Assembly (NCBI GenBank): GCA_028867675.1
Contig: JAGWGA010000007.1
Span: forward strand, 1 to 58,375
Source of the DNA: Nitrososphaerota archaeon
Lineage (GTDB): Archaea; Thermoproteota; Nitrososphaeria; Nitrososphaerales; Nitrosopumilaceae
DNA: 58,375 nucleotides
Direction of reading: 5' to 3'
Shown here: positions 1-58,375 of the stretch, one piece after another
Position numbering within the stretch: position 1 is the first letter of the stretch
Layout: every line of letters begins with the position of its first letter
The notes under the pieces: model-generated
Seen by the model: the letters and a program-made list of their open reading frames with translations, nothing else
The model's database searches: none
What the model was told of the DNA's origin: nothing
Made by a program: the position numbers and the translations under genes

Positions 1-82
1 TTTTCCAAGATGCAAATCTGATTTCATAGAGAAAACGAACAAAATGTCTTTTAATTGGCAAAAATAACTGAAATTAATACTC

Positions 83-898
83 ATGAATGAAGAACTAGTA
101 GAAATTGTTGATCAATTAATAGAGTTTGGCTATGGTGACTCTCCAAGATTGGATGCCATATCAAAAAGATTGAAAAATAATGAATTGCTTTATCCTTCGG
201 ATCAAAAATATGTTGACATGCTAGTTTCTAAATATCTCTATCCTCGCATAGAAGAAAATGAAAGTCGTAAAAAACAAACAGGTTCTCTTGAAAGAAAAAT
301 ACAAAATGTGAAGAAACAATATGGTGCAGATTATTCTTCAAAAGATGAGAATATTTCAGATCTATGTCCCAAATGTGGTTCTCCAGTGCCACTAATGTTT
401 AGTTTTTGTTCAAAATGTGGAGCATTTCATGATGAGCATAATTATGTAGATGTTCGTAAATCTCAACAAAAAAAGGGAAAACTTGTTGGTCTTTCTCATA
501 GTTCATCTCATGATGATCTTACAAAGTCTTGTGCTGCATGCAGTTCCAAAATATTCCAAACGCATGAATTTTGTCCCATTTGTGGAGCATATCAGGATAA
601 AACTAATCTCAAGGGAATTACAAAACAACCATTAAAAAAGAAAAAACATGTGGGCCTTGCTGTTGCAGGAATACTGTCCATCATTCTTGGCGTAATACCT
701 GTAATATTTTTATTTCAATATTCATATCTATGTGGTTCCATAATAGGACAATTTGCACAACTTTTGAATTCGCAAGTGCAAGAATCTTGTTATTATGTCC
801 AGATCTCCACTATTGGTGGAGCAATTCTCTTTATCATCGGCATAATTTTACTGGCAACAAGGGCTGTTAAACTAAAAAAGTACAAAAGTAATCATTAG
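83..898 (+). CDS. Double zinc-ribbon membrane protein
   Basis: A 271-residue protein of unknown function. Two CxxC...CxxC zinc ribbons are visible near residues 95-115 (CPKCG/CSKCG) and 150-170 (CAAC/CPICG), joined by a charged linker. The C-terminus has two hydrophobic segments, about residues 190-212 and 235-258, ending in a basic tail, so the ribbons are probably cytoplasmic and membrane-anchored. The N-terminal 90 residues are charged and probably helical. It lies upstream of the coiled-coil/SPFH/zinc-ribbon genes in the same orientation, but a hairpin follows its stop, so it may be a separate transcript. No enzymatic motif is seen. Confidence 0.75.
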   Translation: MNEELVEIVDQLIEFGYGDSPRLDAISKRLKNNELLYPSDQKYVDMLVSKYLYPRIEENESRKKQTGSLERKIQNVKKQYGADYSSKDENISDLCPKCGSPVPLMFSFCSKCGAFHDEHNYVDVRKSQQKKGKLVGLSHSSSHDDLTKSCAACSSKIFQTHEFCPICGAYQDKTNLKGITKQPLKKKKHVGLAVAGILSIILGVIPVIFLFQYSYLCGSIIGQFAQLLNSQVQESCYYVQISTIGGAILFIIGIILLATRAVKLKKYKSNH

Positions 899-904
899 AT
901 TAAT

Positions 905-934
905 GACTCTTGGGAGATTTTTTAATCTCTAGTC
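905..934 (+). terminator. Hairpin behind the zinc-ribbon membrane gene
   Basis: The inner stem GAGATT/AATCTC closes a T4 loop and is flanked by outer pairing arms GACT/AGTC. It starts 7 bases after the stop codon. Position and shape suggest a transcription end or an mRNA 3' structure; archaeal termination does not strictly need hairpins, so the function is inferred. Confidence 0.4.
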
Positions 935-1063
935 AGATTCATTTCAATCATATCAAATCAAAATTATTCCAGTTGGCATCATACGTTATTGTTCTGGCAA
1001 TGAGTCGAATTGTACTATCAATGTCTCGGAATCTTTAAGTTTTGTAACGCAAATCATTATTAC

Positions 1064-1606
1064 ATGCCTGAAAAAACGCCTGATATACGAAAAACAGTAG
1101 AAGACAATAGAGGGACTTTAAAAAAACTACAATTAAAAATTCCGGGCCTTAAAGAATATCGACAATTAGAAGACATTAGAGCGGCAGATCAATTACTGAG
1201 AAAGCAAATATCGGACAAGCTAAACAATGCAAAAACAAAGCTTGAGGACTTGAGAAGAGCACTATCTGCAAAAAACGATTTTAACAATCTCACCATAATC
1301 GGTAATATGATATCCCAAATCCAACAAGTATCTGGTGCTATTCAGCATTCACAACAAGGCTCTGCAGGAATTTCACCTAATATACGAATAGACGAAGGAG
1401 TTCTCAATAAATTATATGAATATGATTTTAGTTCAGTTAATGCTTCTGAGCAGATTTTCAATTCTTGTTCAAATTCTGTATCTGATTATAATTCAGGTAA
1501 ATCTCCTCAGGATATATCCGCGTTTATTACATCAATGTTAGATGATCTTAACAAGGCATGGCAACAAAGACTAGACTCGGTGGAAAATATTCTTGTTACA
1601 AAATGA
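1064..1606 (+). CDS. Coiled-coil protein of the SPFH module
   Basis: Predicted 180-residue soluble protein rich in charged helices. The ATG at 1064 is preferred over an earlier in-frame start because the 18 residues before it look non-coding. Near residues 25-50 it has the pattern IPGLKEYRQLED followed by a helix containing two adjacent Arg/Lys-rich turns. I associate this arrangement with small helical proteins encoded beside SPFH/zinc-ribbon genes, but cannot confirm homology here. The rest is helical with a Gln/Ser-rich stretch around residue 95. The next gene follows after 32 bases, preceded by a GAGGTG ribosome-binding site, so the two are probably co-transcribed. Function unknown. Confidence 0.7.
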   Translation: MPEKTPDIRKTVEDNRGTLKKLQLKIPGLKEYRQLEDIRAADQLLRKQISDKLNNAKTKLEDLRRALSAKNDFNNLTIIGNMISQIQQVSGAIQHSQQGSAGISPNIRIDEGVLNKLYEYDFSSVNASEQIFNSCSNSVSDYNSGKSPQDISAFITSMLDDLNKAWQQRLDSVENILVTK

Positions 1607-1638
1607 TAATGAAAATAAAAAATATGAGGTGCCAGTAA

Positions 1639-2712
1639 ATGTTTGGGCGTAAAAAAGAACCTGATTCAGGTAGTGTAATAGGTTCTACCACAATAGAGTG
1701 GGAGTCTCAATACAAAGAAGGCAATATCATGTGGAAGGTTCCACGTTTGATAAAATTAAATGATAATATCGTAGTGCGTGAAGATGAAATTGCAGTATTT
1801 TTCAGAGATGGCAAGGTTCTGACTTTTTTTGACAAACCCAATAGGTATGCACTAACAGATTTTAACGCCCCAATTGTAGGCGGGCTGTTAAAATTTTTCA
1901 CGGGAGTTCAACAGGCTGCTGAAGTATACTATCTACAAAACAGATACCTTGATGGAAAATTTGGTTCACAAGCACCATACCAATTTGTTGACCCTGTATT
2001 TGGCATGGTAAATCTTCGAATATTTGGAGAATTCCGATGGAAGATATCTTCACCAGAGAATTTTGTAAACCAGTTTGTTGGAACTTTTTCAATGAATACA
2101 TCTGATGCAGTAGAATCACGACTAAAAGAGCAACTTGTACTATTGTTATTTGGTGCACTTGGGAAGCTAAAAGAAAATGGTATGAAAGTTACCGATATTG
2201 CAACTAATTTGCAAAACATTGAACAAATTGTATTATCTGCAGCACCTGCAAATTTTGGACAATATGGTATTGAGATAAACAAGATATCTGGATTGACAAT
2301 CAGTCTGCCCGAAGAAGTTCAAAAGGCTATCAATACTCGTGGAGAGATGTCTGTACTTGGTGTAAATTACATGCAGTATCAAGCAGGTCAGGCCATGACA
2401 GAAGCTGCAAAGAATCCTTCAGGTGGAGCAGGTTCACTAGCTGGACTTGGAGTAGGATTGGGAGCAGGCTCTGGTATTGGTTATGCAATGGCAGGTCAGA
2501 TGGGACAAGGAATGTACCAGCCTCCAATGAAACAATGCCCCAAGTGCAGTATGATGATGCCGGTATCTAGTAATTTTTGTCCAGGCTGTGGCGCAAGTCA
2601 ACAGGCTCCCCAGAAACCGCAGGGGATGACATGCACAAAATGTAACAATATTATCGCTGCAGATTCCAAGTTCTGTCCAAACTGTGGAAATGAAATAAAA
2701 TCAAGTGTATAA
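1639..2712 (+). CDS. SPFH-domain protein with C-terminal zinc ribbons (YdjI-like)
   Basis: A 357-residue protein. Residues about 15-240 match the SPFH/band-7-like family called YdjI or 'virion core protein-like': an early beta-rich part with the IEW and VREDEIAVFF patterns, then a helical part. This is followed by a Gly/Ala-rich linker (about 255-295) and two zinc ribbons at the C-terminus (CPKCS...CPGCG, CTKCN...CPNCG). Bacterial relatives are membrane-associated scaffold proteins often encoded with PspA-type stress genes. No PspA gene is nearby here. GAGGTG sits 8 bases before the ATG, a clear Shine-Dalgarno sequence for an internal operon gene. The next gene starts 3 bases after the stop. 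Confidence 0.8.
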   Translation: MFGRKKEPDSGSVIGSTTIEWESQYKEGNIMWKVPRLIKLNDNIVVREDEIAVFFRDGKVLTFFDKPNRYALTDFNAPIVGGLLKFFTGVQQAAEVYYLQNRYLDGKFGSQAPYQFVDPVFGMVNLRIFGEFRWKISSPENFVNQFVGTFSMNTSDAVESRLKEQLVLLLFGALGKLKENGMKVTDIATNLQNIEQIVLSAAPANFGQYGIEINKISGLTISLPEEVQKAINTRGEMSVLGVNYMQYQAGQAMTEAAKNPSGGAGSLAGLGVGLGAGSGIGYAMAGQMGQGMYQPPMKQCPKCSMMMPVSSNFCPGCGASQQAPQKPQGMTCTKCNNIIAADSKFCPNCGNEIKSSV

Positions 2713-2715
2713 AAT

Positions 2716-3705
2716 ATGTTTTGTATAAAGTGCGGTCTCCAACTTCCAGATGATGCAGTATTTTGTGTAAAATGTGGTGCAAAACAAACAACAATTGCTC
2801 CCCAAACTGATTCAACTCCAGAAACAAAGGAATTAAAATGTCCAAACTGTGGTGCGCCAATTACACCCAAGTTTGGTGAGATGGTAATTACATGTGAATA
2901 CTGTGGGGGTAGTGTCAGTCTAGAAAACAAGGGATGGCAAAATATTGTTAAACATTCCATGTTGCCAATTACAATTCCGGACAAGGATCAGATTACAAGT
3001 CTACTACACAAAATGATGGACAAGGGACTTTTACATCGACATCTTCAAGAAAGTTCTGTACTGGAAGAACTGGATCTGTCAATGATACCATACTGGATTA
3101 TGCCTGTTACTGCAAAAACAAACTTGATTGCAACAGATATTGCAGTAGAGATTGGAAGTATTGCAGCAACTGCTGCAATGGCAGGTATGATGGGTGGTGC
3201 TCTTGGTGGAGGTTCTAGAAGGGGAGGATTTGGTGGTGGAGGATTGATGGGTGGAATGCTGCTTGGTTCCATGATGGGCGGAGGTGGCATGATGGGTGGC
3301 AATAATGCGACAAAGGCGTATACTGTAGATGAGAGTTACAGCTGTGCTGTAATTGCAGTAAAATCATTGAGTGCATACCAATCACATGGTTACGAGTTTT
3401 CGCTAGACCAAAAAACTGATTTTGATTCAAAAAAGATTCCAAAATCAATTAAAATCTTAAATGGTGATATCAATGAAGACTCTGCAAAAAGTCAGGCAAA
3501 AAATATCGTAGATCAGATACAATCACAAAGAGTTCATGCAAAATATCACATGATAAGACAGATGGAGACCCAGGAAGAGGTATCAAGTGGGGAACTATTG
3601 CACGTTCCAATATGGTTTGCACAATATGATCACAAGGGCAAGAAGATAATTCTCATAATTGATGCAAATTCTGGAAATGCAATAAACAGTATAGGTCTTG
3701 AATAA
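2716..3705 (+). CDS. Zinc-ribbon protein with Gly/Met-rich segment (YdjG-like)
   Basis: A 329-residue protein. It begins with a short zinc ribbon (CIKCG...CVKCG, residues 3-22) and a second ribbon CPNCG...CEYCG at about 43-60. A mixed alpha/beta region follows, then a Gly/Met-rich stretch at about 155-198 that could sit in or on a membrane, and a C-terminal globular part. The order resembles B. subtilis YdjG, which is encoded beside the SPFH protein YdjI, matching the upstream neighbour here. The likely role is a partner of the SPFH protein at the membrane, by analogy only. Spacing of 3 bases implies co-transcription and probable translational coupling. Confidence 0.7.
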   Translation: MFCIKCGLQLPDDAVFCVKCGAKQTTIAPQTDSTPETKELKCPNCGAPITPKFGEMVITCEYCGGSVSLENKGWQNIVKHSMLPITIPDKDQITSLLHKMMDKGLLHRHLQESSVLEELDLSMIPYWIMPVTAKTNLIATDIAVEIGSIAATAAMAGMMGGALGGGSRRGGFGGGGLMGGMLLGSMMGGGGMMGGNNATKAYTVDESYSCAVIAVKSLSAYQSHGYEFSLDQKTDFDSKKIPKSIKILNGDINEDSAKSQAKNIVDQIQSQRVHAKYHMIRQMETQEEVSSGELLHVPIWFAQYDHKGKKIILIIDANSGNAINSIGLE

Positions 3706-3830
3706 TTAAAGACGGCTGATTGTCAGCAAGATGGGCTCGAGTTTAAGGTTTTGATTTGTGAATACTTGATGCCTATAATATTCACATTCTAAGAGAATTT
3801 AATACTGCTTTCTTATTCATAAATTTCAAT

Positions 3831-4595
3831 ATGCCCCTAGAGGAATTGGCGCACAAGTTCACAATAATTGGTACTATAATTGCAATTTTCTTATTTGGAA
3901 TAGCCATCATTGAGGTGATTCATTTTAACGAACTTGTTGGCCAGACGGAAAGGTCGACAACAAGTCTGACTACACTGATCAACAAAACCGATAACCTGTT
4001 AACAGAAATGCAAAAGTCCACAACAAGTTTAGCCACCTTGGTGGATAAGACTGACCAATTAATACAAACGCAAAATAGTACATCTTCCAACATTTCTCAA
4101 CAAACTATTCTAAAAGAATATGGCGATGAGGCACCATTTCACATGAGTATCACATATTGCAATTACGAAGTAAATGACAACGGTCTTGCATATTCGCCAA
4201 CTATCTTGGACAAAAATGGTAATGCCACTCCCTTGAAATTCATGTTGATTAGATTTTTTGGATATTATACTTTACCTACTGATAATGGAATCTCGTATCT
4301 AGGTAGCAAGGGTGTTCTTGAGGATGATACAACTCCAGAGTTGATTGATCCTAGTGGAGGGGGAGACCAATTGTATAACTTGTCTCTTGTACAGGCACTG
4401 AATCAAACTAAAAAATCAAACGATGCGTATCTTTTCATACATTCAGAATATTATTTTGCTCCTTATTCTGAAATAACGGGAAAATTACTTACTAAATATA
4501 CATACGATGGGGTTGGGCAACAAATGATAGAATTCAAAAAAGACAATCAAGGAAACTGGCAACTATATCCAAGTAAAAATTCAGTTTGTAAATGA
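3831..4595 (+). CDS. Membrane-anchored extracytoplasmic protein of unknown function
   Basis: A 254-residue protein with one N-terminal transmembrane segment (about residues 10-31) followed by a Thr/Ser-rich stalk. The stalk contains two near-identical heptad-like units: STTSLTTLINKTDNLL and STTSLATLVDKTDQLI. This suggests a coiled-coil or oligomerising neck. The C-terminal 150 residues form a globular, probably beta-rich domain with no motif I recognise. It stands alone; the upstream AT-rich sequence supplies a TATA-like element. No signal-peptidase site is obvious, so it is probably anchored and faces outward. Confidence 0.7.
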   Translation: MPLEELAHKFTIIGTIIAIFLFGIAIIEVIHFNELVGQTERSTTSLTTLINKTDNLLTEMQKSTTSLATLVDKTDQLIQTQNSTSSNISQQTILKEYGDEAPFHMSITYCNYEVNDNGLAYSPTILDKNGNATPLKFMLIRFFGYYTLPTDNGISYLGSKGVLEDDTTPELIDPSGGGDQLYNLSLVQALNQTKKSNDAYLFIHSEYYFAPYSEITGKLLTKYTYDGVGQQMIEFKKDNQGNWQLYPSKNSVCK

Positions 4596-4731
4596 TTGTT
4601 CATTAGGTATAGACATGTGATGATCTATAACATTTGAGAAATTTTATATCGTAATTATTTTTTTATACATAACGTAATATCCTTTTCAGATTTTATCAAA
4701 ATGCATTTTTTATCTTACACCTATAGATAGA

Positions 4732-4932
4732 TTAATTGGCAAATACCATTTCATTGTCTCCCCTATTATTCAATGTCTTATTTACAAGATATGAAATACT
4801 GTCGTCCCATTCTTGTAATGGATTTGTACATTTCCCACATTTTGGCAATATGACTATGGCATCACAATCTATCTCTCCAATGAATTTCCCACATATTGAA
4901 CAGCAAATTGGTTTTATATCATAGATATTCAT
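4732..4932 (-). CDS. Small zinc-ribbon protein
   Basis: A 66-residue protein with CCSICG near the N-terminus and CGKC about 20 residues later, a typical four-cysteine zinc ribbon. Its ATG overlaps the stop of the preceding gene by one base (TAATG), so the two are translationally coupled. The opposite strand carries an overlapping 62-codon frame, which I regard as a shadow. Function unknown; possibly an adaptor for the upstream roadblock-like protein. Confidence 0.6.
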   Translation of the reverse strand: MNIYDIKPICCSICGKFIGEIDCDAIVILPKCGKCTNPLQEWDDSISYLVNKTLNNRGDNEMVFAN

Positions 4933-5366
4933 TATTGGTAAACTCCATTACTTGATTCAACAAATCTTTTAGAAATATTCAAGATTCTCAAAATTTTGCG
5001 GATAAATAGGAATGGGTTTATTGATTTGTCTAATTTTGCAAATAAAATTCCTGTAGGTGTAGGGATCGAGACGAACCTAGAGTTTTTTCTTTCGGTCATG
5101 GTATAACTCAATGTTCCAAATTCTTCGTCAAAATCACTTTGCATCAAGTTCTGCAGGCGAAGACTCATGAAAAACATCTCTTTTTTCACACTGGTAAGAT
5201 TAATGTCGTTTTTATACCTGACATCTTCAATCTTTCCGTTTTCATTAATTATTGCAACATATTCTACTCCTTTTTCTAATACTGGATCTATGGGAGTTAC
5301 AAACTCCTTTTTCTCAGCATTTGTATGAAGCATCAGATCTTCAAATAAAGAACGCTTTGCCAACAT
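4932..5366 (-). CDS. Roadblock-like thaumarchaeal protein (DUF6659 type)
   Basis: A 144-residue soluble protein. The ATG at 5366 is chosen because a TATA box (TTATAA around 5392) lies 26 bp upstream, giving a leaderless mRNA. An upstream extension would add a spurious hydrophobic segment. The order of strands and helices (VAIINENGKIE, a helix, a YTMTERKNSRFVSIP strand pair, LFAKLD) aligns with the protein at 25034-25399, so the two are paralogues of a thaumarchaeal family I recall as DUF6659. The fold looks like a roadblock/profilin-type sensor. It is coupled to the downstream zinc-ribbon gene. Function unknown. Confidence 0.6.
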   Translation of the reverse strand: MLAKRSLFEDLMLHTNAEKKEFVTPIDPVLEKGVEYVAIINENGKIEDVRYKNDINLTSVKKEMFFMSLRLQNLMQSDFDEEFGTLSYTMTERKNSRFVSIPTPTGILFAKLDKSINPFLFIRKILRILNISKRFVESSNGVYQ

Positions 5367-5765
5367 GATGCATATAACCGCAACTAAAGTTATAAGAACT
5401 GTGATGCATGAATCAAAAACAAATATCAAAAAATGTTCATAATGATATGGATTGTCAATAAAAAATCATAACGTTTCTAGGTTTGCACTACAATTATTAA
5501 ATTATAGAATAAAACATGACATCCCGTACAAGTGAACAGTCAAAATTATCAGGTGGTTGAAAATGTGGTCAGCATTAGTGTATACTCTATCTTCTTATCA
5601 TGCATATGCTTGCAAAATTTGAAAACCTTCATTGTGACACATTCATTGGCCTCACGGTTTTATCATACTGCTGCTCCTACGTCAAATTACGCCATTTTAC
5701 AGTTATCTCCTTCATTAACAAAGTTAACCAATGGTTTTATTCCAATTTCGATATTTTCAAGAATT

Positions 5766-6302
5766 GTGGTGGAAGAAAATGAAAATAATCAAAAGGTATT
5801 ACACTTCATACTGGAAAATCCTGGGTGTCATCTACGACAGATAAAGAGAGATTTGAATATGTCTATGGGAACAGTTCAATATCATTTGAACTCCTTAGAA
5901 AAAATGGGGAGGATAATTTCTGAAAAACATGATTTGTACCGATATTATTTTCCTATTGGATCTTTTGGAGCTTTAGAAAGAAACATACTAAAAATTTTAA
6001 ATCAAGATTCTGAAAGGGAAATACTCTTGTTTATAATAGAAAGAAAAGACCCTACTCAAACTGATATTGTAAATCATATTAAAATTTCCCATGGAACAGC
6101 TAACTGGCACCTTAAGCGACTAATTGAATATGGTATAATACGAGAAGAAAAAGAGGGAAAATTTAAGAAATATCATCTTAATGGCAGTCATGATAACATA
6201 GTCAAACTTTTACAAAATTATCATTCTTCAATATGGAACAAGTGGAGCAACAGGCTGGCTGAATTGTTTCTATCGGTCTCATCTGAAGAGGACAAAGAGT
6301 AA
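5766..6302 (+). CDS. Double winged-helix transcription regulator (copy 1)
   Basis: A 178-residue regulator with two consecutive winged-helix domains. The first holds HLRQIKRDLNMSMGTVQYHL and the second the TANWHLKRLIEYGII recognition region. It ends with the W-x-KWS-x-R motif shared with the copy at 20242-20784. A longer frame opens at 5532, but its first 78 residues have no counterpart in the 180-residue paralogue. Starting at GTG 5766 (or 5769) gives nearly the same length. The stop overlaps the next ATG (TAATG), so a small membrane protein is translated with it. It may act on the operator-like elements at 6632 and 7044; that is inference. Confidence 0.75.
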   Translation: MVEENENNQKVLHFILENPGCHLRQIKRDLNMSMGTVQYHLNSLEKMGRIISEKHDLYRYYFPIGSFGALERNILKILNQDSEREILLFIIERKDPTQTDIVNHIKISHGTANWHLKRLIEYGIIREEKEGKFKKYHLNGSHDNIVKLLQNYHSSIWNKWSNRLAELFLSVSSEEDKE

Positions 6303-6598
6303 TGGTTCAGTTTGTCTTTAGTCATGGGATAGATGAAGTATTTGCCGTAACACAAGTTATGATAGCTGCATTTGCACTTTTCTTGTTAGGGCTTTCTGTT
6401 AAAGCCTATAAAAATACTGGAGCAAGAAAAATAGTATATCTTATTATTGCATTTGGTCTGTTTGCTTTTCAACATCTTCTAAATTATGTAGATCAATCAG
6501 TAGTTGATATTTTGCCTGATGATATTAGATATGTAATATTTGCAATAGTGACACTATCTATCATGGGATTGTTCTTTTTAGCAATATTGAAAAAATGA
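6302..6598 (+). CDS. Three-helix membrane protein coupled to regulator (copy 1)
   Basis: A 98-residue integral membrane protein with three hydrophobic helices (about residues 15-33, 42-60, 72-95) and the polar loop ILPDDIRY before the last one. The same PDD(I/V)R loop and topology occur in the 122-residue protein at 20784-21152, which also overlaps its regulator by one base. Regulator/membrane-protein pairs of this kind resemble haloarchaeal winged-helix plus DUF7521-type pairs. The membrane protein may sense a signal or sequester the regulator, but that is inference. Confidence 0.75.
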   Translation: MVQFVFSHGIDEVFAVTQVMIAAFALFLLGLSVKAYKNTGARKIVYLIIAFGLFAFQHLLNYVDQSVVDILPDDIRYVIFAIVTLSIMGLFFLAILKK

Positions 6599-6631
6599 AA
6601 ATTTAATTTATAAATCCAAGTCAGTAAACTC

Positions 6632-6664
6632 TTCATTTTGAGAAATGTCCCTCAATTATTATAT
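6632..6664 (+). promoter_or_regulatory. Operator-TATA element, copy 1
   Basis: An inverted repeat TTGAG-N8-CTCAA (6638-6655) abuts a TATA box (ATTATTATAT, 6655-6664) about 26 bp before the start of the gene at 6688. The 33-base block matches 30 positions of the block at 7044-7076. This placement over the BRE/TATA region is that of an archaeal repressor or activator site. Confidence 0.55.
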
Positions 6665-6687
6665 CTCGTTACCAATATTGCTTAAAG

Positions 6688-6909
6688 ATGAAGAACATGC
6701 CTGATGAATCATGCAGAACATGTGGTGAGTTATTAAAAAAATATTCGCTGTGTGCAGAATGCAGGAAAGTAACACAACAAATTTGTGTTAATTGTGGACT
6801 AAAAACTATGGAGCAGATTCATGATAATTGTTTTTGCAATACGGAATTAATCCAAAGAATGCACAATTTTCATGTGTTCTTGTTTAGTCAGAACTCTATA
6901 CTTTCATGA
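6688..6909 (+). CDS. Small cysteine-rich (zinc-binding) protein
   Basis: Up to 73 residues, with CRTCG, CAEC, CVNCG and CFC patterns in the first 52 residues, enough for two zinc sites. The last 20 residues are hydrophobic and could be an addition. The start at 6688 lies about 28 bp from the TATA box of the operator-type promoter at 6632-6664, so expression is probably controlled by whatever binds that inverted repeat. A second in-frame ATG is at 6697. Function unknown. Confidence 0.6.
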   Translation: MKNMPDESCRTCGELLKKYSLCAECRKVTQQICVNCGLKTMEQIHDNCFCNTELIQRMHNFHVFLFSQNSILS

Positions 6910-7043
6910 TCAAGATAAAAATTCAAAAATCCATACATGTAATATTTAAAAAAGTTTTTTTCATTGTGAAATCGGTCAAACATGCGATCTTTCTAGTACA
7001 TTTCTTGAGATGAATGTATCATTACATGAGAATATTGTAATTT

Positions 7044-7076
7044 TTCATTTTGAGGAATGTCTCTCAATTATAATAT
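7044..7076 (+). promoter_or_regulatory. Operator-TATA element, copy 2
   Basis: Second copy of the inverted repeat TTGAG-N8-CTCAA (7050-7067), followed directly by ATTATAATATA. It predicts transcription from about 7098. Differences from the first copy are three substitutions: two in the spacer between the arms and one in the TATA box. The conserved arms suggest a protein-binding constraint. Confidence 0.55.
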
Positions 7077-7097
7077 ACTATCTGATGATTTTATATC

Positions 7098-7180
7098 TGA
7101 TGAGGTGGCAGAATGAAAAACAATTCCTTGTTTCTTTTGCCAAGGTGGTTTTGTCTCCCGTAAATCATCTGCCACCTATC
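7098..7180 (+). ncRNA. Predicted structured leader or small RNA
   Basis: Downstream of the second operator promoter, GGTGGCAGAATGA (7104-7116) can pair with TCATCTGCCACC (7165-7176), leaving one bulged base. The loop of about 48 bases holds a tiny reading frame. The 5' arm covers both the GAGGTG ribosome-binding site and the start codon of that frame. The 317-base gap between 6909 and 7226 holds only this unit and its promoter; there is no larger gene in it. Transcript length is unknown. Confidence 0.4.
7113..7163 (+). CDS. Putative 16-residue peptide with masked ribosome-binding site
   Basis: ATG at 7113 is preceded by GAGGTG (7102-7107) at good spacing. The frame encodes a 16-residue peptide, hydrophobic in the middle and ending RWFCLP, with its stop at 7161-7163 immediately before the 3' arm of the hairpin. 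It may be a leader peptide or micro-protein; it may equally be chance. The support is the promoter, the ribosome-binding site and the fit between the hairpin arms. Confidence 0.3.
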   Translation: MKNNSLFLLPRWFCLP

Positions 7181-7225
7181 CCCTAACATTTCAGTCTCAT
7201 GAACTCATTACATTATGCTGATGCT

Positions 7226-7633
7226 TTAGAATTCTTTTTTTATCTCTAAAAATTCGATTAACCCACATTTGGTATTTTTTGTATTCAGATCTACAAATGC
7301 AATTCGTCTCTCATCAAAGCCCTTTGTTGGAGTGACAAGTATGGTGGCACCTTTTTTGGAAAAATTTGCCAACTCTGATTCTATGTCTTTTACCTCAAAA
7401 CAGAGGTGATGAACTCCGCCTCCGACTCTAGCAAATTCACTAACTGGGGAATCCTGTGAAACAGGCTCTATTAGCTCCAAAAACGGCTCGCCTACCTTTA
7501 GAAAGCATATGTTTACTTTTTGGCTCCCAACTGGCAATATTCCAGATATGGTCTCAAAGTTGAGATAGTTTTTGAGTTCGCCTAATGACTGCTGTATGTT
7601 ACTTACTACTATGCCAATATGGTGTAGTTTCAT
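7226..7633 (-). CDS. mce: VOC-family protein, probable methylmalonyl-CoA epimerase
   Basis: About 135 residues with the paired beta-alpha-beta-beta-beta units of the vicinal-oxygen-chelate fold. Candidate metal ligands sit where methylmalonyl-CoA epimerases have them: HHIGIVV at the N-terminus, Gln in GSQKVN, HHLCFEV mid-protein and GLIEFLE near the end. Epimerases interconvert (R)- and (S)-methylmalonyl-CoA, a step in the hydroxypropionate/hydroxybutyrate carbon-fixation cycle of ammonia-oxidising archaea. No mutase gene is adjacent, so another VOC function is possible. The ATG at 7633 fits a TATA-like ATTATTGTA about 26 bp upstream; 7645 is an alternative. It diverges from mqnE. Confidence 0.65.
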   Translation of the reverse strand: MKLHHIGIVVSNIQQSLGELKNYLNFETISGILPVGSQKVNICFLKVGEPFLELIEPVSQDSPVSEFARVGGGVHHLCFEVKDIESELANFSKKGATILVTPTKGFDERRIAFVDLNTKNTKCGLIEFLEIKKEF

Positions 7634-7711
7634 GAATTTGCTCATGTATATGACATACAATAATCTATCCCACTTGTTAATTTTATATTGATACCATCTG
7701 CATCAAATATC

Positions 7712-8809
7712 ATGCTAGAAAAGCTAGTCAAGGACTCTAAAGCGCTTGAAAAAGCAATCGCCGGTGAAGAACTATCATACGATGACGGAATGGAGTTGAT
7801 GTCTTATGATAATCTCTACATGTTGGGAGCAGCAGCTGATCTAGTTAGACAAAACAGGGTTGGAAATAAAGTAACTTTTGTAGCATCATATTATTTGAAT
7901 TACACAAATGTCTGTGCTGCAAGTTGCCAGATGTGTGCATTTTATAGAAAGGGAAACGAAAGCGACGCATACACTCTATCTGCAAAAGACATTGCATCAA
8001 GAATTGCAATAGCAAAAGAGATGGGCGCAACCGAAGTGCATATCGTTGGTGGCTTTCATCCTGAACTTCCAATAGAATACTATGAAGAAATGTTCAGAAC
8101 GATAAAAAGCGCACATCCTGAAATGCATATCAAAGCACTTACAGCGGCTGAAGTTTTCTTTATTGGGAGACTCACAAAAAATTCTGTTAAAGAAGTATTG
8201 ACTAGATTCAAGGCAGCAGGTCTTGATACAATGCCTGGTGGCGGAGCTGAACTATTTCATCCTGATATACGAAATCAGATAGTTCGTGGCAAGTGCTCAG
8301 GACAGGAATGGCTTGATACTATAGAGCAAGCCCACAACCTTGGAATCAAAAGCAATGCAACAATGCTCTTTGGACATATTGAAAAACCTGAGCATATCGT
8401 AGACCACCTGGTAAAACTAAGAGAGGTTCAAAAAAGAACCAAGGGGTTTCTTACACTTATTCCGCTAAAGTTTAGTCTTGACAATACTGAATTAGAAAAG
8501 AAAGGGCTAGTCACAGCAGAAAGTCCATCTACATATGATCTAAAAATTACTGCTATATCTCGTCTGATGCTTGCAAACCAACTTGATAACATTTCAGTAT
8601 ACTGGGTTGCACTAGGCAAAAAGCTAGCACAAGTTGCATTGACATATGGTGGAAATGACTTGGTTGGAACTGCATTCTCTGAAGAGATTTACAAAGCTAC
8701 AGGTAAAGGAACACACTCTTCGGTTCTTGAACTAGCAAACATGGTAAAAGAAATTGGAAGAGAACCAGCTCAGCGAGATACTTATTTTAATATTTTAAAG
8801 ATGTTCTAG
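7712..8809 (+). CDS. mqnE: Aminofutalosine synthase MqnE (radical SAM)
   Basis: A 365-residue radical SAM enzyme with the cluster-binding CAASCQMC motif. Next come GGFHPELP, MPGGGAELFHPDIR and SNATMLFGHIE, all in the order and wording of MqnE rather than MqnC or CofH. MqnE joins 3-[(1-carboxyvinyl)oxy]benzoate and a 5'-deoxyadenosyl radical to give aminofutalosine, the second step of the futalosine route to menaquinone. The ATG at 7712 lies 26 bp after TTTATATT, so the mRNA is leaderless. mqnD lies close by on the other strand; mqnA, mqnB and mqnC are not in the window. The 3' end overlaps the convergent gene by four bases. Confidence 0.88.
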   Translation: MLEKLVKDSKALEKAIAGEELSYDDGMELMSYDNLYMLGAAADLVRQNRVGNKVTFVASYYLNYTNVCAASCQMCAFYRKGNESDAYTLSAKDIASRIAIAKEMGATEVHIVGGFHPELPIEYYEEMFRTIKSAHPEMHIKALTAAEVFFIGRLTKNSVKEVLTRFKAAGLDTMPGGGAELFHPDIRNQIVRGKCSGQEWLDTIEQAHNLGIKSNATMLFGHIEKPEHIVDHLVKLREVQKRTKGFLTLIPLKFSLDNTELEKKGLVTAESPSTYDLKITAISRLMLANQLDNISVYWVALGKKLAQVALTYGGNDLVGTAFSEEIYKATGKGTHSSVLELANMVKEIGREPAQRDTYFNILKMF

Positions 8810-9084
8810 ACATCTGTTGGTTTTTGAGTAACTGTCTTTCCTGCTCCGCCTTTCTTCTTTCCTCTAATTCCAATACTGATTAGAGTAATGAAAAAACCAA
8901 GACCACCAACTAGTCCTGCAATATTTCTCAGACCAATGTTTACTACTAGATCCTGATTGAATGTAGCCTTTTCATCATCTGTCATGTCTGCTTTTCCGGC
9001 AGGTTCTGTTTCGGACAAATAACCGTAAACTGAAAAACCAATTGCAAGCATTGTTAATCCAAGTAGTAAAACGCGTTTGTCCAT
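8806..9084 (-). CDS. Small two-helix membrane protein
   Basis: A 92-residue protein with hydrophobic segments near residues 4-22 and 56-73, separated by an acidic loop (DMTDDEKA), and a Lys/Gly-rich C-terminal tail. The loop between the helices probably faces outside. It lies between mqnE (convergent, 4-base overlap) and mqnD (same strand, upstream). Whether it relates to quinone metabolism is unknown. Confidence 0.7.
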   Translation of the reverse strand: MDKRVLLLGLTMLAIGFSVYGYLSETEPAGKADMTDDEKATFNQDLVVNIGLRNIAGLVGGLGFFITLISIGIRGKKKGGAGKTVTQKPTDV

Positions 9085-9118
9085 TTGTATGATAATTGCT
9101 TAACGTGATAAATAACTG

Positions 9119-9940
9119 TTAAGCTATTCGAAGTTCAAATTCTGGCACTAGGCCTTTTTCAATTCCAAACTGGAACAAGTTTCTGATTGATTGCTCGCCT
9201 AATACTCCCATTTCTATTGTTACATCATTTACATACATTCTAACAAACTGGTCAATCAATTCCTTTGACTGTCCTCTACCATACTGCATTGCATAATCTA
9301 ATGCATCGTTTGGTCTTGCCATTCCGTATATGATGGACTCTTTGAAAAACTCGTCAAACTTTTTGATTGTCTCAATTCCAAAATGATTGCTCATTACATT
9401 TACTCCTAATGGGACAGGCAATCCTCCTGTACTGTCTCTCCACCACGAGCCTACATCAAATAACTTAGTGAGGCCCTTTTGGTCATAGGTAATCTGTCCC
9501 TCATGGATGACTAGACCTGCATCTACCTGTCCACTAGCTACTGCATCGGGAATATCACTGAACTTCATCTCGGTATAATCAAACTTGCCAATCATTAATT
9601 CTAGTAACAAAAATGCCGATGTTAGTTTTCCAGGAATTGCAATTTTTGAACCTCGAAGTTTTTCAAGGGAAAGATCTTGTTTTGCTACAACTATTGGTCC
9701 ATAACCTTTTCCAAAACTTCCGCCACTTCGAAGTATGGTATAATCATGAAGATATGCACAAGCATGAGCAGAAACAGCAGTAACATCAAGCTCATGCTTC
9801 AAAGCTCTTTTGTTTAATGTCTCAATATCTTCGACAACGTGTTTTACATTAAAGTGCGGTGAAGTAACTTTACCGCTAAGCATTCCATAGAACATGAATG
9901 CATCATCTGCATCAGGCGTATGTCCTATTGTAATATCCAT
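9119..9940 (-). CDS. mqnD: 1,4-dihydroxy-6-naphthoate synthase MqnD
   Basis: A 273-residue protein of the MqnA/MqnD periplasmic-binding-protein-like family. It opens with GHTPDADDAFMFYGML, the family's N-terminal signature, and has AVSAHACAYL and GLVIHEGQIT. MqnD converts cyclic dehypoxanthinyl futalosine to 1,4-dihydroxy-6-naphthoate; the central EGQ/His region matches MqnD better than MqnA. The ATG at 9940 is supported by TTATAA 26 bp upstream, giving a leaderless mRNA; an earlier in-frame start would reach into the TATA box. It diverges from the SIS-domain gene. Confidence 0.82.
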   Translation of the reverse strand: MDITIGHTPDADDAFMFYGMLSGKVTSPHFNVKHVVEDIETLNKRALKHELDVTAVSAHACAYLHDYTILRSGGSFGKGYGPIVVAKQDLSLEKLRGSKIAIPGKLTSAFLLLELMIGKFDYTEMKFSDIPDAVASGQVDAGLVIHEGQITYDQKGLTKLFDVGSWWRDSTGGLPVPLGVNVMSNHFGIETIKKFDEFFKESIIYGMARPNDALDYAMQYGRGQSKELIDQFVRMYVNDVTIEMGVLGEQSIRNLFQFGIEKGLVPEFELRIA

Positions 9941-9977
9941 AATGATGATTTTTATGTCTATTATAAAAATCAAGTTC

Positions 9978-10883
9978 GTGTCGACAATCTCTGCCTTTGA
10001 ACAAGAGATTATGATGCAATTGCAATTCTTGGAACACTTTGTACCTCTAAAACAGTTGTCTATAAAAAATCAGAAAAAGACCATTTTTTGTGGAACTGGA
10101 GATTCATTTGCATCTGCACAGCTAGGCGAAGTATTTTCTGATTTTAGAGTAAAGGCACTAGACCCACTTGACATATCAAAATACAAAAGACTTCTGAAAA
10201 ACAACCGCACTTACTTTATTTCAATTTCTGGAAATACCATATCCAACATCAAACTAGCACGACAAGCTAAACACTCTACTGCAATAACTGCAAATCATAC
10301 AAGCAATCTTGCAAAAGCATGTGGTGATGTAATACAATTAAAGTTTGAAAATACTGGAATCCAAACTGCAGGAAGTATCAGCTTTCTTGCTAGTGCGTTA
10401 ACATGCATTTCTCTAGTTTCTAAATTCAAAATGCCTGACTATCTCAATCTATTCAAGGCAGCCTACAAGGCTATTCCAAGGAAGATTAGTGGCAGGGTCT
10501 ATGTTTTAGGAAACCAGTACAGCTATCCAATAGCTATGTTCTGTACTGCTAAACTGCAAGAGGTCTTTGGGATGGATACTCGCTATGAGAGAATAGAACA
10601 GTTCTCCCACATGGGGTTATTCTCATCAAGAAAGGGTGACACTGTTTTGATATTTGAAAAGAAAAACAAGCATAATGCAAAGCTTGCAAGGGAGATAAAA
10701 AAATGCGGACTGGAACCTGTTATGATAGATCCACCAACAAGTGATCCATTGGGACAAGTTGTCTTTTTCATATTTGTTTCAGAGTTATTGTCGTTGTATT
10801 TAGCAAAAATAAAAAATAGAAAAGAATGCTTTTTTGTTGAAAATAAGAAATTAAGAAATGCTAGTTCTTCCATGATCTACTAA
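9978..10883 (+). CDS. SIS-domain sugar-phosphate-binding protein
   Basis: About 301 residues. The SIS (sugar isomerase) fold is shown by FCGTGDSFASAQLGEVF near the N-terminus, SISGNTISNIKLARQA with the Ser/Thr-rich phosphosugar-binding loop, and a second half-domain beginning at VYVLGNQYS. Relatives are phosphoglucose/phosphomannose isomerases and the isomerase part of GlmS. The start is uncertain: GTG 9978 keeps an N-terminal helix (STISAFEQE), while ATG 10011 is shorter. An earlier ATG at 9894 would run through the mqnD start and is unlikely. It precedes EF-2 in the same direction with a separate TATA box between. Confidence 0.75.
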   Translation: MSTISAFEQEIMMQLQFLEHFVPLKQLSIKNQKKTIFCGTGDSFASAQLGEVFSDFRVKALDPLDISKYKRLLKNNRTYFISISGNTISNIKLARQAKHSTAITANHTSNLAKACGDVIQLKFENTGIQTAGSISFLASALTCISLVSKFKMPDYLNLFKAAYKAIPRKISGRVYVLGNQYSYPIAMFCTAKLQEVFGMDTRYERIEQFSHMGLFSSRKGDTVLIFEKKNKHNAKLAREIKKCGLEPVMIDPPTSDPLGQVVFFIFVSELLSLYLAKIKNRKECFFVENKKLRNASSSMIY

Positions 10884-10941
10884 TTTTTTTTATAATTCTT
10901 CTAAACGTTTAATAGCGGCCAGAAAAGGATTTAGCTAAACC

Positions 10942-13134
10942 ATGAAATTCAAGGCGACAGATCAAATTCTAAGTATTATTGGTAATAAGAAAAATATTCG
11001 AAACTTTGGAGTCATTGCACACGTAGATCACGGCAAGACTACCATGAGTGACAGTTTATTGGCATCAAGTGGAATTATCAGCCCGTCTGTTGCAGGCCAA
11101 GCTTTGGCACTTGATTCAATGAAGCTTGAACAAGACAGACAGATGACCATCGTCCAGGCAAATGTTACTTTACTCTATGAACAAAATGGAGAAGAGTATG
11201 TAATCAACATGATAGATACTCCAGGACACATTGACTTTACTGGTAGAGTCACAAGAAGTTTGAGAGCTATAGACGGTGCAGTTGTGGTATCAGATTCCGT
11301 AGAAGGTATAATGACACAGACTGAAACTGTAACTCGTCAGGCATTAGAAGAAAGGGTAAGACCTGTTTTGTATATCAATAAAATCGATCGTCTAATCAAG
11401 GAACTAAGATTGCCTCCAGAAAAGATGCAAGAGTGGTTGCTTGAAATTATTACAAACTTTAACAGACTAGTTGACATTTACGCAGAACCTGAATACAAGG
11501 AAAAATGGAAGGTAAGCATTCAGGATGGAAGTGTCTCATTTGGTTCTGCAAAGGACAAGTGGGGATTTAATGCAGATGTAATGAAGAAGAAAGGAATTTC
11601 GTTCAAGGATATCTACGAAGCATATTCTGAAGGCGGAGACGTCAAGAAATTGGCAGAAAAAGCTCCATTGTATGACGCAGTACTTGGAATGGTTGTAAAA
11701 CATCACCCATCACCTGATGTTGCACAAAAATATAGAATTCCAAAAATCTGGAAGGGTGATTTAGATTCTGATATTGGTAAAGCACTTTTGAACTGTGATG
11801 ACAACGGCCCAACTGTAATGATGATTGTAAACATGACAGTAGACCCAGCTGCAGGTCCTGTAGCTATTGGAAGATTATTCTCTGGAAGAATAAAAGACGG
11901 CGATAGAATACATTTGATTGATACAAAACGTGAAGGTCGTGTCCAGTCTGTCAACTTTTTCATGGGCAACCAAAGAGAAATGGTGGGACAATTAGCAGCA
12001 GGAAACATCCCAGCTTTGTTAGGTCTAGAACATGCAAGAGCAGGTCAGACATTATCATCAATTCCTGGAATCAATGCATTTGAAGGAATTCAATATGTGT
12101 CAGAGCCTGTCGTACAAATTGCAGTAGAGCCAAAGCATCCAAAAGACTTGCCAAAACTTGTCGAAGCATTGAACCGTATCACTATAGAAGATCCTAACTT
12201 GGTTGTAAAAATAAATGAAGAATCTGGTGAGACCGTAATTGCTGGAATGGGTGTATTGCATTTAGAAATTGCAACTGCATTAATTGCAGATGCCAAAGTC
12301 GATATTGTAACATCACAGCCTTTGATTAATTATAGGGAAACAATTCGTGGCTCTGCAGGACCAATCATGTCAAAATCTCCTAACAGACACAACAAGATCT
12401 TCATGAAAGTAGAACCATTAGATGAAAAGATTGCTGAAATGATCAGAAATGGAACATTAAACGAGTATAAAGACAAGAAGGAAGTTGCTACAATTCTAAA
12501 AGCTGCAGGATGGGACGGCGATGAGGCAAAGCGTGTAATGAGATTTGATGTTAGAGGAAATGTTATGGTGGATGGAACCAAGGGTGTCCAGTTTGTCGGC
12601 GAGTCTACTGATTCTATATTGTCAGGTTTTGAAGATTCTGTTAAAGAAGGTCCACTAGCAAGAGAACAAGTTAGAGGATGCAAGTTTACATTCCACCACT
12701 TTGTACCACACGAGGATCCAGCACACAGAGGTTTGTCCCAATTAGGACCAGCTTCAAGGCGTGCATGTACTGGAGTAATGTTATTGGCACAACCAGTATT
12801 GCTTGAACCAACTCTTGGAATTGAAGTACGTGTACCACAAGAAATGATTGGAAACGTTGCAGGTGTTATTTCTGGTAAACGAGGTAAGGTACTCAATATG
12901 GAACAAAAAGGTGTTATTCATATTATATCAGGAGAACTTCCAGCTTCTGAGACATTTGACTTGTCTGAAGTAATGCGTGGGCAGACTGCAGGACGTGCCA
13001 TGTGGAACACTCATTTCAAAGCATGGACTCCAGTTCCAAACTCTATTCTAACTAAAGTTATTGCTGATATCCGAAAGAGAAAGGGATTAGCACCAGAAGT
13101 GCCAACTCCAGACGAATACGTAGACAGTGAGTAA
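10942..13134 (+). CDS. fusA: Translation elongation factor aEF-2
   Basis: A 730-residue GTPase, the normal length for archaeal EF-2, which translocates tRNA and mRNA on the ribosome. G1 is AHVDHGKTT (residues 26-34), G3 DTPGH and G4 NKID. Domain II and the C-terminal domains IV and V follow. The diphthamide loop near residue 595 reads PAHRGLSQ where most EF-2 proteins have IHRGGGQ; the modified His is kept. TTTTTTTATAA lies about 50 bp upstream, predicting a short leader. The 3' end of this gene is the reported integration site of thaumarchaeal family 1 casposons, and casposon-type genes follow here. Confidence 0.95.
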   Translation: MKFKATDQILSIIGNKKNIRNFGVIAHVDHGKTTMSDSLLASSGIISPSVAGQALALDSMKLEQDRQMTIVQANVTLLYEQNGEEYVINMIDTPGHIDFTGRVTRSLRAIDGAVVVSDSVEGIMTQTETVTRQALEERVRPVLYINKIDRLIKELRLPPEKMQEWLLEIITNFNRLVDIYAEPEYKEKWKVSIQDGSVSFGSAKDKWGFNADVMKKKGISFKDIYEAYSEGGDVKKLAEKAPLYDAVLGMVVKHHPSPDVAQKYRIPKIWKGDLDSDIGKALLNCDDNGPTVMMIVNMTVDPAAGPVAIGRLFSGRIKDGDRIHLIDTKREGRVQSVNFFMGNQREMVGQLAAGNIPALLGLEHARAGQTLSSIPGINAFEGIQYVSEPVVQIAVEPKHPKDLPKLVEALNRITIEDPNLVVKINEESGETVIAGMGVLHLEIATALIADAKVDIVTSQPLINYRETIRGSAGPIMSKSPNRHNKIFMKVEPLDEKIAEMIRNGTLNEYKDKKEVATILKAAGWDGDEAKRVMRFDVRGNVMVDGTKGVQFVGESTDSILSGFEDSVKEGPLAREQVRGCKFTFHHFVPHEDPAHRGLSQLGPASRRACTGVMLLAQPVLLEPTLGIEVRVPQEMIGNVAGVISGKRGKVLNMEQKGVIHIISGELPASETFDLSEVMRGQTAGRAMWNTHFKAWTPVPNSILTKVIADIRKRKGLAPEVPTPDEYVDSE

Positions 13135-13145
13135 AAATGGTTTAC

Positions 13146-13164
13146 CCCCAAATTACGCTTGGGG
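13146..13164 (+). terminator. Hairpin after EF-2
   Basis: CCCCAA and TTGGGG pair around a 7-base loop, 12 bases after the EF-2 stop. It may end or protect the EF-2 mRNA. It also lies where the left end of the casposon would be, so it could instead belong to the element's terminal sequence. Confidence 0.4.
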
Positions 13165-13223
13165 ACATGCTGTTGTCGTAAAGTTCTAAATCAATTTTTA
13201 TAGGTGGCAATGGAAATCAGATC

Positions 13224-13826
13224 ATGCCATTTCGTGGTTACAGTAGCATCATAGGATACCAATATGCTCACTCCGCATTCAGTCTAAGCTATCACTGCGG
13301 ACACTGTAATAGAGACGTTTCAGGTTTGATAACTGCAAAATATGACACAGGTGAAGGCGAAGTAAGATATCTTGTTTGCACAAATTGTGGGGATGGCTCT
13401 GTTGTAACAAAAGAGGGAGTTCTTTATCCACCCTCACTTATTGGACAAAACTTAGAAGGATTACCTCAAGATATTGAAATGGCATATTTGGAAGCTAGAA
13501 GATGTTTTTCCGTAAAGGCATATACAGCATGCGAATTAATATGCAGAAAAATTTTGATGCATGTAGCAGTAGAAAAGAAAGCAAAAGAAGGCGAGTCCTT
13601 TGAAAATTACATTAAACATTTAGAGGCTTTGGGTTATGTTACACCACCAATGAAGCCATGGGTTGATCTGATAAGGACGCATGGTAATATCTCTACTCAT
13701 AAACTGGAAACCGCAGACCCACAACGTGCAGAAAGTACTTTGATGTTTACCACCGAATTGCTAAGAATAATCTATGAAATGGAACATAAGGCAGACAAAT
13801 ACACCAAAAAAACCACGACGCATTAA
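13224..13826 (+). CDS. DUF4145 protein with N-terminal zinc ribbon
   Basis: A 200-residue protein. CGHC and CTNCG (about residues 25-58) form an N-terminal zinc ribbon. The C-terminal half is the helical DUF4145 domain, recognisable by IEMAYLEARRCFSVKAYTAC and a following RTHGN motif. DUF4145 is frequent in restriction, defence and mobile-element proteins, but no enzymatic function is established. The ATG is leaderless, with TTTTTATAGG 26 bp upstream. It is the first gene after EF-2 and may be the first gene of the casposon, or a host gene next to it. Confidence 0.75.
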   Translation: MPFRGYSSIIGYQYAHSAFSLSYHCGHCNRDVSGLITAKYDTGEGEVRYLVCTNCGDGSVVTKEGVLYPPSLIGQNLEGLPQDIEMAYLEARRCFSVKAYTACELICRKILMHVAVEKKAKEGESFENYIKHLEALGYVTPPMKPWVDLIRTHGNISTHKLETADPQRAESTLMFTTELLRIIYEMEHKADKYTKKTTTH

Positions 13827-13832
13827 CAATAG

Positions 13833-14126
13833 TTAGTTTCTTGTATTCCAATCGTTCTTGGAAAGATAACCTTCAGTCCTTCTCCTATTGACTCTCCAAA
13901 GTGCCCTGTCTGCCACTTGCCTTCCATATTCCTCTCGCAGATATGTCATCATGCTCTTTCGAACCCTGCCAAACCTTTCCTTGTCCTTGATTATTGCTTC
14001 TTCACAGTTCAAATCTCCTTGTTGAGACCTCGACGAGTCCTCTTTTGTTGTAGTTTTACCTTCATCTAGTCTTGAATTATCCTGTATTGTCTCTTTTTCA
14101 TCTCTTTTTCTGTTAAAGAACAACAT
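13833..14126 (-). CDS. Small charged protein, unknown
   Basis: About 97 residues from ATG 14126; a GTG at 14168 would give 111. It is highly charged and hydrophilic, with a Ser/Thr/Asp-rich middle and a basic C-terminus (RVNRRRTEGYL). The end resembles a winged-helix or DNA-binding tail but is not diagnostic. It is convergent with the DUF4145 gene, 6 bases apart, and probably lies within the mobile element. I do not recognise a family. Confidence 0.5.
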   Translation of the reverse strand: MLFFNRKRDEKETIQDNSRLDEGKTTTKEDSSRSQQGDLNCEEAIIKDKERFGRVRKSMMTYLREEYGRQVADRALWRVNRRRTEGYLSKNDWNTRN

Positions 14127-14300
14127 TGTAATTCTATACGTAAATCGAGCTAAAAATGTTTCTAACACTAAATCACATATCGTAGTGCAAGCACGGTGTA
14201 AGCATAATTCGTGTGGATTTTGCTAAAAATGGCATCTACAATAGTCCATTAAGATGTAATCGTAAAATGAAACTAGAAAATATCTTAATTATTAAACAGA

Positions 14301-14942
14301 TTAAGCATATCCTTTTGTTCTCTGGTCTCTTTTCAAGTAAAATGTTCTTGATACTTCTACATTGAGCATATCTTGAAGCTCTTCAACCAACCTCAAGTGT
14401 GCCTTGGTTGAAATAAGATTATGCGTCATGAAAAATTCCATGCAAATTTTTACTATTTTTTCTGCAAGCATTGCTTTCCATGCATCATCTTTCTCAATAG
14501 GTTCAGATACACTATACGTTTGACCTGTGGATGATTTGGCGGTATGAACTTTTGTGTAATCTTTAAAGAGAGATTCCAGTGTCTTTTGTAATGTCGGTAT
14601 TCTTTTAGATAGCTCCATAATTTCTTCAATGTTCTTGTATTTTTTTCCTAGATTGACTTCTTCTTTTATTGGTGAATCGTGAAGAACATCTTGGATTTGT
14701 TCTTGATGGGCTACCTCGAAGAAAAGTTCAAGATCTTTCAAACCGTTTGCAACCGTCGTTCTTACATCATACCAAAAATCTGCTGTATCTTCAAAATATT
14801 TACCATGTTTTTGCTTTAAGCCTAACAACTTTCTTCGTTTATCACTTGTAAAAATCCCTCCATCCTCATCGATTAGATCTTTATACTTGGAATGTAGATT
14901 TTTCTGGTCATTTTTTGATAATTCTCGTCGATAATTAGCCAT
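14301..14942 (-). CDS. Helical protein of the casposon region, unknown
   Basis: 213 residues from ATG 14942; starts at 14990 and 15005 would lengthen it. It is predicted all-helical and hydrophilic, with no cysteines forming ribbons and no nucleotide-binding motif. ATG 14942 is preferred because the shared TATA (CCTATAAGG, 14970-14979) would then lie about 30 bp upstream. It diverges from the small basic gene at 14999. A DNA-binding or replication-accessory role would fit the neighbouring polymerase but is not shown by the sequence. Confidence 0.6.
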   Translation of the reverse strand: MANYRRELSKNDQKNLHSKYKDLIDEDGGIFTSDKRRKLLGLKQKHGKYFEDTADFWYDVRTTVANGLKDLELFFEVAHQEQIQDVLHDSPIKEEVNLGKKYKNIEEIMELSKRIPTLQKTLESLFKDYTKVHTAKSSTGQTYSVSEPIEKDDAWKAMLAEKIVKICMEFFMTHNLISTKAHLRLVEELQDMLNVEVSRTFYLKRDQRTKGYA

Positions 14943-14969
14943 ATCTATGTATTGTATAGTCGAAAATAG

Positions 14970-14979
14970 CCTATAAGGT
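14970..14979. promoter_or_regulatory. Near-palindromic TATA shared by divergent genes
   Basis: CCTATAAGG is close to its own reverse complement. It lies about 26 bp from ATG 14999 on the plus strand and about 30 bp from ATG 14942 on the minus strand, so one box may serve both directions. Confidence 0.4.
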
Positions 14980-14998
14980 TTGCTATTCATAGGATCGT

Positions 14999-15376
14999 AT
15001 GTCACGAATACAATCCCTCAGAGATAGACTGCAAGACATTGAGCGTGAACTTGAAGCCTTGAAAGTATTCAGGCTCACACCTCAGTTAAAAAAGTTTCAA
15101 AGAGCCTTGATAGGAGAGCAAAGTTTTATCAAAAATAAAATCTCTGAACTATCTAAAAGTAAAGAAGCAAACGAATTACAAAAAGACGTTCTTCGAAATC
15201 TAGCAAACAAGAACAGATCTCAGAAGATGAAACGCACTTGGAGATATCTTAGAGCAATCAAGGAGAATTATCCTGTTGAACTGTCTACAAAAGAACTTCG
15301 AACTGCATTAAAGAAACACAGACAAGGTCTTGAAACTGACGTTCCAGACGTGGCTTGGAGGAACCCAAGTCCATGA
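14999..15376 (+). CDS. Small basic coiled-coil protein preceding PolB
   Basis: A 125-residue, Lys/Arg-rich, helical protein; residues 1-35 form a likely coiled coil (SLRDRLQDIERELEALKV). The ATG is leaderless, 26 bp from a TATA box. Its stop codon overlaps the PolB start (ATGA at 15373-15376), so the two are translationally coupled. In protein-primed replication systems a terminal protein often precedes the polymerase. Whether this protein has that role is speculation; it does contain several Ser, Thr and Tyr residues. Confidence 0.65.
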   Translation: MSRIQSLRDRLQDIERELEALKVFRLTPQLKKFQRALIGEQSFIKNKISELSKSKEANELQKDVLRNLANKNRSQKMKRTWRYLRAIKENYPVELSTKELRTALKKHRQGLETDVPDVAWRNPSP

Positions 15377-17244
15377 CTTTTTTTCCTATGTCTAATGTTA
15401 AATCATTAGATAATATCAGAGTACGCAAACAAAATAGGAATCCAAACAACTTGTTAATTCTTCCAAGTGTTATAGCAGTAGATACAGAAACTGATGAAGG
15501 AGATATTTTTCTAATTGCAGTGTCAAATGGAAACTATCTAGACCATCCAAACATTAACTTTGAAAACGTTTGCAAGTTTCTGTTAAAATATGAAGGCAAA
15601 CTGATTTTCTTTTACAATTTGGGATATGATGCAGAATGTATTTTAAAATTATTACCTGAGCATATTCTAAGATCATACAAGTGGAAAAGAGATTTAAAAT
15701 TCTCATATCTTGGATACAAAATATTGTATATCGACAGAAAGAAACTTACGGTATCCAAAGGAAATCATTCTGTAAATTGTTATGATATTGCCCAGTACTA
15801 TGACAACAAGACACTCTTAGAGGCACATTCAGAGAACATCAGGAAACCTCTAGATCCGCAATATCTATCCATGAAGGAAAAACGAGATATTTTCACATTA
15901 TTTTACTATTCTAGGCACAAAAATGCAGTTCGAGAGTACTGTATACAAGACTGTATTCTCACAAAGGAACTTGCTGAGAACTGGACAAAGATATTCCATG
16001 ATACATATGGTTTCTATCCTGCCAACTGGATTTCATCAGGGTATCTAGCAGAAAAGGTCTTGATCAATAATGATGTAAACATTCCGCTGTTCAACGAAAT
16101 ACCATACGAAGTTCAAGATATTGCAAGGTCTGCATTTTGTGGCGGTAGATTTGAACTAGTTATGCGTGGATACATCGGATATTGTTGCCTCTATGATATC
16201 AATTCAGCGTATCCATATGCATTGGCTACACTTCCAGACATCACAAATGGCAAGTGGATAAATTCTAAGAAAATAAATCACAAATCTAGACTTGGATTTT
16301 TTCACATACTTGCAGATGTGTCCAATGCTGTCAAGATATGCCCGTTTCCGTTTAGAAAGAAGAATGGAACAATATGTTATCCCTGTGGAAAGTTTCAAAC
16401 TTATGTTACACTAGATGAGTTAAAATCAGTAGAAATGGATTCCAGAATAAAATACACAATTTTAGAATCATACCAGTTTATTCCAAACAAAAACTGTGGA
16501 TATCCATTCAAGGAATTCATTGAAGAGCAGTATTATTCCAGAATGAAACTAAAAAATGAAAAGAATCCACTTGAAAGGGCAATCAAAATTATTCTGAATT
16601 CAATCTATGGAAAGACAGTACAGACCAAACCCCATAACACAATGGGAAATTTGTTCAACCAAGTAATTGGATCTTATATCACAGGATTTGCAAGAGCTGA
16701 ACTTTACAAGTTTATACGAAAATATGATTTGGAAAGTAATGTTGTTGCCTTTGCCACTGATTCTATTGCAGTTAGAAAAAAAATTCCAAATCTACATAGT
16801 GAAAAACTAGGAGAGATGAAGCTAGACAAGGAAGGAAGTGATGTGATATTTCTCTCAAACGGATTTTACAGGTTTAATGGAATATGGAAAAAACGAGGAA
16901 TTGGCTATGATAATGAGAAGAAACAGGAAATTGAGCATGAAGACACGCTAGTGGATAAAGACGGTATGCTCTACATCAAGGTCAAAACCACTAGGAATAC
17001 GCACATCAAAAGTGGTATTTTGTATAACATGCTCAAAAAGGTAGGTAAAATTGAAGTCTATGAGAAGAAGATCAACCTAAATTCTGACAAGAAGAGGTTT
17101 TGGCTTTCTGAATTAAAGTCGTTAAACGATGGAACTTTTTGCGATTCTAGACCAATACCTATTGATCTAGTAGGCAAGTTGATTTCAAAAGAGGAAGTTG
17201 AATTTTATGATGATGAAAAATATGAGCCTGAGAGTGAATTATGA
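15373..17244 (+). CDS. polB: Family B DNA polymerase (casposon type)
   Basis: A 623-residue polymerase. Exonuclease motifs are DTE (residues 37-39), FFYNLGYD and YCIQDC. Polymerase motif A is DINSAYP (about 274), motif B KIILNSIYG (about 405) and motif C FATDS (about 459). Motif C has Ala where most enzymes have the first Asp of DTD. The size and compact form are those of protein-primed PolB of viruses and casposons, not of the replicative cellular PolB. ATG 15373 overlaps the upstream stop (ATGA) and follows GGAGGAA. It presumably copies the mobile element. The 3' end overlaps the convergent OLD gene by 6 bases. Confidence 0.88.
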   Translation: MTFFPMSNVKSLDNIRVRKQNRNPNNLLILPSVIAVDTETDEGDIFLIAVSNGNYLDHPNINFENVCKFLLKYEGKLIFFYNLGYDAECILKLLPEHILRSYKWKRDLKFSYLGYKILYIDRKKLTVSKGNHSVNCYDIAQYYDNKTLLEAHSENIRKPLDPQYLSMKEKRDIFTLFYYSRHKNAVREYCIQDCILTKELAENWTKIFHDTYGFYPANWISSGYLAEKVLINNDVNIPLFNEIPYEVQDIARSAFCGGRFELVMRGYIGYCCLYDINSAYPYALATLPDITNGKWINSKKINHKSRLGFFHILADVSNAVKICPFPFRKKNGTICYPCGKFQTYVTLDELKSVEMDSRIKYTILESYQFIPNKNCGYPFKEFIEEQYYSRMKLKNEKNPLERAIKIILNSIYGKTVQTKPHNTMGNLFNQVIGSYITGFARAELYKFIRKYDLESNVVAFATDSIAVRKKIPNLHSEKLGEMKLDKEGSDVIFLSNGFYRFNGIWKKRGIGYDNEKKQEIEHEDTLVDKDGMLYIKVKTTRNTHIKSGILYNMLKKVGKIEVYEKKINLNSDKKRFWLSELKSLNDGTFCDSRPIPIDLVGKLISKEEVEFYDDEKYEPESEL

Positions 17245-18822
17245 GGTTTCAATTTTATCAATAATAAACTTAAGCTCTTGTGGGACATTTACTGTATCGC
17301 ATTCTTTTATTATATCCATTACACTATCAATGTCATAACTCCCTAAAATATCATTTAGAATTTCTTTACTATTATTACCCGTTAAAGTAACAGAAGTTTT
17401 TTGAGCATTAATTCTTGAAAGTATCGTAGGTTCTTTTTGGAGTATGGCTAACAAATAATCATCTATTGCATGTTTCTTAATGCCAGTAAATTGTTGTGGC
17501 AATCCTGTCACAAAAATATTACTTTTTATTAATTTCCTGTTTCCAGTCTTATTCTCTAATAATATTTTATCATCGTCTTCAGTTTTTTGATATCCTTCAT
17601 TTTCTAATTCTTTAAATCCTTTCAATATTTCATCTCGGATATCTGCTTCCGTTTTACTATCGAAGTCTCTCTGTATGAAAATGGTTTTTTCATCGGTAGA
17701 GATGGTTTTTAGTAATTCTTTTTGCTTCTTAAATCCACCTACTGTAAGTATATTTATTCCAATTTCTTCAGGCCAGTATTTTTTCAACTTATAAAATACA
17801 TGTCGGATAATTGTTTGATCAGTAAGACCTTCAACAATCATAAATTTTTCATATTTGAGTAGATTGCCTATGTCCCAACCTATGTCTCTAATCATGTTTA
17901 CATCTTTAGGGGTTATTTGATTAGAAATTATCCCATACTCCTCATTTTTCTGTAAATGAAAAAATAACGTATCTTGAGATTTTGCAAAAAATTGTAAAAC
18001 ATCTGGAGAATGGGTTGTTACAAAAACTTGATTATTATTCTCAATACAAATTTTTTGTAATCTGCTAATTAGATCTCTTAGTGAGGAGGGGTGTTGATGA
18101 GTTTCAATTTCTTCTATCAATATGATGGAATTTTTACACCCTTTCAATATGGTAAGTAACGATATGCCAGATTTATGCCCCTCACCAAAACTATCGACAT
18201 ATACATCAGTGTCCTTGCTTACCAATGATAACCGTATACCACCTTCGGCATATTCTGACCATTCGAAAGAAGTGGATGTGTCATAGATATCTTCAGGAGT
18301 TAATTTTTTATCAGACACCTCTCTTTCCAATTGTTGCAAATTTGATCTATATGATTGATTGAAGAAAATCATATTCCCAAAACTAGATTTTAGCCCACCT
18401 ACATTTGTCCATAGTTGTTGTATTGTGTTATTTTTCGAACTCGCCAGTTTACCGTCTAATTTTAAATTTCCAGCACCCTCTCCTGAAATTACTAAAGTTA
18501 GATCTATCGTGTTTACATCGAACCCAATGTGGAATCTAAGACTACACTCTCTACCCTCATTAGTTATTTTTATAGTTGGATCAAGTTTGGTATTATAATT
18601 ATGCCATAGCTCTCTCCCAAGTTGAGTTCTTGCAGTACTTCGTAAAACCTGACGAAATTCTAACACTTGATTACTCGCTAATGGTTTATAGACATATATG
18701 GACTCCAGAATTGTGGATTTTCTTGCGTCATTTTTATCAATGAAAATATTAAATCTCTTTAATTCAGTTAATGATAATTTACGTATTCCTCTAAAATTTA
18801 AAATTTCTAGTGATGAGATCAT
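17239..18822 (-). CDS. OLD-family ATPase/TOPRIM nuclease with degenerate P-loop
   Basis: A 527-residue protein. The N-terminal ABC/SMC-like ATPase has ILIEEIETHQHP (Walker B region) and VFVTTHSPDVL (H-loop). The C-terminal TOPRIM part has FMIVEGLTD and IQRDFDS, the acidic metal sites of OLD nucleases. The Walker A position reads DKNDARKST instead of G-x4-GKS/T: both glycines are replaced. ATPase activity may therefore be impaired or altered. ATG 18822 has TTTTTAA about 26 bp upstream. OLD proteins act in phage defence and DNA repair; here it is probably cargo of the element. The gene looks more AT-rich than its neighbours, which fits transfer. Confidence 0.82.
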   Translation of the reverse strand: MISSLEILNFRGIRKLSLTELKRFNIFIDKNDARKSTILESIYVYKPLASNQVLEFRQVLRSTARTQLGRELWHNYNTKLDPTIKITNEGRECSLRFHIGFDVNTIDLTLVISGEGAGNLKLDGKLASSKNNTIQQLWTNVGGLKSSFGNMIFFNQSYRSNLQQLEREVSDKKLTPEDIYDTSTSFEWSEYAEGGIRLSLVSKDTDVYVDSFGEGHKSGISLLTILKGCKNSIILIEEIETHQHPSSLRDLISRLQKICIENNNQVFVTTHSPDVLQFFAKSQDTLFFHLQKNEEYGIISNQITPKDVNMIRDIGWDIGNLLKYEKFMIVEGLTDQTIIRHVFYKLKKYWPEEIGINILTVGGFKKQKELLKTISTDEKTIFIQRDFDSKTEADIRDEILKGFKELENEGYQKTEDDDKILLENKTGNRKLIKSNIFVTGLPQQFTGIKKHAIDDYLLAILQKEPTILSRINAQKTSVTLTGNNSKEILNDILGSYDIDSVMDIIKECDTVNVPQELKFIIDKIETS

Positions 18823-18874
18823 ACTTATCAAACAAATTACTGAGTTAAAAATTTACCATGCTGTTTCATAAATG

Positions 18875-19417
18875 CTAAAAATGATCAACTAAATTTTGGA
18901 CATAGATCTTAACAATCGTAATTTCTTGACACATCGACAATCCCTCACTCCCTTTCATTCCGTGAACAAATCTATGGGGTCTCTCAGATAGAAACTTTCT
19001 CTCCAACACTTCCAAAAACTTTTGAATCAAACTAGAGTCCATTACAACTTTACCTTCCCTAGTCCATGTGTAATTCTTGGAATTGATCAAATTATTGTGA
19101 TTGTTTGCAAACTTGTAAACAGAATATTCCACCAACCATCTGAAAGGCTCAATGATATCATACACTAATGCCTGAAATCCAGAGTGTGTTTTATGATAGA
19201 ATCCATAGTAAGCATCAAGTCCTAAACCATTTACAAACTTGCAAATCTCACCAGCAAGAACAGTATAACCATAATTCAGTAAAGCATTGATGATATCAGA
19301 GGCATAGCGATTTGAGATGCGACCACCTCCGCCACGCCTTGAATCAAACTTGTATTTCGGATCAAACAGTTTGGCATAGTTATGATGTAAACAAAAAATA
19401 AATTCTAAATTATTCAA
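18875..19417 (-). pseudogene. cas1: Truncated Cas1 (casposase remnant)
   Basis: An open frame of 180 codons matching the C-terminal catalytic domain of Cas1. It contains NALLNYGYTVLAGEI, LDAYYGFYHKTHSG (catalytic His) and LVYDIIEPFRWLVE (acidic metal ligands), and a C-terminal basic helix. The N-terminal beta-sheet domain and the EG-x-A helix with the first catalytic Glu should precede YAKLFDPKY but are absent. A TGA lies just upstream in frame, and no other frame continues the protein. About 150 residues are missing, so it is probably inactive. No cas2 or CRISPR array is present, which points to a casposon origin rather than adaptive immunity. Confidence 0.8.
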
Positions 19418-19431
19418 ACATCAGAAAAATA

Positions 19432-19614
19432 TTATCCAGATGCACCAGAACAAATATCAGAAAGCAGATGCGAATTGTACTGCCCCAGATACGAAGTACC
19501 GCTATCTCGAGGAATAGTTTTACAAATCACATCTGGCATGATAAAATCTGCCATTAGATACACTGCAATTAAGAGGCTCACTATTATGATAATCAGCCCA
19601 TACATTGCTTTCAT
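19432..19614 (-). CDS. Small secreted or membrane-anchored protein
   Basis: A 60-residue protein with one strongly hydrophobic N-terminal segment (residues 5-25) and a short polar tail containing two cysteines. It ends 15 bases before the truncated cas1 frame opens, which places the break of the mobile element at or near 19.42 kb. It is probably a host gene. Function unknown. Confidence 0.5.
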   Translation of the reverse strand: MKAMYGLIIIIVSLLIAVYLMADFIMPDVICKTIPRDSGTSYLGQYNSHLLSDICSGASG

Positions 19615-19720
19615 AAAATAGTCTATCTGGTGTAGTCATATAATCTGTCATTTTGTTTTACTTTCAATGCCAATCAGATGATATGATAAAAAAATAATAA
19701 AAAATTATTATTATATAAAA

Positions 19721-20002
19721 TCAGGTTACCCTGATCTCTGTTCGTATGGCGTCAACCAGATCAAAGATCTGGTCTTTTTCTTCTTGGTCTAGTGGCTTTT
19801 TCCTAGTCCAGCTTGCTCTACTGTATGCCATTGTGACCATCTGTCCTACAACGTGTGCATAAAACAGAGTCTGCGCCTGTCCAGATTTTATCACATCTTT
19901 TTGAACCAGATCACTAAAAACTGGTTTGGTGTCTTGAGAATCTTTTACTTCATCAAGAATTGCCGTTCTAATCTTTTCCAATAATGCATTGGATAAAGTC
20001 AC
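19721..20002 (-). CDS. Conserved-looking small helical protein
   Basis: A 93-residue, soluble, mostly helical protein with a basic WTRKKP segment and an acidic C-terminus. No catalytic motif is seen. It stands alone between the casposon remnant and the second regulator pair. Codon use looks normal for the window. I do not recognise a named family. Confidence 0.6.
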   Translation of the reverse strand: MTLSNALLEKIRTAILDEVKDSQDTKPVFSDLVQKDVIKSGQAQTLFYAHVVGQMVTMAYSRASWTRKKPLDQEEKDQIFDLVDAIRTEIRVT

Positions 20003-20241
20003 GTCGTAAAATTATATTCAAACCATCTTAAGATTCCCGGTAAACTGTTTCTCCACAAATAATGAATTTAGTTTAATCTATAAGGTTGCTCTATAGAATA
20101 TGGTGGATTACAATGTATACTATATCAAATCATAAATTATTCCTAATTTCCATATGCTGTATTATTCCAAACAAACATGTCTACAAAAAACGTCTCGTAC
20201 TTGCAAATAGTTTTAAGATTGATTAGACCCTTGGTAGGTAA

Positions 20242-20784
20242 ATGCCTCATATCTCTGAAATTACTGAAAACTCTGACAAGATACTACAATATGTCGTTGA
20301 TAATCCAGGGGCTCACCTAAGGCAAATACAGCGTGCTCTTGACATCCCTCTTGGAACTCTAAGGCATCATTTGGAAGCACTTGAAAAAAATGAAAAGATA
20401 ACTTCAGAGAAAAATATCTTGTTTAGATACTATTTTGCAACTGGATTTTTAATCCAAAATGATAGAAACGCACTAAAAATATTGCACAACGAAACTGCAA
20501 GAGAGATTCTCTTACATCTATTGGAAAAAAAGACCGTACATCAAAACGAACTGGTTGGAAACATTGGCATTACCGCACCTTCAGTTAATTGGCACATGCA
20601 GAGACTGTCTTCTCTTGGTATTGCATCAATCTCAAAAAGTGGCAAGCATGTTGTCTATGAACTTACAGCCGACCCATCCAATATTGTAAAATTATTAAAA
20701 AATTATTATCCAAAAATATGGGATAAATGGAGTGATAGGGTATCTGATATGTTCCTAAACTTCTCCGAGGAGCCTGAAGAGTAA
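20242..20784 (+). CDS. Double winged-helix transcription regulator (copy 2)
   Basis: A 180-residue paralogue of the regulator at 5766-6302. The first winged helix contains HLRQIQRALDIPLGTLRHHL and the second SVNWHMQRLSSLGI. The shared C-terminus is IVKLLKNYYPKIWDKWSDR. Both copies have two DNA-binding domains and no obvious ligand domain, so the signal may come through the coupled membrane protein. The last codons overlap the next ATG (TAATG), and GAGGAG lies a few bases upstream as ribosome-binding site. Confidence 0.8.
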   Translation: MPHISEITENSDKILQYVVDNPGAHLRQIQRALDIPLGTLRHHLEALEKNEKITSEKNILFRYYFATGFLIQNDRNALKILHNETAREILLHLLEKKTVHQNELVGNIGITAPSVNWHMQRLSSLGIASISKSGKHVVYELTADPSNIVKLLKNYYPKIWDKWSDRVSDMFLNFSEEPEE

Positions 20785-21152
20785 TGACTGCACCGCCATT
20801 TCTCTTTGGACCTGGAAGTGGAGAGTTGTTTATGTTTGCTCAAGTGGCAATTATTACAGTCTCATTGTTGTTGATGGGAATAACAATTTCTGCCTATTCT
20901 AAAACACGAATTAAGCGATTAAAGTATATCATTGCAGCCTTTGCGTTATTTGCATCTCATGCGGTGATAAATCTCGTAGATGGAATATTTACAGATATTA
21001 TGCCTGATGATGTTCGATTTACAGCTGTATCTCTTATTATACTGAGTATTGTGATTTTGTTATTTATCGGATTTGTTAAAAAGGACAAGCCTGAGAAACA
21101 AAAAATCAAGATTGAAAAAACATCTTTTGACAATCTAGAAGATCTGAAATAA
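20784..21152 (+). CDS. Three-helix membrane protein coupled to regulator (copy 2)
   Basis: A 122-residue membrane protein with helices near residues 13-33, 43-61 and 72-95 and a Lys-rich cytoplasmic tail of about 25 residues that copy 1 lacks. The loop IMPDDVRF matches ILPDDIRY of copy 1. It overlaps the regulator stop by one base, so the two are made together. Its role is unknown; a membrane sensor or anchor for the regulator is the simplest idea. Confidence 0.75.
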   Translation: MTAPPFLFGPGSGELFMFAQVAIITVSLLLMGITISAYSKTRIKRLKYIIAAFALFASHAVINLVDGIFTDIMPDDVRFTAVSLIILSIVILLFIGFVKKDKPEKQKIKIEKTSFDNLEDLK

Positions 21153-21223
21153 GATATTTTTATTATCTCAGGTGTGCTCGCTGCTGCCAGTAATTTAAAT
21201 AACGGATTTGCAAAACTAGAATA

Positions 21224-21727
21224 TTGAAAAATTACCTCTTTGCCATATTGGTGTTCTTTCTAGTTGCAGGAGTTGTTACTAGTCCAATCTATGCTACTAC
21301 TACTCCTGGTGCTCAATCCATTGCAGCAAAAAATGCATATCTTAAAACTTTGAAAGTACCTCCTCCATCTAATCCATATCTTCATACTCCTAACACCAAT
21401 GTTAAATTTCCACAATCATCTCTCCCAAAACCATCTACTTCATCAGCTGGACAAACCAACATCAAGGCTCAAGGTAATCTAGTTGCAGGACAGCCTTGGG
21501 GAAGTTCCACTGTAGTTGCACAACAAGCAACTCAGGCTCATAATACACAAAATTCTAAACAAGCACAAAATGCACAACAGGCTACTCAAGCACAACAAGC
21601 ACACGAACCACAACCGACACATCAAACTTCATCAACTCCGCTAAAATTGCCAACTAATCAGAAATTTCCAGCTCCAACATTGCCAAGCACTATAAAATAT
21701 CCTACTCCAAAATTGCCTGGGCATTAG
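21224..21727 (+). CDS. Secreted Gln/Pro/Ala-rich protein
   Basis: A 167-residue protein with a TTG start that is leaderless (TTTAAAT 26 bp upstream). Residues 1-24 form a signal peptide ending near PIYATTT. The mature part is low-complexity: Ser/Pro-rich at both ends and a central stretch of repeated QA, QQA and AQQA units (about residues 100-130). The recurring KFP/KYPTPKLP units suggest an extended, proline-rich cell-surface polymer or adhesin. No fold or enzyme motif is visible. Confidence 0.65.
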   Translation: MKNYLFAILVFFLVAGVVTSPIYATTTPGAQSIAAKNAYLKTLKVPPPSNPYLHTPNTNVKFPQSSLPKPSTSSAGQTNIKAQGNLVAGQPWGSSTVVAQQATQAHNTQNSKQAQNAQQATQAQQAHEPQPTHQTSSTPLKLPTNQKFPAPTLPSTIKYPTPKLPGH

Positions 21728-21941
21728 ATTTAGAATGTAAAAAATACAATTCTGGATAAATTATAAAAAGACCAAAGTATCACAAACAGTCAAAGGATTG
21801 CCATTACTAACATCATTCCATTTGGAGTCCTATTGGTCTAAAGAATGATTTTTCTTATACCATAAATGGTTTGCTGCAAATTATATCATATAATTTTCTA
21901 ATAGAAATTACTAAATCACCCATGTAATCAAAGATTGTGAA

Positions 21942-22136
21942 TTGAAACTCAAATCATACACTGCTGTTATAATAATTCTGTTAGGCCTGTCAGGTGCATC
22001 ATTTGTAGCAATGTATGTTTTACAATCTCCATTCTTGGAGCATATTGGAATTGCTCTTTTGATATTCATAGTTATTGTAGCAATAACCTGGGCATTGCGA
22101 AAGCTAAACAAGCCTGATGCAAAGCCTGAAGATTAA
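21942..22136 (+). CDS. Small two-helix membrane protein (copy 1)
   Basis: 64 residues from a TTG start, with two hydrophobic helices (residues 7-26 and 32-51) and a charged tail. The pattern MKL...LGLS..SFVAM....QS and a final KL basic end recur in the 65-residue protein at 22401-22598, so the two are probably paralogues. Function unknown. Confidence 0.55.
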   Translation: MKLKSYTAVIIILLGLSGASFVAMYVLQSPFLEHIGIALLIFIVIVAITWALRKLNKPDAKPED

Positions 22137-22225
22137 TTCCAAGTCATCTGTCTATACCTGTAATTGAGTTTTTACAATGGTAAAACAGGAGTATATTATC
22201 CAGTCTGAAAGTATACTGATCAACA

Positions 22226-22396
22226 ATGAATATTGTCATGCATGAATCTGTTGATATGAGCGCCCAATTTTGTGAGTCATATGAAAAAATAAGAAAATCA
22301 ATGAAGGCAAGTCCGGAAAATTACCTAAATGAACTTGCATCAATTTCTAAATGTATGAAAAGACTGGAAGATTTTATCGATACTCTGGAAGTATAA
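22226..22396 (+). CDS. Small helical protein, 56 residues
   Basis: The frame from ATG 22226 encodes a hydrophilic, probably all-helical protein with two cysteines. A TATA-like TATATTAT lies about 30 bp upstream. Its stop is 4 bases before the ATG of the membrane protein at 22401, suggesting a two-gene transcript. Unknown function. Confidence 0.5.
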   Translation: MNIVMHESVDMSAQFCESYEKIRKSMKASPENYLNELASISKCMKRLEDFIDTLEV

Positions 22397-22400
22397 TAAA

Positions 22401-22598
22401 ATGAAACTAAATCCATTACAGATTGTATCACTTACAATGTTTGGCCTCTCAGTAGTGTCGTTTCTTGCAATGAAAAGTTATCAATCGCATCTAGCGGGAT
22501 GGGCAGCTGTAGTCTTTGGGTTTGCAGCCATTATTGCCATGATTGTGTCCGGTCTAAAAAAACTAAAGGCTGGAAAAATTGCAAAACCTGGCGTTTGA
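22401..22598 (+). CDS. Small two-helix membrane protein (copy 2)
   Basis: A 65-residue protein with two hydrophobic helices and a Lys-rich C-terminus. It resembles the protein at 21942-22136 in length, topology and the start motif MKL followed by LSVVSFLAM. It is separated from the preceding 56-residue frame by 4 bases. Function unknown. Confidence 0.6.
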   Translation: MKLNPLQIVSLTMFGLSVVSFLAMKSYQSHLAGWAAVVFGFAAIIAMIVSGLKKLKAGKIAKPGV

Positions 22599-22626
22599 TG
22601 TATATCAAAATAATTGATCTGAAAAA

Positions 22627-22914
22627 CTAGTATCTTATCTTGACTTGTTCTACAATTTCAATAAATTTTCGCATCTCTTGGAAGAACTGGATTCCCTTTT
22701 CTGTTATGGAATAGCTATTGTTTCTCTCCTTGTTTGCAGTCTCCATCAAGCCAAAACCTACTAGTTTTTGGCATTTTTCCATTGCTGTATAGTGGGATAG
22801 ATTTGCGCCTCTTGATATGGTTGAAATAATTACTCCACTTCTTCCACCATCTATTGCTACTTGTAATACATCTGAGATGATCCCAAGTTCTGATCGGTAT
22901 TGTTGTTTTGACAT
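22627..22914 (-). CDS. Winged-helix transcription regulator (single domain)
   Basis: A 95-residue protein. The winged helix runs from residue 10 to 75, with ISTISRGANLSHYTAMEKCQ as helix-turn-helix and a wing ending SYSITEKG. It resembles the many small archaeal PF14947-like regulators. ATG 22914 is preferred over ATG 22938 because the TATA box (TTAAAT near 22949) would be only 11 bp from the latter. An inverted repeat, TGGGAA-N3-TTCCCA, lies upstream at 22974-22988, which suggests autoregulation. Confidence 0.7.
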   Translation of the reverse strand: MSKQQYRSELGIISDVLQVAIDGGRSGVIISTISRGANLSHYTAMEKCQKLVGFGLMETANKERNNSYSITEKGIQFFQEMRKFIEIVEQVKIRY

Positions 22915-22973
22915 TTTATTTCTAATCTGACTAATCATTCTGTATTTAATTGCCTAACTATCATTCTCACAAA

Positions 22974-22988
22974 TGGGAACCATTCCCA
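22974..22988. promoter_or_regulatory. Inverted repeat upstream of winged-helix gene
   Basis: TGGGAA and TTCCCA separated by three bases form a perfect 6-bp inverted repeat about 25 bp upstream of the TATA box of the regulator gene. This fits an operator, possibly for the regulator itself. Confidence 0.35.
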
Positions 22989-23127
22989 CTTTAGGCACAA
23001 TCCAACATTTTTGTTGCAAAATCATCTCGAATCGATATATAATTTTTCTAGCATTATTTCATCATGACAACAATACAGACGGTACAAAAACAGGTATTAA
23101 TATTCGTGGTATGGTTCTAAAATTAGC

Positions 23128-23280
23128 ATGACGGTATTTGATAGAGTCTTGTGCGCTTGTAGCAGTTGCAGGTGTGGTTATTATGGAAAAGGTTCTGTAA
23201 ATCAATACATGTGTGATGGATGTAAAAATGGCATTCATGGCGGAATGAGGCCTGTTTCAAAATCTGTTAAAACCCACTAG
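23128..23280 (+). CDS. Cysteine-rich micro-protein, 50 residues
   Basis: The frame from ATG 23128 encodes 50 residues with CACSSCRC near the N-terminus and CDGC about 20 residues later, plus Gly/His-rich ends. It is a probable zinc-binding peptide. It belongs to the run of tiny zinc proteins in this region. Function unknown. Confidence 0.45.
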   Translation: MTVFDRVLCACSSCRCGYYGKGSVNQYMCDGCKNGIHGGMRPVSKSVKTH

Positions 23281-23300
23281 ATTTTACCTGTTAAAATTTT

Positions 23301-23498
23301 CTATATCTTATGCCTTGTTGTAAACTGGTCGTTCTTTCTTATTTTCCACTTGGTTCTCTCCTTGGTGGCAACTTCCAACTCTGCATCTAATCTCTTTTTT
23401 TCTTGTTTTGTCAAATTTGGGTTTTTGAGTTGCTCTGTTATTTCGTTTATTTTTTTAGTATAGCGCTCTATCTGATTGTCTATTCCTTCAAAACCCAT
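23301..23498 (-). CDS. Short coiled-coil protein
   Basis: A 65-residue, highly charged protein predicted as a helical hairpin: IDNQIERYTKKINEITEQL, a turn at NPNLTKQ, then a second long helix. No cysteines or catalytic motif. Function unknown. Confidence 0.55.
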   Translation of the reverse strand: MGFEGIDNQIERYTKKINEITEQLKNPNLTKQEKKRLDAELEVATKERTKWKIRKNDQFTTRHKI

Positions 23499-23562
23499 TA
23501 CTGTTCTATCTGATGCAAGATAATTTAGCGATATCTATTTTGGATTGTATTATAAAAAATGA

Positions 23563-23700
23563 TTACTTTCTGATAATTTCCCATTCATTTTTGCAGTCTT
23601 CGCATAAAAAATAGTAATGCATACCATCATCTTTCTCAATTGGGTCCATGTATTGGCCAGTGTTCTTTGACTGACATTCTATGCATTCTTGCTCCTTCAT
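23563..23700 (-). CDS. Zinc-ribbon micro-protein, 45 residues
   Basis: The frame from the ATG at 23700 encodes 45 residues with CIEC near residue 6 and CEDC near 33, a compact TFIIS-like zinc ribbon with YYFLCEDCKNEW at the second knuckle. Such stand-alone ribbons can bind nucleic acid or act as adaptors. Function unknown. Confidence 0.55.
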   Translation of the reverse strand: MKEQECIECQSKNTGQYMDPIEKDDGMHYYFLCEDCKNEWEIIRK

Positions 23701-23799
23701 GTTATTTTTTAGATTGCATCATAAATTAACACTTTACATGATTTCTACAGATTAACTAAGTATGTGTCATTTTTATAGAACTTGCACCAATTTGATTCC

Positions 23800-24072
23800 A
23801 TGTTTCGATGTATCAGTTCTGTATGCAGAGCAAAAATTCTACGAGGTACTCTATGTAGTAAATGCGGATTAGAAAATGCAAAAGAAGCTGGAAGAATTGC
23901 ATTAGAGATACTTGATGAAAGAGGAATTGACGAGCTTGACGAGTTTCTAATAATTCATTTTCCTGATGAGAACAAGAGGAAAAAAATCAGACATGTTATG
24001 CTTCAAATCAACTACACTGCAAATAGGAAAAAAGAGTTTGGACCTAAAAAACCTCGAAATGCAAGACACTAG
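23800..24072 (+). CDS. Small zinc-binding protein with helical domain
   Basis: 90 residues from ATG 23800, which is leaderless with TTTTTATAG about 26 bp upstream. The N-terminus has CISSVC and CSKCG, a zinc knuckle. The remainder is helical and charged, ending in a basic tail. I do not recognise the family. Confidence 0.6.
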   Translation: MFRCISSVCRAKILRGTLCSKCGLENAKEAGRIALEILDERGIDELDEFLIIHFPDENKRKKIRHVMLQINYTANRKKEFGPKKPRNARH

Positions 24073-24156
24073 GTATCAAAAACCGCCTTCTTTTCACAAG
24101 ATTCACTTCTAAATGCACTATGAAGAGTTATTACAAGGCATAATGCCCTGAAAGCC

Positions 24157-24300
24157 ATGTCATCACCAGATAGACAAATGTTTCCAACTACATGTGCAGA
24201 TTGTAAAAAAGAAACACAGGTCCCTTTCAAACCAACAGAAGGAAGACCGGTTTATTGCAAGGAATGTTTACCAAAACATAGACCAGCACGAAGTTTTTAG
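24157..24300 (+). CDS. CxxC-type zinc micro-protein, 47 residues
   Basis: The frame from ATG 24157 encodes CADC, then VPFKPTEGRPVYCKECL. The spacing and the FKPTEGRPVYC core match a small archaeal zinc-binding module also found as a domain of larger nucleic-acid-binding proteins. It is a confident gene despite its length, because the core motif is so characteristic. Function unknown. Confidence 0.65.
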   Translation: MSSPDRQMFPTTCADCKKETQVPFKPTEGRPVYCKECLPKHRPARSF

Positions 24301-24433
24301 GCTGAAATACGCTTAAACAATTTTTTTTCCTACTAACATTCAACTAACTTCCTAAATTAATACTCGAAAAATTTATCCACATTAGAATCTGTGAATTGTT
24401 ATACTTGTTTGATGATGAATTGGTGATCATGCC

Positions 24434-24655
24434 ATGACGCCCTTTAGGAAAATTCTGGTTATAGATGGTATAGTTCTGATTGGATGCTTTTTTCTAATAT
24501 GGGTTTTAGCCACAGGTTCAAATTTTCTAATTCCCGGACTCCAGACTGATTATATCAGATCATTACCATTGGCCTTGATGTATACTGTATTGGTTGCAAT
24601 ATTGATTATCTTGGGAACCGTACTTTTATTTTTGCCAAAAAGAAAAAGACAATAA
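24434..24655 (+). CDS. Small two-helix membrane protein
   Basis: 73 residues with hydrophobic helices at about 8-28 and 45-66, joined by a polar loop, and a basic C-terminal KRKRQ. The start could also lie slightly upstream. It ends two bases before the convergent YwbE-type gene. Function unknown. Confidence 0.6.
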   Translation: MTPFRKILVIDGIVLIGCFFLIWVLATGSNFLIPGLQTDYIRSLPLALMYTVLVAILIILGTVLLFLPKRKRQ

Positions 24656-24656
24656 T

Positions 24657-24851
24657 TTATGATAACTTTTGCACTCGGCCTATCTTGCCACTGGCAAGTT
24701 CAACTTTAATCCCATGAGGGTGAAAACTACTCGAAGTTAGAATTCGTTTTACTATCCCTTCAGTTAATTTGCCAGAACCTTGGTCTTGTTTTTGAACTAT
24801 GGACACACTAGATCCTATCTTTATCTTGTCTCTTGTAGGTATTGCATCCAT
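24657..24851 (-). CDS. ywbE: YwbE-family protein (DUF2196)
   Basis: A 64-residue beta-rich protein. The sequence KIGSSVSIVQKQDQGSGKL, then EGIVKRILT, HPHGIKVEL and GKIGRVQ follows the YwbE/DUF2196 family end to end. The fold is SH3/KOW-like, suggesting RNA or protein binding, but no function is established. It is a single gene, convergent with the membrane protein at 24434. Confidence 0.8.
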   Translation of the reverse strand: MDAIPTRDKIKIGSSVSIVQKQDQGSGKLTEGIVKRILTSSSFHPHGIKVELASGKIGRVQKLS

Positions 24852-25033
24852 CTGATTTGTCTAGATATGATGATGGTATTTAGTCAATTTGATTTATAGA
24901 AATTTGATTTAATTATCTGATTAAGGATGAATGGTTCCACCAGTACACAGTGCTACAATGTGGCTCAAAACTGATACTATGTCGACTGGCATTTCTAATT
25001 AGATATTGGCCAATCAAGTATTTTAATTTATAG

Positions 25034-25399
25034 TCAGGGCATTCCTTCAGGTGCATGTAGCGCATCATGCTTTAATCTCAAGGCACGATAAATTATTGGG
25101 GCATGGTCTGCTTCAACATCTGTTGTAATGTAGAGTATGTGATCCGAATCCAACGGCATTGTGATTCGTTTTAATTTTTCATATTCTACTAGAGCATATT
25201 TTCCCTTTCCAATTTTATCAGAAACTTCGTTTCTTGATTTCCACGCATTGATTGCAAGTTGTAATGATTTTTGACTCTCCTCTGCTGAAAGCAAGTTCTG
25301 TACTCCTTCTCTGTGTGAGCTAAACAATACTTGTCCATTCATATCAAAAATTGTAGCAAAACGAATTTTTGGATCTATGCCCATTACTTTGTCAAACAA
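25034..25399 (-). CDS. Roadblock-like thaumarchaeal protein (DUF6659 type)
   Basis: 121 residues from a TTG at 25399; a TATA box (ATATTA near 25420) lies about 21 bp upstream. ATG 25384 is a possible later start. The protein has the strand-helix-strand arrangement FATIFDMNGQVLFSSHREG, a helix with KSLQLAINAW, then GKGKYALVEYEKLKRITMPL and HILYITTD. It is a paralogue of the protein at 4932-5366. It resembles small-GTPase-regulating roadblock domains. Function unknown. Confidence 0.65.
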   Translation of the reverse strand: MFDKVMGIDPKIRFATIFDMNGQVLFSSHREGVQNLLSAEESQKSLQLAINAWKSRNEVSDKIGKGKYALVEYEKLKRITMPLDSDHILYITTDVEADHAPIIYRALRLKHDALHAPEGMP

Positions 25400-25489
25400 T
25401 GACTTGTAATTCGTGTATATTATGCTCGCTTGTTGCCCATAAACTTTGCTGATTGGAAGAAATCTTACTAATGAATGTAGAGCAAATCT

Positions 25490-25594
25490 TCATTCATCGT
25501 CGTCATCTTCATCAATTGACTCGTAATTGTTGGAATGCAAAACAAATAATTTTCTGTAAAGCGGCAGATTTTTTTCATATAGTATAATGGTCAT
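25490..25594 (-). CDS. Possible 34-residue acidic peptide
   Basis: A short frame from ATG 25594 ending in a run of Asp and Glu. No ribosome-binding site is visible and the evidence is only the open frame, so this is tentative. Confidence 0.25.
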   Translation of the reverse strand: MTIILYEKNLPLYRKLFVLHSNNYESIDEDDDDE

Positions 25595-25748
25595 GATCTG
25601 AAAATGATGCTATTTTTTGACATTTCAATCTATGTCATAATATTACTGTTAAATCTACCCCTGTTTTTCATTTCTGGATGGCAACTCAAATTGACCTAAA
25701 AATAGAAAAAGAGAGTTTTTGGGTTGAAGGTAACTAGTTCGGGTTTGT

Positions 25749-25913
25749 CTAAAATTCTATCTTGTCTTTCTCAGTGAGCAAAAACTTTTTTGATTTTTTT
25801 ACCCCTTTTACATCAAACCAGCTAATCTTCAAAATCACTTTTTTGCCCTTGATTTCGTCAATTGATATCTGGTCAGCTGTCTTTACAAGTTCACTTATTG
25901 TTTGACTTGACAT
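25749..25913 (-). CDS. Small basic protein, 54 residues
   Basis: ATG 25913 is preceded by AGGAGA, a fair ribosome-binding site; a TTG at 25937 would add eight residues. The protein has an N-terminal helix and a beta-rich, Lys-rich C-terminus (GKKVILKISWFDVKG). Unknown function. Confidence 0.5.
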   Translation of the reverse strand: MSSQTISELVKTADQISIDEIKGKKVILKISWFDVKGVKKSKKFLLTEKDKIEF

Positions 25914-26099
25914 TTGTCTCCTGATTTTATTTTTCAATTTGATTCTTGGGACTGAATTTTTTACACATACTATTCAAAAAATTCCAGCTATTCCTCCGAT
26001 CATTTAAGATCAATTATTCCTTTGACTAAGCTAATGTTATGATAAATCAGCTAAATTGATGAGTATGTATGATATACGAAAATCCGCTAAATTAGACAC

Positions 26100-26366
26100 A
26101 TGTTACAAGTACCACAATTGGGAAAAAACACTGAAACAACATGTGTAATGATTAACTGCGAATCTGGCGCTGAGAGTGGGATTATTGATGAGATAAAGTC
26201 TATTCCAGGCGTAAAAGAGAGTGTTAGAACAAGCGGCCCATATGATATCTTGGCAATGATTGAATCAAATACTGTGGAATCACTCAAGGAAATTATAGAA
26301 AACCGGATAAGAAAAATTCCTCAAATTCGCGCTACTACGACACTTGTTATAGCATCACAACTGTAA
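26100..26366 (+). CDS. Stand-alone Lrp/AsnC ligand-binding (RAM) domain protein
   Basis: An 88-residue protein consisting only of the alpha/beta ACT-like effector domain of Lrp/AsnC regulators. It shows the beta strand TTCVMINCESGAE, PGVKESVRTSGPYDILAMIE and a C-terminal strand ATTTLVIAS. There is no helix-turn-helix. Such proteins bind amino acids and can form mixed oligomers with full-length Lrp regulators. A TATA-like ATGATATACG lies about 26-30 bp upstream. Confidence 0.8.
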   Translation: MLQVPQLGKNTETTCVMINCESGAESGIIDEIKSIPGVKESVRTSGPYDILAMIESNTVESLKEIIENRIRKIPQIRATTTLVIASQL

Positions 26367-26424
26367 AATCCTGAAAATCAAAAACTACTTGTGCTGGTGT
26401 ATGGTATTTTATATCATGAAAGGT

Positions 26425-26586
26425 ATGAGTTATAAAAAATTCCGTGAATCCAAAGTCCCCTTTTATGATACCATAGAGGGAAGGATGTCAAGAGCAGATG
26501 TTATAAAAAAACTAGAATCGTTTATTGTGCAGAAATTAGGTGAGGGTCAGGATTTCTTTGACCAGTATAAAGTAAGAGAACTCTAA
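26425..26586 (+). CDS. Small helical protein, unknown
   Basis: 53 residues from ATG 26425; ATG 26416 or 26389 would lengthen it. The sequence SYKKFRESKVPFYDT is followed by a helix ADVIKKLESFIVQKL. It is hydrophilic and basic. It ends 4 bases before the convergent SNF2 gene. No family recognised. Confidence 0.5.
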   Translation: MSYKKFRESKVPFYDTIEGRMSRADVIKKLESFIVQKLGEGQDFFDQYKVREL

Positions 26587-26589
26587 AAC

Positions 26590-28365
26590 CTATCTTGCAA
26601 CACTTGCTGCTAGCTTGTCATGAATCTGTGCTAGGATTAATTCTGCCTTTTCCTTGTTCTCAAAGGTCTCTATCTTTTCATCCATGATTGCATCGATTTC
26701 ATAACTCTTGTCAACTAGAACGTCTGCCACATGATCATCTAGTGTTCCATTACCCATCAAATAGTATGCAAAGACTGTGTTCTTCTGACCAATTCTGTGA
26801 AGTCTGTCTTCAGCTTGTCTGTGTATTGCTGGACTCCAGTCCAGTTCTGCAAATATTACATACCTTGCTTTGCTTAGGTTGATTCCAACGTTTCCTGCTC
26901 TTAGCCCTGCAATGATTAATTTGGTCTCACCGTTTTGGAATCTATCAATACCTTCTTGTCTTTCTTTATCACTCTGACCTCCAATTATGGATGCAGGTGC
27001 ATATTCTGCCAAGTTTCTATGAAGTAGCTCGTGAATTGCTTTGTGATGACAAAATACAACAACGCTTTCCTCAATCTCCATTATGTTTTTGACAAATTCG
27101 ATAACATGTGGAACCTTGGCAACACCTGCAGCTTGTCTCTCACTTTGAATTGCTCTTTTGTATGATGAGAATTTATCAAATGCACTAGTGGCACTTTTTT
27201 GCTCTTTTTCCAGTCTCTCCCAAATCTTTCCAAGCTCTGCCTGGTAATAGTTGATATCTGAATCAATAAGCTCCTTATACCTTACCTTCTCTTTTAGCTC
27301 CTTTAGAACATCTGATTTCTTTCTTCTTAGCATGACATGCTTACGCAACTCTTCTCCAAGGCTTGCACGTTTATTCTCAAGAACAATTGCCTTGCCTTTT
27401 TCGTTGACATAACAAAAGTACTCACAAAACTCATCAAATGTTCCAAGTAGCCCAGGTCTTAGTATGTCAACAATTGGCCAAATCTCTGAACCTCTATTGT
27501 AAATTGGTGTACCGGATAATCCGACTCTATATTTTACAGATTCTAGTCCGGCAAGTTTTTTGACTGCCATGTATTTTTTTGTAGTCTTTGAACGCAAGTG
27601 CTGTACTTCATCACAGACAATTGTTTTGATATTTAATTTTGAAAGATCATCCATTCTTTTATGAAGCAAATCATAGTTTATGATATACACGTCATGCTTT
27701 GGAATTTCTTGAGCTTTACCTGTTCGAATTAAAACGGACGATGGATGTTCATTTTCAACTACCTTTCCATTGCGGCTGCGCTTTTTTAGAAACTTTTGGG
27801 TTTCTCTTTGCCAGTTGTTGAGAGTAACAAGCGGTGCAACAATTAGAACGGGAAAAGTCTGTTTTTCTGTGGCAAGATATGCCAAGGTCTGTACTGTTTT
27901 TCCAAGGCCCATCTCGTCTGCCAAAAGTGCATTTCCATATGATTTTAAAAGAAAGTCCAATCCCTCTCTTTGAAAGTCCAGCAGTTTTCCTCTAAACTGT
28001 GGGCCAGGAGAAGCCTTTCGAAGCTTTTCTATTCTTGTCCACTTTTTCTGTGGGACTATGACCTTGCGGACTTTTCTGTGCCAGATTGATTTTGATCTAA
28101 TCTCAAGCGGGTATCTATCCATTATCCATTTTATTTTCTCTACGTTTTGGAGGGTGTCTGGAACTATGGCCTCTTCTGGGCCGTTACCATACCATGCATG
28201 TGGTATGACACGAGCTACCATGCTTACTGCTCTAGAGCCGGTTAGTTTCCAAGTCCAATTTTTTGAATATGTATCCAAGACATATTCAAGGGTGCCAAAG
28301 TCTTTCATAGATCGTAATTCTTCGACATTAATCAAACTCGATTTATGAATCTTTAACTCTGGCAC
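26590..28365 (-). CDS. SNF2-family DNA-dependent ATPase/helicase
   Basis: 591 residues from a GTG start. The helicase core has motif I LLADEMGLGKTVQTL, motif Ia VLIVAPLVTLNNW, motif II as DEVQH (DExH variant), motif III GLSGTPIYNR, motif V AGNVGINL and motif VI HRQAEDRLHRIGQ. The N-terminal 130 residues resemble the HARP-like region of SMARCAL1-type annealing helicases, but this is uncertain. SNF2 enzymes move along double-stranded DNA to remodel nucleoprotein or anneal strands; in archaea they act in repair and replication-fork handling. A stand-alone gene. Confidence 0.9.
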   Translation of the reverse strand: MPELKIHKSSLINVEELRSMKDFGTLEYVLDTYSKNWTWKLTGSRAVSMVARVIPHAWYGNGPEEAIVPDTLQNVEKIKWIMDRYPLEIRSKSIWHRKVRKVIVPQKKWTRIEKLRKASPGPQFRGKLLDFQREGLDFLLKSYGNALLADEMGLGKTVQTLAYLATEKQTFPVLIVAPLVTLNNWQRETQKFLKKRSRNGKVVENEHPSSVLIRTGKAQEIPKHDVYIINYDLLHKRMDDLSKLNIKTIVCDEVQHLRSKTTKKYMAVKKLAGLESVKYRVGLSGTPIYNRGSEIWPIVDILRPGLLGTFDEFCEYFCYVNEKGKAIVLENKRASLGEELRKHVMLRRKKSDVLKELKEKVRYKELIDSDINYYQAELGKIWERLEKEQKSATSAFDKFSSYKRAIQSERQAAGVAKVPHVIEFVKNIMEIEESVVVFCHHKAIHELLHRNLAEYAPASIIGGQSDKERQEGIDRFQNGETKLIIAGLRAGNVGINLSKARYVIFAELDWSPAIHRQAEDRLHRIGQKNTVFAYYLMGNGTLDDHVADVLVDKSYEIDAIMDEKIETFENKEKAELILAQIHDKLAASVAR

Positions 28366-28490
28366 GAAGATCGCAGTTTTATCAATTTATTGCCTGTTTA
28401 TGTAATTTCAAATAAAAAAATGTGATTTTTACCAATAACTTGAGATTTAATGGATGCTTTACAAAAAGACTAGTTTGGTAGTACTGTCTA

Positions 28491-29531
28491 TTAGGACTTT
28501 TTTCGTGTCCATTTCTTTAGTCTGTCAAATCCCAGACTCTGTCCAAAGAATTTTCTTACATAAAAGTAAGCTACAGCAGTAGCCAATCCTGCTGACATTA
28601 CAACCGTAGTAACGATTGGCCAAAATACTGTTTCATGGCCTGGGTATAGTCCAAAGACTGTAGCAATTGTGTTTGGTACAAGTTCAGCAGTGCCTGCGAC
28701 TGTCCACCAAATGATGAGGATTGTAACTTTGTTTGTAACTTCGGTTTGAACTACGTTGACTCCAGTAGCCACCATCTGCATTATGTTTTCTGACATTTGG
28801 ATCTGCCTGTCAAGTCTTCCTAAAATTACCTCAAACTTGCCAAGAATCACTTCATTGTCTGAGACCATTTCAGAATCACCATACTTTAGATTGTGTACTG
28901 TATCGTAGCTTGCCCACGTTGCATTAAGAAAAGTCAAAAGTGATGTACGTACATTTGATAATTCTAATGAAATATCTCTAGTTACTTGTCTTGAACCTGC
29001 AATATCAATCTCAAATTGCTCTGCTCTTTCTACTATGAGACGTAATATGGAGAAATTAGATTCGCTAATTTCATCTATGATTCTTGCCAATAATATGGTC
29101 TGTCTGTCTGCCCAGTTATCTGCCTCTTTTGGAAGCTTTCGTAATAACGTTGGCGCATAATTATACAGACGTGTAATCTTTCCACCATAGTCATCATGAA
29201 TAGTCACAATGAGATCTTTTTTTACAAAGATCAAAATTGGCGCAGTCTCAGTCTTGTTATTTCCAGGTACCACAAAGGGTATCATTAGACCCAGTGTATC
29301 TGCTCTGTCTTCATAACTTGACACATATCCTGATAGTAACACTGAAGGATCCATTGTGATTCCAAGTTTTTCTAGAATTTTTGGAGTTTCTCCTACGATG
29401 TTATCTACTACACATTCAATCCAAGTAAGTTGTCCTGATATTGATATGCTAGAAAGTTCTTCAAGATTAACAGTTGGTTTCTTAAACGGTACTCCTTCTT
29501 CTAACCCTGCAACACTGATTGACTTGATCAT
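28491..29531 (-). CDS. CorA-like metal-ion transporter lacking the GMN motif
   Basis: 346 residues. The N-terminal cytoplasmic alpha/beta region and the long stalk helix (SVLLSGYVSSYEDRAD, then a coiled region to residue 265) follow CorA architecture. Two transmembrane helices lie near 270-293 and 305-327. The universally important YGMN motif after the first helix is replaced by a segment with LVPNTIATVFGLYPG. It is therefore a divergent CorA; the transported ion, or whether it transports at all, is unknown. It is monocistronic. Confidence 0.75.
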   Translation of the reverse strand: MIKSISVAGLEEGVPFKKPTVNLEELSSISISGQLTWIECVVDNIVGETPKILEKLGITMDPSVLLSGYVSSYEDRADTLGLMIPFVVPGNNKTETAPILIFVKKDLIVTIHDDYGGKITRLYNYAPTLLRKLPKEADNWADRQTILLARIIDEISESNFSILRLIVERAEQFEIDIAGSRQVTRDISLELSNVRTSLLTFLNATWASYDTVHNLKYGDSEMVSDNEVILGKFEVILGRLDRQIQMSENIMQMVATGVNVVQTEVTNKVTILIIWWTVAGTAELVPNTIATVFGLYPGHETVFWPIVTTVVMSAGLATAVAYFYVRKFFGQSLGFDRLKKWTRKKS

Positions 29532-29664
29532 AAACTAGGGAAAATTTTTGACTTATATACATCTATTTGTGAAATTTGCCAAATCATTTCTGATACTTCA
29601 TTATCTTCTATAGATTTTCTATAACCCTAACATAATAATAGAAGTTTCAAAGGTAGTACTGACA

Positions 29665-29946
29665 ATGAAAATATTAGTTGACGAAATGTATGATGGAATT
29701 GATACTAAACTCAAAGAATTTGGCTATCAGGCATTTAGTGTCAAAAAGCTAATCGCCGAAGGAAAAAAGCTATCAAGTGACTATTCTGTTATAAAATATG
29801 CAGAAGAAAATGGCATGATTGTAGTCACAGAAGATGTAGAAATTGGCAAAGCTTGCAAGGAAAATGATATCCGCTGTGTCCTACTTGACAATGAAACCAT
29901 ATTCAAGATAATTTTAGAAGAATTGAGCAAGTATAAGGAACGTTAA
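29665..29946 (+). CDS. DUF5615 PIN-like protein
   Basis: A 93-residue protein with MKILVDEMYDG at the N-terminus and VVTEDVEIGKAC in the middle, the acidic residues of the PIN-like DUF5615 (Mut7-C related) family. These are probable RNases; in bacteria they commonly pair with a DUF433 antitoxin. No antitoxin-like gene lies beside it, so a toxin role is unproven. The TATA-like CATAATAATAG is about 35 bp upstream. Confidence 0.75.
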   Translation: MKILVDEMYDGIDTKLKEFGYQAFSVKKLIAEGKKLSSDYSVIKYAEENGMIVVTEDVEIGKACKENDIRCVLLDNETIFKIILEELSKYKER

Positions 29947-30021
29947 TGTCCGGGTCTAACTGATTTGAACTATTTTTAGATTGAATTGTGCTGCAAACAA
30001 AACTCTGGGATGAAAAATATC

Positions 30022-30393
30022 CTAGGAATCATTCTTGTCAACTATTCTTTTTGGAATGTGATTTCCTATATTTGTACTAAAAATTCTAATATTTGAAAAT
30101 GTTCTCAGTACAGATTTTGTAATCAATCCCATGGCACTTTTAGCAAAATCTGGCTTTGCGATGTTTTCTTCTGCGACAATTCTCAAGGTAGTTCTATGAT
30201 TCATCGAAATCATTTCAAACATGAATTCTTGACTGTTTATATCGGATATCACTGGAATTAACGCACGCTTTTTCTCCTTGTCTAGAAAAATAGCGTCTAT
30301 TTTGATCGGGAACGGTTTATCCTGAACTATGTTTTGAAATTTCAATGAAAATTCTTCAAGGTTAATCCTGTTGTCAAAAATCACATGCGACAT
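30022..30393 (-). CDS. Unknown protein, 123 residues
   Basis: A soluble alpha/beta protein without cysteines or nucleotide-binding motifs. It has alternating strands (IDAIFLDKEKKRALIPVISDI) and a basic C-terminus. Its size and pattern resemble the small DUF6659-type proteins in the window, but I cannot align it convincingly. Function unknown. Confidence 0.55.
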   Translation of the reverse strand: MSHVIFDNRINLEEFSLKFQNIVQDKPFPIKIDAIFLDKEKKRALIPVISDINSQEFMFEMISMNHRTTLRIVAEENIAKPDFAKSAMGLITKSVLRTFSNIRIFSTNIGNHIPKRIVDKNDS

Positions 30394-30617
30394 GTTATTT
30401 CTAATCTAATTTGTGATATAAACAAGTAGGTGTTCTAATTTTGTAGAATGATGCTTAGCTTGACCTACTGCAAAATAACCATCGTATTGTTTGCAAAATT
30501 CTAATTAAGCAAATCCAGACCTCGAATTTTTGGATTTTGATTTGGAAGAATAAAGGTTATAGTCATTTTACAAGTAGAAAAATATAAGAACCTGTCCAGT
30601 ACACCAGACTGATTATC

Positions 30618-30890
30618 ATGGATGAAAATGCTCTGGCACTAATCTCTAGTATAGAAGTAGTTTTGATGAGAAATGGCAATGAGAATTACAATCTAGTTCT
30701 GGCTAAACTTGGCGCTCGATATGACTGCAAAATAATGGATTGTTATGATCACCCGGAATACTTGAAAACCATACTGCATGAAGTGTATAAAGAAAATTAC
30801 ACTTCAATCATAAATGAAATCAGATTGGAATTGGGTACTTTTGATACTGAAGAAATAAGCGATTTTATCAATATTCTGCTAAACCCCTGA
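30618..30890 (+). CDS. Small helical protein, tandem paralogue A
   Basis: 90 residues, all-helical. It aligns with the next protein along its length: IE.VL.R.GN.N.NLVL..L...Y.CKI..C.DH......L..VY...Y.S....I..EL. The pattern resembles the small thaumarchaeal output-type domains (NitrOD5-like) found in signalling proteins, a tentative match. It lies just before a histidine kinase and a response regulator, so a signalling-output role would fit. Confidence 0.65.
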   Translation: MDENALALISSIEVVLMRNGNENYNLVLAKLGARYDCKIMDCYDHPEYLKTILHEVYKENYTSIINEIRLELGTFDTEEISDFINILLNP

Positions 30891-30965
30891 TATTGTATTA
30901 TTTTCATATTTTTAACAAGTACCTAGTTCCGCAATCCTAAAAGATGACGACAGCGAATATTACTT

Positions 30966-31250
30966 GTGGTTTTCCTTTCAGAGGAAAATAAATTAGCTGT
31001 AACATCACGCATTGAATCAGTACTGATAAGAAGAGGAAATGACAATTTTAATTTAGTTTTGTCTAACCTGAATGACCATTATAATTGCAAAATTATAGGG
31101 TGCCTGGACCACTTGGAACGTTTACGAGATACATTGAAGGCAGTATACGCGCAAGACTATCATTCTGTTTTGGAGGATATTAGTTGGGAATTGGAGGTGT
31201 TAGACATGGATGAATTTAAAACCAAGTTTTGTTCAATCATGTCAAGTTAG
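30966..31250 (+). CDS. Small helical protein, tandem paralogue B
   Basis: 94 residues from a GTG start and a paralogue of the preceding gene, with NDHYNCKIIGCLDHLERL replacing ARYDCKIMDCYDHPEYL. The invariant Cys in CKI and C-x-DH may matter for function. The gap of 75 bases contains its own AT-rich box. The histidine-kinase gene begins 79 bases downstream. Confidence 0.65.
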   Translation: MVFLSEENKLAVTSRIESVLIRRGNDNFNLVLSNLNDHYNCKIIGCLDHLERLRDTLKAVYAQDYHSVLEDISWELEVLDMDEFKTKFCSIMSS

Positions 31251-31329
31251 TTCGTATCAAAACCATATTTGGTAGTTATTAGCAAGTTTGTTGTTTCTGA
31301 TCATACTAGTAAATTAATTTCCCCATGGA

Positions 31330-32463
31330 GTGAAAATTGCATTGACTCTACAATCAAAGGAATCAGGCACGAATTTCTCGGCTAGAGAGATGGCCTACGA
31401 TGAACTAAAAGAATTGGGTATTGCTGAAAATGAGTTAATCGAAAAAGAAAAGCACTTGACTATGCTCACAAACGAATCTTTTTCAAAAATGAAGGAAGTA
31501 TCTAAAATTAATCGTGATTTACAAAATAGAATAAAATCTCTACAAGAACTAAGTGCATCATTGAATAGAAAAAATGAGGAACTAAAAATGGCAAATCAAG
31601 AACTCGAAAGAAAAACAATTCAAAATGATCATATAAGTTTGGAATTACAAGAAAAGTTAGAACGTGTTACTCAAAAAGAAAAAGAACTATCACTACAACG
31701 TGATTTTCTAGCAAGACGATTAGATGAAACAACACAGGATTTGGTCAAGGCAGAAAAGTTTGCCATAATAGGTGAGCTATCAGCTAGACTGGCACATGAT
31801 CTGAGAAATCCACTTTCAGTAATAAAAAATACTATGGATATAATGTCGGTCAAGCAGAATATGAAAATTGAGGAACGATTGCAATATGTTACAAGATTCA
31901 AGAGAGCAGTTCAACGAATGTCACACCAGATTGATGACGTGCTAGATTTTGTGAAAAAAACTGAAATGGTATTGCACGTTGCATCTTTGCGTTCAATTAT
32001 TGAAAGCGCACTTGGTGTTATTATAGTTCCTACTAATGTCCGAATATCTCTTCCGCAAAATGATGTGATTATAACCTGTGACTCTAGAAAATTAGAGGCG
32101 GTTTTCTCAAATATTATACTAAATGCAATTCAAGCTACCAATGATAATGGGGAAGTAAAGATCCGTGTGTCCGATATTGATTCCAACGTTCAAATTGAAT
32201 TTGAAGATACGGGTCCTGGCATACCTGCCGATATAGTTCCCAAAATATTTGATCCATTGTTTACAACTAAACAAACTGGAACAGGATTGGGGCTTTCTAT
32301 ATGCAAAAATATTGTAGAACAACACGGTGGCACAATTACTGTAAAGTCTCCGCCTACCATATTTACAATAAATCTTCCAAAAAATATGTTACAAAATAAA
32401 ACAAACAACTATCAAACATTTGTGACTGGAAAAACTACCTATCTAAGAGAGTCTCGTCAGTAA
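31330..32463 (+). CDS. Soluble histidine kinase with long coiled coil
   Basis: 377 residues from a GTG start. Residues about 20-135 form a continuous coiled coil without transmembrane segments or a recognised sensor domain. The H-box is ARLAHDLRNPLSVIK (about residue 155). The ATPase part has NAIQATND (N-box), DTGPGI (G1), FDPLFTTK (F-box) and GTGLGLSI (G2). It is a complete kinase core acting in the cytoplasm; input probably comes through the coiled coil or a partner such as the tandem small proteins. The response regulator at 32577 is the likely partner. Confidence 0.88.
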   Translation: MKIALTLQSKESGTNFSAREMAYDELKELGIAENELIEKEKHLTMLTNESFSKMKEVSKINRDLQNRIKSLQELSASLNRKNEELKMANQELERKTIQNDHISLELQEKLERVTQKEKELSLQRDFLARRLDETTQDLVKAEKFAIIGELSARLAHDLRNPLSVIKNTMDIMSVKQNMKIEERLQYVTRFKRAVQRMSHQIDDVLDFVKKTEMVLHVASLRSIIESALGVIIVPTNVRISLPQNDVIITCDSRKLEAVFSNIILNAIQATNDNGEVKIRVSDIDSNVQIEFEDTGPGIPADIVPKIFDPLFTTKQTGTGLGLSICKNIVEQHGGTITVKSPPTIFTINLPKNMLQNKTNNYQTFVTGKTTYLRESRQ

Positions 32464-32576
32464 AATCTTGCTTGGATTGCCAATGGGTGATTCTAGACTT
32501 TAATTTGCATACTGTGAATTGTTTGTAGGTCCCGTACAAGCTATTGTTTTACAATGTTATACTACGTAATTCACGT

Positions 32577-32987
32577 ATGTCAACAGACGGCCAAATGTCA
32601 AATAACAATGGTCATGTGGGAGTGAGGGCTATTGTAGTGGATGATGATGCAGATGTACGAGAAATATTCATTGAATTGCTTCAAATGAATGACATCCAAG
32701 TCATTGCAAGCGGTATCAATGGAAAAGAAGCAGTCGAATTGTACAAGATACATCATCCCGACTTTGTCTTCCTAGATTATTTGATGCCTGAATATGACGG
32801 TCTCTATGCAATAGAAAAGATAAGGGAATTTGATCCTCATGGAAAAATAATATTGGTGTCTGGTTCCCATTTTGAAAGAAATGCGCTTGGTGAAACGGTA
32901 AAAGCAATTATTAAAAAACCCATTGAGATGGGCGATGTAATCAAAGCAATAAACACCATAATTTTACCAAACGCCAATTTAAAATAA
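32577..32987 (+). CDS. Single-domain response regulator (CheY-like)
   Basis: 136 residues from ATG 32577, leaderless with GTTATACT about 25 bp upstream. The receiver domain has DDDADV (acidic pocket), FVFLDYLMP with the phospho-acceptor Asp, VSGS and the conserved Lys in IIKKP. There is no output domain, so the signal must be passed by protein contact. It follows the histidine kinase by about 110 bases. Confidence 0.85.
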   Translation: MSTDGQMSNNNGHVGVRAIVVDDDADVREIFIELLQMNDIQVIASGINGKEAVELYKIHHPDFVFLDYLMPEYDGLYAIEKIREFDPHGKIILVSGSHFERNALGETVKAIIKKPIEMGDVIKAINTIILPNANLK

Positions 32988-33022
32988 AAAAATTAAAGGA
33001 GTTTTACTAAATGATTATCTTA

Positions 33023-33040
33023 TTGCCGCATTTACGGCAA
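33023..33040. terminator. Hairpin between convergent genes
   Basis: TTGCCG and CGGCAA pair around the 6-base loop CATTTA, between the ends of the response-regulator and DedA genes. It may serve as a two-way transcription end. Confidence 0.4.
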
Positions 33041-33104
33041 ATTTCACTCATAAAATGTCACGAGTTCACAATTTTAATTTGAAAAATTTTATCAAATGAA
33101 AACA

Positions 33105-33728
33105 TTAATTGTTATTTGTACTGCCAATTCTCTTTTTGACTATTATGATAATTACTACGATGATTCCTGCAATTACTGCGATATCGATATAGTGTGAATA
33201 TTGTCTGATTTTGGTCCATTCATCTCCAAGTGCTACTCCAACATATGTCAACATTGCACTCCATATTATAGAGCCTGCAAAAGTATAGATTGCAAATTTT
33301 TTGAGATTCATTTTTGCAATGCCTGCTGGTAATGAAATGTAAGTTCGAATTGCAGGTAATAGTCTGCTTACAAATGTTGATCTGTCACCATATTTTTTAA
33401 AAAAAGACTCTGTCCAATCTAGGTGAGATTTTTTCAAGAGAACATACTTGCCATACTTTAAGATGACCTCTCTTCCAAGTTTTATCCCTACGATGTATGC
33501 AATAAGAGATCCTACTAGATTTCCAACTGAACCTGCAAGTATTATCAAAATTGGGTCAAGTTTTCCAGTGGATGCCAAATATCCTGAAAATGGCATGATG
33601 ATTTCACTTGGAATTGGTATTAGTGCACTCTCTGCTACCATCAGGGCAAATATGCCAAGATATCCTGTGTTTGATATTGTCTGAATTACAAAATTTGCTA
33701 AATTATTGATTATATCTGCGCTAACCAT
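33105..33728 (-). CDS. DedA-family membrane protein
   Basis: 207 residues from ATG 33728 (GTG 33737 is possible). It shows the DedA/VTT features: amphipathic re-entrant stretch ESALIPIPSEIIMPFSGYLA, the basic signature FVSRLLPAIRTYISLPAGIA, and several transmembrane helices with a basic C-terminal end. DedA proteins are needed for membrane homeostasis, and bacterial members act as flippases for undecaprenyl-phosphate or phospholipids. The substrate in archaea is unknown. Confidence 0.85.
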   Translation of the reverse strand: MVSADIINNLANFVIQTISNTGYLGIFALMVAESALIPIPSEIIMPFSGYLASTGKLDPILIILAGSVGNLVGSLIAYIVGIKLGREVILKYGKYVLLKKSHLDWTESFFKKYGDRSTFVSRLLPAIRTYISLPAGIAKMNLKKFAIYTFAGSIIWSAMLTYVGVALGDEWTKIRQYSHYIDIAVIAGIIVVIIIIVKKRIGSTNNN

Positions 33729-33771
33729 TGTGCTCACAATGCCTTGTATTTTCTAGTCAAGTCTTGAAACC

Positions 33772-33939
33772 TTACCACATTCCACCGGCACTAGTTCCAG
33801 GTTCGTCAAAGTTTTTCTGCGATACATGTTTGTGTGCTTTTTTCATATGTCTGTCTAGCCGTACAGGATCGTGTAGTTCAAGACCGCATTCTTTACACTT
33901 TGTCGCAACAGCCTCTTCCTTTTTCTTGAAAAGCCCCAT
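33772..33939 (-). CDS. C2H2 zinc-finger micro-protein, 55 residues
   Basis: The frame from ATG 33939 contains one classic C2H2 finger, CKECG...HMKKAHKH, with the linker LELHDPVRLDR, followed by a Gly/Ser-rich tail. Another single-finger peptide lies at 55533-55631. Such proteins probably bind nucleic acid. The gene lies downstream of the double hairpin at 34022-34075 when read on the minus strand. Confidence 0.65.
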   Translation of the reverse strand: MGLFKKKEEAVATKCKECGLELHDPVRLDRHMKKAHKHVSQKNFDEPGTSAGGMW

Positions 33940-34021
33940 GTTTTCCGTTATCTAATCAAAGATAATAATTCTTACGGCAAAGTGATTCAGATATTGCATA
34001 TGTGATGAAAAGTAGAAAGGC

Positions 34022-34075
34022 TCTGCGTAGAGAGTACCTACGCAGAATAGCATACAGACGGAAATGGTATGCTAT
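34022..34075. other. Two abutting perfect 9-bp hairpins
   Basis: TCTGCGTAG pairs with CTACGCAGA (loop of 7) and, immediately next to it, ATAGCATAC pairs with GTATGCTAT (loop of 11). No base separates the two hairpins. They lie between the methyltransferase stop and the zinc-finger gene on the minus strand. A plus-strand open frame covers them but runs into the methyltransferase gene and is probably not real. Possible roles are an RNA processing signal, a small RNA, or a protein-binding site. Confidence 0.5.
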
Positions 34076-34108
34076 GAAAAGTTACAGATTTTTGATATTG
34101 ATAAGGTT

Positions 34109-34969
34109 TTACTTGGTACATTTGACTAGTGCATATTCGATAGTCTTGTTCCTAGCGGCTTGTTTCATCTTTAACATTGATTTGAATAATATCTTCTCAA
34201 CATATGACGGGTATCTCCGTATGATCTCTTTTCTTAATGATTCACGATTTTTGATATAATAGTCTGCTAAAGGTAGGTACACATTTGATCCAATAAGTCT
34301 AGTTTCAATGATTTTAAGGCCTGAATTTTGAATTGTATTTTTTATTGTATCAAGATCATAGTGTTCTGAAGACCATGTGAACTTCAATATGCCGATTTTG
34401 AAGATGCTCATCTTTGTTGGTTTTAAAAGAACTGGGATGGCAAGAACTACAAATCCGTCTTTTCTTAAGATACGTTTTGATTCTGATATGAATTCCTGAA
34501 TTGGTCTAAAATGCTGAGCCGATTCTAATGCTATTACTCTGTCACAGGATTCGTCTGCTAATGGTATCTTGGTAGCAGTAGAATTTATCAAGTTGATTGT
34601 GTTGGTATCTTGTTTCTCAGATATCTGCTTGTTTGCAGTTCTGAGTTGGTTTGAATTTATGTTCAAGCATGTTATTGTAATATGTGGGTAATTTTGTTTC
34701 CAAAGTATGGCAGGCTCTGAGAATCCGCTCCCAACATCTAGGACCTGTTTTGTATTGAGCATATCTGCCATCGTGCCTACCATATCACAAAGTTCTGATT
34801 GGGCATCAAGTGGATTTTTTGTAGTTTCATCCCAATATCCAAAATTGAGAAAATTTCCTCCCGTTGAGATTTGCATTAGTCCTGAGAGGTAATTGTAAAG
34901 ATTTACGACATCGGTTTCACTACGTCTTAATGTCCACAATATGACGTCCAGAAAATTTGGATTATTCAA
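34109..34969 (-). CDS. Class I SAM-dependent methyltransferase
   Basis: 286 residues from a leaderless TTG (CTTAATAG near 34998). The Rossmann-type motif I is VLDVGSGFSE, followed by CLNIN as the acidic-loop equivalent and CDRVIALESAQHFRP, close to motif II of small-molecule and lipid methyltransferases such as sterol/tocopherol or cyclopropane-type enzymes. The region FLNFGYWDE is also typical of that group. The substrate is unknown. Stand-alone gene. Confidence 0.8.
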   Translation of the reverse strand: MNNPNFLDVILWTLRRSETDVVNLYNYLSGLMQISTGGNFLNFGYWDETTKNPLDAQSELCDMVGTMADMLNTKQVLDVGSGFSEPAILWKQNYPHITITCLNINSNQLRTANKQISEKQDTNTINLINSTATKIPLADESCDRVIALESAQHFRPIQEFISESKRILRKDGFVVLAIPVLLKPTKMSIFKIGILKFTWSSEHYDLDTIKNTIQNSGLKIIETRLIGSNVYLPLADYYIKNRESLRKEIIRRYPSYVEKILFKSMLKMKQAARNKTIEYALVKCTK

Positions 34970-35070
34970 TCTAAAAATTGTCTCAAGATTGGGGGCTATT
35001 AAGATATGAATTCTACATTGGTTTCTTGTTTATTGTATGATTGAACTTTTTATTTACGTATGAATTATCA

Positions 35071-35331
35071 ATGTTGATGGAAAAATGTGATTCAAGGACT
35101 AGGGCATACAAGAACGGAAAGACTTTTGATCAATGTCGCGATATTGCAAAGACTTTGTCGTTAGAATTAGGAGAAAAAATTAACAAATCTGGTCAAGTTG
35201 GCTGGGATGTAATTTTAGAATCTGCCCAACATGATGAGCTAGTCTACAAACTTACCCTAAAATATCTAAGACAGACCGGCTATGATATTGGGGATTGGAA
35301 GAGACCTAAAGTGACAAAATCTATTGTTTAG
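35071..35331 (+). CDS. Small hydrophilic protein, unknown
   Basis: 86 residues from ATG 35071 (35077 is also possible); a TATA-like TTTTTATTTA near 35052 supports either. It is charged and mostly helical, with TFDQCRDIAKTLSLELGEKI and a basic C-terminus. Its end overlaps the convergent membrane-protein gene by 11 bases. No family recognised. Confidence 0.55.
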   Translation: MLMEKCDSRTRAYKNGKTFDQCRDIAKTLSLELGEKINKSGQVGWDVILESAQHDELVYKLTLKYLRQTGYDIGDWKRPKVTKSIV

Positions 35332-36157
35332 AGTCTACTGCACAACTTTCATTTTGGGATCTTATCTTTTTGGCCATCATTATTGGCGTTATCAGCAAGA
35401 CGGGAATTGATATTGCAATAAACAGTGTCTGTACTTGAGCTTCAAAGCTTGTCAGAAATAGCGTAAATGTAGTAACCCCAGTACCAAATCCGAAAAGCAT
35501 TGTAAATGCAGTGCCTGCACATGTAGGGCATCCTACAAAAAGCCCGGTTATGGCTCCGACTGCTCCAAGTTTTCCTCCACTTTTTACTAGTGCAAAGACA
35601 GTTGATGATATTGCAAAATTTAGGCCAACCAAAAATGATACTGCAACTAGTAACAGTAAATTCAATGGAATGATTTGTAATCCAACATGCTCAGTAAAGA
35701 AAACAAAGATCATGGGCATGTATCCTGGCAAATCACAACACGGTGAGAGTTCAGCATGTGGAGGTTTTGGAAAACCATAATCTGTGGCATTGATGTCTGG
35801 CTTGTAGATTATAATTCCCGAAGTAAAAGCAAAAAACAATCCATATCCTATTGCGCTGATTACAAAGATCTGTTTTGATCTCTTGTTGTTTATGGCATTT
35901 GAAATGATAGATAAAATGGATGAATCAGAAACTAGAATTTTTCTCTTGTACGTCTTGTACAGGCCCCATCCTATTGCACCAAATGATACTAGTAATACAA
36001 GATATGTTGCAATTGCTAGTCTTTGTAATGCTGGCATGGCAGCAGGTGTTATGATCAAACTGCTATTTTTTGCATATGCCAAAAATGTAACAGCTATGGC
36101 TAGAAAACCAATTAGTATGAGGGCAACATTTGAGCGACCCATTTTTTGTTTCTCCAC
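35321..36157 (-). CDS. Polytopic membrane protein with CC and CPTC motifs
   Basis: 278 residues from a leaderless GTG (AATTTAAT 26 bp upstream). Six or seven hydrophobic helices are seen. A loop near residue 138 contains SPCCDLPGYMP, and a later helix starts with the GCPTCAGT motif. Paired cysteines at two membrane-edge sites suggest metal binding or thiol redox chemistry, possibly copper-related in this copper-rich lineage, but this is inference. I do not recognise a named family. Confidence 0.7.
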   Translation of the reverse strand: MEKQKMGRSNVALILIGFLAIAVTFLAYAKNSSLIITPAAMPALQRLAIATYLVLLVSFGAIGWGLYKTYKRKILVSDSSILSIISNAINNKRSKQIFVISAIGYGLFFAFTSGIIIYKPDINATDYGFPKPPHAELSPCCDLPGYMPMIFVFFTEHVGLQIIPLNLLLLVAVSFLVGLNFAISSTVFALVKSGGKLGAVGAITGLFVGCPTCAGTAFTMLFGFGTGVTTFTLFLTSFEAQVQTLFIAISIPVLLITPIMMAKKIRSQNESCAVDSKQ

Positions 36158-36242
36158 TTGTCCAAAACCCTTGTCCTGACATTAAATTCTATCTCATTTT
36201 TCCAAAGTGTTTATTTTAGGTGACGTGATTGTATTATTTGTC

Positions 36243-36668
36243 GTGAAGATCGACGAACCTCAAGATTCTGATTATGCAGAGACCAAGATAACATATGTTG
36301 GTTTTGTAGACCCGTATGGAGTTGAAGGACTGTTAATTCTTCGAGCGACTGATGGCAAAGAGTTTCACATGCGAGCCTTTTCAGGAGAGGTTGCACGACA
36401 TATCTCAAACTTTATCGAAGGCCAAAGAGGTGCAATACCTACTATCTATAACATGGTAGAAGAGATTGCTGAAGTCAACGAGCTTGTACTGGTAAAAATC
36501 AAAGTGTATGAGAGTGGAAGTGTTTTACGGGCAAATGTCTATTTCACAGGAAAGACTGATCTTGTAATGCGTAACTACCGCGCATCTGATGCAATAGCTC
36601 TTGCTTGTTTTTATAACATTCCTATTTTGGTTAGAAAAAATCTTCTAAAAGAAAAAATGGAAGCCTAG
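36243..36668 (+). CDS. Bifunctional-nuclease-family protein (DUF151)
   Basis: 141 residues from GTG 36243; TATTTTAG lies about 27 bp upstream. Earlier in-frame GTGs at 36207 and 36225 exist. The domain shows EFHMRAFSGEVARHI, IPTIYNMVEEI and the terminal RASDAIALACFYNIPILV, the BFN/DUF151 pattern. Plant members show RNase and DNase activity; archaeal function is unknown. It overlaps the convergent purP end by 4 bases. Confidence 0.78.
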   Translation: MKIDEPQDSDYAETKITYVGFVDPYGVEGLLILRATDGKEFHMRAFSGEVARHISNFIEGQRGAIPTIYNMVEEIAEVNELVLVKIKVYESGSVLRANVYFTGKTDLVMRNYRASDAIALACFYNIPILVRKNLLKEKMEA

Positions 36669-37756
36669 GTCAATACTTGATCTAGTTTTCCTTCTTGTTG
36701 TGCTCTTCGAATTTCCATGGCAATTCTGCGCCCCACACCAAAAGTTTCTCCATACTTGTATTTGGTATAGGGACTAGTTGTTGCAAGAATTGGATTTCCT
36801 GGAACTCGTAAAGATACATCATATACGATAATGTCCAGGTCACGTGTTATCACACTCTGTAATGAAAATGGGCCGATGATTCCTGGGGCATATTCTCTTT
36901 TTACAGCATTTACAAACTTGTCACCAGCATCTATGACTTTTTCAAGTAATGATTCTCGTATACTTGCAGGCGTGTGCCCTACCTCGATGTTTTGTAGTTC
37001 GATGTTGATCTCTAATTGTTGTTTTGCAGGTAATGAAACAAAATCATGAAGATTTGTCTGTAGTCTTCTTTCTATTCCAAGAAAATCTACTTCATCTGAA
37101 ATTGGGGTATGAAAATAATTGAAGTTAAAGTAAGTTCCAATAACAAATTCTTCTATACTTGCAGTCTTGAGGGCCTCACGTGAAATTAATCCTTGTTTAA
37201 TCTTGGCCTCTGTTTTTTCTTTATATTCTGCATATGATGATACGTTGAAAAATGCCCTTTCGAGTTTGCGTTTCTTTTCTTGAACTTTTACTATGACTGG
37301 TCTGTCGATATCTTTTGGGTCTTTGAATAATCTTGGCAGTCTTATCTTTGCTTTTTGTAATAAATAATACTGGTTTTTCTTGTTGGCTCTCTCTTCTGCC
37401 TGAAATAGAGCACGATTTCCAAACAATGGCACCTTGAATTTGTTCTCAACACCTTCATATCCTAAATATGCAGTTAGTGCTCTGTGTGGAACAACTATTG
37501 TACTTGAATCCCTAAGTCTTGACTGGATCTTGGGAGATAACATATCCTGAAACTTGTTTACTATGATTATATCGTCTGCAAGTCTTGAAAATCTTCTGTA
37601 CGGTACTTCTCTTCCTTTTTGACATACTACGAGAGTCTTAAAGTTCTCATCTTTTGCGCCATCCATTACCTCAAGTGCAGAATGGCTTCCAAGTACTCCG
37701 ATAGTCGGATCAGAGTATTCTGATGTAATCTTTAGAATCTCTGATTTTTTTATCAC
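36665..37756 (-). CDS. purP: FAICAR synthetase PurP
   Basis: 363 residues from a GTG start. It is an ATP-grasp enzyme that formylates AICAR using formate and ATP, the archaeal replacement for the PurH transformylase in purine synthesis. Recognisable parts are GVLGSHSALEVMDGAKDE at the N-terminus, ATP-grasp strand PVIVKVQEKKRK, EEFVIGTYFNFNYFHTP, ERRLQTN and the C-terminal GNPILATTSPYTKYKYGE. The length is normal for the family. Single gene. Confidence 0.92.
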   Translation of the reverse strand: MIKKSEILKITSEYSDPTIGVLGSHSALEVMDGAKDENFKTLVVCQKGREVPYRRFSRLADDIIIVNKFQDMLSPKIQSRLRDSSTIVVPHRALTAYLGYEGVENKFKVPLFGNRALFQAEERANKKNQYYLLQKAKIRLPRLFKDPKDIDRPVIVKVQEKKRKLERAFFNVSSYAEYKEKTEAKIKQGLISREALKTASIEEFVIGTYFNFNYFHTPISDEVDFLGIERRLQTNLHDFVSLPAKQQLEINIELQNIEVGHTPASIRESLLEKVIDAGDKFVNAVKREYAPGIIGPFSLQSVITRDLDIIVYDVSLRVPGNPILATTSPYTKYKYGETFGVGRRIAMEIRRAQQEGKLDQVLT

Positions 37757-37808
37757 GCGGTATCTATTTTACTTGGGTAAAAAAGCGTTATCTAAACCAG
37801 ACTTGAGC

Positions 37809-38558
37809 CTATCTAGAGTTTGCATGAACAAAAACTGTTTTTATTACTGAATCAGAAATATATCCAGATTTTGTAGCGTTAAAAGTTACATAGTATGGCG
37901 TAGATGGCAAATAATTTAGTATCCTAAAAGAATCTGCATAATATCCTTGATTATCTGTTACACCGTTTAATGTTTTTACAATTTTGTTGTTGTTATCTTT
38001 AAAGGAAACAGAAATCTTTACTCCTTGAATATTTCCTGTTTTTTGGTCATAATTTCCTGTGGGATTTATCTTCTTATCAAAAACCTTGACTGAAAATCCA
38101 TAGTTGTATGTCACTACGACAATCTCGGGACTCTTCACTATCAGTTCTAGATGATTTGGTTGAGGGACCTTTTTAGTTGCAGGTGGTAGAGGTGGTGGAT
38201 TTGCACCTACAATGTACAAATCAAGATTGACATCTCTAATGCCGTTTTTTCCTACAATGATGCCTGAAAATTTGTATAATGTATCTTTTACATTGATTCC
38301 AGTTAAAACAAGTCTTGATTTTTCTTTACCATTAAATATATCACCAGAAATTTTGACTGGATTTCCCATTTGTATGGTAAGATTTTGTGCTTGATATGTG
38401 ACAGAATTTATTTTTAATACTCCGTGACCTGTTTTACCGTCTGTTTTTATGCTTACGCCTGCACCAAGGATTGAATCTGAATAACCGTTCTTTGCAGTAG
38501 ATAGTAAAACAAGGCAGCAGACAAAAATCAAGGATATCTTTAGAATCTGCTTTAGCAT
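37809..38558 (-). CDS. Secreted protein with Ig-like domain
   Basis: 249 residues with a signal peptide (residues 1-27). Residues 30-115 form a beta-rich domain and a proline-rich linker (PPPLPPATKKVPQ) follows. The last 120 residues resemble an immunoglobulin-like or carboxypeptidase-regulatory fold (GVKISVSFKDNNNK, NGVTDNQGYYADSF). It is probably exported and stays at the cell surface or in the pseudoperiplasm. It lies just downstream of the tat genes on the same strand, but no twin-arginine motif is present. Confidence 0.7.
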   Translation of the reverse strand: MLKQILKISLIFVCCLVLLSTAKNGYSDSILGAGVSIKTDGKTGHGVLKINSVTYQAQNLTIQMGNPVKISGDIFNGKEKSRLVLTGINVKDTLYKFSGIIVGKNGIRDVNLDLYIVGANPPPLPPATKKVPQPNHLELIVKSPEIVVVTYNYGFSVKVFDKKINPTGNYDQKTGNIQGVKISVSFKDNNNKIVKTLNGVTDNQGYYADSFRILNYLPSTPYYVTFNATKSGYISDSVIKTVFVHANSR

Positions 38559-38674
38559 GCTGTTTCTTCTAATTCTGACCTATTATGTTTTAAGTAGAAT
38601 CTCATTTAAGGTAACAACTACAACTGTGACTCTATGGTATGTATTACCATAATGGGCAGAATTGTAAAAAAAAA

Positions 38675-38851
38675 CTACTTGAGGTCTTCTTTATCTTTAA
38701 ACTCTTTTAGTTCTTTTTCGGATTCAATTTTGCCTTTCTCAAATTCGCCTTTTGCTTTTCCAAATGTTCTTGCAAGTTCTGGGATCTTCTTTGCACCAAA
38801 AATCAAAACCCCTATGATTACGACTGCAATTATTACATTCTCGTATGCCAT
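38675..38851 (-). CDS. tatA: Twin-arginine translocase subunit TatA
   Basis: 58 residues from ATG 38851. One transmembrane helix (VIIAVVIIGVLIFGAKKIPEL) leads into FGKAKGEF and a charged amphipathic helix, the standard TatA layout. TatA forms the export pore for folded proteins with an RR signal. It lies 21 bases after tatC on the same strand, forming a tatCA operon. Confidence 0.9.
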   Translation of the reverse strand: MAYENVIIAVVIIGVLIFGAKKIPELARTFGKAKGEFEKGKIESEKELKEFKDKEDLK

Positions 38852-38872
38852 TAGTGGCTTAAATGCGGCAGA

Positions 38873-39670
38873 TCAAGATTTAAGTGTTGCAATCTTTTTT
38901 GCTTGCTTTTCTGATATGGCCATACCTGCTACATATAGTACAATCATGGGTCCTGCCACAAACCACATGGTTACACCACTTCCATCTGGAGTTATTGCAG
39001 CTCCCAAAATGACCATTCCAATAATTGCATATCTTATGTTGTTTCTCCAAAATTTTGGGTCAATCAATCCCGAAGCAGTAAGTGCATACATTATCAATGG
39101 TAACTGGAACGAAATTCCAAATGCCAAAATGAACTGGAGTACAAAAGTGATAAAATCAATAATGTTCAAAAATGTAAGCAAGTCTGCAGACTGGCCATAC
39201 TTGTAGAGAAAATCTAAGATGTATGGTGTAACAAAAAAGTATGAAAACATTCCTCCAATTATGAAAAGTACTATTGCCGGAATTGTTATGTTTCTAATTA
39301 TTTGGATCTCTTTTCGGTGTAATGCCGGTGCCAAAAATCCCACAAACTCTCTTACTATGATTGGCATTGCAAATACCATTCCGAGTAATATTGCGATGTA
39401 AAACTGGGAGAAAAATGCCTGACCAGGAGCTGTCTGAATTAGCTGAACTGTTGGTGGCAACAAATGATGTTTCATTGATATAGTGAATTGAGCCGCCATG
39501 TTGTTAAACGGACTAAATGTTGGATAGTACAACTTCATTCCGTTATACGTAAAAGGTGTAAGATGAAAACTGAGAATGAAAAACGAGATTACTCCAACTA
39601 CAATTACTGATCTAAATACCCTCTTTCGTAAATCTTCAAGATGCTGGCTAATGGTCATTCGCTTATCCAT
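38873..39670 (-). CDS. tatC: Twin-arginine translocase subunit TatC
   Basis: 265 residues and six predicted helices. The N-terminal HLEDLRKRVFRS and later FEFVGFLAPAL-like segment with ITPDGSG (family ITPPD) mark TatC, the receptor for twin-arginine signal peptides. The periplasmic insertion between helices 1 and 2 (about residues 40-85) is long. It is co-transcribed with tatA. The substrate proteins are probably cofactor-containing extracytoplasmic enzymes. Confidence 0.92.
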   Translation of the reverse strand: MDKRMTISQHLEDLRKRVFRSVIVVGVISFFILSFHLTPFTYNGMKLYYPTFSPFNNMAAQFTISMKHHLLPPTVQLIQTAPGQAFFSQFYIAILLGMVFAMPIIVREFVGFLAPALHRKEIQIIRNITIPAIVLFIIGGMFSYFFVTPYILDFLYKYGQSADLLTFLNIIDFITFVLQFILAFGISFQLPLIMYALTASGLIDPKFWRNNIRYAIIGMVILGAAITPDGSGVTMWFVAGPMIVLYVAGMAISEKQAKKIATLKS

Positions 39671-39726
39671 TGCAGATTATGAAATAGGATTGATCTGTAT
39701 TAATAGTATATTTTCAAAGATTTTTT

Positions 39727-40185
39727 CTATGCACCAGGAATGGGGAGTATCTTGTTTGAAGGTAGGTTGCTTTCTTGCTGTTCTGGTTCGGTAAAGTTCT
39801 CAAGTTCCAATGTAAGTTCGGTACTTACCTCAAAGTTGTCTCCTAGTTGTACTGCTAAATCTGCTATTTCATTTGGTGCGTATATTTCACGAGATCCCTT
39901 TAAGAAAATTCTTGAACTCTTTTCTGCAGGTTCACCACCGAATTTGTCTTTTAGGAACTTGGTTAGCTTGTCCACTTCAGATTTTTCAATCATGTTGTGA
40001 TAGAATACTATTCCCTTGATTGAATCGTAATCCCAAGGAGTTCCATTTCTATACGAGTAAACTCCAAAGACTGCCCCTTGGTCGTCTTTTGGACATTTTA
40101 TTTCCCAAATCAATACTTTTTTTGGGTCATACTTTGCCTTTCTGACATCGTCTACTGTAAGTTTCCAGTATCTTAAGCGACTCAT
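39727..40185 (-). CDS. Unknown soluble protein, 152 residues
   Basis: An alpha/beta protein beginning RYWKLTVDDVRKAK and containing VFGVYSYRNGTPWDYDS. The C-terminal third is acidic and ends in a Pro/Gln-rich tail. It is probably conserved among Thaumarchaeota, but I know no function. It diverges from the HEAT-repeat gene. Confidence 0.6.
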   Translation of the reverse strand: MSRLRYWKLTVDDVRKAKYDPKKVLIWEIKCPKDDQGAVFGVYSYRNGTPWDYDSIKGIVFYHNMIEKSEVDKLTKFLKDKFGGEPAEKSSRIFLKGSREIYAPNEIADLAVQLGDNFEVSTELTLELENFTEPEQQESNLPSNKILPIPGA

Positions 40186-40227
40186 CTTCTAGTCAATGAA
40201 TAAATATTCGATTATAAAATCGTGTGC

Positions 40228-40716
40228 ATGGAAGTTATTCCTACTGAACGTCTTGCACTCTTGTCTGAGATGGAGGATAGATATGAGAAAAAAGACAAAG
40301 AGTATTTTGTAAATCTTTTAGATAGCAAAGACTTTGTTATTAGATGCAGAGCAGTTTGCATTCTTGTAGATATGGGCGGAGAAGATGTTATTCCACACGT
40401 TGCAACCGTTTTAAAAAATGATGAAAATGAATTGGTAAGACACGAAGCTGCCTTTTCGCTAGGTCAGATGTGTCTGAGAAGCGGCATTCCTCCATTAGAA
40501 GATGCAACTAGAAACGACTCCAGTCTATTTGTAAGACACGAAGCTGCTGTTGCACTTGGAGTAATTGGCTCTCAAGATGCAAAAGCTACCTTGCAAAAAG
40601 CATTAGAAGATCCTAGTGAACAAGTAAGAGATTCTGCAGTTGTTGCATTGTCGAATTTAAAATTCATGGAGAGTCTTTGCAAAAATGAAAAGTTTGCAAA
40701 ACTTACTGGCGGCTAA
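40228..40716 (+). CDS. HEAT-repeat protein
   Basis: 162 residues from a probable leaderless ATG. It has four helical repeats with the PBS-lyase/HEAT pattern, such as VRHEAAFSLGQM, VRHEAAVALGVIG and VRDSAVVALSNL. These proteins serve as protein-binding scaffolds and occur beside DNA-repair genes. The 3' end meets the convergent rad50 gene with a 4-base overlap. Confidence 0.85.
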   Translation: MEVIPTERLALLSEMEDRYEKKDKEYFVNLLDSKDFVIRCRAVCILVDMGGEDVIPHVATVLKNDENELVRHEAAFSLGQMCLRSGIPPLEDATRNDSSLFVRHEAAVALGVIGSQDAKATLQKALEDPSEQVRDSAVVALSNLKFMESLCKNEKFAKLTGG

Positions 40717-42788
40717 ATAGGCGTAACTATAGTTCCTTCTGGCGTTGATTTAAAATCATAAATTGCATCAATGTTAGAATTTTCAAATATCTCTGAATCA
40801 TGTGTGATTATAATAAACTGGGATATTGCGTCAATGTTTGACTCAAACGCCTGGGATAGTACGCTTACCAGAGACTTTCTTCTCTCTTGGTCCAAGTGGG
40901 TAGTAGGTTCGTCAAGTATTATGAAGTTTAGATTCGATGAGCCCATCAGATGAGCCATTCCAAGCCGTAGTGCTAGTGCGACACTTACTTTTTCTCCACC
41001 ACTAAGTGATTCTAAATCCAAATTGGTATTTCCAGAATAACACGTAATTCCAATATCTCTTGCTTTGTCTTCCAAAGATATTCTTTGAATTTTTACATTA
41101 AATGTTGAAAGATATTCTGAGGCCTTTTGCGATATCATCCCTAGGGCCCAAGAACGTAGGCTTGTGGCAACAGGACCGTCTCTATTGTAAATCTGAGCTC
41201 GAATAATCTCAAGACTTGAAACATATTGTTTTACTTCATGTAATTCAACTAGGATTGAAGAAATTTTTTCAGAATCGTCTTTGTATAACTTTAGTTTTGT
41301 ATTTACAGAACCTATGTCCTGGTCCAAACTACTAAGAACCCGTCTTTGCTGTTCTAGCTTTAGTTTCAACTCTCTAAAGTTGTTTATGTCAAAACCCTGT
41401 GTCTCTTCAACCAAGGAAGTTATTGACTTGATGGTATCTATTGAATAATCATCAATTGCATACTGCATTAGATTCCCAATGCCGATCTCAAGGGGTATTT
41501 CTTTGATACTTGACTGTAACTTTATCACTTCATTTCTAAGAGTGATTAAATCATCTTGATTTTTTATATTGTTTAATGACAAGACCCCTTCGGCTTTTAC
41601 AATTTGTTGTAATTTCAAATCGAGTTCTCTTTTTTTGTTTTGAGATGTGATATCGTCTTTTGTATAAAGTTCTGTCTTCTTTTTTAATGTCTCTAATTCT
41701 GTTTTAAGATGAGCTTCTTCAAACAATGGATTTAGCTTGTCAACTTTGGAATCACATACCGGACACTTGCCATCAACTAGGTGTAATCTGTTAGCGATAT
41801 CTTGTTGTCCTCGAATCATTGCTATTTTTTCTCCTGCTTCCTTTGACTCGACACGAATTTGGTCAATATTTGACTGGATTTGCTTTATCTCTGATTCTAC
41901 TTGGGCTTTCAAAGATATGACCGACAAGCTGTTTGAGCATTCAGCAAGCCTTCTCTCTTTTTCAACAAGTTCTCGTTTTATTGATACAATGGAATTTCGT
42001 AGGTATCTGAGGAGGTCTTCTTTTTTGTTCTCAATGTCTTTTATTTTGAGTTCTTTTGGTGCCTCTGACTCTATTTTTTTCTGTAATCTGACAAATTCTT
42101 GTTCCTGGAATGTCTTTTCTTCTTCGAGTTTTTTCTTTTGAGGCTCTAATGATGAAACCTCTCTTAATAGTGACTCAATTTTACTCTGAAGGACATCGAT
42201 ACTGGTATCATCGTAACTTAATCTTGATTTGACAGTTCCTCTAAAATCATCTACTGTTTTTTTCATATATTCATAAGCAATGTCAAGCTTGTCTATGCCA
42301 ATTATGGCGTTGACTAGCTCCTTGAATTTTTTAGGATCTGCCTCAATTATGGTTTGTAGTTCACCCTGTTGTACAATGGATGCAACTTTGAGCTTCTCAA
42401 AGTCTAGGCCAATTAATGATTCAATTGTCTTTGTCATTGATTCCCCAAATTGCTTTCGTTCTCCCGCAGCAAGCTGAATCATTTCAGAGTTTATTTTTTC
42501 ATTTAGTACAGCTTCTACAGTTCCCTTGGAATCTATTTTGCGAACTGCTTCAAACTGTCTAGTTCCTATTGCAAATTCTACTTTGGCATATGATTGGTTA
42601 CTACCTCTCCGTAAGAGTCCTTTTGTTGACTTTCTAATATGTTCTCCAAACAATGCAAATGTTATTGCATCTATGATACTTGATTTGCCTGCACCGTTTG
42701 GTCCTACAAAGACAGTGACTCCTTTATCAAATGTTAATTTCGTATTAGAGTGCGATAAGAAATTTACAATCTCAACTGACTGTAGCAT
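40713..42788 (-). CDS. rad50: DNA double-strand break repair ATPase Rad50
   Basis: 691 residues. The Walker A motif GPNGAGKSSIID lies near residue 30. Coiled coils flank a zinc hook CPVC near residue 340. The C-terminal part has the signature LSGGEKVSVALALRLGM and Walker B FIILDEPTTHLD. The coiled coils are shorter than in most archaeal Rad50 proteins (about 850-900). With Mre11 it tethers and opens DNA ends for resection. It overlaps mre11 by 17 bases, the last gene of the nurA-herA-mre11-rad50 operon. Confidence 0.93.
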   Translation of the reverse strand: MLQSVEIVNFLSHSNTKLTFDKGVTVFVGPNGAGKSSIIDAITFALFGEHIRKSTKGLLRRGSNQSYAKVEFAIGTRQFEAVRKIDSKGTVEAVLNEKINSEMIQLAAGERKQFGESMTKTIESLIGLDFEKLKVASIVQQGELQTIIEADPKKFKELVNAIIGIDKLDIAYEYMKKTVDDFRGTVKSRLSYDDTSIDVLQSKIESLLREVSSLEPQKKKLEEEKTFQEQEFVRLQKKIESEAPKELKIKDIENKKEDLLRYLRNSIVSIKRELVEKERRLAECSNSLSVISLKAQVESEIKQIQSNIDQIRVESKEAGEKIAMIRGQQDIANRLHLVDGKCPVCDSKVDKLNPLFEEAHLKTELETLKKKTELYTKDDITSQNKKRELDLKLQQIVKAEGVLSLNNIKNQDDLITLRNEVIKLQSSIKEIPLEIGIGNLMQYAIDDYSIDTIKSITSLVEETQGFDINNFRELKLKLEQQRRVLSSLDQDIGSVNTKLKLYKDDSEKISSILVELHEVKQYVSSLEIIRAQIYNRDGPVATSLRSWALGMISQKASEYLSTFNVKIQRISLEDKARDIGITCYSGNTNLDLESLSGGEKVSVALALRLGMAHLMGSSNLNFIILDEPTTHLDQERRKSLVSVLSQAFESNIDAISQFIIITHDSEIFENSNIDAIYDFKSTPEGTIVTPI

Positions 42789-43926
42789 TTTTTACTCCTT
42801 TTTTGAATCGTACGAAATTTTCAGTAACTGCATGGATTGCCTGATCTGTATTTCCTTTTGATAATAACGGCAAGAGTTCATTTATTGCAAAATTTGCCAT
42901 ATCTTCAGAACCAAGAATGTCTTTTGCGATTCTATGCATTTCCTCCTCAATCTTTAATGGTCGGTCCATAAAGACAGAGCCATTATAATTCTCAGAGGAT
43001 ATGTGTTTCCAAAATGTGCGCAGTGTGAGGTCAAATAACCTTGAAATTTGTGCCTGAACTTGACCTGGTTCTGAAATCTCACCTGTAATTTTTAATTCTA
43101 TAACGGGTTTTCTTGCTAGTAATTTTACTTTTTCAGCAAGTATGTCTATCTCATTTGGAAGGTCAGAAATTGAGGTCTTGACTGAAAACTGGGGCCTAGT
43201 GTCAAGTTTTATCCATGTGGGAATTGCTTCGGGCTTTGAAATATCTACTTGATAAAATCCCTTTTGTGTTTCTTTTATTCCCTCACTTGATGTTAGTTCA
43301 ATTGATCCAGGGTATGCTAACGGTCCTCCAAGATGTGCGAATTTTTTTAGATCTTGTTCATGAAGATGACCCATTGCATAATATGTAAAATTCTTTGGAA
43401 GGTCTGTGGAATTTATCTCTGCAGCAAACTTGTTAATTTCTGTAATTCCTTGATGCAAAACCAGTATCCTATGTCCCTGGTGATTTTTGGCCTGAGCATC
43501 TACTCTTGCAAAGTCTTGTTCAAACGATTCAATCTCTGCCTTTCTTCGTTTGTCAAATCCTGCAATCATTACATCTTTGTAAAAAATTGGATTTCCATCT
43601 CCAATATACTTTGAGAAATCTAAATTGTGATATACAAAAGGAACAGGTGTTGCTCTAATTCTACTAATGTCATGATCTCCTAGGATGAAAAAAGAATCAA
43701 TGTTATTTTTTTTAAGCCGCTTTAGTGCATTTGCTAAAACAAGAATTGCTTTTCCACTGGGGTTTGGAACATGAAAAATATCTCCTGCAAATATTACGAA
43801 ATCTACATGGTCTTTAATTGAGGTGTCAATTGCTTCGTTGAATGCGAGATACACATCATTTTCACGCTCTTCAGAGTGATACTGGATAAAACCAAGATGT
43901 GTATCAGAGATATGTGAAAAAATCAT
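42772..43926 (-). CDS. mre11: DNA end-processing nuclease Mre11
   Basis: 384 residues. The phosphodiesterase motifs are complete: SDTHLG, GDIFHVP, GDHD, VLHQG and GHLHEQ. The manganese-dependent endonuclease/exonuclease forms a complex with Rad50. The C-terminal 120 residues form the capping and Rad50-binding parts. It starts 2 bases before the herA stop and overlaps rad50, so translation is coupled. Confidence 0.93.
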   Translation of the reverse strand: MIFSHISDTHLGFIQYHSEERENDVYLAFNEAIDTSIKDHVDFVIFAGDIFHVPNPSGKAILVLANALKRLKKNNIDSFFILGDHDISRIRATPVPFVYHNLDFSKYIGDGNPIFYKDVMIAGFDKRRKAEIESFEQDFARVDAQAKNHQGHRILVLHQGITEINKFAAEINSTDLPKNFTYYAMGHLHEQDLKKFAHLGGPLAYPGSIELTSSEGIKETQKGFYQVDISKPEAIPTWIKLDTRPQFSVKTSISDLPNEIDILAEKVKLLARKPVIELKITGEISEPGQVQAQISRLFDLTLRTFWKHISSENYNGSVFMDRPLKIEEEMHRIAKDILGSEDMANFAINELLPLLSKGNTDQAIHAVTENFVRFKKGVKNATVS

Positions 43927-43927
43927 C

Positions 43928-45448
43928 TTAATCTAGTAACAAGTCTTTTTGCACCATGGATCTTGTTGATTCTTTTGCAATCTCTTTGAATTTGTCTGTC
44001 TGACTCCACTCCGATACTGCATCAAGGTCCGAGCCCGATTTCTTGCTTTTTACCTCATCTACATGTACTATTGAAGGCAGATTTACCCACTGGCCAATCA
44101 GAACAGCGTCTCCAATATTCAAAGATGAAAGCTGTGAGAGAAGATCCTTACTTAGTGATTCTGCTGCAGATGCTATTTGTTGTTGGTCGTCATCTTGTAC
44201 TATCTTCATTATTGCAAGAGAGCCCATCTGGCTTAGTACGTTAGGATCGATATTTCTTGGTCTTTGTGATACTACACAAAGTCCGATTCCAAATTTACGA
44301 CCTTCTCTTGCAACCTTTGATGCCCAGTATTTTGTATCAGTATGTTCTCCTTTTGGAATAAAGACATGAGCTTCTTCTATTATTACAAAAATTGGTGCAA
44401 GAAACTTGTTACTTCTTTTATTTGATGACTTGCCTTTTCTTTCCCAGACTGCATCTTTTCTATGTTGTAACAATTCTTGCAAATAGTATGATAGTCCTGC
44501 ATTTGCTTGTCGTTCACTAAGTTCTGATATGTTCAATACGTTGACTCTACCTTCCTTGATTAAATCTACAGGATCTCCGCAATCTGGATCTAGTATGTCT
44601 GAAAATCTATGTTTTGCATCATCTATCTTGTCTAATACTCTGCTTGCACTATCTGCATACCCTTTGGTAGTGCGACCAAATGATGACACACTCTCTTCAA
44701 GTGACTGCCAGAAATCTTTTGATTGTTTTACTGATTCTGTAAAAGATTCACGTAATGCTCTTTGTTGCTTGTCTGCATTCTCTCTTAGTTCTATTACTTC
44801 AGCTAGCTTGTCTGCAGGCAATAATCTGGGATTGATCTTTGATAACATGTAGTTCATCTTTGACACATCTAGATTTTCATAATCATTGTGATAGTCAAAA
44901 ATAATCAAAGTGCCATTTAACGATGCAACATGTCTTGCAATTAGAGATACAAGGTTACTTTTTCCCATACCTGTCATTGCAAGTATGGCTAAGTGTCTTG
45001 ATACAATCTTGTTTACGTTTATCTTTGCTTCTATGCCTGAATTTCTTAAAAGAGAGCCAATTCTGACCCATTCTCCTGCTAGTGGTCCAAAAATTACCCC
45101 AAGATCTTTCTGGGTTGCTTCTATGATTGAAGTGCCTGGAAGGGGAGGTACTGCAGGTAATATCATCTGACCTTTTTGTAATTTATCCAGAAAACCCAAT
45201 ATTCCAATTTTTACCTTGTAATTTTTATCTCTTGAATTGATATCTGCAACTTCTTTGCTTTCTACAGCTTCATCAAAATTTCTAACATCTGTTAATGCTT
45301 CACTTGATATGATTGATTTTTCAACCAAGCCTAAGATTTTCCCATCCTGTGAATCAATTATCACATATTCCCCAACTGAAAGTGGCTTTGATGATTGAGC
45401 CGTAACATCAGTTGGTCTTGATTCTCCTATAACTACACCAATTGTCAA
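43928..45448 (-). CDS. herA: DNA translocase HerA
   Basis: 506 residues. The N-terminal HAS-barrel is followed by a RecA-like motor with Walker A GMGKSN in LAILAMTGMGKSNLV and the DEAH-type box as IIEEAHVFIP. A C-terminal brace contains VVSQRPRNIDPNVLSQ. HerA is a hexameric bidirectional translocase that drives the NurA nuclease during 5'-end resection. It overlaps nurA by 4 bases (ATGA type). Confidence 0.93.
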   Translation of the reverse strand: MTIGVVIGESRPTDVTAQSSKPLSVGEYVIIDSQDGKILGLVEKSIISSEALTDVRNFDEAVESKEVADINSRDKNYKVKIGILGFLDKLQKGQMILPAVPPLPGTSIIEATQKDLGVIFGPLAGEWVRIGSLLRNSGIEAKINVNKIVSRHLAILAMTGMGKSNLVSLIARHVASLNGTLIIFDYHNDYENLDVSKMNYMLSKINPRLLPADKLAEVIELRENADKQQRALRESFTESVKQSKDFWQSLEESVSSFGRTTKGYADSASRVLDKIDDAKHRFSDILDPDCGDPVDLIKEGRVNVLNISELSERQANAGLSYYLQELLQHRKDAVWERKGKSSNKRSNKFLAPIFVIIEEAHVFIPKGEHTDTKYWASKVAREGRKFGIGLCVVSQRPRNIDPNVLSQMGSLAIMKIVQDDDQQQIASAAESLSKDLLSQLSSLNIGDAVLIGQWVNLPSIVHVDEVKSKKSGSDLDAVSEWSQTDKFKEIAKESTRSMVQKDLLLD

Positions 45449-46284
45449 TTCAATACCTCTCTTGATCCTACTTCGTTTCCTAGTCCATATAGACTAACAA
45501 GTCTTGCCAAATCTGAATTGGATATCTTACATTTTTCATGTGCTAATTTCAACGAATACGGATATCCTCCAACACTATTTTTTGTTATCATGTCAAGAAG
45601 TTTTTTTATTTCGTTTTCATTGTGGTCAGAGCCTAAAAGTTCTATCTTGATCAAAGGCGTAGAGTCTCTTAGTCTTGCATATACGTATGATACCACTTTG
45701 CCGGGTCCAAGACTGGTATCAACAAATATTTTGCTAAAACCGGGAGTTTTGACTGCATGGTTATAATAAAAAATATCTCCTGCCACCGAGCCAAGTTTTT
45801 CAAATTGTTTTCTTGCTGATGATGTCTTTGATATGAAAATTACGTTGTTTCTCTTTTTTATTGCTGTAGTGATTGAACTTCCAAGTGATACCTGTCTTGT
45901 TAAAAACTGTGAATATAGCGAGCCATCTAATATTACAAGTTCTGCTTTGTCAATGGAATTGATACAGGCTTCAACTTCCATTCTGCTTGCCTGGGTTTCA
46001 AGTTCAGGTGTTGGTTGCCCTAGTCCTTGGTTGTGTAATTCGGTTATTATTTGACCGTCTGATTTTACCGATACGCCTGTTACTACCCATAATTCTAAGC
46101 CTTGAAATTTTGTACTATTGTAACTACTGTCTATTCCTGCAATATCAGAGTCTTTTTTCTGAGGTGTATAATCAAGCCAGTTTTCCCTAGCCGTCTTGAT
46201 AATTTGATCAAATTTCTCCCCCTTGAAGATGGATCGAGCCTCATCTCGCTTCTTTATGGCATCGCGAAATACCGTATTGAGCAT
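45445..46284 (-). CDS. nurA: Nuclease NurA
   Basis: 279 residues. The RNase H-like NurA fold is indicated by DIAGIDSSYNS with the first catalytic Asp, ELVILDGSLYS with the second and IFVDTSLG. NurA is the nuclease partner of HerA and produces 3' single-strand tails for RadA. It is the first gene of the operon, which diverges from P5C dehydrogenase. Confidence 0.9.
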   Translation of the reverse strand: MLNTVFRDAIKKRDEARSIFKGEKFDQIIKTARENWLDYTPQKKDSDIAGIDSSYNSTKFQGLELWVVTGVSVKSDGQIITELHNQGLGQPTPELETQASRMEVEACINSIDKAELVILDGSLYSQFLTRQVSLGSSITTAIKKRNNVIFISKTSSARKQFEKLGSVAGDIFYYNHAVKTPGFSKIFVDTSLGPGKVVSYVYARLRDSTPLIKIELLGSDHNENEIKKLLDMITKNSVGGYPYSLKLAHEKCKISNSDLARLVSLYGLGNEVGSREVLN

Positions 46285-46400
46285 AAAACACCTTTGACTG
46301 CAGAGATAAAATGTTTCTCGTTTGAAATATGTTTGTCCTAGAGTTAATACAAAATCAACATACTAGCTAACTAATTATGCTAGTATTTCGTAATGTTGGC

Positions 46401-47966
46401 ATGTTTGAAAACGAGAAGACTTGGGCAAGATTTGTAGAAAACAACTCTACTGATGAATTTCACAAAAAGTTTGATCAGGCAATAAATGAAGTAAGAAAAG
46501 ACTTTGGGAAAAATTATCCTATGATTATTGGTGGAAAAGAGATCTTCTCTGACAGTCAATTCCAAGTACACTCTCCCGCAGACAAAAATCTCGTTCTTGG
46601 AAAATTTCCTTTGGCTACAAAAGATGACACCATTCATGCAATTGAAACTTCAAAAGAGTCATTTTACAAATGGTCCCTTGTTTCGTATCAAAAAAGAGTT
46701 CAAATATTTCGAGAAATCGCAGATATATTTTCACAAAATAAATTCAACTTGGCTGCAATTATGAGTTTTGAAAATGGAAAGAATAGACTTGAAGCAATGG
46801 GCGACTTGGATGAGTCAATAGATTTTATGAGATTTTATGCTGAACAGCTTGAGATAAACAACGGATTTTCAAAGGAGACCAAAAGTGGTTCCCCTAATGA
46901 AAAGACAAGTAGTAATCTAAAACCATATGGTGTTTGGGGAATAATTTCTCCATTTAATTTTCCATCTGCAATTGCAATTGGGATGACATCTGGTGCTATA
47001 ATTACTGGAAATACTGCGGTTCTCAAACCATCAAGTGACGCACCAATATCTGCATTCAAGTTTGTTGAAGCAATATATCACAAACTAACACCATCCGCAA
47101 TTAGTTTTGTAACAGGTTCTGGTGGAGTAGTTGGAAAGACAATACTTGAGAGTCCAATGGTTGATGGTATTGCCTTTACTGGTTCCAAAGAGGTTGGAAT
47201 GGGTGGATATTCCACATTTGCTATGTCAAAACCACGTCCGTTTATCTCTGAGATGGGTGGAAAGAACCCTACCATAGTATCTGCAAGTGCTGATATTGAA
47301 AAAGCAACAGATGGTGTAATGAAAGCCGCATTTGGGTACAGTGGACAAAAGTGTAGTGCCTGTTCTAGAGTCTATGTTCAAAAATCCATTGCAAACAAGT
47401 TTTTGGAAAGGCTAGTTGCAAAAACAAGTGCACTAAAAATTGGAAAACCTTGGGAAAAAGATACTTACATCGGTCCAATCATAAACAATGACGCAGTAAA
47501 AAAATTCCAAAAAGCAACTGAACTTGCAAAAAAAGATGGAAAGGTACTCTGTGGAGGCTCTCTAGTTTCTGATATTCAATACAAAGATGGTAACTTTGTC
47601 ACACCTACAATTGTTGCAAACCTTCCAAAGGATCATGAATTGATACGCGAAGAGTTGTTCTTGCCATTTTTGTGTGTTGAAGAATTTGAGAACTTTGATG
47701 AGGCATTGCTGCTTGCAAACAAAAGCAATTATGGATTGACTGCAGGAGTTTTCAGCCAAGACAAAAATGAGATTGAGAAATTTTTTGAAAAGATTGAGGC
47801 TGGTGTGACTTATGCTAATAGGGAGGCAAGTGCTACTACTGGTGCGATGGTTGGAGCACAGCCATTTGTAGGATGGAAAGAATCTGGAATCTCTGGAAAA
47901 GGAGCAGGCGGTGCATACTATCTGTTACAATTTCTAAGAGAGCAGACTCAGACTCGATGTGAATGA
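46401..47966 (+). CDS. 1-pyrroline-5-carboxylate dehydrogenase (aldehyde dehydrogenase family)
   Basis: 521 residues from ATG 46401; TAATTATG lies about 26 bp upstream. It belongs to the NAD(P)-dependent aldehyde dehydrogenases: GIISPFNFPSA (cofactor site), FTGSKEVG, the catalytic Glu in ISEMGGKN and the catalytic Cys in GQKCSACSRVYV. Its closest family match is the P5C dehydrogenase branch, and the adjacent convergent gene is proline dehydrogenase. Together the two turn proline into glutamate. The 3' ends overlap by 19 bases. Confidence 0.85.
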   Translation: MFENEKTWARFVENNSTDEFHKKFDQAINEVRKDFGKNYPMIIGGKEIFSDSQFQVHSPADKNLVLGKFPLATKDDTIHAIETSKESFYKWSLVSYQKRVQIFREIADIFSQNKFNLAAIMSFENGKNRLEAMGDLDESIDFMRFYAEQLEINNGFSKETKSGSPNEKTSSNLKPYGVWGIISPFNFPSAIAIGMTSGAIITGNTAVLKPSSDAPISAFKFVEAIYHKLTPSAISFVTGSGGVVGKTILESPMVDGIAFTGSKEVGMGGYSTFAMSKPRPFISEMGGKNPTIVSASADIEKATDGVMKAAFGYSGQKCSACSRVYVQKSIANKFLERLVAKTSALKIGKPWEKDTYIGPIINNDAVKKFQKATELAKKDGKVLCGGSLVSDIQYKDGNFVTPTIVANLPKDHELIREELFLPFLCVEEFENFDEALLLANKSNYGLTAGVFSQDKNEIEKFFEKIEAGVTYANREASATTGAMVGAQPFVGWKESGISGKGAGGAYYLLQFLREQTQTRCE

Positions 47967-48823
47967 ATAAACGAACTTCCAAGTAACAATATGTTACGTT
48001 TTCTTTCTCTTAATCTTCTAATGGAGTAAGGTAGCCAATTAGTTCCATATGGAATGTATTCTGAAACAGAAAACCCTTCCTTTACTAAGATGGGTTTAAG
48101 CTCATCGCGTATTCCTTTTAGAAATTGAAACTCAAATTTTCTCTCGAATTTTTTGGATAATTCTGTAGCACGATCAATTAATTTAGAATCATGTGTTGCA
48201 ATTGCAAACTCATTTCCTTTTTCAAATATTGTCTTCATTAATTTTTTGTAATTTTCATCAACCTCATGTCTTGTCTTGTATGCATTCTTTGCACTTTCAT
48301 GATATGCTCCCTTGACTAGGCGAATCTTGGCACCATTCTTGAGAAGCATTTCGAGGTCGTTTTGGGTCCGTTTGAGGTTTGCTTGGATGACAACCCCTAA
48401 CCTCTCATATTTCCCAAAGAGGTCCAGGTATATCTGAAAAGTACTATCTGTATATTCTGAAGATTCCATGTCTATCCAAACAAAAGACTGGTATTGCAAT
48501 GCTTTTTCTATGATTTTATCCAAGTTCTCAAGACATTCCTTTACGCTGATGGCCAAGCCTATCTGTGTTGGTTTTATGGATAGATCACCAGTAATCTTTG
48601 ATTTGCACAAGTTTGAAACAAGTGTGAGATAATCTGAAACTGTTTGGCTGACTTGACTTTCCGATGTCATGTGCTCGCCTAACTTGTTCAGTATTGCGCT
48701 CATGCCATTCATGTTTGCATTACGTGCTGACTTCAATGCGTCTTCCATGGTGTCCCCTGCTATCCACTGTTTTGCAACCTTGAATAGTACTTTTTCCATT
48801 AATGCAGAATCATGTTTTTCCAA
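47948..48823 (-). CDS. Proline dehydrogenase
   Basis: 291 residues of the FAD-dependent TIM-barrel family. The motifs are IRLVKGAYHE, FQFLKGIRDE and YIPYGTNWLPYSIRRLRER, which bind FAD and substrate. It oxidises proline to pyrroline-5-carboxylate, feeding electrons to the quinone pool. The downstream enzyme is encoded convergently. Confidence 0.92.
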   Translation of the reverse strand: MEKHDSALMEKVLFKVAKQWIAGDTMEDALKSARNANMNGMSAILNKLGEHMTSESQVSQTVSDYLTLVSNLCKSKITGDLSIKPTQIGLAISVKECLENLDKIIEKALQYQSFVWIDMESSEYTDSTFQIYLDLFGKYERLGVVIQANLKRTQNDLEMLLKNGAKIRLVKGAYHESAKNAYKTRHEVDENYKKLMKTIFEKGNEFAIATHDSKLIDRATELSKKFERKFEFQFLKGIRDELKPILVKEGFSVSEYIPYGTNWLPYSIRRLRERKRNILLLGSSFIHSHRV

Positions 48824-48927
48824 ATTACATCAATATTGTATGACACTACAACATAATTCAATATTCTGTTAAAGATCTCAAAACCTGATAACAGATTTAA
48901 CAAGGACAAGTCTTTGATACATTTGTA

Positions 48928-49746
48928 TTGAAAAGAGTAGGATTACTTGGATGTGGAGCAATAGGTACAGAGATATCCCTTGCAATAGATTCTGGAAAGA
49001 TTTCGGCAAAACTTACTCACATCTATGATTTCTCTAAAGAAAATTCTCAGAAACTAGTTGATAGATTAGAAAACAAGCCCGTTATAACAGAAAATGTTGG
49101 CTTACTTGCAGCTTCTCCAGTAGATCTAATTATAGAAGCGGCATCACAAGATGCTGTACGAGATAATGTGTTGAGTATTTTACAAAATAGAAAAGACATG
49201 ATGATTATGAGTGCTGGTGCTTTGCTTGATGAATCAATATTTGATATTGTTATGGATGGCTGCAAAGATTTCAATAAACGAGTCTATCTTCCATCAGGTG
49301 CAATCATTGGTCTTGATGGAATTAGGGCGGTACAAGATGAATTGGATTCCGTAGTACTTGTAACAACAAAAAATCCAAAAGCGTTGAAGGGTGCCAAGTT
49401 CTTTGAAACCTCAACAATTGACCTTGATAAAATTTCTGCCATTACTACAATATACGAAGGCAGTGCACAAGAAGCAGTACGACTATTTCCTGCAAACATC
49501 AATGTGGCTGCTCTTTTGAGTCTTGCAGGAATTGGTAGTGAAATGACCAAGGTGAGAATTGTTGCTGATCCTGGAACTGATAAAAATACTCATGAAATCC
49601 AAGCTCAAGGAAAGTTTGGTAAATTCTCAGTCAAGGTAGAAAATGTCCCAAGCCCGAGTAATCCTAAGACAAGTAGGCTTGCTACTTTGTCTGCGATAGA
49701 ATGTCTTCGAAAGATTTGCGGTGCCCCTCTTAACATAGGCGCATAA
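48928..49746 (+). CDS. nadX: L-aspartate dehydrogenase NadX
   Basis: 272 residues from a TTG start. The N-terminal Rossmann motif is LLGCGAIGTEI. The catalytic region includes LPSGAIIGLDGI, EGSAQEAVRLFPANINVAAL and the C-terminal NPKTSRLATLSAI. The enzyme oxidises aspartate to iminoaspartate, the first step of NAD synthesis, replacing NadB. nadA follows 93 bases downstream on the same strand. Confidence 0.92.
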   Translation: MKRVGLLGCGAIGTEISLAIDSGKISAKLTHIYDFSKENSQKLVDRLENKPVITENVGLLAASPVDLIIEAASQDAVRDNVLSILQNRKDMMIMSAGALLDESIFDIVMDGCKDFNKRVYLPSGAIIGLDGIRAVQDELDSVVLVTTKNPKALKGAKFFETSTIDLDKISAITTIYEGSAQEAVRLFPANINVAALLSLAGIGSEMTKVRIVADPGTDKNTHEIQAQGKFGKFSVKVENVPSPSNPKTSRLATLSAIECLRKICGAPLNIGA

Positions 49747-49839
49747 TTGGTAATTTTTGCCAACAGTCCAAATTATGGCAATAAATTTGTCAATATCATG
49801 ACCCTTTAAAGACGAATTAATCCTAGTCTATTCTGCATC

Positions 49840-50778
49840 ATGGATATTAAATCTGAGATATTAAAACTCAAAAAAGAAAAGGACGTTCTAATTCTTGCTC
49901 ATAATTATCAATTACCCGAGGTACAAGATGTAGCTGACTATGTAGGGGATTCTCTAGGGCTCTCAAGACAGGCTGCAACTACTGATTACAAGACGATTTT
50001 ATTCTGCGGAGTTCATTTTATGGCAGAGACTGCAGCATTAACATGTCCTGAGAAAAAAGTCTTGATTCCGGATTTAGCAGCTGGATGTTCATTGGCTGAT
50101 ACAATAAATGCAGACGAGCTAAGAAAATGGAAATCTGAACATCCAGAAGCAATTACAGTAGGATATGTCAATACATCTGCTGAAGTAAAGGCAGAACTTG
50201 ATTATTGTTGTACTTCATCAAATGCTGTAAATGTTGTAAAGGCAATTCCTGAAGATAAAGAAGTTTTATTCTTGCCTGACATGTTCCTGGGCTCGTATGT
50301 TGCTAAAATGACAAACAGAGACAACATGTTCATCTGGGCAGGAGAATGTCATGTTCATGCTGGTATAAAATCCCAGGATGTCCAAGAAAAACTCCGCGAA
50401 CTTGTAAACGCAGAATTTTTAGTTCATCCTGAATGCAGCTGCACATCTTCAGTAATGTATGATATTGCATCTGGTGATTATGGGACAAGACAAGTCCAAG
50501 TGTTATCTACAGAAGGGATGATGAAATATGCTAAAAACTCACCATCAAAACAATTTGTTGTAGCAACTGAAACTGGTATACTATACAGAATGAGACAACA
50601 AAATCCTGATAAACAATTCATCCCAATGTCTGAAAATGCAGTATGCAAGTACATGAAGATGATAACACCTGAAAAGGTACTTGCATCATTAAAAGAAGAA
50701 AAATATCATGTCAAAGTTCCAAAGCATATTGCAGATAAAGCTCATCTTGCAATAGAGCGAATGCTTGCAATCAATTAA
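49840..50778 (+). CDS. nadA: Quinolinate synthase NadA
   Basis: 312 residues, the short archaeal form. It contains LILAHNYQLPEVQDVADYVGDSL, FCGVHFMAETA with a cluster-binding Cys, GCSLAD and HPECSCTSSVMYDIASG. It condenses iminoaspartate and dihydroxyacetone phosphate to quinolinate using a [4Fe-4S] cluster. Its 3' end overlaps the convergent nadC gene by 8 bases. Confidence 0.95.
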   Translation: MDIKSEILKLKKEKDVLILAHNYQLPEVQDVADYVGDSLGLSRQAATTDYKTILFCGVHFMAETAALTCPEKKVLIPDLAAGCSLADTINADELRKWKSEHPEAITVGYVNTSAEVKAELDYCCTSSNAVNVVKAIPEDKEVLFLPDMFLGSYVAKMTNRDNMFIWAGECHVHAGIKSQDVQEKLRELVNAEFLVHPECSCTSSVMYDIASGDYGTRQVQVLSTEGMMKYAKNSPSKQFVVATETGILYRMRQQNPDKQFIPMSENAVCKYMKMITPEKVLASLKEEKYHVKVPKHIADKAHLAIERMLAIN

Positions 50779-51598
50779 CTTCTAAACTAAGATCAAGACC
50801 TGCAACTGAACTCGTCAATCTTCCAATAGATATCATATCTGCACCTGATCTTGCATATTGGGATACATTTGCCTGGTTAATTCCGCCAGAGACTTCTATC
50901 TTTACATTTTTTCTTAGATTGAGTTGTTCTAATTTTTTAATTATTTCTTCAATCTTTGGTGGGGATATGTTGTCTAGCATGATGATATCTGCACCTTCTC
51001 TTGCTGCTATAATTGCATTCTGGAGATTTTCTACTTCTACCTCGATTTTCTTGTGTTTTTGTTTTGCACGTCTTACTAAATCTAGAAATGAATCTGATGC
51101 AGCAATGTGATTATCCTTAATCATTACCATTTCGTCTAGAGATATTCTGTGCTTATGACCTCCACCAATTACTACTGCCTCTTTATCAAAGATTCTAAGA
51201 CCTGGTGCAGTCTTTCTTGTTGAATACAGACCGACTTTGGGACTTACAGCACGGATTTTTTTTGCGTATGTACTAGTCTGAGTGGCAATGCCGCTCATCC
51301 TTGACATTAAATTTAATGCTGTTCTCTCGCATGATAAAACAGGATACGTATCTCCAATGATTGTAATTATCTTTTGATTTGGACTGACTGTCTGTCCATC
51401 TTTTTTATGAATTGTTACTCTACAATTTCTTGATTGGAAGATTTCTTTTGCATATTGTACTCCTGCAACTATGCCATTTTCGCGAGATATTATGTGTGCA
51501 ATAATTTTTTTTCTTGGGAGTAGTTTACTTGTAATATCTCCACTTTTGATGTCTTCAGCAAGAAAATTTTCTAGAATTTTTTTTGTGCTATTTTGCAA
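50771..51598 (-). CDS. nadC: Nicotinate-nucleotide pyrophosphorylase NadC
   Basis: 275 residues. Markers are DITSKLL, SRMSGIAT, RKTAPGLR, GGGHKHR, VMIKDNH, IEVEVEN, IMLDN and the final SGGINQANV, all typical of NadC. It converts quinolinate and PRPP to nicotinate mononucleotide. Its stop lies just 1 base from the spt4 stop on the same strand, so nadC follows spt4 in the transcript. Confidence 0.95.
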   Translation of the reverse strand: MQNSTKKILENFLAEDIKSGDITSKLLPRKKIIAHIISRENGIVAGVQYAKEIFQSRNCRVTIHKKDGQTVSPNQKIITIIGDTYPVLSCERTALNLMSRMSGIATQTSTYAKKIRAVSPKVGLYSTRKTAPGLRIFDKEAVVIGGGHKHRISLDEMVMIKDNHIAASDSFLDLVRRAKQKHKKIEVEVENLQNAIIAAREGADIIMLDNISPPKIEEIIKKLEQLNLRKNVKIEVSGGINQANVSQYARSGADMISIGRLTSSVAGLDLSLEVN

Positions 51599-51599
51599 C

Positions 51600-51788
51600 C
51601 TAGGTTACCTTGAGTGCATACTTGCCTTTTTCTTTAATTCCTAAAGATTTGGCAACTACAGAATTTGTTGGGTCTACAACAAGGACTGAACTACTCCAGT
51701 CTGGACTCAGATCAGATGATTTGCATATTGGACAAACTTTTCCTACTGTAACAAATTTACATTTACGACATGCCAACTCTCTAACCAT
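51600..51788 (-). CDS. spt4: Transcription elongation factor Spt4 (RpoE2)
   Basis: 62 residues with the zinc ribbon CRKC...CPIC and the LSPDWSSSVLVVDP core. Spt4 binds Spt5 and helps RNA polymerase stay processive. It lies 6 bases after rpo7 on the same strand. Confidence 0.92.
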   Translation of the reverse strand: MVRELACRKCKFVTVGKVCPICKSSDLSPDWSSSVLVVDPTNSVVAKSLGIKEKGKYALKVT

Positions 51789-51794
51789 TTCTTA

Positions 51795-52394
51795 TCACTT
51801 TTTCTCCACTGTCTTTTTTGGTTTTTCTACAGGGGCAGCAGCTGGTGCTTTTGCTTTCTTGATTTCTTCTTCAATCCATTCGTCAGCTCCTAAGAATGGT
51901 TGTCTACATGTGATTCCAACTTTCATAGCTGCTGTCTTTCCAATTGATACTGCAGTAATTCTTGCACGGAGTGTTGTTCCAATCTTCATTGTTCTTCCAC
52001 TCTGGTTTGCGAGAATCATGCCAGACTTGACATCGCTTTTGAGATAATCGTCCATGATCTGTGACAAGTGTAACAATGCATCTGTTGCACCAATTCTGAC
52101 AAATGCTCCAAAGTCTGTAATCTCGACAATTTCTCCACGGACAATTTCTTGGAGTTTTGGTGAAAATGTTAATGCTGTAAATTCTACTCTATGGTATGTT
52201 CCTCCGTCTCCTGCAATTACTTTGCCCATCTTCTCTACCTTGGTTTCAAGAATCATGATGACATAACCAAGCTCTGGATTTATCATGGACTCGTATTTTT
52301 CCCTTAGAATGGTAATTGCAGCTTTTTTGAGAGATTCTCCAAATAACTTCGGAGGAATTCTAACTACATCAGTAAGGGTCGATATAGAAAACAT
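51795..52394 (-). CDS. rpo7: RNA polymerase subunit Rpo7 (RpoE)
   Basis: 199 residues. The N-terminal RNP-like tip domain has VRIPPKLFG and the C-terminal S1 domain has GEIVEITDFGAFVRIGATDALLHLSQ. A thaumarchaeal-type Lys/Ala/Pro-rich tail of about 25 residues follows. Rpo7 forms the stalk of RNA polymerase with Rpo4 and contacts nascent RNA. It is the first gene of rpo7-spt4-nadC and diverges from the Mrp gene. Confidence 0.93.
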   Translation of the reverse strand: MFSISTLTDVVRIPPKLFGESLKKAAITILREKYESMINPELGYVIMILETKVEKMGKVIAGDGGTYHRVEFTALTFSPKLQEIVRGEIVEITDFGAFVRIGATDALLHLSQIMDDYLKSDVKSGMILANQSGRTMKIGTTLRARITAVSIGKTAAMKVGITCRQPFLGADEWIEEEIKKAKAPAAAPVEKPKKTVEKK

Positions 52395-52490
52395 CCAATA
52401 AAAAACATAAAAACTGAATTTATGAATCTTTGGGTTATTTGAATATAATTTTTGCCTATCTTTAAATATCGTATTCGTGATTTTTTACTT

Positions 52491-53579
52491 ATGGTTTCAG
52501 TCGATCAAGTACTTTCTACTCTTAGTACTGTAATTGACCCTGATCTAAAAAAGGACATTGTCTCAATGGGTATGATCAAAGACATTGAGATTAATGGAAA
52601 TGATTTAAAATTTACACTTGAACTTACAACACCTGCTTGTCCATTTAATGATGAAATAGAACAAGATGTAAGAAATGCAATTTCTACAATTAAAGAAATA
52701 TCGAAATTTGATCTCAAAGTGACTGCAAAGGTCATGGAGGGAAGATCCCTTTCTGTTGATCAAATGTTACCAACTGTCAAAAACATCATTGGTGTTGCAA
52801 GTGGAAAAGGTGGAGTTGGAAAGACAACTGTCTCTGTCAACTTGGCACTTGCTCTGGCACAAACTGGTGCAAAGGTTGGATTACTTGATGCTGATATCTA
52901 TGGACCAAGTGTTCCATTAATGCTTGGAATGGGAAAAGCTTCCATGGAAGTTGACAATAATAAATTACAACCTGCAGAATCACACGGAATCAAAGTTGTA
53001 TCATTTGGATTCTTTGCAGAACAATCTCATCAAGCTGCTATATACCGAGGACCAATTATCTCTGGAATTTTAAAACAATTTCTTGTTGATACGAACTGGA
53101 CTGATCTCGATTATCTTATTGTAGATCTTCCACCGGGAACTGGAGATATACCATTAACGCTTGCACAAACCATTCCAATTACTGGAGTTGTAGTTGTTAC
53201 AACTCCACAAGAAGTTGCAAGCAATATTGCAGTCAAAGCATTTGGAATGTTTCAAAAACTCAACATACCTATTATGGGTGTAATAGAAAATATGAGTTAC
53301 TTCAAGTGTCCTAATTGCAGTGTCAATCATTATGTATTTGGAAAAGAAGGAGCACGAAGAATGGCTGAAACGCATAACTTGGCATTCTTGGGAGAGATTC
53401 CTCTTAATCCTGGCATAATGGAAGGCTCTGATAGTGGCAGACCTGTACTTGTAACTGATCCAAATTCTACAATGTCTCAAGCCTTTATGGTTGTGGCAAA
53501 GAATGTGGCAGCACGATGTAGTGTATTAGCATCTCAGCTAAGTGAAGAAATGACTGCTGAGGTAGCAACTCAAAAATAG
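52491..53579 (+). CDS. Mrp/ApbC-type iron-sulfur carrier ATPase
   Basis: 362 residues from ATG 52491, leaderless with TTAAATAT 26 bp upstream. The N-terminal MIP18-like domain (about residues 1-85) precedes a ParA/MinD-type ATPase with the deviant Walker A GKGGVGKTT, DADIYGPSVP and LPPGTGD. The CPNC motif late in the protein is the [4Fe-4S] site. It transfers Fe-S clusters to apoproteins. The next gene starts 19 bases downstream. Confidence 0.92.
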   Translation: MVSVDQVLSTLSTVIDPDLKKDIVSMGMIKDIEINGNDLKFTLELTTPACPFNDEIEQDVRNAISTIKEISKFDLKVTAKVMEGRSLSVDQMLPTVKNIIGVASGKGGVGKTTVSVNLALALAQTGAKVGLLDADIYGPSVPLMLGMGKASMEVDNNKLQPAESHGIKVVSFGFFAEQSHQAAIYRGPIISGILKQFLVDTNWTDLDYLIVDLPPGTGDIPLTLAQTIPITGVVVVTTPQEVASNIAVKAFGMFQKLNIPIMGVIENMSYFKCPNCSVNHYVFGKEGARRMAETHNLAFLGEIPLNPGIMEGSDSGRPVLVTDPNSTMSQAFMVVAKNVAARCSVLASQLSEEMTAEVATQK

Positions 53580-53598
53580 TTGCAAACGAAGGAAAATT

Positions 53599-54093
53599 GT
53601 GCACCTGCCTGAGAAACTACGAGACCAATTAAAAAAACCATTAGGGATTTTAATACAAGATAAAGATGCTACAAAGGAGAATATCTCGAAGAAGATTCCA
53701 AAAGGTACTTTTGTTATAACAGTAGGTGATGCTACTACTGAAAAGATGATAAAATTTGGATTTGAAGTATCCCTTCAGATAGTTGATTCGTTAGAAAAAA
53801 GAAACAAGAGAGATTTGCCCGAAGGAAAAGTGGAAACTATACTTTACTGTGAAAACCCGGCAGCTGAGATAACTCCAGAAAGTATATCTGCAATTCGTAA
53901 GGCACTTGGTATGAATCCACCAGTAAGGATTGTGGTCAATGGTGAAGAGGATCTATTAGTACTTCCAGTTGCACTTTATGCTCCTGACAATTCAGTTATT
54001 TTGTATGGGCAACCAAATGAAGGATTAGTAATAGTGCAATTAACAGAGGAGATAAGAAATAAGGCTAGTTCTATAATGAACTCTATGAGTTAA
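53599..54093 (+). CDS. GTP-dependent dephospho-CoA kinase (DUF359)
   Basis: 164 residues from a GTG start. The family pattern is seen in VGDATTEKMIKFG near residue 45, a short basic motif KRNKRD, and GEEDLLVLPVALYAPDNSVILYGQPNEGLV. This archaeal enzyme phosphorylates dephospho-CoA to coenzyme A using GTP. It follows the Mrp gene closely, but the two functions are not evidently linked. Confidence 0.88.
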   Translation: MHLPEKLRDQLKKPLGILIQDKDATKENISKKIPKGTFVITVGDATTEKMIKFGFEVSLQIVDSLEKRNKRDLPEGKVETILYCENPAAEITPESISAIRKALGMNPPVRIVVNGEEDLLVLPVALYAPDNSVILYGQPNEGLVIVQLTEEIRNKASSIMNSMS

Positions 54094-54157
54094 GTGGGGA
54101 ATGAGGAGACGGTGGCTGTATGATTTGTGATTAAACTAATGGATTTCTGACCCTGCT

Positions 54158-54173
54158 TACTACTTTTGTAGTA
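54158..54173 (+). terminator. Hairpin after the dephospho-CoA kinase gene
   Basis: TACTAC and GTAGTA pair around a T4 loop, 65 bases after the stop. An A-rich run follows. It may mark the end of the Mrp/kinase transcript. Confidence 0.3.
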
Positions 54174-54249
54174 GAAATAAAAAAATCCACAACGGTCAAT
54201 ACGAATTTTGACAACATGAATTAAACTTGGGATATAGATCTCTAGTTCT

Positions 54250-54612
54250 GTGAAGCTTGACTCTGATCTACGTTTTAAAATACTAGAAAAAGTTGGAATC
54301 TATTCTGCAAGATTTAGTATTACTGAGCCAAAAATTCTTTTGACTACAAAGGAGGTTCTGGAGATGCCAAAGGAAGTAACTGAAGGTAGAAGAACATCAG
54401 CTTACAAGTATCTTGGAGTTTCTTACATTCAGGACAATGTTGTATTCATAAATGTGAGAAAAATTCCAGATGAGAAGACTCTTGAAAATACTGTAGTTCA
54501 TGAATTAATCCACATGCGATTTCCATATTTGAGCCATGGAAAGCGATTTAACAAAATGGTTAGACGTGGACTGGCGGGAATCACATTCAAACCATATATG
54601 AAAAGGCGCTAA
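54250..54612 (+). CDS. Small zinc-metallopeptidase (SprT/M48-like)
   Basis: 120 residues from a GTG start. VVHELIHMRFPYLSHGKRF contains HExxH, with a further His in the HGKRF that follows. It resembles the SprT and YgjP-type minimal metallopeptidases, several of which act on DNA-bound proteins; the substrate here is unknown. No membrane segment, so it is cytoplasmic. Confidence 0.78.
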   Translation: MKLDSDLRFKILEKVGIYSARFSITEPKILLTTKEVLEMPKEVTEGRRTSAYKYLGVSYIQDNVVFINVRKIPDEKTLENTVVHELIHMRFPYLSHGKRFNKMVRRGLAGITFKPYMKRR

Positions 54613-54615
54613 TTT

Positions 54616-54807
54616 CTAAGACTTGTCTTCTACCACTGTAGTCATGTCAAGCTTGTCTATCTGTGATTCTATTGTTTGTCTCATGATCTCATTATGCTGT
54701 GAACAAAATTTGAAAAAACCATCCACTGTTTCAAAACATCCGCATATCCATTTAGTCTGTATGTCGCCTTCTATGGTAAGTCTGTTGTAGTCACTTTTCT
54801 TTATCAT
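54616..54807 (-). CDS. Small Cys/His-containing protein
   Basis: 63 residues. WICGCFETVDGFFKFCSQHNE has three Cys and a His that could bind one metal ion. The end is 4 bases from the convergent peptidase. Unknown function. The 254-base gap beyond it holds no recognisable gene. Confidence 0.55.
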   Translation of the reverse strand: MIKKSDYNRLTIEGDIQTKWICGCFETVDGFFKFCSQHNEIMRQTIESQIDKLDMTTVVEDKS

Positions 54808-55062
54808 GGAATTATACTCTAAGCATGACGCTAAAAAGAGTTTTTAAAATTCACATATTCTGTATCATTTTATCCTGAACAAGTATGACTCACATGCGTC
54901 ATTTTTGACAAGTTTTCTTGATGGTCTACTAGGGATATTTCTTGAAAGTTGTCTCATTGAATGAAAAAATCATGAAATGTGCCACCCAGCAGTCTATGTC
55001 GAAATATACAAAAATAATTGAAAATTATAAAAATAGATGGAATTAAAAATAAAGTAGATGGC

Positions 55063-55320
55063 TTACGGGCAGCCTTCCATCTTTTGGATGAAATAGCCTT
55101 TCTTTTGGATCTCATTAGCAATGGGCTCTGGTGCACCTTGTGAGTGGCAGAACTGACATTCCTCTGTTGAGACCTTTGAATCTGCCTCTCCAACGCTCTT
55201 GAGCCATTCTTTTGCATACTGGATTGCTTTTGCATGATCCTTCTGATTGGTAATGACGTCAAAATGCATCGTGTGGCCGTCCTTTGCCTCTACATATGTA
55301 TCATATACGTGAATTTCCAT
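55063..55320 (-). CDS. DUF2024-family protein
   Basis: 85 residues. MEIHVYDTYVEAKDGHTMHFDVIT and the CQFCHSQGAP segment with FIQKMEGCP match the DUF2024 family, a small alpha/beta protein of unknown function found in diverse bacteria and some archaea. The CxxCH could bind metal or be a redox site. Confidence 0.78.
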   Translation of the reverse strand: MEIHVYDTYVEAKDGHTMHFDVITNQKDHAKAIQYAKEWLKSVGEADSKVSTEECQFCHSQGAPEPIANEIQKKGYFIQKMEGCP

Positions 55321-55532
55321 GTTTGTAAATCAAGAATGGTTATATTTAATCCAATTTGGACAACTTTTTATCATTATACGTGGTGTGTTGCTTCAACTCG
55401 TCACGTGTACTCTGAATAGACACTGGTTGATGATGCGATCTATTTTTGACTGTACCATCTAATGACTAAACGGCGCCCTGCGTTGTCTAGTCCTGATAAA
55501 TCCTTTTACGTTAGTTTGATCAATAATTGGCG

Positions 55533-55631
55533 ATGTGGGGCACTAAAACCGAACTAAAATGTAAGGATTGTAGCGCAACTTTTTCCGACAAGGAACACTT
55601 TGAACGACACAAAAAGAACATTCACAAGTAA
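55533..55631 (+). CDS. C2H2 zinc-finger micro-protein, 32 residues
   Basis: The frame from ATG 55533 encodes a single complete C2H2 finger: CKDC...HFERHKKNIH. It ends 2 bases before the convergent JAMM gene stop. A similar single-finger peptide is at 33772-33939. Such minimal fingers are known in archaea and probably bind nucleic acid. Confidence 0.6.
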   Translation: MWGTKTELKCKDCSATFSDKEHFERHKKNIHK

Positions 55632-55633
55632 GC

Positions 55634-56047
55634 TTACAATATCTTTACTGGAACTGGGACTATGTCTGAATTGTAAATATATGCTTTAAACTCGTTACTT
55701 AGATTTGAAAAAATAACCCATGGTACAGGATTTGTTTCCATGTATTTTTTGTCTGTTGATGATGGATATGCCACTGAACCTGGATGAGAATGAAATATTC
55801 CGCTGACCTCTAATCCTTTTTTCTCTGCTGTACCATATGCTAAAATGAGTTCATCAGGAGATATGGTAAAATTTATGGGTGAGTTTTCTATATTTTTTGT
55901 AAGAAAAATCTCTTTTACTATTGTTTCATCATTACATGTACTTCCAAACAATATGGCACAAGATTCGTTTGGTATGTTTTCTTTAGAGTGGTTTGATAAA
56001 ATATCGATTTGATTTTTGGAAAAAATTATTGCCTTTGGTGCTGTCAT
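55634..56047 (-). CDS. JAMM/MPN metalloprotease
   Basis: 137 residues from ATG 56047, which overlaps the upstream stop (ATGA). The JAMM zinc site is complete: Glu in PNESCAILFG and HSHP followed by a downstream STD Asp. These stand-alone archaeal Rpn11/JAB1-like enzymes cleave ubiquitin-like modifiers such as SAMP/Urm1 from targets. It is translationally coupled to the cupredoxin membrane protein, an unexpected pairing. Confidence 0.85.
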   Translation of the reverse strand: MTAPKAIIFSKNQIDILSNHSKENIPNESCAILFGSTCNDETIVKEIFLTKNIENSPINFTISPDELILAYGTAEKKGLEVSGIFHSHPGSVAYPSSTDKKYMETNPVPWVIFSNLSNEFKAYIYNSDIVPVPVKIL

Positions 56048-57165
56048 CCTACTGTAACTTTTCCAGTCATCCATGGGTGGACTGTACAGAAGTATGGTGT
56101 TGTACCTACTGAAGAAAATACATGGTTGAATGTGTTTCCTGGCTTGATTAGGTTTGAATCAAATGTTCCTGAAGGTCCCGCATTAGGATCTCCACTGGTG
56201 ACTGTATGTGAAACTGAATCAGCATTTGTCCAAACAACTGTAGTTCCAGCCTTGACTGAAATCTCTGCAGGATCAAAATATTTCTGACTTGTAGATTGTT
56301 TTGCTGCTCCTTGAACTATTGTTACATTTGCAATTACTGGTTTGACAGGAGCTGTAATGGTTATTTTTCCTGCCATAAATGGATGGACTGTACACATGTA
56401 ATCATATTCTTTAAGATCAAGTTTTGATGTATCTAATCTGAATGTCTTACCAGATGATATGATGCTTGAATCCCAGATTGAACCATCTGGTGCACTAGTT
56501 ACTGTATGTGGAACTTTATCATTGTTAGTCCATTCAATGATATCCCCCTTTGGAACTGACACAGTAGCGGGGTCAAAACTTGGATTGCCCTTTACCGATG
56601 CGTTAAGTGGAATGGAAATTGATATTATTGGAACACTTGAAGTAGCAGCTGGAGATGTGGCGTTTGTTTCATTTTGTACTGGTGTTGGTAGATGTAATGT
56701 TGCACCAGGGCCAATAAATCCAAAGACTGTGTAAGAAGTAATCGCAGTCAATGATGCCAGAACAAATATGACTGCAATGGGCTTGAAGTATTTTGGCATC
56801 TTCATTGCTGTAAACGCAATAACTATTGTTGGGATTAGTATCATGATTATAATTCCAACAAATGTTGGCAATGATGTTACTATTTTATTCAAACTGATTG
56901 CATATGCCCCAACTGAACCTGCTATACCAAATATGACAAGCGTAGTTGCCTTTGCTCTTCCAGTAGTAGCTACTCCTCCACTTAGAATTCCTGCTGATAA
57001 AAATATCATTCCTACAAACATCGTTAAACCTGAAAGTGCCTGCATTCCTGTAAGGAACGTATTTGCAATACCCAAATATGATAAAATTACTCCTGCAAGA
57101 CCAATTGCAGTCAGTCCCATTCCTGGCATCATGAGGTCCCAGTCACTCATTTGTGCTTGTTCCAT
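56044..57165 (-). CDS. Membrane protein with two plastocyanin-like (blue copper) domains
   Basis: 373 residues. Five hydrophobic helices lie in residues 12-155. A Thr/Pro/Ala-rich linker leads to two cupredoxin domains. Each has the type 1 copper set: PHTVTS with His, then YMCTVHPFM in the first and SHTVTS...YFCTVHPWM in the second. Thaumarchaeota use such copper proteins instead of cytochrome c for electron transfer outside the membrane. The two domains could hand electrons between ammonia oxidation, the bc1 equivalent and the terminal oxidase. Confidence 0.9.
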   Translation of the reverse strand: MEQAQMSDWDLMMPGMGLTAIGLAGVILSYLGIANTFLTGMQALSGLTMFVGMIFLSAGILSGGVATTGRAKATTLVIFGIAGSVGAYAISLNKIVTSLPTFVGIIIMILIPTIVIAFTAMKMPKYFKPIAVIFVLASLTAITSYTVFGFIGPGATLHLPTPVQNETNATSPAATSSVPIISISIPLNASVKGNPSFDPATVSVPKGDIIEWTNNDKVPHTVTSAPDGSIWDSSIISSGKTFRLDTSKLDLKEYDYMCTVHPFMAGKITITAPVKPVIANVTIVQGAAKQSTSQKYFDPAEISVKAGTTVVWTNADSVSHTVTSGDPNAGPSGTFDSNLIKPGNTFNHVFSSVGTTPYFCTVHPWMTGKVTVG

Positions 57166-57244
57166 AAAGTGACATACTTAATTCTTTTGAACATCGGGAG
57201 AATCTTCGAAGAAATTAAATTCCCAGCAAAACAGCTATAGATCC

Positions 57245-58126
57245 GTGGGATTAAAGGAAGTACTTGAAGTATCAAAACCTAGAATCATAGTTTTACTTGT
57301 CATCACCGCAATCACTTCGATGTATGCTGCAAGCATCTTGATCGCACACAAGCCACTTGATGGTATCACACTATTGCATCTGATAGTGGCAGGAGCATTA
57401 TCGTCTGCAGGCTCTAGCGCATTGAATCACTATTACGACAGAGATATTGATCCATTGATGAAAAGAACAAGCACAAGACCAATTCCATCTGGAAGGATGG
57501 CAGCACGTAGTGTCTTGATATATGGTCTTGCTGTCAGTGTGATTTCCGTAATCTATGCATGGTTTACTCTAAATCCAGTTTCTACATTTTTCATTGCACT
57601 TGGAATATTTTTCTATGTGATAATCTATACTGCTTGGCTCAAACGCAGCAACTGGTCTAATATTGTAATTGGTGGATTTGCGGGAAACTGTGCATCAATG
57701 GCAGGATGGGCTGCAGCAACTGGCTCCATGGACATTCTTGGTGTACTAGTTGGCATGCTTGTATTTGTCTGGACACCGTCCCACTTTTGGTGTCTTGCAA
57801 TGAAGATACGAGATGACTATGCCGAAGCCAAGGTTCCAATGCTTCCGGTATTGATTGGAATGCAAAAAACATCAAAGTATATTCTACTCAATACTGCAAT
57901 ACTTGTACCATATTCTGTCATGCTTATCGCATTTGGACTAGGTTACGTGTACCTTGGGGTTGCATTGGTATCAGGTGGTCTCATGCTGCTTTATCACTAT
58001 AAACTAACAAAGACTCCAACGTCGGACTTTGCATGGAAAGCATACAAGGTGACTGCACCATATCTTACTATCATATTTGTAGGAATTGCACTTGATGCGG
58101 CATTTCACTTTCCCGTGATAAAATAA
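57245..58126 (+). CDS. ctaB: Protoheme IX farnesyltransferase (heme O synthase)
   Basis: 293 residues from a leaderless GTG (TTAAAT 26 bp upstream). It is a UbiA-type prenyltransferase with NHYYDRDIDPLMKRT carrying the Asp-rich active site and a second polar motif, KIRDDYAEAKVPM. It has about nine transmembrane helices. It adds farnesyl to heme B to form heme O, needed for heme-copper oxidases. The neighbour upstream is a copper protein of the same respiratory chain. Confidence 0.93.
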   Translation: MGLKEVLEVSKPRIIVLLVITAITSMYAASILIAHKPLDGITLLHLIVAGALSSAGSSALNHYYDRDIDPLMKRTSTRPIPSGRMAARSVLIYGLAVSVISVIYAWFTLNPVSTFFIALGIFFYVIIYTAWLKRSNWSNIVIGGFAGNCASMAGWAAATGSMDILGVLVGMLVFVWTPSHFWCLAMKIRDDYAEAKVPMLPVLIGMQKTSKYILLNTAILVPYSVMLIAFGLGYVYLGVALVSGGLMLLYHYKLTKTPTSDFAWKAYKVTAPYLTIIFVGIALDAAFHFPVIK

Positions 58127-58372
58127 TTACTCTGGAATTTCTTCTTCTTGTCCGACACCTGGAAATCCTGATTCGTATTCTTTTTCCAGGTTCTCCATGT
58201 TCTGTTTTTCAATCTCGTCTTCGTCTTCTTCTTTTTCAGCAATCTCTATTCTACGTTCGTCTTTTGTAAGCCATGTTACTTTTATCAAGCCATAAATCTC
58301 TAAATTGAGAAGTGTTTTGTTAAACTCGTCTTCTGGAATTGCGATGCTTGCCTTGATTAGTGCCTTTGACAA
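58127..58372 (-). CDS. Partial gene: small acidic protein, N-terminus outside window
   Basis: At least 81 residues. It looks like the C-terminal part of a helical protein (SKALIKASIAIPEDEF, LLNLEIYGLIKVTWL, winged-helix-like) with a Glu-rich tail. A TTG lies at the window edge, but the frame stays open beyond it, so the real start is probably outside. It is convergent with ctaB. Function unknown. Confidence 0.55.
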   Translation of the reverse strand: MSKALIKASIAIPEDEFNKTLLNLEIYGLIKVTWLTKDERRIEIAEKEEDEDEIEKQNMENLEKEYESGFPGVGQEEEIPE

Positions 58373-58375
58373 TTC

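Follow-up and report, generated by a model that had tools for sequence, protein, structure and literature searches.

Casposons have been proposed as the source of the CRISPR adaptation machinery, and one scenario for the origin of CRISPR involves an immobilized casposon whose polymerase was lost (PMC6452270). Published family 1 casposons have ef-2 as their target. Upstream of their polymerase gene lie 3–4 genes, one of which has been proposed to encode a terminal protein (PMC4046053, PMC6563490).

The window analysed here, a stretch of 58,375 nt, corresponds to contig C202 in the 1.74-Mb assembly (224 contigs, 97% complete) of a Nitrosotalea-like, ammonia-oxidizing archaeon. A first-pass annotation had proposed a family 1 casposon remnant behind aEF-2, and the analysis bore this out: a terminal inverted repeat (TIR), a target copy and the gene core were found, and PolB and Cas1 were each 88% identical to those of the EF-2 casposon of Ca. 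Nitrosotalea devanaterra (G002). The 13.1–19.4 kb block is very probably a defective family 1 casposon remnant, its second flank not being proven host DNA. This reading rests on the TIR and target copy at the EF-2 stop, the identity levels of PolB, Cas1 and g4, the synteny of the core at other sites, the empty EF-2 sites of other genera and the lack of cas2 and a CRISPR array. Pairwise identity supports the putative assignment of Cas1 and PolB to family 1, and the closest relatives of the element showed the family 1 features tested. We class it as the defective remnant of a family 1 casposon, not as a complete member; it is a new broken copy of an already known family.

Target site, element end and gene core

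The defective element spans 13133–19381; its insertion point lies inside the aEF-2 stop codon and thus at the 3' end of its target gene. The aEF-2 protein was 97.6% identical to EF-2 of N. devanaterra over the 627 residues compared. The left target copy of 13 bp consists of the last four EF-2 codons and the T of the stop codon; its N. devanaterra counterpart (GTCGACAGCGAGT) is present at both ends of that element. The left TIR scored 43.1 bits (E 1.3e-11) with TIR models trained only on casposon ends other than EF-2 left ends, the window end being outside the training set. The target copy and TIR, at 13120–13194, are new in the window and had been missed in the first-pass annotation. Features are listed in the table below.

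Table. Coordinates of the element, its target and related features (window positions unless a locus is named)
Feature	Position	Strand	Remarks
aEF-2, insertion target	10942..13134	+	730-aa ORF, intact
Left target copy (TSD), GTAGACAGTGAGT	13120..13132	+	aligned with duplicated copies of N. devanaterra and other elements
Left TIR, type A (AAAAATGGTTTACCCCC...GTTGTCGTAAAG)	13133..13194	+	
g1, DUF4145 protein, PD-T7-4-like, element-specific cargo	13224..13826	+	Pfam 2.2e-13, PADLOC 4.5e-9
g2, small conserved casposon gene	13833..14168	-	homologs beside PolB in G005, G028, G031, G036
g3, conserved casposon gene	14301..15005	-	homologs upstream of PolB in G005, G031
g4, conserved casposon gene, candidate terminal protein	14999..15376	+	13 homologs upstream of PolB
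PolB, protein-primed-type family B DNA polymerase	15373..17244	+	623 aa; ORF opens 15355, ATG 15373
OLD-family ATPase-TOPRIM, element-specific cargo	17239..18831	-	Pfam AAA_15 3.8e-19, PADLOC AriAB/GajA
cas1, C-terminal half only, casposase remnant	18878..19381	-	codon 182 onward
Block with 60-aa gene g8	19432..19667	-	71–72% identical to G001, G003, G020 downstream of EF-2
Short EF-2 elements, loci	L104 17791-19699 (G008); L109 (G020); L101 (G001); L117 (G032)		
guaA / MTHFS casposon ends	L060 14684; L058 80; L065 10882; L061 8474; L056 17218		
EF-2-like bases before TIR	L236 near 2083-2110 (G006:C16); L237 near 2256-2283 (G007:C53); L003 1552-1571		

Complete relatives extend from AAAAATGG... 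to an inverted copy and are flanked by the 13 bp. This end structure was seen at EF-2 in N. devanaterra (6.4 kb) and G028 (5.6 kb), and also at non-EF-2 sites, namely the 3' end of the gene for 5-formyltetrahydrofolate cyclo-ligase (MTHFS) beside purD in G004 and an intergenic position in the host genome itself (G000:C147:1572-10417). The first-pass annotation had suggested a search of both sides for TIRs and a target duplication. The left TIR and left copy were found; a right TIR and a second target copy were absent from the window by pattern search, repeat finder, self-alignment and TIR models. With the right TIR and target copy deleted, a two-ended element cannot be demonstrated from the window copy. 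We also considered whether the left TIR could be native sequence downstream of EF-2. Empty EF-2 sites in other genera ruled this out, as did the presence of the same TIR at both ends of the guaA, MTHFS and G000:C147 elements. Such clearly empty sites turned up in other genera only.

The genes 3' of aEF-2 are arranged in the order g1, g2 (-), g3 (-), g4, PolB, OLD (-) and Cas1 fragment (-). The small genes at 13224–15376 had been read as possible undescribed cargo with a replication partner coupled to PolB. Their existence was confirmed, together with the overlap of the g4 stop and the PolB start (ATGA, 15373–15376); g2–g4 turned out to be known family 1 core genes and not undescribed cargo. 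Lying directly upstream of polB, they are syntenic in related elements: the order of g4 and PolB, with g2 and/or g3, is kept in those of G005, G028, G031 and G036, some of which occupy other sites, guaA among them. The g4 protein was 66–70% identical to its counterpart in the N. devanaterra EF-2 casposon. It is probably the terminal protein, as suggested by the overlap with PolB, by a C-terminus (NPSP) that is near-invariant among homologs and by a position already proposed for this role in the literature. An AlphaFold model of g4 consisted of long helices (pLDDT 88, pTM 0.48), and Foldseek returned no informative structural match to it, so the role remains inferred.

PolB contains the exo and pol motifs, the 130-residue spacing of motifs A and B is that of protein-primed enzymes, and the protein matched a PHROG DNA polymerase profile (3.4e-57); a sequence search of the PDB gave no match. 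The motifs, their spacing, the PHROG match and the identity to the N. devanaterra enzyme point to a polymerase of the protein-primed type. The analysis likewise upheld the earlier calls of a compact PolB of this type, an OLD protein and a solitary Cas1 lacking cas2 and an array. As related polymerases occur in archaeal viruses (PMC4046053) and PolB has a PHROG polymerase match, the block might be taken for a provirus or a virus-derived island with a protein-primed polymerase. It contains no capsid, packaging or tyrosine-integrase gene, it does contain Cas1 and a casposon TIR, and the closest polymerases found sit in casposons; we regard a viral origin as scarcely credible.

The cargo raises another alternative. 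Both g1 and OLD resemble defence proteins (PD-T7-4 and GajA/AriA-like, respectively) and are likely defence cargo. The usual Walker A motif is GxNxxGKST; that of OLD is the unusual DKNDARKST, and its ATPase may be impaired. In the genus, g1 had one weak match (25% identity), and OLD had no match in 36 other genomes. With such genes, and with low dN/dS against relatives (0.07–0.09 for PolB, 0.07–0.1 for PolB and Cas1C together), the block could be viewed not as the remnant of a mobile element but as a stable part of the chromosome, a defence island in which a Cas1 fragment has been domesticated. Against this, g1 and OLD are practically confined to the host genome, a TIR and target copy lie at the EF-2 stop, the PolB core is found between TIRs at different sites, and low dN/dS is also what is expected if the truncation is recent. 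Nor was the same block found as a fixed chromosomal cluster at unrelated loci, an outcome that would have spoken against a casposon. A defence island is thus highly improbable, and a casposon remnant remains the preferred reading.

The break in cas1 and the adjoining block

The element had been described as broken at the cas1 end, and this proved correct. The cas1 fragment lies in an ORF at 18875–19417 and matched Pfam Cas_Cas1 (7.9e-24) at profile positions 167–282 of 283; homology to Cas1 of N. devanaterra ends at 19381, which corresponds to codon 182 of that full-length protein. The integrase (casposase) is incomplete: the N-domain and E173 are lost. E173 is invariant in 6/6 full-length copies, and we take it to be the first catalytic residue (Glu). 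The closest PDB entry to the Cas1 profile was 6opm, presumably a casposase structure. As for a CRISPR-Cas adaptation module, cas2 (PF09827) had no match in the whole genome, and neither a CRISPR-like array nor spaced direct repeats were found in the window.

Since the assembly has 224 contigs and misjoins arise easily in tandem repeats, casposon arrays included, the truncation at 19381 might be an assembly artefact of a complete element. Yet the contig runs on into sequence that is also found downstream of EF-2 in relatives, and the missing N-terminal half of cas1 is on no other contig of the assembly. We consider misassembly unlikely.

Truncated cas1 copies were observed at other loci as well (L167–L211 and the EF-2 loci of the genus), and 26 of these 39 copies keep no more than the first 80 of ~355 codons. 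Breakpoints near the N-terminus were not accepted as a special signal: the pattern is in part a bias of the search, whose motif selects for N-terminal pieces, and erosion acting repeatedly would leave the same picture.

Beyond the break lies the g8 block. In G001 casposon TIRs and a target copy delimit it, and in G026 and G004 homologous sequence starts at a casposon end. We read the g8 block as the probable end of a second casposon belonging to this array. Since 19432–19667 has matches in the terminal blocks of other remnants at EF-2, two or more elements were probably present at the site. The alternative is a single element followed by host DNA: several genomes have the block 3' of EF-2, and no further TIR was found within the window. 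The casposon ends around or beside it in G001, G026 and G004, and the adjacent target copy in G001, make this rather doubtful. The use of g8 as a marker of the host flank was also doubted, given its position between casposon ends in G001 and its absence from many relatives. Two further observations concern the surroundings. Paralogous gene pairs, each comprising an HTH regulator and a small membrane protein (45% and 39% identical), flank the EF-2 region on either side (5766–6601 and 20242–21152), and a short block 3' of the element (21769–22588) runs opposite to its counterpart downstream of EF-2 in the relatives G001, G003, G008, G011 and G020.

With a casposon array as the preferred reading, the history of the locus may be pictured as follows, integration and replication being modelled on the literature. 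Cas1 would have acted as the integrase of an ancestral element, linking the TIR ends to a staggered 13-bp target between T and AA of the aEF-2 stop. EF-2 comes to no harm, as the TIR begins with AAAAA and thereby re-creates the TAA stop. Copying of the element would have relied on its protein-primed PolB, for which g4 probably served as terminal protein. A later deletion, in the order of events that we infer, would have taken out the right TIR and its target copy along with the N-terminal half of cas1, joining cas1 codon 182 to the probable end of another casposon in the array. The window copy is no longer self-mobile.

The EF-2 site across genomes

Independent TIR models fired exactly at the EF-2 stop in 29 of the 31 genomes of the genus, and the remaining two (G004, G024) had similar TIR variants there by eye. 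Every genus genome that could be checked has a casposon end or a close variant at this position. Outside the genus, 12 of 24 genomes gave a hit of the models at the EF-2 stop. Among 469 control gene ends the models fired at 8, and 7 of these are casposon ends themselves.

Several EF-2 sites hold short elements. Those of G008 (1.9 kb), G001 (1.6 kb) and G020 (2.7 kb) are TIR-flanked with an adjoining target copy and have neither PolB nor a full cas1; G032 has a 0.7-kb element with a damaged outer end. The TIR-flanked ones are possibly non-autonomous casposons, of which no description was found in the literature searched. Mobility of the G008 mini-element was considered and set aside: only a part of ~400 bp matches elsewhere, probably as a dispersed gene family, and this is no proof of transposition.

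Family 1 casposon ends were also observed at the stop codons of guaA (GMP synthase) and of MTHFS, the neighbour of purD, with insertion once more between T and AA. In the literature searched, guaA is not named as a casposon target. TIRs at non-EF-2 intergenic sites were preceded by 19–28 bases whose resemblance to the EF-2 3' end goes beyond the 13-bp copy.

Tentatively, the aEF-2 stop could be a permanently occupied casposon site in Nitrosotalea with tandem-array turnover. Short non-autonomous elements (no polB, at most a cas1 stub) might then be moved in trans by full elements elsewhere, and the EF-2-proximal TIR might now be the gene's stop codon and 3' flank. We offer this scenario as possible rather than probable. 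The site-wide EF-2 pattern is of more interest than the single element. The locus shows the ageing of casposons at a fixed site, with an array, deletion of the integrase and retention of cargo and a TIR. Genus-wide occupancy and the short derivatives provide natural replicates at one target with exact ends, which can be used to study end recognition by casposases, orientation and movement in trans.

Comparison with known casposons

The EF-2 casposon of N. devanaterra (family 1; PMC6563490) shares with the window element the target gene, the insertion in the stop codon, the TIR type and g4 upstream of PolB. It differs in cargo and in orientation to EF-2: cas1 adjoins EF-2 in N. devanaterra, G026, G028 and the cas1-stub sites, and the window element is reversed. 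In contrast to the window element, it has both TIRs (1–48 and 6373–6420), both target copies and a full-length cas1. According to their published description, NitAR1-C1 and other Nitrosopumilus family 1 casposons (PMC4046053) also combine a protein-primed PolB, a compact Cas1, conserved small genes and an ef-2 target; compared with these, the window element keeps only half of cas1 and one end.

A further relative resides in the same genome. The casposon at G000:C147:1572-10417 (L003) appears intact, with near-identical TIRs, target copies (ATCGACAGCAAGT) and full-length cas1 and PolB, and the TIR of a second element follows directly from 10431 onward. It resembles the window element in its family 1 layout, TIRs and 13-bp target copies, with 49% identity in PolB and 60% in Cas1C. 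Unlike the window element, it is complete, has a type B TIR and an intergenic target, and stands in tandem with a second TIR.
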